This document shows, in pieces, positions 1-19,442 of a stretch of 19,442 bases of DNA; position 1 is the first letter of the stretch, and each line of letters starts with the position of its first letter. The DNA lies in assembly GCA_003990745.1 (NCBI GenBank), contig RBNI01002163.1:1-19442 (forward strand). The letters are read 5' to 3'. Source of the DNA: Jimgerdemannia flammicorona. Taxonomy: Eukaryota > Mucoromycota > Endogonomycetes > Endogonales > Endogonaceae. The translations under genes and the position numbers were made by a program. The notes beneath the pieces were generated by a model. It did not search any database. It was not told the origin of the DNA and worked only from the letters and a program-made list of their open reading frames with translations.

Positions 1-200
1 AAGAGGTTGAGTTCAGGCTCCATCTGCTACTATGATGCTGAGGTTGGATGGTCCATCAATGGGCCATTGGAGGGTGTCCAAGAATCATTTGGCAATGATA
101 CAGACAGCTACTTCTGTATCTATGAGAATTTTCGCTTTTTGTCCTCCAATATCTCCATATAAGTAGGTGCTGATATATCTTTTGGCTGCTTGGACAGGAA
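1..200 (-). pseudogene. Retropepsin-like aspartic protease domain, N-terminal part
   Basis: The minus-strand frame shared with gag carries a motif of the retroviral aspartic protease type: hydrophobic residues, then Ile-Asp-Thr, then a Val-rich strand and an Ile-Ile pair (about 140-90). This protease would cleave the gag-pol polyprotein inside the particle. The catalytic aspartate is at 118-120 and the threonine at 115-117. The third position of the Asp-Thr-Gly signature (112-114) is glutamate, a single G-to-A change. A stop follows about 10 codons later, so this copy cannot be active. Further on, the frame reads through a region resembling the flap side of retropepsins (a 'VADGA' stretch), and it leaves the window at position 1. 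Confidence 0.65.
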
Positions 201-2193
201 TGGAAGCTGGTTCTTGCTGTGGGATTGGAACTCAGCCCGTGTTAGACCTGGTGGTTCTCAGCAATTTGTTTCAGACTCCAGCTGGTGTCAGTTGCAAGAA
301 CTGCAGGAGAGGGACTTCCATCTTGGCTTCTTGAATCTTCTACCAGACTTCATTGTAAATATCTCTAGGCATGGTCTTTGGAGTATACTTCTTCTTAGGC
401 TTTGGAGCAGCAGGTTCCCATTCTTCTTGTTCCATTTCTTCATCTTCTGGTGGTAACTCATTTGTCTTAGGAATAAAAGGTGAGGGGGTTCAGGGAGATG
501 TTTCTACTTGTTCCTCCTCATGTTCTTCATCTTCTTCTTAGATAATTCTTCTGCTGATATTCCTAAATGGCCTTCCTACAGGTCTCTTCCTCTTTTCTGC
601 TGGGTAGACTGTCTTTTGGGTGGTAACCTTAGTAGGGTATAAGTCTAGATCACTGTAGTCTTCACTGTTGCTTGCTTTCTCAAAATCTTCAACAGGATGG
701 GCTTCAGTCTTCTTGTACTGGGTGTCATTCCTTCAGTTTGGTGGTTCAGAGTCTCTTCGGTCACTTCTTTTATTGTCACATTCAGTGGCATAGTGTCTGA
801 ATTGTCTATAGTAGAAGTATTGGACTTGAGCTCTATCTCAGACAGGGTACCTTCTTTCTTCCTGCTGGTAATTTCTATTATCTCTTGGTGGATAACCTTG
901 GCTCCTCTGTGGTGGGTATCCTCTGTTGTCTTGGTAGGCCCGATTCTCATATGTGGTGAGTTTTTCAATCTGTCCAACCAATCAGTCTAACTTGGAGCTG
1001 AGATCTTGGATTTTGCTTCTGTCCTTTTTTCCTTCCTTGGCTGGCCTTCTTTCTTCAGATCTTTCTTGTCCTTGAAGGAGTTCTTGTAGAGCTTTAACCA
1101 GGATGTCTTCTTTATCTTCTTTCTTATCATGATCACTCCAAGTAGTTTCTTGTCTGACATCAAAGAATCCTTAGGCTGCATCTACTTGCTCTTCAGACCT
1201 TCTGATGCCTAGGGTGCAGATATACTGGGCAATGTTTGGGGGAATTCCATTCATAAAGGTCATTGGGCCTATAATGTCCTGGTTGGTGGCATTGAATCCA
1301 GCAGCATACATTCTCTTCTGAATTCTTGTGAAGAAGGCTCTGGGTGATTCTTTAAGATTCATCTTCATTCCCATAATAGATTTCTGAGCCTTATGGTGGG
1401 TTTCATTTCCTGCATACTTTTCAATGAGCTAGTGGACCATGGCCTCATATTCTAGCTCATTGGACATTGCTGCTTGTATCTGTCTTGCCAGTTCTGAGTC
1501 TGAGTTATTTGCTGTTTGATAGAAAATTCCTCTGGCTGGTTCTCTGAGCTGAGCCTTGTAGATGGTGATTTTTCTTTCATCTGAGAGATTCCTCAAGGCT
1601 ACAATTCCTTCAATTCCATCAAAGAATTCTCTGGGGTCTTCCTCTGGGTATCTTGCAAAGATTGGCAGTGAAGTGGCCATTTCTTTGTCACTTTCTTCTA
1701 ATTCTGGTTCAGGTTCAGATTCTGGTTCTGATTTGCTTTCTGAGCTGTCACTGAAGATGGGGGTGCTTGGATATCTTGAGGATGGTGTTCTGGATCTTGG
1801 ACAAAGTGGAATGAGTCTAGGTATTCTTATAGGAGCTACTTTCAATTCTGCAAGAGGTTATGGTAGAAGTTCTATTGGTGAGATTGGTGAGACTGGTATG
1901 GGGTGTCTGGCTGTAAGGTCTTGGGTTTATATAATAAAATCTTCTAGTTCTTGTGCAAGTTCTTCAAAATCTCTAGTAGGGCTGCCTATATTGTCTGATT
2001 GATCTGGTTGGGGATTTCACACTGTACTGCCTTCTGGTTCTGGTTGGGATCCTTCTGATGCTGGGTAATTGGCAAGTCTTGAAGTAATTACTTCTCTTCC
2101 TGTCCAGATGCTGGTGATAACTGGTTCTCCTATAGTAGTAGAGGTTGGTATTGTATCAAATGTATCCAGTTTGACTGTGGGTTCTTGTGAGCT
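201..2193 (-). pseudogene. gag: gag polyprotein, degenerate, with zinc-knuckle relic
   Basis: One minus-strand frame runs from about 2193 to the protease. It is open at 1845-1429 and 1374-1171, with isolated stops elsewhere. The N-terminal part is Pro/Ser-rich and acidic (a Glu/Ser tract near 1740-1690). It is followed by a capsid-like helical segment (1680-1170), where the phrases 'RYPEEDPREFFDGIEGI' and 'ELEYEAMVH' are typical of retrotransposon gag. A Lys/Glu-rich linker leads to a nucleocapsid knuckle at 819-778 with exact C-x2-C-x4-H-x4-C spacing. The His and last Cys remain, but the first two cysteines have become tyrosines (TAC at 817-819, TAT at 808-810). An acidic, Pro-rich linker (about 560-400) then leads to the protease. 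No in-frame ATG is left near the expected start; an ATG at 2203 is in another frame and hits a stop after three codons. Confidence 0.8.
778..819 (-). other. CCHC zinc knuckle with two Cys-to-Tyr changes
   Basis: The spacing of the retroviral nucleocapsid knuckle is kept exactly (positions 1, 4, 9 and 14), as are the histidine and the final cysteine (778-780). The first two ligands are tyrosine codons (817-819 and 808-810), each one G-to-A step from cysteine. The knuckle would bind RNA in a working gag; this one cannot hold zinc. Confidence 0.6.
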
Positions 2194-2217
2194 AAAAAGT
2201 CATGTCAATTTTAAAAT

Positions 2218-2236
2218 CTTCCCAGTTGAGCCCCCA
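2218..2236 (-). other. Primer-binding-site candidate of retrotransposon A
   Basis: Directly inside the LTR end (ATTACA at 2244-2239), after two spacer bases, the minus strand reads TGGGGGCTCAACTGGGAAG. It starts with TGG, the complement of a tRNA CCA tail, as LTR-retrotransposon primer-binding sites do. The complement would be a tRNA 3' end reading ...GAGCCCCCA. Which tRNA this is cannot be told here. Confidence 0.55.
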
Positions 2237-2238
2237 AA

Positions 2239-3666
2239 TGTAATGTGCCTGGCTCAATGGAGGCAAATTATAAGGTTGGGGGTTGATGTAGTTTGGCTTG
2301 AGCCCCCAGTTACTTTGTCAAAAAGCAATAAAAATGTTCTAAGATTCCTGAGGTCCTTGGTGTTTAGTGATATAATAGTCAAAAGCTGGATATCTGTGAG
2401 TGATTTGTATATCGATTTCCTAATTGGGATAGTTCTCTAAGTGTAGCAGCAATTTGTGCATGAATGGGTTTCCTTCTTGGATCAACTGGGAATACCACAA
2501 TTTTGTATAGTGAGGCAATTTCCAAAAGTATGCAATTTCTGGGTGACAGTCTTGGTGCAGTGATCTCTATATAGCATGATAATCTTCTGAGTATGATAGT
2601 CTGGCTTCTCCTTATGCGATTTTCTGCATGATGATCTCTGTGTAGTGCAACAGGTTCCTTATTTGGGTCATTCTGATAATTTGGCAGAAAACTCGATTTG
2701 GCTCACTGGGAATTGTATGGTGTAGATTCTTCTTCTGGGAATAATAACTCAGATGGTGCAGATAATTCGAATGACTGGGAATAATATTAGTGGCGGATTC
2801 TCTATACTGGGCTCACTGGGAACAATAAATAACTTGGATGATATGGATTACTTAGCTGTTGCAGATTCTTCCTGAATTGACGGCTTTAACTGGGAATATG
2901 GTGGATAACTCAAAAGGCAGTAAAGTTCTTCCTCAAACTTGGCAGCAGACTTCAGACTTATCTGGCAAGCAGACCAAAAATAGACTTGTTCTTTGTATCA
3001 GAAAGTAGACTGGAGTGGAAGAGAAGAGAACCAAGCTCACAACTTCTTGGCAGTGGCTCATTGGCAGGCATATCTCCTAAGTATTGCAATCCTTCCTGGA
3101 TCAAGTGGCTTTTGGCAGGTGTTTCTCCTAAGTATACTAGACAATTGACTTTTGCTTTGGTTTATATTTAACTTTCAGACTGAGGTTTATTTACTCTTGT
3201 CTCTGGGATAATTTATACATTGTGGTTACTATCCAGTTGCTATCTGGCTAACTATAGATTTGCTATCTATGGAGTGTTTGGGTGGATGGTCACTGTTTGA
3301 TAGACAGTTACTGTCCAGGAAACAGCCACTGTTCACATTATTCTCTTCTTTGGCTATCTGGTTATTTGTACATTTTTCCGCAGCAATGGTTGCTGGTTAC
3401 TATGCTATACTAATATTCATGTCACCTGGTTAGGTTTTGAGATTACTATGTTTTATGGTTTGTCACAGTATATATTAAACTAATACAGAGGCTAGTATGA
3501 CTACTATAATATTACTGGCTTAAGAGGGCTGAAATTAGTATAAAATCATTATGATCTCACTAATATTTTTGGGTTTTCTAGCATATAACCTTGCTGGTAA
3601 TATGAATCTGATGATGTCAATCTGATGACATTACCTTTTGTAATATTGGAATGTAATTTCATTACA
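2239..3666 (-). repeat. 5' LTR of retrotransposon A (1,428 bp)
   Basis: The ends are TGTAAT and ATTACA on the minus strand. One end abuts the primer-binding site and gag; the other abuts A+T-rich flank. A TATAAATT box lies at 3217-3210 and AATAAA at 3191-3186 (both minus), so the transcript start and the poly(A) site would be only tens of bases apart, giving a short R. That leaves an unusually long U5-like part (about 3170-2239, over 900 bp). This part holds scattered partial repeats, for example TGGCAGG followed by TCTCCTAAGTAT near 3065 and again near 3117, 52 bp apart. I see no credible coding frame in this LTR; the short open stretch near 2986-3171 has no recognisable content. Confidence 0.65.
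3186..3217 (-). promoter_or_regulatory. Core promoter and poly(A) signal of LTR A
   Basis: The minus strand carries TATAAATT (3217-3210) followed by AATAAA (3191-3186), in the order expected of a compact U3-R junction. Function is inferred from position only. Confidence 0.4.
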
Positions 3667-4210
3667 TTATTCTCTCTTTAAGATTTAATATTCTTATTAA
3701 ATAGTCTTATAGGATTTTTCTTTTGAATAAAGTACATATTCTTGATATAATAATTTTTATCTCTTTCTCTTTTGAGATTCTTGTAGAATATTCTCAGAGT
3801 TTTGGAGCTCAGCTTCACTGTGTAATTAAGAAGTCTTAATTTAGTTCTTAAGCTAATTTCTTAAATTTTTCTTGACCTTTTATAGAGAGTTAGTCACCCT
3901 GTTAAGGTGTTGGACTTTTGGTCTGCAGACCAGAGGTTTGACTCATTCTGAGTCCTTCTGGTAAAGATTTGCCATGCTATATACTAGGTATATTTCAATA
4001 CTTCAGAAATTTCTAATCTTATCTTACTATACTACTAGATATAGACTAGGTGTAAGTTAAAGTTAGAGCTAGCTATTGCTTTAGGCCACATTAATAAGTG
4101 CTAACCTGTATTGAGTTAGTCATCTGGTAGGCTATATCAGAATCTAAATACTCTGTCTGAACTCCTAGATATAGGAGTTATTGACAGTATAAAGAGTTAT
4201 ACTTCTTTTT
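3667..4210. other. A+T-rich intergenic stretch
   Basis: No reading frame with recognisable content. The only structure seen is a tRNA-like stretch at 3884-3955 (listed separately). The remainder is simple A+T-rich sequence. Confidence 0.6.
3884..3955 (+). repeat. tRNA-like sequence (possible SINE head or tRNA relic)
   Basis: An A-box-like TAGTCACCCTG (3891-3901) and a B-box-like GGTTTGACTCA (3935-3945) are spaced as in a tRNA: T8 to T54 is 46 bases. Between them lies GGTCTGCAGACC (3920-3931), itself a short palindrome. The acceptor stem pairs poorly, so this is not a functional tRNA. The B box has T where the consensus has C, in line with the decay seen elsewhere. It may be a tRNA-derived SINE head; chance resemblance is possible. 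Confidence 0.3.
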
Positions 4211-4599
4211 AGTACTCTCAAATAAATTAAATCAATTCAAATCAAATAAAATTGAGAGTCATTCGAATTGAATTGAATTGGGGATTTTTTAATTTAAATG
4301 AAGTTCAAATTGAATTGAATTCAAATTAAATTGAGGGTCCAATTTGAACCTTATTTTTTGAAATATAATAACTTGACGAAAACATGTCCAAATTTAATGA
4401 TCTTTAGCTTGTTAGATTTCCTTTATATAGGGAAATCTAACAAGCTAAAGATCATTAAATTTGGACATGTTTTCATTGAGGTATTATATTTTGAAAAATA
4501 GAGTTTGAATTTTAAATCAAATCAAATTGGACCTTTGATTCAATTTGAATTGAATCAAATTGGATCTTTGATTTGATTCAATTTATTGGGAGAACTACT
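4211..4599. repeat. Foldback (MITE-like) inverted-repeat element
   Basis: The left arm begins AGTACTCTCAAATAAATT and the right arm, read in reverse complement, begins AGTAGTTCTCCCAATAAATT. The similarity continues through many AAATTGAATTCAAAT-type phrases to a central hairpin. The outer arms have diverged by substitutions and small indels. There is no coding content, so it would be non-autonomous. I could not settle a target-site duplication; TA dinucleotides sit near both outer ends. Confidence 0.7.
4378..4474. repeat. Perfect 44-bp hairpin with 9-nt loop
   Basis: Bases 4378-4421 are the exact reverse complement of 4431-4474, around the loop TTTATATAG (4422-4430). The arms start GAAAACATGTCC and end AGATTTCC. 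This is the core of the foldback element; everything outside it is diverged. A transcript would form a long perfect stem. Confidence 0.95.
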
Positions 4600-4975
4600 T
4601 ATTTTGTTCCAGTCTTTATTATTATTCTTATAGTTAATCCTTTTAGATTACTAGTCTTGGCTTGTGAAAATTTTCTTATGATATTTTTCTGTATTCACTT
4701 ATTTTATCCTAGCAATTAGTATCTTATAGTATAGTGGGTAGTAGATTAACCTTGGAACTATGAGTTAGAGGTTCAACTTTTCCAAATTCAACATATTATA
4801 TATATTCTTTAGCCCACATTGTCTGGACCTATTATATTCATTCATTCTTCTTAGACTAAGAGATATAAGTAATATATCAGTAGTACTCCAAATGAGGCAA
4901 TTCAAATCAGATTCAGATTCAATTCATCACATGATGGTTTGATCTGAATCTCAAATCTGAAGCCATTCAAATCAC
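4600..4975. other. A+T-rich stretch with imperfect palindrome
   Basis: No coding frame is recognised. It holds a tRNA-like stretch (4720-4790). Near 4890-4980 there is an imperfect inverted repeat built from ATGAGG...ATTCAGATTCAA on the left and TTTGATCTGAAT...ACCTCAT on the right, around ATCACATGATGG. The same CTGAAT/CAAAT words lead directly into the minisatellite. Confidence 0.5.
4720..4790 (+). repeat. tRNA-like sequence (possible SINE head or tRNA relic)
   Basis: TAGTATAGTGG (4727-4737) fits the pol III A-box consensus at every fixed position, and GGTTCAACTTT (4770-4780) resembles a B box. T8 and T54 are 45 bases apart. The T stem pairs partly through G-T wobbles (AGAGG with TTTCC), consistent with a C-to-T-decayed stem. 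The acceptor stem does not pair well, so this is at most a relic. Confidence 0.35.
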
Positions 4976-5224
4976 CTCATCTGAATTATCTCATCCAAAC
5001 TACTCAATCTGAATCACTTAATCTGAATTACTCAATCCAAATTACTCAATCTGAATCACTCAATCCAAATCACTCAATCTGAATCACTCAATCCAAATCA
5101 TTCAATCTGAATCCTTCAATTTGAATCCTTCAATTCAAATCCTCCAATTCAAATCCTTCAATCTGAATCCTTATCTGAATCCTTTAACCAAATCCTTTAA
5201 TCTAAATTCTCCAATCTGAATTCT
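4976..5224. repeat. 14-bp minisatellite with 28-bp alternation
   Basis: The unit TCAATCTGAATCAC recurs with a strict 14-base step at 5004, 5018, 5032, 5046, 5060, 5074, 5088 and 5102, then degenerates (CCTTCAAT...) to about 5224. Over part of the array TCAATCTGAATCAC and TCAATCCAAATCAC alternate, so the working repeat is 28 bp. Confidence 0.9.
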
Positions 5225-5570
5225 CTACATGACTTATATGCTAGATATATCTACATATACAATACATATATATGCAAATATACATATAAACACATATGCA
5301 TGTATATGCAAACATATATCAACAGATCAGTCTTCAATAGTTCATAGTACTGATAATGCTTCAATTCAAATATCCCCAATAGTTCCACACCTTCCATGTA
5401 ATCTTCACTCTAAAATCTAGCAATATTGTACTAAGATAGAAGATGATATTATTTGTAACTATTGTAGGTAAAAAAATTTTAAACAAAAAGAAGACATACC
5501 TATGATATAACTGATACTTTGTTTGATACATACATAATACTATTTCATCCATCCCCATAAACTGCATAGC
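5225..5570. other. A+T-rich gap before the hAT pseudogene
   Basis: Mostly ACATATA/TATGCA-type simple sequence (5229-5330), then non-repetitive A+T-rich DNA. The terminal inverted repeat of the hAT element might lie here, but I could not identify it. Confidence 0.5.
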
Positions 5571-6811
5571 CAGAAGTTCAAAATGCTTGATAGTTCAACT
5601 TTGAATATATATTGACACATAAAAGATAAGTACTCTGAAAAAATCAAAAAGAATATAGAGACAAATAAAATAAATATCTAAGCTGTGATGGGTATATTGA
5701 TCTAATTTTCTGACCATTTCTGTACCAATAATCCCATTTAATCAAAAATATTTATACTCTTTAGCAGAATTTCAAAATTAGCTCATTTTCTGAATTTTAT
5801 ATACAGATCAGCCATTCATAACTATCAAGAGTGATTAATTACATAGCATCTTTGGCCTCCTCAAGTATGATTTATATTTGCCAAGTACTGATACTATTTG
5901 TAAAAATATCCTAGAGATATAGGAAGGAGTATGATAATCTCTATCAGATACTTCAGATAAAATAAATAAATAAGGGCAGTACTATGACCTTTGCAAGCTA
6001 AATTATATATATATTTATAAAGAGCTCACCAATTTAATCTCACATTCAATAAGTAGAATTCAGTAGGCAAAATTTTATTTATGATTGATATATAGACATC
6101 CCCTAATACAATTTCATTTCTGGGCAATTATCAGTCATTGGATTGATCTCAATTGGTAGCTTAAATCTCTCACCCTTGACTTCATCAAACTTGCTGGCTC
6201 TTATTCTAGAAAAAAATATTACAGATACTTTTATTAGTTGTATTCAAGAGCTTGGGATCACAATTAAGATAAAAAAGAGGGCTTGCTGTTAGATCAGTAT
6301 TTTGAAGAAGATCCTAAAACAAAACAGATTTTATTATTTATTTTTGTATAAATTTGCTAACCAAATATTTTAAGTACAGATTTTGGCCATTACAATAGAC
6401 AATACTACAAACAACTCAATATTTTTCCAAGTTTTAGCAGTTAGCCTTAAATAGGAAAATGTGATCTTTAGTACAGAAAGCTACCATATATGATGCCAGG
6501 CCCATATACTGAACCTTGCTGTTCAGGACTATCTTATACACATAGATAAAACATCTGAGAGAGGAGGGGCCCTGAGTATAGTTTCCAAGCTATACAAACT
6601 GGTTATATCAGTCTGATTGTCTCCACAATAATAAGACAAATTTGCTGCACAGTGTAGAGCAATCAGTTTAGCCCTGAAAGAGCTTATATTAGATGTCTGT
6701 ATACATTAAGACTTAATATTTGCAATGATCCAGCATATGCTGGAGTTTGCTATAGTATACATTCTTTTTTCTTTAGTCAGCTGAAGCAACTTATTTTGGA
6801 TAATTGAAGAA

Positions 6812-6842
<31 letters not shown>
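6812..6842. repeat. T12-A19 homopolymer palindrome inside the hAT pseudogene
   Basis: Twelve T are followed directly by nineteen A, then AC/AAAC-rich sequence. It lies in a part of the transposase where conservation is lost and may mark an insertion or slippage expansion. Confidence 0.9.
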
Positions 6843-7270
6843 CAAAACAAAAAAAGCCAATAGATTCAACAGTAGCTACTGATAAAGAAATGCAGAGCAA
6901 GGCTCTAGGTGAAAGCAAGTAGGACATACTTAGGAATGTTGTCAGAGTTTTAGAAATAAGTAGTAATTGCTCTAGCCCCATACTCATTTTGTCTGTCTCC
7001 ACACAATATAATATCTCACTACATATAACTATCAGTATTTTGATAATTATATGAAGGATATAGTCAAAAAAATGACCCTGACAATAAGCTCTGTAATACC
7101 AGTATATAATCTTCTGATTGATCAGCTAGAGGATAAACTTGAGGATAGACTAAAGGGTTATAGTGATTTATAGTTAAGCCCAGATCAGAGAGATGCTATG
7201 GAGGTTGCTCTAAGTAAGCTCAGAAAATACTACTCCAAAACAGATACTTCTGTATACTCAATCAGTATAG

Positions 7271-7344
7271 GTATATTGGCATGTAGTCATTGTCTTTTCT
7301 AAAAACAGAGAAACCCCCACAAAAACTCACTCTTTTTTTCTAAA
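7271..7344 (+). other. Possible decayed intron in the hAT pseudogene
   Basis: Coding similarity breaks off after 'VYSISI' and resumes with 'ILDPYLKLQYH', blocks that are adjacent in hAT proteins. The intervening 74 bases begin GTATAT. They carry CTAAA-like branch candidates and end in AA where AG is expected. Leaving them out keeps the downstream frame (frame 1 before, frame 0 after). Seventy-four bases is an ordinary fungal intron length. The G-to-A loss at the acceptor is inferred. Confidence 0.4.
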
Positions 7345-7925
7345 CAATACTGGACCCATACTTAAAGCTACAATATCATAAAGATCAGGGCTGGGAGCAG
7401 TACTTCATTGAGAGAACCAAGTAGACCATAATTGAAATATACCAGAAAAACTATATACTGCCACAAGGTTCTAGCCAAAGTCCAGATGAATATACTGAGA
7501 GATCTCTTCTGTCCCACATTTACTTCAGCAGAAAGAGGAAGAGAGAGCTATCAGTGAAAGAGCTGCCATCAATAAATAAACTCACTATTTATCTTGCCAG
7601 CAACTGTGTGATCCTGCTGGAGGGCATAGAGGTACTCAACTAGTGGAAGGTAGGTTATCAGACAGATGGTTGGTTGTATTGAGCTAATTTAATCTACTAT
7701 TCTAACCACTGCTCTACTCACTGAGGCATACAGCTATATCAAACAGACTTCCCCAGCCTATATAGTATGGCTCAGAACTATCTGGCAATTCCTGCCTCTA
7801 GTACTCCCATTGAGTGGGTGTTCTCAGGTAGAGTGGATCTCATTATCTCTAAGAGATATATACTGAATACTGAGATAATCCAGATATATATGTGTCTGAA
7901 ATCTTAGTGGGGCTTGGGCTGCTAA

Positions 7926-8029
7926 AATTTGATAGGTCCTGGGGTTCATAGGTAAGTTAATTGGCCTTATGGATTATTTAATACTTCTAAAATAAAAAAG
8001 GATAAAAAAACTCAGCCTGGAGTTTACAG
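7926..8029. other. Short spacer after the hAT pseudogene
   Basis: About 100 bases without recognisable content. The 3' terminal repeat of the hAT element would be expected here or further right, but was not identified. Confidence 0.4.
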
Positions 8030-8600
8030 CCCAAGTGGGGCAGTGGTCAGTAGGATTGGTAGCAGTAGAGAGAGTATGTAAAATTTGTGGCTCTCTGCCA
8101 GCAGCAAGGGCAGCCCCAAGCTGTCAGTACCTGGGTCAGTAGGCAGGGTCAGTGGATATGGGGTTGGCAGAGGAAGTATACAAAATTTGCAGCCCTCTAC
8201 TAGCAGCAAGGAGCAGTCTTAAGCTATAAGTATCTGAGATGGGAGGGTAGGCAGAGGGGGCAGAATAGGTGGAGGGAGCACACAAAATTTGCAGCCCTCT
8301 GCTAGTAGCAAGAGGCAGCTCCAAGCTGTCAGTACTTGGGTCAGTGGGTGTGGGGTCAGCAGAGAAAGTATGTAAAATTTGTGGCTCTCTACTAGCAGTA
8401 AGGGGTAGCCCCAAGCCACAAGTGTCCAGGATAGAGGGGTTGGCAGAGAGAGTGCACAAATTTGCAGCCCTCTGCTAGCTGTGTAGAGTACCCCCAAGCA
8501 GCCTGTATCTGGGCTAGGGGTCAGCAGGGTTAGTAGAGAGAGCATGCAAAATTTATGGCTCTCCACCAGTAGTATAGGGGCAACTCCAAGCTACCAAGGA
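8030..8600. repeat. Minisatellite of about 82-104-bp units, six copies
   Basis: The phrase AAAATTTG(C/T)(A/G)GC(C/T)CTCT recurs near 8078, 8179, 8283, 8373, 8455 and 8547. Each copy is followed by an AGCAG(C/T)AAGG-type word, then CCCAAGC and a TGTCAGTACCTGGG-type phrase. Spacing varies from about 82 to 104 bases because of small indels. Minus-strand frames are open across the array simply because the unit has few stops; the unit length is not a multiple of three and I see no protein family. Confidence 0.85.
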
Positions 8601-8616
8601 GTCTAAGTCCAGATTG

Positions 8617-8716
8617 GAGAGTACTTCTGGTGGTCAGAGAGTACTTCTAGTAGTTGGAGGGTACTTCCAGTGGTCAGAGGGTATTTCTGGTAGTTGGAGG
8701 ATACTTCTAGTAATTG
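8617..8716. repeat. 20-bp tandem repeat, five exact-length units
   Basis: Units start at 8617, 8637, 8657, 8677 and 8697. Each is a variant of GAGGGTACTTCTGGTGGTCA. Units ending GGTCA and units ending GTTG alternate, so pairs form a 40-bp higher-order repeat. The array lies directly upstream of the unrecognised decayed frame. Confidence 0.95.
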
Positions 8717-9596
8717 AAGTCTATCACAGATTTAGACTCTATCACTAGTTTAGATCTCATAGGCACTCTGGCCCTATGCCACAGTATTGTACCAGCAGTA
8801 CTACAGAGTAGGGCCAAGGGGCTGATAGGGTCCAGCATAATGGTTAAACTAGTGCTACAGAAGAGATACCTGGCTGCCAGCCCAACTCTCCACAAAAGAC
8901 TGCCCAATCTATATAAAATAACTATCCAACCCTCATAAAAGATTGCCTAACTCTCACAAAAACTGCTCCACCTACTGGTCTCAGGCCTTGATGAGCCTGT
9001 TATCTATTGTGAGTATGATGACCATTGTATCCAAACTCTCCTCGAAGGTGACAGTGCTATAGTGGTTATGTGGTTAGAATAGGATGACTATATTGGCCAT
9101 AAATAAGACCCTGAAACCATAGGTGAGGTCATACCAGACTCCACTACTATCCTCCCAGATTGGGCCCTTCCTTTCTGAGATATAAAATATTACCAGAGTG
9201 ACATTATTGTCTATATATGTGAGTAGAGAAATATTGTACCTGATATATGTATTCTAATGTAATATAAGTATATAGTTAGCTGAACCCTTGACCCAGAACC
9301 TCATACTGTTAAGCTATACTGATGGATGTCTGCCCTTAGTCTAGTCCCAGGAGCCCCAGCTTAGCAATCTGTCAAAACAGATAGCATCCGGTCAGGGGCA
9401 GAAACCCTCCAGACTACAGAAACCCCCTGGGCTGCAGCATCAAAAAATAGAGCTCCTCACCTCATATGGTATGCTAAATTGCACCAAGAATATATATACA
9501 GCCATGCTGAGATCACCATCAAGCTGGTCTATCATATACTCTATCAATCTGCTTAAAGAACTCCAGATCATAGCTGCTATCACTACATAGACCATG
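8717..9596 (+). pseudogene. Unrecognised decayed coding frame (about 290 codons)
   Basis: One plus-strand frame can be followed from about 8717 to the poly-T tract without a frameshift, broken by roughly ten in-frame stops. The composition looks protein-like: 'EPVIYCEYDDHCIQTLLEGD' near 8990-9050, an Asp/Pro-rich middle and 'ETLQTTETPWAAASKNRAPH' near 9400-9460. Many of the stops could have arisen from CAA, CAG, CGA or TGG by one transition. I do not recognise a family. It may be the remains of a transposon protein or host gene, cut at 9597 by the poly-T tail of a LINE insertion. The near-absence of indels is the main reason to think it was once coding. Confidence 0.35.
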
Positions 9597-9623
9597 TTTT
9601 TTTTTTTTTTTTTTTTTTTTTTT
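9597..9623 (-). repeat. Poly-T27 (LINE poly-A tail on the minus strand)
   Basis: Twenty-seven T in a row. The LINE to the right is on the minus strand, so this would be its 3' poly-A tail or that of a second, 5'-truncated copy. It also marks the point where the plus-strand decayed frame ends. Confidence 0.7.
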
Positions 9624-10058
9624 ATAGTCACTCAGACTCCTTCCTTTATTAATACACCTATCCTCTATATAATACATAGTGCCTACTCCTATCCAATCCC
9701 CCTAGAGGGCCCCCCCTCCCTACCCTCTCCCCCCACCCCCTCTCGATGAAAGACCACTTTGTCAAACACCATCTCCACCTATCCACCACTCTGTTCACAG
9801 ATCTCTTCCACTAGATGGTGATGTTGCCCACTCTGGGGACCCCAACCAACCCACTACCTAGTCAGCAGATCCTCTAACAACCCCTCCCATCTTAATAACT
9901 TCTCTTGTATATCTATCTATTGCCCTTTCTCAAAAACAAAGAGCCAATGTCCAGCCAACTCTACCCACACTGCTAAAACCCACCCTATAGTGAGCCAACC
10001 ATTGCTGACACCTCCCACTAGTTGAGATTTCAAATCCTCCCAGTGACCTCTCTCTCTT
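9624..10058 (-). other. G-rich minus-strand segment between two A-rich tails
   Basis: Strongly C-rich on the plus strand. No reading frame without stops has family resemblance. It holds a G-quadruplex motif (9697-9743, minus strand). It is probably LINE 3' untranslated sequence or a truncated second LINE copy. Confidence 0.4.
9697..9743 (-). other. G-quadruplex-forming motif
   Basis: The minus strand has successive runs of 5, 6, 3, 3 and 7 G separated by one to three bases, followed by CCCTCTAGGGGG. This exceeds the usual four-run quadruplex rule. It lies about 75 bases upstream of the poly-A tail (minus sense). Confidence 0.8.
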
Positions 10059-10105
10059 TTTTTTTTATTTTTTTATTTTTATTTTTATTTTATTTTTTTA
10101 ACAGA
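10059..10105 (-). repeat. (AAAAT)n-type A-rich tract, minus strand
   Basis: The plus strand is an almost pure T tract with single A interruptions every 4-7 bases. Read on the minus strand it is an AAAAT-type tail, as at the 3' ends of many LINEs. Confidence 0.75.
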
Positions 10106-11233
10106 CTCAATGTTCCACAGATTTTTATTAGAAGAAAACCTAGACTATATAGGCCAAAACTCTCCCCCACTATCCATCAAGCACTGCCCCCCCATTAATC
10201 TAGGCTAGCTATTGTCCAGCAGCTCAACCATGTTAGGTATAGTAGGGCCTATGTTGGCCTATACCTCATTCTGCACACTATGCTCTCTCTATCACCAGAG
10301 AGAACCCAGCCATATGCCAATGACTGAAAGTACATGCCCAAGACCCCAATGTATATATAAGGCCATGCCCAAGCTAAATAGAATAGCTCCTGCCACTCTA
10401 AAGAGAATGACAGACAAAGAAAAACTCTCATCAAAGTATATCACAGTGGGTAGAGCCTGGTTCTCCCAGTTGAGATGAGTAAAGGACTTATACATGAGGT
10501 GGGAGGAGACCCCCAATACTCCACTACTCAAGCCTGTAGGCCTCAATCACATTGCCATATCAGCTCTTAGTTCTAGTTGAGTATAGCCAAGATGCCTGAA
10601 ATAGATAGCCTTGGGCCCCCCAACCCCCCCCCAACAACTAGAGCCCAATCTGCTGAATTGCCAAAAGAAGCTAAGAGTGACATCTACTATCTAACCACTC
10701 CACACTAATCAAAAGGCCCCACCAAAGCAGCACCTGCCCCAGCCTCGATGACCACCCCCAGCCTGGCACCCTACTGGTTCACTGTTATTACCCTTTCTCT
10801 TATCTATAATGGCCATCTCCTCTCTCATCCCAACAATACCCAAAAAGCAGTTACTTATGCCAGAACTGTACTCACCAAGAAGCTCGCCAAAGCCAGAGAG
10901 CCCCACTATAGGTACTGAGGACCTGCAGGTAACCTATACTGAGTACTTGACACCTAAGGTCAGCTGACTCCCTACATAGCCCATGATACTGAGATAGCAC
11001 CTTGTTGGCAATGGCAAAAGGAAGAAGACACTGCACCAAAATGGATATACTCCAGATATAGCCAAAGGCACCAGAAACCATGAAAAAGTGAAGAAGACAC
11101 TGATCTGACATTGATAAAGGAACAATCTATCACCATTGTCTCTCTCCTACTATCCTACAATAGATATAGTAAACAATCCAAGGTAGAGGGGGTAGTAATT
11201 GTGGAAAGTGGACTCAGAAGGTTGCCTATTAAA
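10106..11233 (-). other. Presumed LINE 3' region
   Basis: G-rich on the minus strand, including a C-run cluster on the plus strand at 10613-10632. Some minus-strand frames are open for 60-90 codons, but they overlap one another in different frames and show no family motif. I see nothing else in it. Confidence 0.4.
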
Positions 11234-13213
11234 CTATTGTAACTGGTAAGGTAGCAGAGAAAGGGGCTGGCAACCTCTCTCTCTATCCAGCCTCCTCACC
11301 ACATCCAGCTGGACCTCTACCACTATCCAAAAGTCCTCCAGAACCTCACACTCTCTCAGCCAATGTTCTGGCATTTGCACAAATCCCCCAACCTGCTCTA
11401 CATTATAACACTCCTCACAATCTAATTGGCCACCATCCACCAGATGCCCAGTATGGAAATTCAACATAATATTCCTCTGCAGCATCTGTTACCAAACTAC
11501 TCAGAACTTGAGAGGAAGTCACCTCCACACTTCAGCACTCTATGACCAGACTCTGGCCCAGTCCCACTCCTTGCCAATCCTCACCACCTGCCAACTACTT
11601 GGCTAAAGATCCTGGCCAAGTCCCTGCTGACACTCTACTCTCTCACTAATATCAAACTCAGTAAGCAGAATATCCCCCAGAAGTAGTCTGTCCCATCACC
11701 ACATAGCTGGACCCCATAGTACCTCTCTCTCATTGCCTTGCCAGTACAGATCTATCCAGTGTACACCATCCACCACTCTCCACCAGAAATCCTTATACCA
11801 TAGCTGTTGGCTTTTATTCAGATCCACCAGAGAGAGCAAATCTCCTGAGGACCCTTAAGGGGAAAATCTCATCTCCCACACCTTCTGCATCAGCAGTACC
11901 CAACCTCCTCCCTGTAGTTCAACAGTCCTTTTCAATCACCAAGCTTGCAGATAATACAGCCACTTAGGAAAATCTACAAGACCTAGTCCTCCTCTAACCA
12001 CTAGCGATACAAGAGTATCCCAACTGATCTGGGACCTCCTCTCTGCCCAAATCTAATCTCTAGCCAGTTTCATCAGTCTCTTCACCACCCAAGCTAGGAA
12101 GTCCAAGTGATAGGCCACATACCATAGCTTGGGGAACCAGTAGACATTCAGAATTGACACCTGCCCTGTCAGAGAGATGTGGTGACCTTCCCAACCTCTA
12201 AGAGCCTCCCCCCAAATAGCCACCCTCCTCTCCCACTACACCCATGGCAAGACAGATCCATATATAGAAAGGAAGATATCCAGATACTGCACCACCTCTC
12301 CTGTAGGGACAATTGTTCCAATGACATCCCCTCCTACTAGCCCATTTATTAACACCATTGTCTCACACTTATGCTAGTTGAGTTTCACCCCAGAGTATAC
12401 CTTATACCATTCCACTGTCTTCTTAAGTGCCTCAACATCTGCTACTGATCCAAGTCCAACTACCATATCATCTACAAAGGCCCCCACCTTCTACACTATA
12501 CCATACATAGAGAGCCCTGCCACTTTCTATCATATCCTATCCATTAAAGGTTCCAATGAAAGGGTATAAAGGAAGAAGACAGTGGGTCTTCCTGAGGAAC
12601 TCCTCTTCTCAAGAGAAATGCCAACCCCCAGTGACCATTATACATCAGTGCTGCCCTACTGCCCTCCAACAGATTCAATATAAAAGTCTGAAAATGTGGA
12701 GAAACACTAATTCTATCCAGCACCTTGCCCAGCCATACTCACTGAACATGGTCATAGGCCTTCTTCTTGTTCAAAAAGACCAGTCTACCATCTAGTCTAC
12801 AAGCCTGAGCCCCTTCAATAACACTGTGCACTCAGGCAGTCTCATCTCTGATAAGCCTGCCTCCTACAAAGCCCCACTGCTCCTCACCCAGCACCTGTTG
12901 GGCCACCTTCTGAAGTCTTGCAACAATCACCTTAGTCACTATCTTCCTGTCCATATCCAGAAGCATGATCAGCCTCCAGTTCTTTCAGTCCTCCTGCCTC
13001 TCCTTGTCTTTATACAATAAGGCCACCAGCCTCAAGTTCTGCTCTCTAACCTACTTACCATTCAGAAGAACATGGTCACAGAGAGCAGCCATCTCTCCTA
13101 ACACTCTAGGGACCCTCACTATCTTCTTCCAGAAGTCCCAAGGTAACCCATCCTCTCCTGGTGCTGTCCCAAGTATAAGAGGGTTGCTTTTTAGGGTAAC
13201 CATTACATAGTTC
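11234..13213 (-). pseudogene. LINE reverse transcriptase (ORF2), 5'-truncated and broken
   Basis: The enzyme would copy LINE RNA into the genome at a nicked target. Visible blocks, in order: 'APGEDGLPWDFW' (13164-13129), 'NWRLIMLLDMDRKI' (about 12980-12940), 'QWGFVGGRLIRDE' (about 12875-12838), a 'KKKAYDHV' block (about 12775) and 'RGVPQEDPLSSSF' (12606-12568). The catalytic 'AFVDD' follows at 12481-12467, then a 'VQYLDIFLSIYGS' block and 'GGLGLVDFPKW' (about 11980). The zinc-finger-like tail (about 11530-11390) has Cys-x2-Cys ('CEEC') followed by His and Cys ('EHWLREC'). There is one frameshift near 12555 and several TAG/TGA stops. Both aspartates of the FVDD motif survive. The 5' end is cut at 13213/13214 by a chromovirus LTR. 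Confidence 0.85.
13209..13213. other. Candidate target-site duplication next to LTR B
   Basis: AGTTC lies directly outside the TG edge of LTR B (TGGAAGGG from 13214). Gypsy elements duplicate about 5 bp. The matching copy would lie beyond the 5' LTR, outside the window. Confidence 0.35.
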
Positions 13214-15245
13214 TGGAAGGGTTTTTCTAGAAGTTCTGGATATTCTGGAAGACCGTTTTCTTATGGTCAAGATCAATTTCATATGGAGTATGTCCTTTAT
13301 GCTTATTGATTTCAAGATCAGGTTGATGTCTCAACCAAAGTCCTTTCTCGGACTAGTTCTGGATGTTCAGGATTTTCAGTATTTCAGGAAGTTCAAGAAA
13401 CTAAGACCAGCTTAGTTGAATTGGCATATCGCTGCAGACAATACCTAATTAGGAAATTTCATGATGGGGTTAGAAGTGAGACCTAATGGGGAGTGGATTT
13501 ACTTAAGAGTGGTTTATGGGTTATTAAATAGGTTTATTTGCTATTTATGATGTTGCTATACTAGGAATAGTTGTGTAAAGGAATATTGTGAAGAAGTACT
13601 CAGGAGTTGTGTTCAGATTGTTCAGATCTGTTCAAGTCTGAGATTCTGAGGTCTGGGGGAGGGAGTATTTATACTAGTGAGGGGCTATCTGGACTATGCT
13701 AGATATGGATGTAGCACTAAGTACTTTGCTGAGTCAGAATGCAGTCACATAGTACAATAGTGATCTGACATATCAAGAGATTGTCTGACTGCTGAGTCAG
13801 TTCACAGTCATGTCATATAAGGCTAACCTAACTATACTATGACTGTTAAGCTATTTGTAGGTTTAGGCACTGTCTAGATAGTCTTCGATGACATCACCAT
13901 CAATTGCTTCATCTCTGATAAAGTAGTCATCTAAGAAGAGTGATTTGCGGATTACTTCTCCTTGTTAACTGAGGTAATAATACATTGGGACTTCATCTCC
14001 ATCCCACAGGATAGCATCATCTGTTTCATATACTGGATAGGGTATTGGTGGGCGAAGGAGAGGTGCATTGTTTTCACTTTCATCGGATTCGCTATCTGCA
14101 TACCTTCTATAGATTACAGCACTATGAGTCATGGGGTTGTAGTAAGCTGATGGCTGTAGTTCATATCGCTCATACTCAGGTGGTGGAGTTGTTGGTTCAA
14201 TCTCAAGGGTTGTCTGAAGGTACAGGTTGTATTCTCTAGTCTCTTCATTATAGTTAAAGTAATCGGAGGTGAATGTAGGTTGGTATTCGTACCAGTGGTC
14301 ATTGTCCCAGTAAGTCTTGTATGTGGTTATGAACTGTTGTAAGTTCATTAGCAAGGTTGGCAGTATGATCAGGGTTGGTAGAGATCCTTGGCTTGAGGTC
14401 ATGTTGGCATCAGAGGGATCATTGTCTTTTGCTTCATCTTCGTTGAAGTTGATTATATCATAGACATCCTTCATGGCATATCCAACTTGGGGCATTTGCA
14501 GGATGTGGTCATCGGAGTGCGGGAAGGTTCTGTCAGTAGTCTGAATGTATTCAAGATACTTGTGGTTGAGTTCTTGTATCATATCATCGATTTGGCCATA
14601 GGACAGGGTAGCAACCATTTCGCTGATAGTAACTTGGAGGTGGGGAATAAAGGTGCTGTACTCATAGAAGAGTTCTCGGTGTTTGTGGGTGATGAGCTTC
14701 TGGTGTTGAGACATCTGAATAATGTCTGTATCATGGTAGTGTTCGACCATGTCTTCCAGGAGGCGGCTGATCTGGTAGTAGCTTGAGATTTGTCCAATCT
14801 GATGGGCCTCATTAAGCATGTTCAGGGTATTCCATCAGGCTTTCACAAAATAGAGGGGTGCTAGGCTATGGATATTCATGAGGAGCAAAGAGGGTGTGGC
14901 TTGGTTAACAATGGCATTCCAAATGTTAGTGCAGATATGGTTGTAGATCTCGGTGGTCATGTTTGTGTGTTTGGAAGTTGTGGTTATTATTTGTTTTGGT
15001 TTTGTTTCAACATGTCTCAGGGCTTGGTATATATATATCTGTTCTTGATTGGTAAGATTCCGTTTGTGTGAACCTTATGTTCTGTGACTTCATATTGACT
15101 CAGCTTGTGCACTGTGACTTCTGTTTGACTCAGCTTTATGATCGTGCAGATGATTTTCAGATTTGTTCAGAGGTCATATGCAATTTCAGTAGCTTGTTAA
15201 GAGAGTGACATGTGATTTCAGTGGCTTGGAGGTTGTGCACTTACA
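13214..15245 (-). repeat. 3' LTR of chromovirus B (2,032 bp), carries an ORF
   Basis: The 5' edge (TGTAAG at 15245-15240, minus) follows a polypurine tract directly; the 3' edge ends CCTTCCA at 13214. U3 holds two tandem copies of a roughly 32-bp unit (AAGC(C/T)ACTGAAAT..., near 15230-15165), two TGACTCA sites on the plus strand (15096-15102, 15126-15132), CCAAT (15052-15048) and a TATATATA run (about 15038-15029). The reading-frame relic follows (14960-13863), then two TGAGTCA sites (near 13729 and 13791), TATAAATA (13673-13666) and AATAAA (13538-13533). It matches the LTR at 17610-19442 throughout, in inverted orientation, but has lost most CpG dinucleotides. Confidence 0.85.
13863..14960 (-). 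pseudogene. LTR-encoded ORF, older copy (two stops, no indel)
   Basis: This is the counterpart of the intact 365-residue frame at 17866-18963. From ATG (14960-14958) to the final TAA (13865-13863) it is 1,098 bases, exactly the same length, with no frameshift. Two in-frame stops break it. One is TGA near 14836, where the young copy has CGA, a CpG decay. The other is TAA near 13964, where the young copy has GAA. Between them an open stretch of 284 codons (14819-13965) is about 85% identical to the young protein by eye count. Many differences are His/Tyr, Thr/Ile, Ala/Val or Pro/Leu, as C-to-T changes produce. I do not recognise the protein family. Confidence 0.8.
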
Positions 15246-15259
15246 ACTCTCCTCTTCTT
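15246..15259 (-). other. Polypurine tract of chromovirus B
   Basis: The minus strand reads AAGAAGAGGAGAGT directly before the LTR start TGTAAG. This is where plus-strand DNA synthesis would be primed, and it fixes the LTR's 5' edge independently of any alignment. Confidence 0.8.
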
Positions 15260-15669
15260 AGCTTTCGACATCCTCGTCAGGGTCTTCTAATTTTTTTCTA
15301 GTGTTGTTACACCATTTGGGAGATCAAAAGTCCGGTAAAGTCCATTTTTTCAGAAAGTGGCATGCTCATAGTACAGTTGCCTAATGCATTGGATTTATAC
15401 ATTAAAGGGTCATGTGTTCAATGCCATGCACCAGAGGTGATTCTAACATCATTCACTGCTGGAGAATTTCCTCTAAGGAATCTTCTTAAATGTCTACACC
15501 TCATTTCCCACCAGTGGTATGGGGAGAATAGGCTGGCTTTCAGTTTTGCTATTTTTTTAGAGGATCGGTATTCTTGACTTACTGGGTTCATGGTTTTGTT
15601 TGTAATAATTATAGTATTCAGGAGGGTATAATATATAGTATGAACTGATAGGTGCAGGATATTCAGATT
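15260..15669 (-). other. 3' untranslated stretch of chromovirus B
   Basis: The pol frame reaches a stop at 15670-15672. The frame beyond stays open for about 80 codons but shows no domain, so coding may continue further if that stop is a mutation. On the plus strand this stretch holds a tRNA-like sequence (15356-15435). Confidence 0.5.
15356..15435 (+). repeat. tRNA-like sequence antisense to chromovirus B
   Basis: TAGTACAGTTG (15369-15379) matches the pol III A box at every fixed position, and TGTTCAATGCC (15416-15426) resembles the B box. The two are about 48 bases apart. GTGGCATG (15356) and CATGCAC (15427-15433) could form an acceptor-like stem with one bulge, and CACCA follows. The anticodon arm is damaged. 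It is probably a tRNA relic or SINE head inserted in the retrotransposon. Confidence 0.4.
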
Positions 15670-15679
15670 TCAGTTGTTC

Positions 15680-15843
15680 AAGGAATCGTATTCCTGAACT
15701 AAGTTGGTAGTATTCTGGAGATTGGTCTTGAGTTCCCATATTGCATCATGGATTGGATAATCTTTCTATTTAATGAGATACTCAGGGTGGTTTTTGTGGC
15801 CATGTTTGTTGAGGATTTGTTCGACTTCATATTCTTCCTGATT
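15680..15843 (-). other. Chromodomain of chromovirus B integrase
   Basis: The minus-strand frame reads 'EEYEVEQILNKH', then 'HPEYLIK-stop-KDYP', 'AIWEL', and 'NLVQEYDSLN'. This is the order of a chromodomain: first strand, aromatic cage region, and C-terminal helix. The stop at 15768-15766 replaces the Trp of the cage region (TGG to TAG). Confidence 0.85.
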
Positions 15844-17604
15844 ATTAATAATGACAGGTGTAGGTGATTTTGTAGTTCAGTTCGGGAATAGTTCATCATC
15901 ATTGTTATTATATTGCTTGAGATGTTGGACATTGAAGACTGGGTGAATCTTAATGGTGTCCGGTAGTGCCAATTTGTAGGAGATTAGAGAGACTTGTGAA
16001 ATGACTTCAAATGGTCCAATGAACTTGCTGTTCAGCTTTGTAGATAGTCTGTGCTTGAGGTTGTCAACTCAGTATCCTCAGATGTCTAATAGAACTTTTT
16101 CTCCAATATCAAAGGTTTCTTCTCAGCGATATTGGTTAACATACTATGACTATTGTTCTTGAGCTCGCGATAAATTCTCAATTGCGATCTGGCTTAGATT
16201 ATGTATTCGAAGTAAGAATTCTTCAACAACTTCAACTGTAGAGAGTTCTTCAGTGGTTCGGATAAGTGTCAGAGGAGTGTTTGGGTTTTGTTCAGTATTG
16301 GCAAAGAATGGGGTCATTCTAAGAGAGGCTTGCTTGCTGTTGTTGTAGGCAAACTCGACTATAGTGAGGTGTTCATGCCAATCATCTTGTCTGTAGAAAA
16401 CATAGTTTCTTAGCATTTGTTCTAGAGTTCAGTTCATTCTTTTGGTTTGACCATCAGTTTCAGGGTGAAAGACTGTAGATAGTACAAGTTTTGTTCCAAG
16501 GTATACATGGAGGGCTTTCCAAAAATGGCTGGTGAATTTCAGGTCTCGGTTATTAACAATGATCTTAGGAAGACCATGATAGTGGAAGATATTGTCAAAC
16601 AAGAGTGTGGCTATGTCTGGTGCTGTTGCAGTGGTGGTGGTTGGTATGAAGTAAGCTTGTTTGCTGAGATAGTCCACAAAGACAACAATTGCATCTTTCC
16701 CATTCTTGGTTCAGGGTAGTTGTACAATGAGGTCCATAGAGATTTGTTCCCAATTAGTGGATGGTACTGGGATAGGGTGGAGTAGGCCAGGTTTTGCTAG
16801 TGTTGAGGACTTGTTCTGTTGGCAGGCATCACAGGAAGTGATGTAGGTCTTTAGCTGATCTGCCATGCAGGGCCAATAGAAGTTTCAGGAGATAACTTCA
16901 TAGCATTTATCAAATCCTAAGTATCCAGCTATAGGGGCATCATGACATTCAAATAGGATAGTCCTTCAGAGGTCTCAGTTGTTGGGAACATACAATCTAT
17001 CCTTGTAGTAGATAGCATTGTCCTTGAGTTGATATTGATGATACCAGGTATGCTTGTCAGTATCATCACTGTTCAGGATTTCTTGAAGTGCTTGAGCTTC
17101 CTTATCATCAGCACATGCTGTGATAATTTGTTCTATGATGGAGTTTGTGATCAGGGTGAGAGTTTAGATAACTTCTTCAATGGGTGGTCTGGAGATTGCA
17201 TTAGCAACAATGTTTTCCTTGCCAGGGCAGTACTGGATTTCATAGTCAAAGTTGGTGAGGACTTTCATCCATCTGGCTTGCTTCCGAGAAAGGGTAGCCT
17301 GGGTCTTGATGTTGACTAATGACTTATGGTCAGTCAATACAGTGAAGTGTGCTCCTTCTAGGTATGGTCGCCATTTAATCAGAGTGTCTATGATGGCTAA
17401 CATTTCCTTCTCATGAGTTGCGTAATTGATTTCGGCATCATTGAACTTGCAGGAGTAATAGGCCACAGGGTGTCTTTCTTGTATGAGTACTGCTCCAAGA
17501 GCTAGGTCAGAGGCATCAGTGGTAACTTTATATGATAGGGCAGGATTCGCCACTTGAAGTACTGGAGTGGTTATCAAGGTATCTTTCAATACTTGAAAGG
17601 CTGT

Positions 17605-17609
17605 ATCTT
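17605..17609. other. Candidate target-site duplication of chromovirus C
   Basis: ATCTT directly precedes the TGTAAG start of LTR C and lies inside the older copy's RNase H codons. The partner copy would be at the far end of the insertion, outside the window. Confidence 0.4.
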
Positions 17610-17686
17610 TGTAAGCGCACAACCCCCAAGCCACAGAAATCACATGCGACCTCTGAACAAATCTGGAAATCACCTGCAAGATCACG

Positions 17687-17748
17687 AAGCTGAGTCAAAC
17701 AGAAGTCACAGCACACAAAGCTGAGTCAATACGAAGTCACGGAACACA
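17687..17748 (+). promoter_or_regulatory. 31-bp tandem repeat with TGAGTCA (bZIP-type) sites
   Basis: Two units (17687-17717 and 17718-17748) each carry AAGCTGAGTCAA followed by GAAGTCAC. TGAGTCA (17691-17697, 17722-17728) is the AP-1/Gcn4-type half-site pair. It lies about 65-100 bases upstream of the first TATA. Both sites survive in the older LTR as TGACTCA on the plus strand. Binding is inferred from the motif only. Confidence 0.6.
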
Positions 17749-17771
17749 AGGTTCACACAAACGGAATCTTA

Positions 17772-17797
17772 CCAATCAAGAACAGATGCATATATAC
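17772..17797 (+). promoter_or_regulatory. Promoter 1: CCAAT and TATA upstream of the LTR ORF
   Basis: CCAAT at 17772-17776 and TATATA at 17791-17796 lie 69 bases before the ORF's ATG. The region between is C/A-rich (17820-17865), like many fungal 5' leaders, and the ATG has A at -3. Both boxes are kept in the older LTR. Confidence 0.55.
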
Positions 17798-17865
17798 TGA
17801 GCCCTAAGACACGTCGAAACAGAGAACCAAAACAAATAACAACCACAACTTCCAAACACACAAAC

Positions 17866-18963
17866 ATGACTACTGAGATCTACAACCGCATCTGCGCTGA
17901 CATTTGGAATGCCATTGTCAACCGAGCCATACCCCCTCTGCCCCTCATGAATATCTACAGCCAAGCACCTCTCTACTTCGTGGAAGCCCGATGGAATGCC
18001 CTGAACATGCTTAACGAGGCCCACCAGATTGGACAAATCTCAAGCTACTACCAGATCGGCCACCTCCTGGAAGACATGGTCGAACACCACCATGATACAG
18101 ACATTACCCAGATGTCTCAACACCAGAAGCTCATTGCCCGCAAACACCGAGAACTCTTTTACGAGTACAGCACCTTTATTCCCTGCCTCCAAGTTACTAC
18201 CAGCGAAATGGTTGCTACACTGTCCTATGGCCAAATCGACGACATGATACAAGAACTCAACCACAAGTATCTGGAGTACGTTGAAACCACAGACAGAACC
18301 TTCCTGCACCCCAATGACCACATCCTGCAAATGCCCCAAGTTGGATATGCCATGAAGGACGTCTATGATATAATCAACTTCGACAAAGACGAAGCAGAAG
18401 ACAATGACCCTTCTGACGCCGACATGACCTCAAGCCAAGGATCTCTCCCAACTCTGATCACACCGCCAACTCTGCCGATGAACTTACAACAGTTCATAAC
18501 CACATACGAGACTTATTGGGACAATGATCACTGGCACGAATACCAACCTGCATTCACCCTCGATTACTTCAACTACAATGAAGAGACCGGAGAACACAAC
18601 CTGTACCTTCAGATAACCCTCGAAATTGAACCAACCACTCCACCATCCGAGTACAAGCGACATGAACCACAACTGCCAGCATACTACAACCCCGCGACCC
18701 ATAGTGCTGTAACCTATAGAAGATACGCAGACAGCGAATCCGATGAAAACGAAGATGATGCACCACTTCTTTGCCCCCTAACACCTTATCCAGCATACGA
18801 GACAGATGATGCTATCCTGTGGGACGGAGATGAAGTCCCAATGTATTATTACCTCAGCGAACAAGGAGAAGTAATCTGCGAACCACTCTTCCTAGATGAC
18901 TACTTCATCAGAGATGATGTCATCGATGGTGATGTCATCGAAGACTACCCAGACAGCGCCTAA
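17866..18963 (+). CDS. LTR-encoded 365-residue protein of unknown function
   Basis: Intact frame wholly inside the chromovirus LTR. The ATG has a good context (AAACATG) and is the first in the C/A-rich leader after the TATA at 17791. The N-terminal half (about 1-165) looks helical and soluble ('NMLNEAHQIGQISSYYQ', 'HLLEDMVEHHHD'). Residues 165-245 include a Ser/Thr/Pro stretch and a Tyr/Trp-rich block ('YETYWDNDHWHEYQ'). The C-terminal third is Pro/Tyr-rich and then strongly acidic ('DSESDENEDDAP'; the last 30 residues are rich in Asp and Glu). There is no signal peptide, membrane segment, zinc knuckle or enzyme motif that I can see. It is not gag, pol or envelope by any motif. The older copy has the same length without indels. 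It could be an accessory factor expressed from U3, or a captured host gene. Function unknown. Confidence 0.8.
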   Translation: MTTEIYNRICADIWNAIVNRAIPPLPLMNIYSQAPLYFVEARWNALNMLNEAHQIGQISSYYQIGHLLEDMVEHHHDTDITQMSQHQKLIARKHRELFYEYSTFIPCLQVTTSEMVATLSYGQIDDMIQELNHKYLEYVETTDRTFLHPNDHILQMPQVGYAMKDVYDIINFDKDEAEDNDPSDADMTSSQGSLPTLITPPTLPMNLQQFITTYETYWDNDHWHEYQPAFTLDYFNYNEETGEHNLYLQITLEIEPTTPPSEYKRHEPQLPAYYNPATHSAVTYRRYADSESDENEDDAPLLCPLTPYPAYETDDAILWDGDEVPMYYYLSEQGEVICEPLFLDDYFIRDDVIDGDVIEDYPDSA

Positions 18964-19012
18964 AACTATAAATAGATTAGCAGTCATAGTATAGTTAGAT
19001 TAGCCTTGTACG

Positions 19013-19099
19013 ACGTGACTGTGAACTGACTCAGCAGTCAGACGATCTCTTGACATGTCAGATCACACTTGTACTACGTGACTGCATTCCGACTCAGCA
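19013..19099 (+). promoter_or_regulatory. 63-bp duplicated bZIP-type module upstream of promoter 2
   Basis: ACGTGAC (19013-19019, 19076-19082) followed by GACTCAGCA (19028-19036, 19091-19099) occurs twice with a 63-base step; the first copy has the full TGACTCAGCA. The palindrome TGACATGTCA (19051-19060) lies between. These resemble CREB/G-box-like and Gcn4/AP-1-like sites. In the older LTR the CpG-containing ACGTGAC words are mutated while the TGAGTCA words persist. Confidence 0.55.
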
Positions 19100-19152
19100 A
19101 AGCACTTAGTGCTACACCCATATTTAGCATAGTCCAGATAGCCCCTCACTAG

Positions 19153-19160
19153 TATAAATA
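19153..19160 (+). promoter_or_regulatory. Promoter 2: TATAAATA (likely genomic RNA start)
   Basis: TATAAATA lies about 120 bases before AATAAA and is kept in the older LTR (13673-13666). Its place downstream of the ORF, close to the poly(A) signal, fits the U3-R boundary, so full-length element RNA would start near 19180-19190. Confidence 0.6.
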
Positions 19161-19277
19161 CCCCCTCCCCCAGACCTCAGAATCTCAGACCTGAACAATC
19201 CGAACACAACTCCTGAGCACTTCCCCACAATACCCCTTCACACAACTACTCCTAGTATAGCAATATCATGAATAGCG

Positions 19278-19283
19278 AATAAA
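19278..19283 (+). terminator. AATAAA poly(A) signal of the LTR
   Basis: AATAAA about 315 bases after the ORF stop and 120 after the second TATA. It is kept in the older LTR (13538-13533). It would serve both the ORF mRNA and the 3' end of genomic RNA. Confidence 0.55.
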
Positions 19284-19442
19284 CCTATTTAATAACCCAC
19301 AAACCACTCTTAAGTAAATCCGCTCCCCGTTAGGTCCTACTCCTAACCCCATCACGAAATTTCCTAATTGGGTATTGTCTGCAGCGATACGCCAATTCAA
19401 CTAAGCTGGCCTTAGTTTCTTGAACTTCCTGAAATACGGAAA

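What the first reader, a model, noticed from the sequence alone, without database searches (positions are those of the whole stretch)
17610..19442. A chromovirus LTR that carries its own 365-codon gene
The frame at 17866-18963 lies entirely within the LTR. Two independent facts fix the LTR edge. The older copy begins at TGTAAG right after a polypurine tract (15259-15246). The younger copy begins at the same base against unrelated RNase H sequence. LTR-encoded accessory proteins are known from a few retroviruses, but I know of no standard chromovirus gene of this kind and the protein matches no family I recognise.
Basis: partly seen in the sequence, partly recalled or inferred. Interest (0 to 1): 0.85.

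Follow-up and report, generated by a model that had tools for sequence, protein, structure and literature searches.

The report
Conserved gene inside a retrotransposon LTR
A high-copy retrotransposon of a eukaryote (probably a fungus) carries a selected protein gene with promoter-like DNA of its own inside its long terminal repeats, a place where such elements normally hold only control DNA.

Summary
The 365-codon frame at 17866-18963 lies inside a real LTR. Two full-length elements of the same genome (C812, C602) have matching 5-bp target duplications, a PBS-like site, a purine tract and an ORF match in both LTRs (2,031 and 2,073 bp). The element is a chromovirus with a dUTPase.

The frame is a gene. 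In 25 copies picked by non-coding LTR DNA, variants shared by three or more copies fall 31:21:107 on codon positions 1:2:3. The nonsynonymous/synonymous ratio, relative to expectation, drops from 0.62 (singletons) to 0.08 (variants in six or more). LTR flanks show no phase. Selection acted mainly on lineages still spreading.

A conserved TATA-like box precedes the ORF. A 21-bp unit, GCTGAGTC-N7-AGTCAC, occurs twice before the ORF and twice, inverted, before a later TATA-like box. It has 4,079 exact genome matches; the reversed control has none.

The protein is acidic and matches no searched family; one relative was found (65%). I propose a U3-encoded accessory protein, perhaps regulatory; expression and biochemical role are unproven. 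New variant of a known kind.

The parts
17610..19442 (+). Younger LTR, starting TGTAAG; truncated by the window/contig end (2,031-2,073 bp in other copies). Inserted into the RNase H region of an older copy of the same family
17866..18963 (+). U3-encoded gene, 365 aa, acidic (pI 4.18), no known domain
17689..17709 (+). Bipartite unit GCTGAGTC-N7-AGTCAC, copy 1 (upstream of ORF)
17720..17740 (+). Bipartite unit, copy 2 (upstream of ORF)
17790..17797 (+). TATA-like box (ATATATAC) of the proposed ORF promoter P1; 96-100% identical in 46 copies, 94-100% in 16 older copies
   Evidence: promoter role inferred
18967..18974 (+). A further conserved TATAAATA just after the ORF stop; role unknown (a promoter or part of a 3' end signal)
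19015..19035 (-). Bipartite unit, copy 3 (inverted, upstream of the later TATA box)
19078..19098 (-). Bipartite unit, copy 4 (inverted, upstream of the later TATA box)
19153..19160 (+). TATA-like box (TATAAATA) of the proposed genomic-RNA promoter P2; invariant in 38 copies; would place the ORF in U3
   Evidence: promoter role inferred
13174..15245 (-). Older LTR with a decayed copy of the same gene (longest open piece 13965-14819); 88% nucleotide identity to the young ORF without indels
15246..15259 (-). Polypurine tract of the older element
15260..17609 (-). Older element: RNase H, integrase and chromodomain region, interrupted at 17609/17610 by the young LTR

Best explanation
A dUTPase-bearing chromovirus keeps a gene, with promoter-like DNA of its own, inside the U3 part of its LTR. 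SHOWN: the ORF lies in both LTRs of full-length elements and is a protein gene kept by purifying selection, most visibly in the lineages that spread. A conserved TATA-like box and two copies of a bipartite 21-bp unit precede it; the same unit, inverted and doubled, precedes a TATA-like box downstream of the ORF. INFERRED: the first box (P1) drives the accessory mRNA and the later one (P2) the genomic RNA, so both answer to whatever binds the unit. The ORF would lie at the 3' end of genomic RNA and be copied into both LTRs at each cycle, so solo LTRs could also express it. INFERRED, weaker: the acidic protein acts in trans on the element's expression (co-activator or anti-silencing). Likelihoods: real LTR gene under selection about 0.95; own promoter about 0.75; regulatory or anti-silencing role about 0.4.
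For: Two full-length elements with TSDs and an ORF match in both LTRs. Twenty-five ungapped copies chosen by non-coding DNA: phase counts 31:21:107 for shared variants; omega-like 0.62, 0.35, 0.27, 0.08 with rising allele count. The effect stays without CpG columns: shared 13 nonsynonymous to 51 synonymous, singletons 82 to 53. Flanks of 47 copies show no phase; pol of two copies gives a similar pattern.044/.035/.117. All 16 older copies fetched still match the ORF in the LTR, 15 of them well beyond the part used to find them. One relative outside this genome is 65% identical over 247 aa. Bipartite unit: 4,079 genome matches against 0 for the reversed pattern; fixed positions of the two forward units 0.90 identical, linkers 0.72, rest of flank 0.81 in the 16 older copies. 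pI 4.18, net charge -50 (sum of three segments), last 165 aa net -32 with 26 aromatic residues.
Against: No RNA or protein evidence was available. No domain is recognised, the structure model is useless (mean pLDDT 31), and acidic composition is a weak hint; a gag piece of the element is acidic too (pI 4.39). The unit's core TGAGTC(A) looks like a host bZIP (Gcn4/AP-1) site (recalled), so its binder may be a host factor. A third conserved TATAAATA lies just after the ORF stop, so the assignment of P2 is not unique. The two LTR copies of the ORF in C812 differ 19:8:27 by codon position, and singletons 61:39:78, not 1:1:1; so mutation bias, exchange between copies or some constraint after insertion also contributes. 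The better-populated pol control (six copies) shows only a weak phase. Only one relative is known.
Confidence: 0.55

Rival explanations
1. The protein is a structural or replication cofactor (for example packaged with Gag, or an env-like or nucleic-acid chaperone function) rather than a regulator.
For: Selection on spreading lineages fits any function needed for transposition. The N-terminal third is predicted mostly helical, at low confidence.
Against: No BLASTP similarity to the two gag pieces tested. No transmembrane-like stretch (best 19-residue hydropathy 0.89). The element already has a zinc knuckle, PR, RT, RH, IN and chromodomain.
Confidence: 0.25
2. The protein is a counter-defence factor that suppresses host silencing (RNAi, DNA methylation or repeat-directed mutation).
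For: The family is numerous: 3,911 first-look candidates, of which 112 were scored. Expression from LTRs, solo copies included, would suit a trans-acting suppressor. Accessory proteins of unknown family are typical of counter-defence (recalled).
Against: No direct evidence. Most shared and singleton changes are transitions, so copies are not evidently spared from deamination-type mutation.
Confidence: 0.22
3. A captured host gene carried as a passenger with no use to the element.
For: No similarity to any protein family searched; gene capture by LTR elements is common (recalled).
Against: Strong purifying selection among shared variants. Older copies keep the match, and a relative outside the genome stays open over 247 aa.
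Confidence: 0.04
4. The repeat is not an LTR, or the ORF belongs to a separate element nested in it.
For: Nested insertions are frequent (window, L033, L034). The inverted pairs of 21-bp units on either side of the ORF recall the ends of an inserted unit.
Against: PBS-like site, PPT, 5-bp TSDs and the ORF in both repeats of two full-length elements. The 47 aligned copies share the same flanks, though copies were required to span the ORF.
Confidence: 0.03
5. Copies are kept for the host's benefit (domestication).
For: C812 LTR-pair differences and singletons are not flat over codon positions.
Against: 18 of the 25 copies chosen by non-coding DNA carry stops, 34 in all, so most of these insertions are not maintained.
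Confidence: 0.03

Closest known systems
MMTV sag (LTR-encoded superantigen); lentiviral nef overlapping the 3' LTR (recalled)
   Same: Sense-strand gene in the U3 part of the LTR, copied into both LTRs (recalled). [quoted passage not shown]
   Different: Those are retroviruses of animals. Here it is a chromovirus, and the protein search returned only one relative, of unknown function. The ORF lies between two promoter-like regions with shared sites.
Foamy virus Tas (Bel1) with LTR and internal promoter
   Same: Two promoters of one element, proposed here to answer to one regulator. PMC8670036 and PMC4929722 (abstract starts seen in a listing) state that Tas acts on both the LTR and the internal promoter.
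   Different: Here binding by the ORF protein is not shown. In foamy viruses the internal promoter and tas lie outside U3 or only partly overlap it (recalled).
Additional ORFs of plant LTR retrotransposons (Grande gene23, Retand) and Retrosat2 ORF0
   Same: Extra genes of unknown role in gypsy elements; gene23 is reported to have its own promoter (PMC7264820 passages). Retrosat2 has long LTRs and an ORF0 (PMC3485330 passages).
   Different: ORF0 lies upstream of the gag-pol ORF and gene23 in the 3' internal region, antisense, according to those passages. Here the gene is sense and inside the LTR.
Botrytis Boty-like elements with antisense gene brtn
   Same: A fungal gypsy element with an additional gene (seen only as a reference title in PMC7264820).
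   Different: Antisense according to that title; its position was not read.
dUTPase-bearing fungal chromoviruses (Tmt1 of Tuber melanosporum, PosPlaTy3 of Postia)
   Same: Fungal gypsy elements with a dUTPase domain (PMC2864245, passages, section 5 read). [quoted passage not shown]
   Different: Section 5 says most full-length elements have one or two ORFs for Gag and Pol and mentions no gene in an LTR. The figure is not held, so the place of that additional ORF is unknown to me; the Tmt1 paper was not available.

Membership tests
Chromovirus (Ty3/gypsy with chromodomain) | RT, RNase H and integrase in gypsy order with a chromodomain after the integrase | tested here: met
   RVT_1, RT_RNaseH and Integrase_H2C2 in L031; rve, SH3_Tf2-1 and Chromo in L006. 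No RT tree was built
Chromovirus (Ty3/gypsy with chromodomain) | LTRs with TG..CA ends, PBS, PPT and 5-bp TSD | tested here: met
   C812 and C602; C165 shows no matching TSD. The PBS tRNA was not identified: one tRNA pattern search found nothing
LTR-encoded accessory gene (kind typified by MMTV sag) | ORF wholly inside the LTR, present in both LTRs of a full-length element | tested here: met
   C812 by DNA; C602 by protein matches to the last two thirds in both LTRs
LTR-encoded accessory gene (kind typified by MMTV sag) | Protein-coding selection | tested here: met
LTR-encoded accessory gene (kind typified by MMTV sag) | Expressed protein | not testable with these tools
   No RNA or peptide data
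Homolog of a known retroviral accessory protein or known domain | Profile match to a known family | tested here: not met
   Pfam, NCBIfam and PDB by sequence: none significant
Tas-like transactivator | Protein binds sites in both of the element's promoters and activates them | not testable with these tools
   Shared 21-bp units at both promoter-like regions are shown; the binder is unknown
Gag or pol of the same element | Sequence similarity to internal proteins | tested here: not met
   Best BLASTP E 2.6 and 7.2 for two gag pieces; no Pfam domain in the ORF. Pol pieces were not compared pairwise

The most novel reading that the evidence does not exclude
The LTR is a self-contained regulatory module. 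U3 encodes a transactivator or anti-silencer that works, directly or through a host bZIP-type factor, at the bipartite 21-bp units in front of both its own promoter and the genomic promoter. Each integration, and every solo LTR left behind, is then a free-standing gene for the element's own activation, so decay of full-length copies does not remove the trans-acting supply. This would be a foamy-virus-like two-promoter circuit, evolved separately inside the LTR of a chromovirus.
Probability: 0.2. Interest if true: 0.87.

Novelty: new variant of a known kind. Interest (0 to 1): 0.62.

Why it matters
LTRs are usually treated as control DNA and masked in annotation, so a selected gene inside one would be missed. 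Here it belongs to a high-copy family, and solo LTRs could keep expressing it. That makes the question of whether solo LTRs act in trans on their own family directly testable, and it offers a case of a retroviral-style LTR accessory gene in a chromovirus.

Tried and rejected
Structure prediction from two sequences gave no usable model (mean pLDDT 31), so no fold search was run. A profile search of 5.8 billion proteins found only the same relative. A viral-contig scan found none. A tRNA pattern for the PBS primer found nothing. Host identity: an alpha-tubulin locus whose coding pieces are split over frames points to a eukaryote; the fungal assignment is an inference from dUTPase chromoviruses described in fungi (PMC2864245) and was not tested. 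L033 and L034 first looked like short elements with both LTRs; their second LTR begins without a purine tract inside the internal region, so I read them as nested insertions. C165 was dropped as a full-length case because its flanks do not match. One search listed 40 places (the best of 2,934 first-look candidates, so the closest in non-coding sequence): 28 including the window were examined, 12 were not held, not fetched or cut by a contig end (L058 came back as 8 bases). Of the 28, L054, L070 and L071 have indels and were left out, leaving 25. Of the 40 main places, 16 were fetched. In the four-copy RNase H row two rows are the same sequence (window and L001), so I do not use it.

Literature. 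Those aimed at a gene inside an LTR were 16, 34, 59, 64 and 79; some were on dUTPase or Tuber elements, 76 on foamy virus. The exact-phrase search 64 found no paper; in the listings and passages that I saw of the others I met no gene inside the LTR of a chromovirus or fungal element. Several listings were cut (49: 10 of 56; 65: 10 of 36; 79: 10 of 18), and the library lacks most subscription journals, the Tmt1 paper included.

Full report
What was checked. The window is contig C2163 of an unnamed 134.8-Mb assembly. The frame 17866-18963 is open on the + strand. It lies in a repeat whose inverted partner occupies 15245-13174 on the - strand. Both start TGTAAG. The older copy follows AAGAAGAGGAGAGT, a polypurine tract at the end of a chromovirus pol region.

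It is an LTR. A natural full-length element on C812 has LTRs at L031:346-2376 (2,031 bp) and from L031:8619 into L036. They end CTTACA and are flanked on both outer sides by AGATA; the first is followed by ACTTGGTAGCAGCGG (PBS-like) and the second preceded by a purine tract. C602 has 2,073-bp LTRs flanked on both sides by GAGTT, with protein matches to the last two thirds of the ORF in both, each with one stop. A third spaced pair, C165, has unlike flanks and is not counted. In C812 the ORF of the 5' LTR has no stop; that of the 3' LTR has two.

The element. Pfam finds a zinc knuckle, dUTPase, aspartic protease, RT, RNase H and integrase in pieces of L031 and L032, and integrase core, Tf2-type SH3 and chromodomain in L006. 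It is a dUTPase-bearing chromovirus. In the window the young LTR sits inside the RNase H of a copy of the same family (91-92% to L031 and L032).

The gene is under selection. The first comparison used 47 aligned copies that came in by protein match: diversity at codon positions 1, 2, 3 was 0.056, 0.027 and 0.147. Because that sample could favour intact frames, copies were drawn again by the non-coding 3' LTR (40 places); 28 including the window were examined and 25 without indels were counted. Diversity was 0.052, 0.029 and 0.136. With a mutation spectrum taken from singletons in the non-coding LTR of the 47 copies, the nonsynonymous-plus-stop to synonymous ratio relative to expectation was 0.62 for singletons, 0.35 for doubletons, 0.27 for variants in 3-5 copies and 0.08 in 6 or more. 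Shared variants (3 or more) fall 31:21:107 over codon positions, chi-square p about 7e-19; singletons versus 6+ differ by Fisher test, p about 2e-9. Without CpG columns the shared class is 13 nonsynonymous to 51 synonymous and singletons 82 to 53. The 5' and 3' LTR flanks of the 47 copies show no phase (25:20:25 and 24:17:21). As a coding control, RT-RNase H-integrase of two copies gives .044/.035/.117; a six-copy integrase-chromodomain set gives only .064/.043/.077, but it was read in one phase through a stretch where L031's frame has stops, so it is a poor control. Results against a simple picture: the two LTR copies of the ORF in C812 differ 19:8:27 by position, and singletons 61:39:78, so they are not neutral in pattern. 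Seven of 25 copies, the window's among them, have no stop; the other 18 carry 34 stops, several at the same codons, such as TGA at codon 265 in 7 of 25.

History. Sixteen older copies, 77-87% identical to the young LTR over its first 391 bp, were drawn by DNA of a sister LTR. All 16 match the ORF inside the LTR (aa identity 65-85% in the pieces) and all carry stops. The probe itself reached about codon 75, so the start of the match is by construction; in 15 of 16 it extends to codon 126 or beyond, in the sixteenth to codon 86. One partial sister LTR (L083) gave no ORF match. Outside this genome one protein was found, 247 aa, 65% identical, matching residues 115-365, from a 998-base contig in ENA.

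Control DNA. The LTR holds four copies of GCTGAGTC-N7-AGTCAC: 17689 and 17720 forward, upstream of a TATA-like box at 17790-17797 and the ATG at 17866; and 19015 and 19078 inverted, between the ORF stop and TATAAATA at 19153-19160. Mononucleotide-shuffled LTRs average 0.04 GCTGAGTC sites, at most 1 in 2,000 shuffles, against 4 observed. The genome has 2,029 + 2,050 exact matches and the reversed pattern none; only the first places were listed, and whether all lie in LTRs was not checked. In the 47-copy alignment the P1 box is 96-100% and the P2 box 100% identical among copies that reach it; a third TATAAATA at 18967-18974, just after the stop, is 96-100% identical, so it may be the real downstream promoter or a 3' end signal. 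In the 16 older copies the fixed positions of the two forward units are 90% identical, their linkers 72%, the rest of the 5' flank 81%, and the P1 box 94-100%. In the 47 copies the outer AGTCAC base varies most among fixed positions of units 2 and 3 (83% and 73%).

The protein. 42.7 kDa, pI 4.18, no transmembrane-like stretch, the last 165 residues net -32 with 26 aromatic residues (the P0001 line of that call was computed on its gapped row and is not used). No Pfam or NCBIfam match; no significant PDB match (best profile hit SKA1 at E 0.18). AlphaFold2 from two sequences is not usable. No similarity to two gag pieces of the element.

Reading. The shown part is a selected gene inside the LTR with conserved promoter-like DNA on both sides. 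The inferred part is that it lies in U3, that two TATA boxes act as separate promoters under one factor, and that the protein helps the element in trans, most likely in expression or escape from silencing. The bold form is a foamy-virus-like circuit (Tas acts on LTR and internal promoter: abstract starts of PMC8670036 and PMC4929722 in the listing). The acidic protein without a recognisable DNA-binding part and the bZIP-like core of the unit (recalled) argue that any such action would go through a host factor.

Known ground. LTR-encoded genes are known in retroviruses (MMTV sag, PMC12548423 passages; nef recalled). Extra genes in gypsy retrotransposons are known, in the passages read internal (PMC7264820; PMC3485330). 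dUTPase chromoviruses are known in fungi, and the legend there lists an additional ORF whose place I could not see (PMC2864245 section 5). I met no gene inside a chromovirus LTR in the listings and passages seen; the searches are named under Tried and rejected and the library is partial. I rate it a new variant of a known kind.

Noticed in passing
L031:4431-4811 (between zinc knuckle and protease): A dUTPase domain (PF00692, E 1e-22) between the CCHC knuckle and the protease of the element.
   Followed up: partly
window 17609/17610; L033 about 1594; L034 about 5209: Insertion of the family into its own internal region, antisense in the window and sense in L033 and L034.
   Followed up: partly
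L015 about 1781; L009 about 1520; L042 about 825: LTR copies directly next to internal sequence only 80-85% like L031, that is, next to a sister family (for L042 the LTR end is inferred from its length).
   Followed up: partly
ORF codons 14, 42, 109, 265, 319 in several copies: The same stop positions recur among copies (codon 265 TGA in 7 of 25); CGA-to-TGA hot spots and a spreading defective lineage were not told apart.
   Followed up: no
window old LTR and C602 versus young LTR and C812: Two LTR length classes, 2,072-2,073 and 2,031 bp (the young one by its 5' flank only), differing by about 30 bp upstream of the ORF.
   Followed up: no
L082 and L083: Sister-family 3' ends, about 80-81% like L031 pol; one partial LTR keeps the ORF start (72% aa over 75 residues, with stops), the other shows no ORF match.
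   Followed up: partly
window 18967-18974: A conserved TATAAATA three bases after the ORF stop, of unknown role.
   Followed up: partly
window 4937-5174 and 8045-8720: Tandem 14-bp repeats and degenerate 20-bp and ~100-bp repeat arrays in the part of the window outside the element.
   Followed up: no
window 1429-1845 (-): A 138-codon frame that by eye resembles a gag fragment of another element; no Pfam match.
   Followed up: partly
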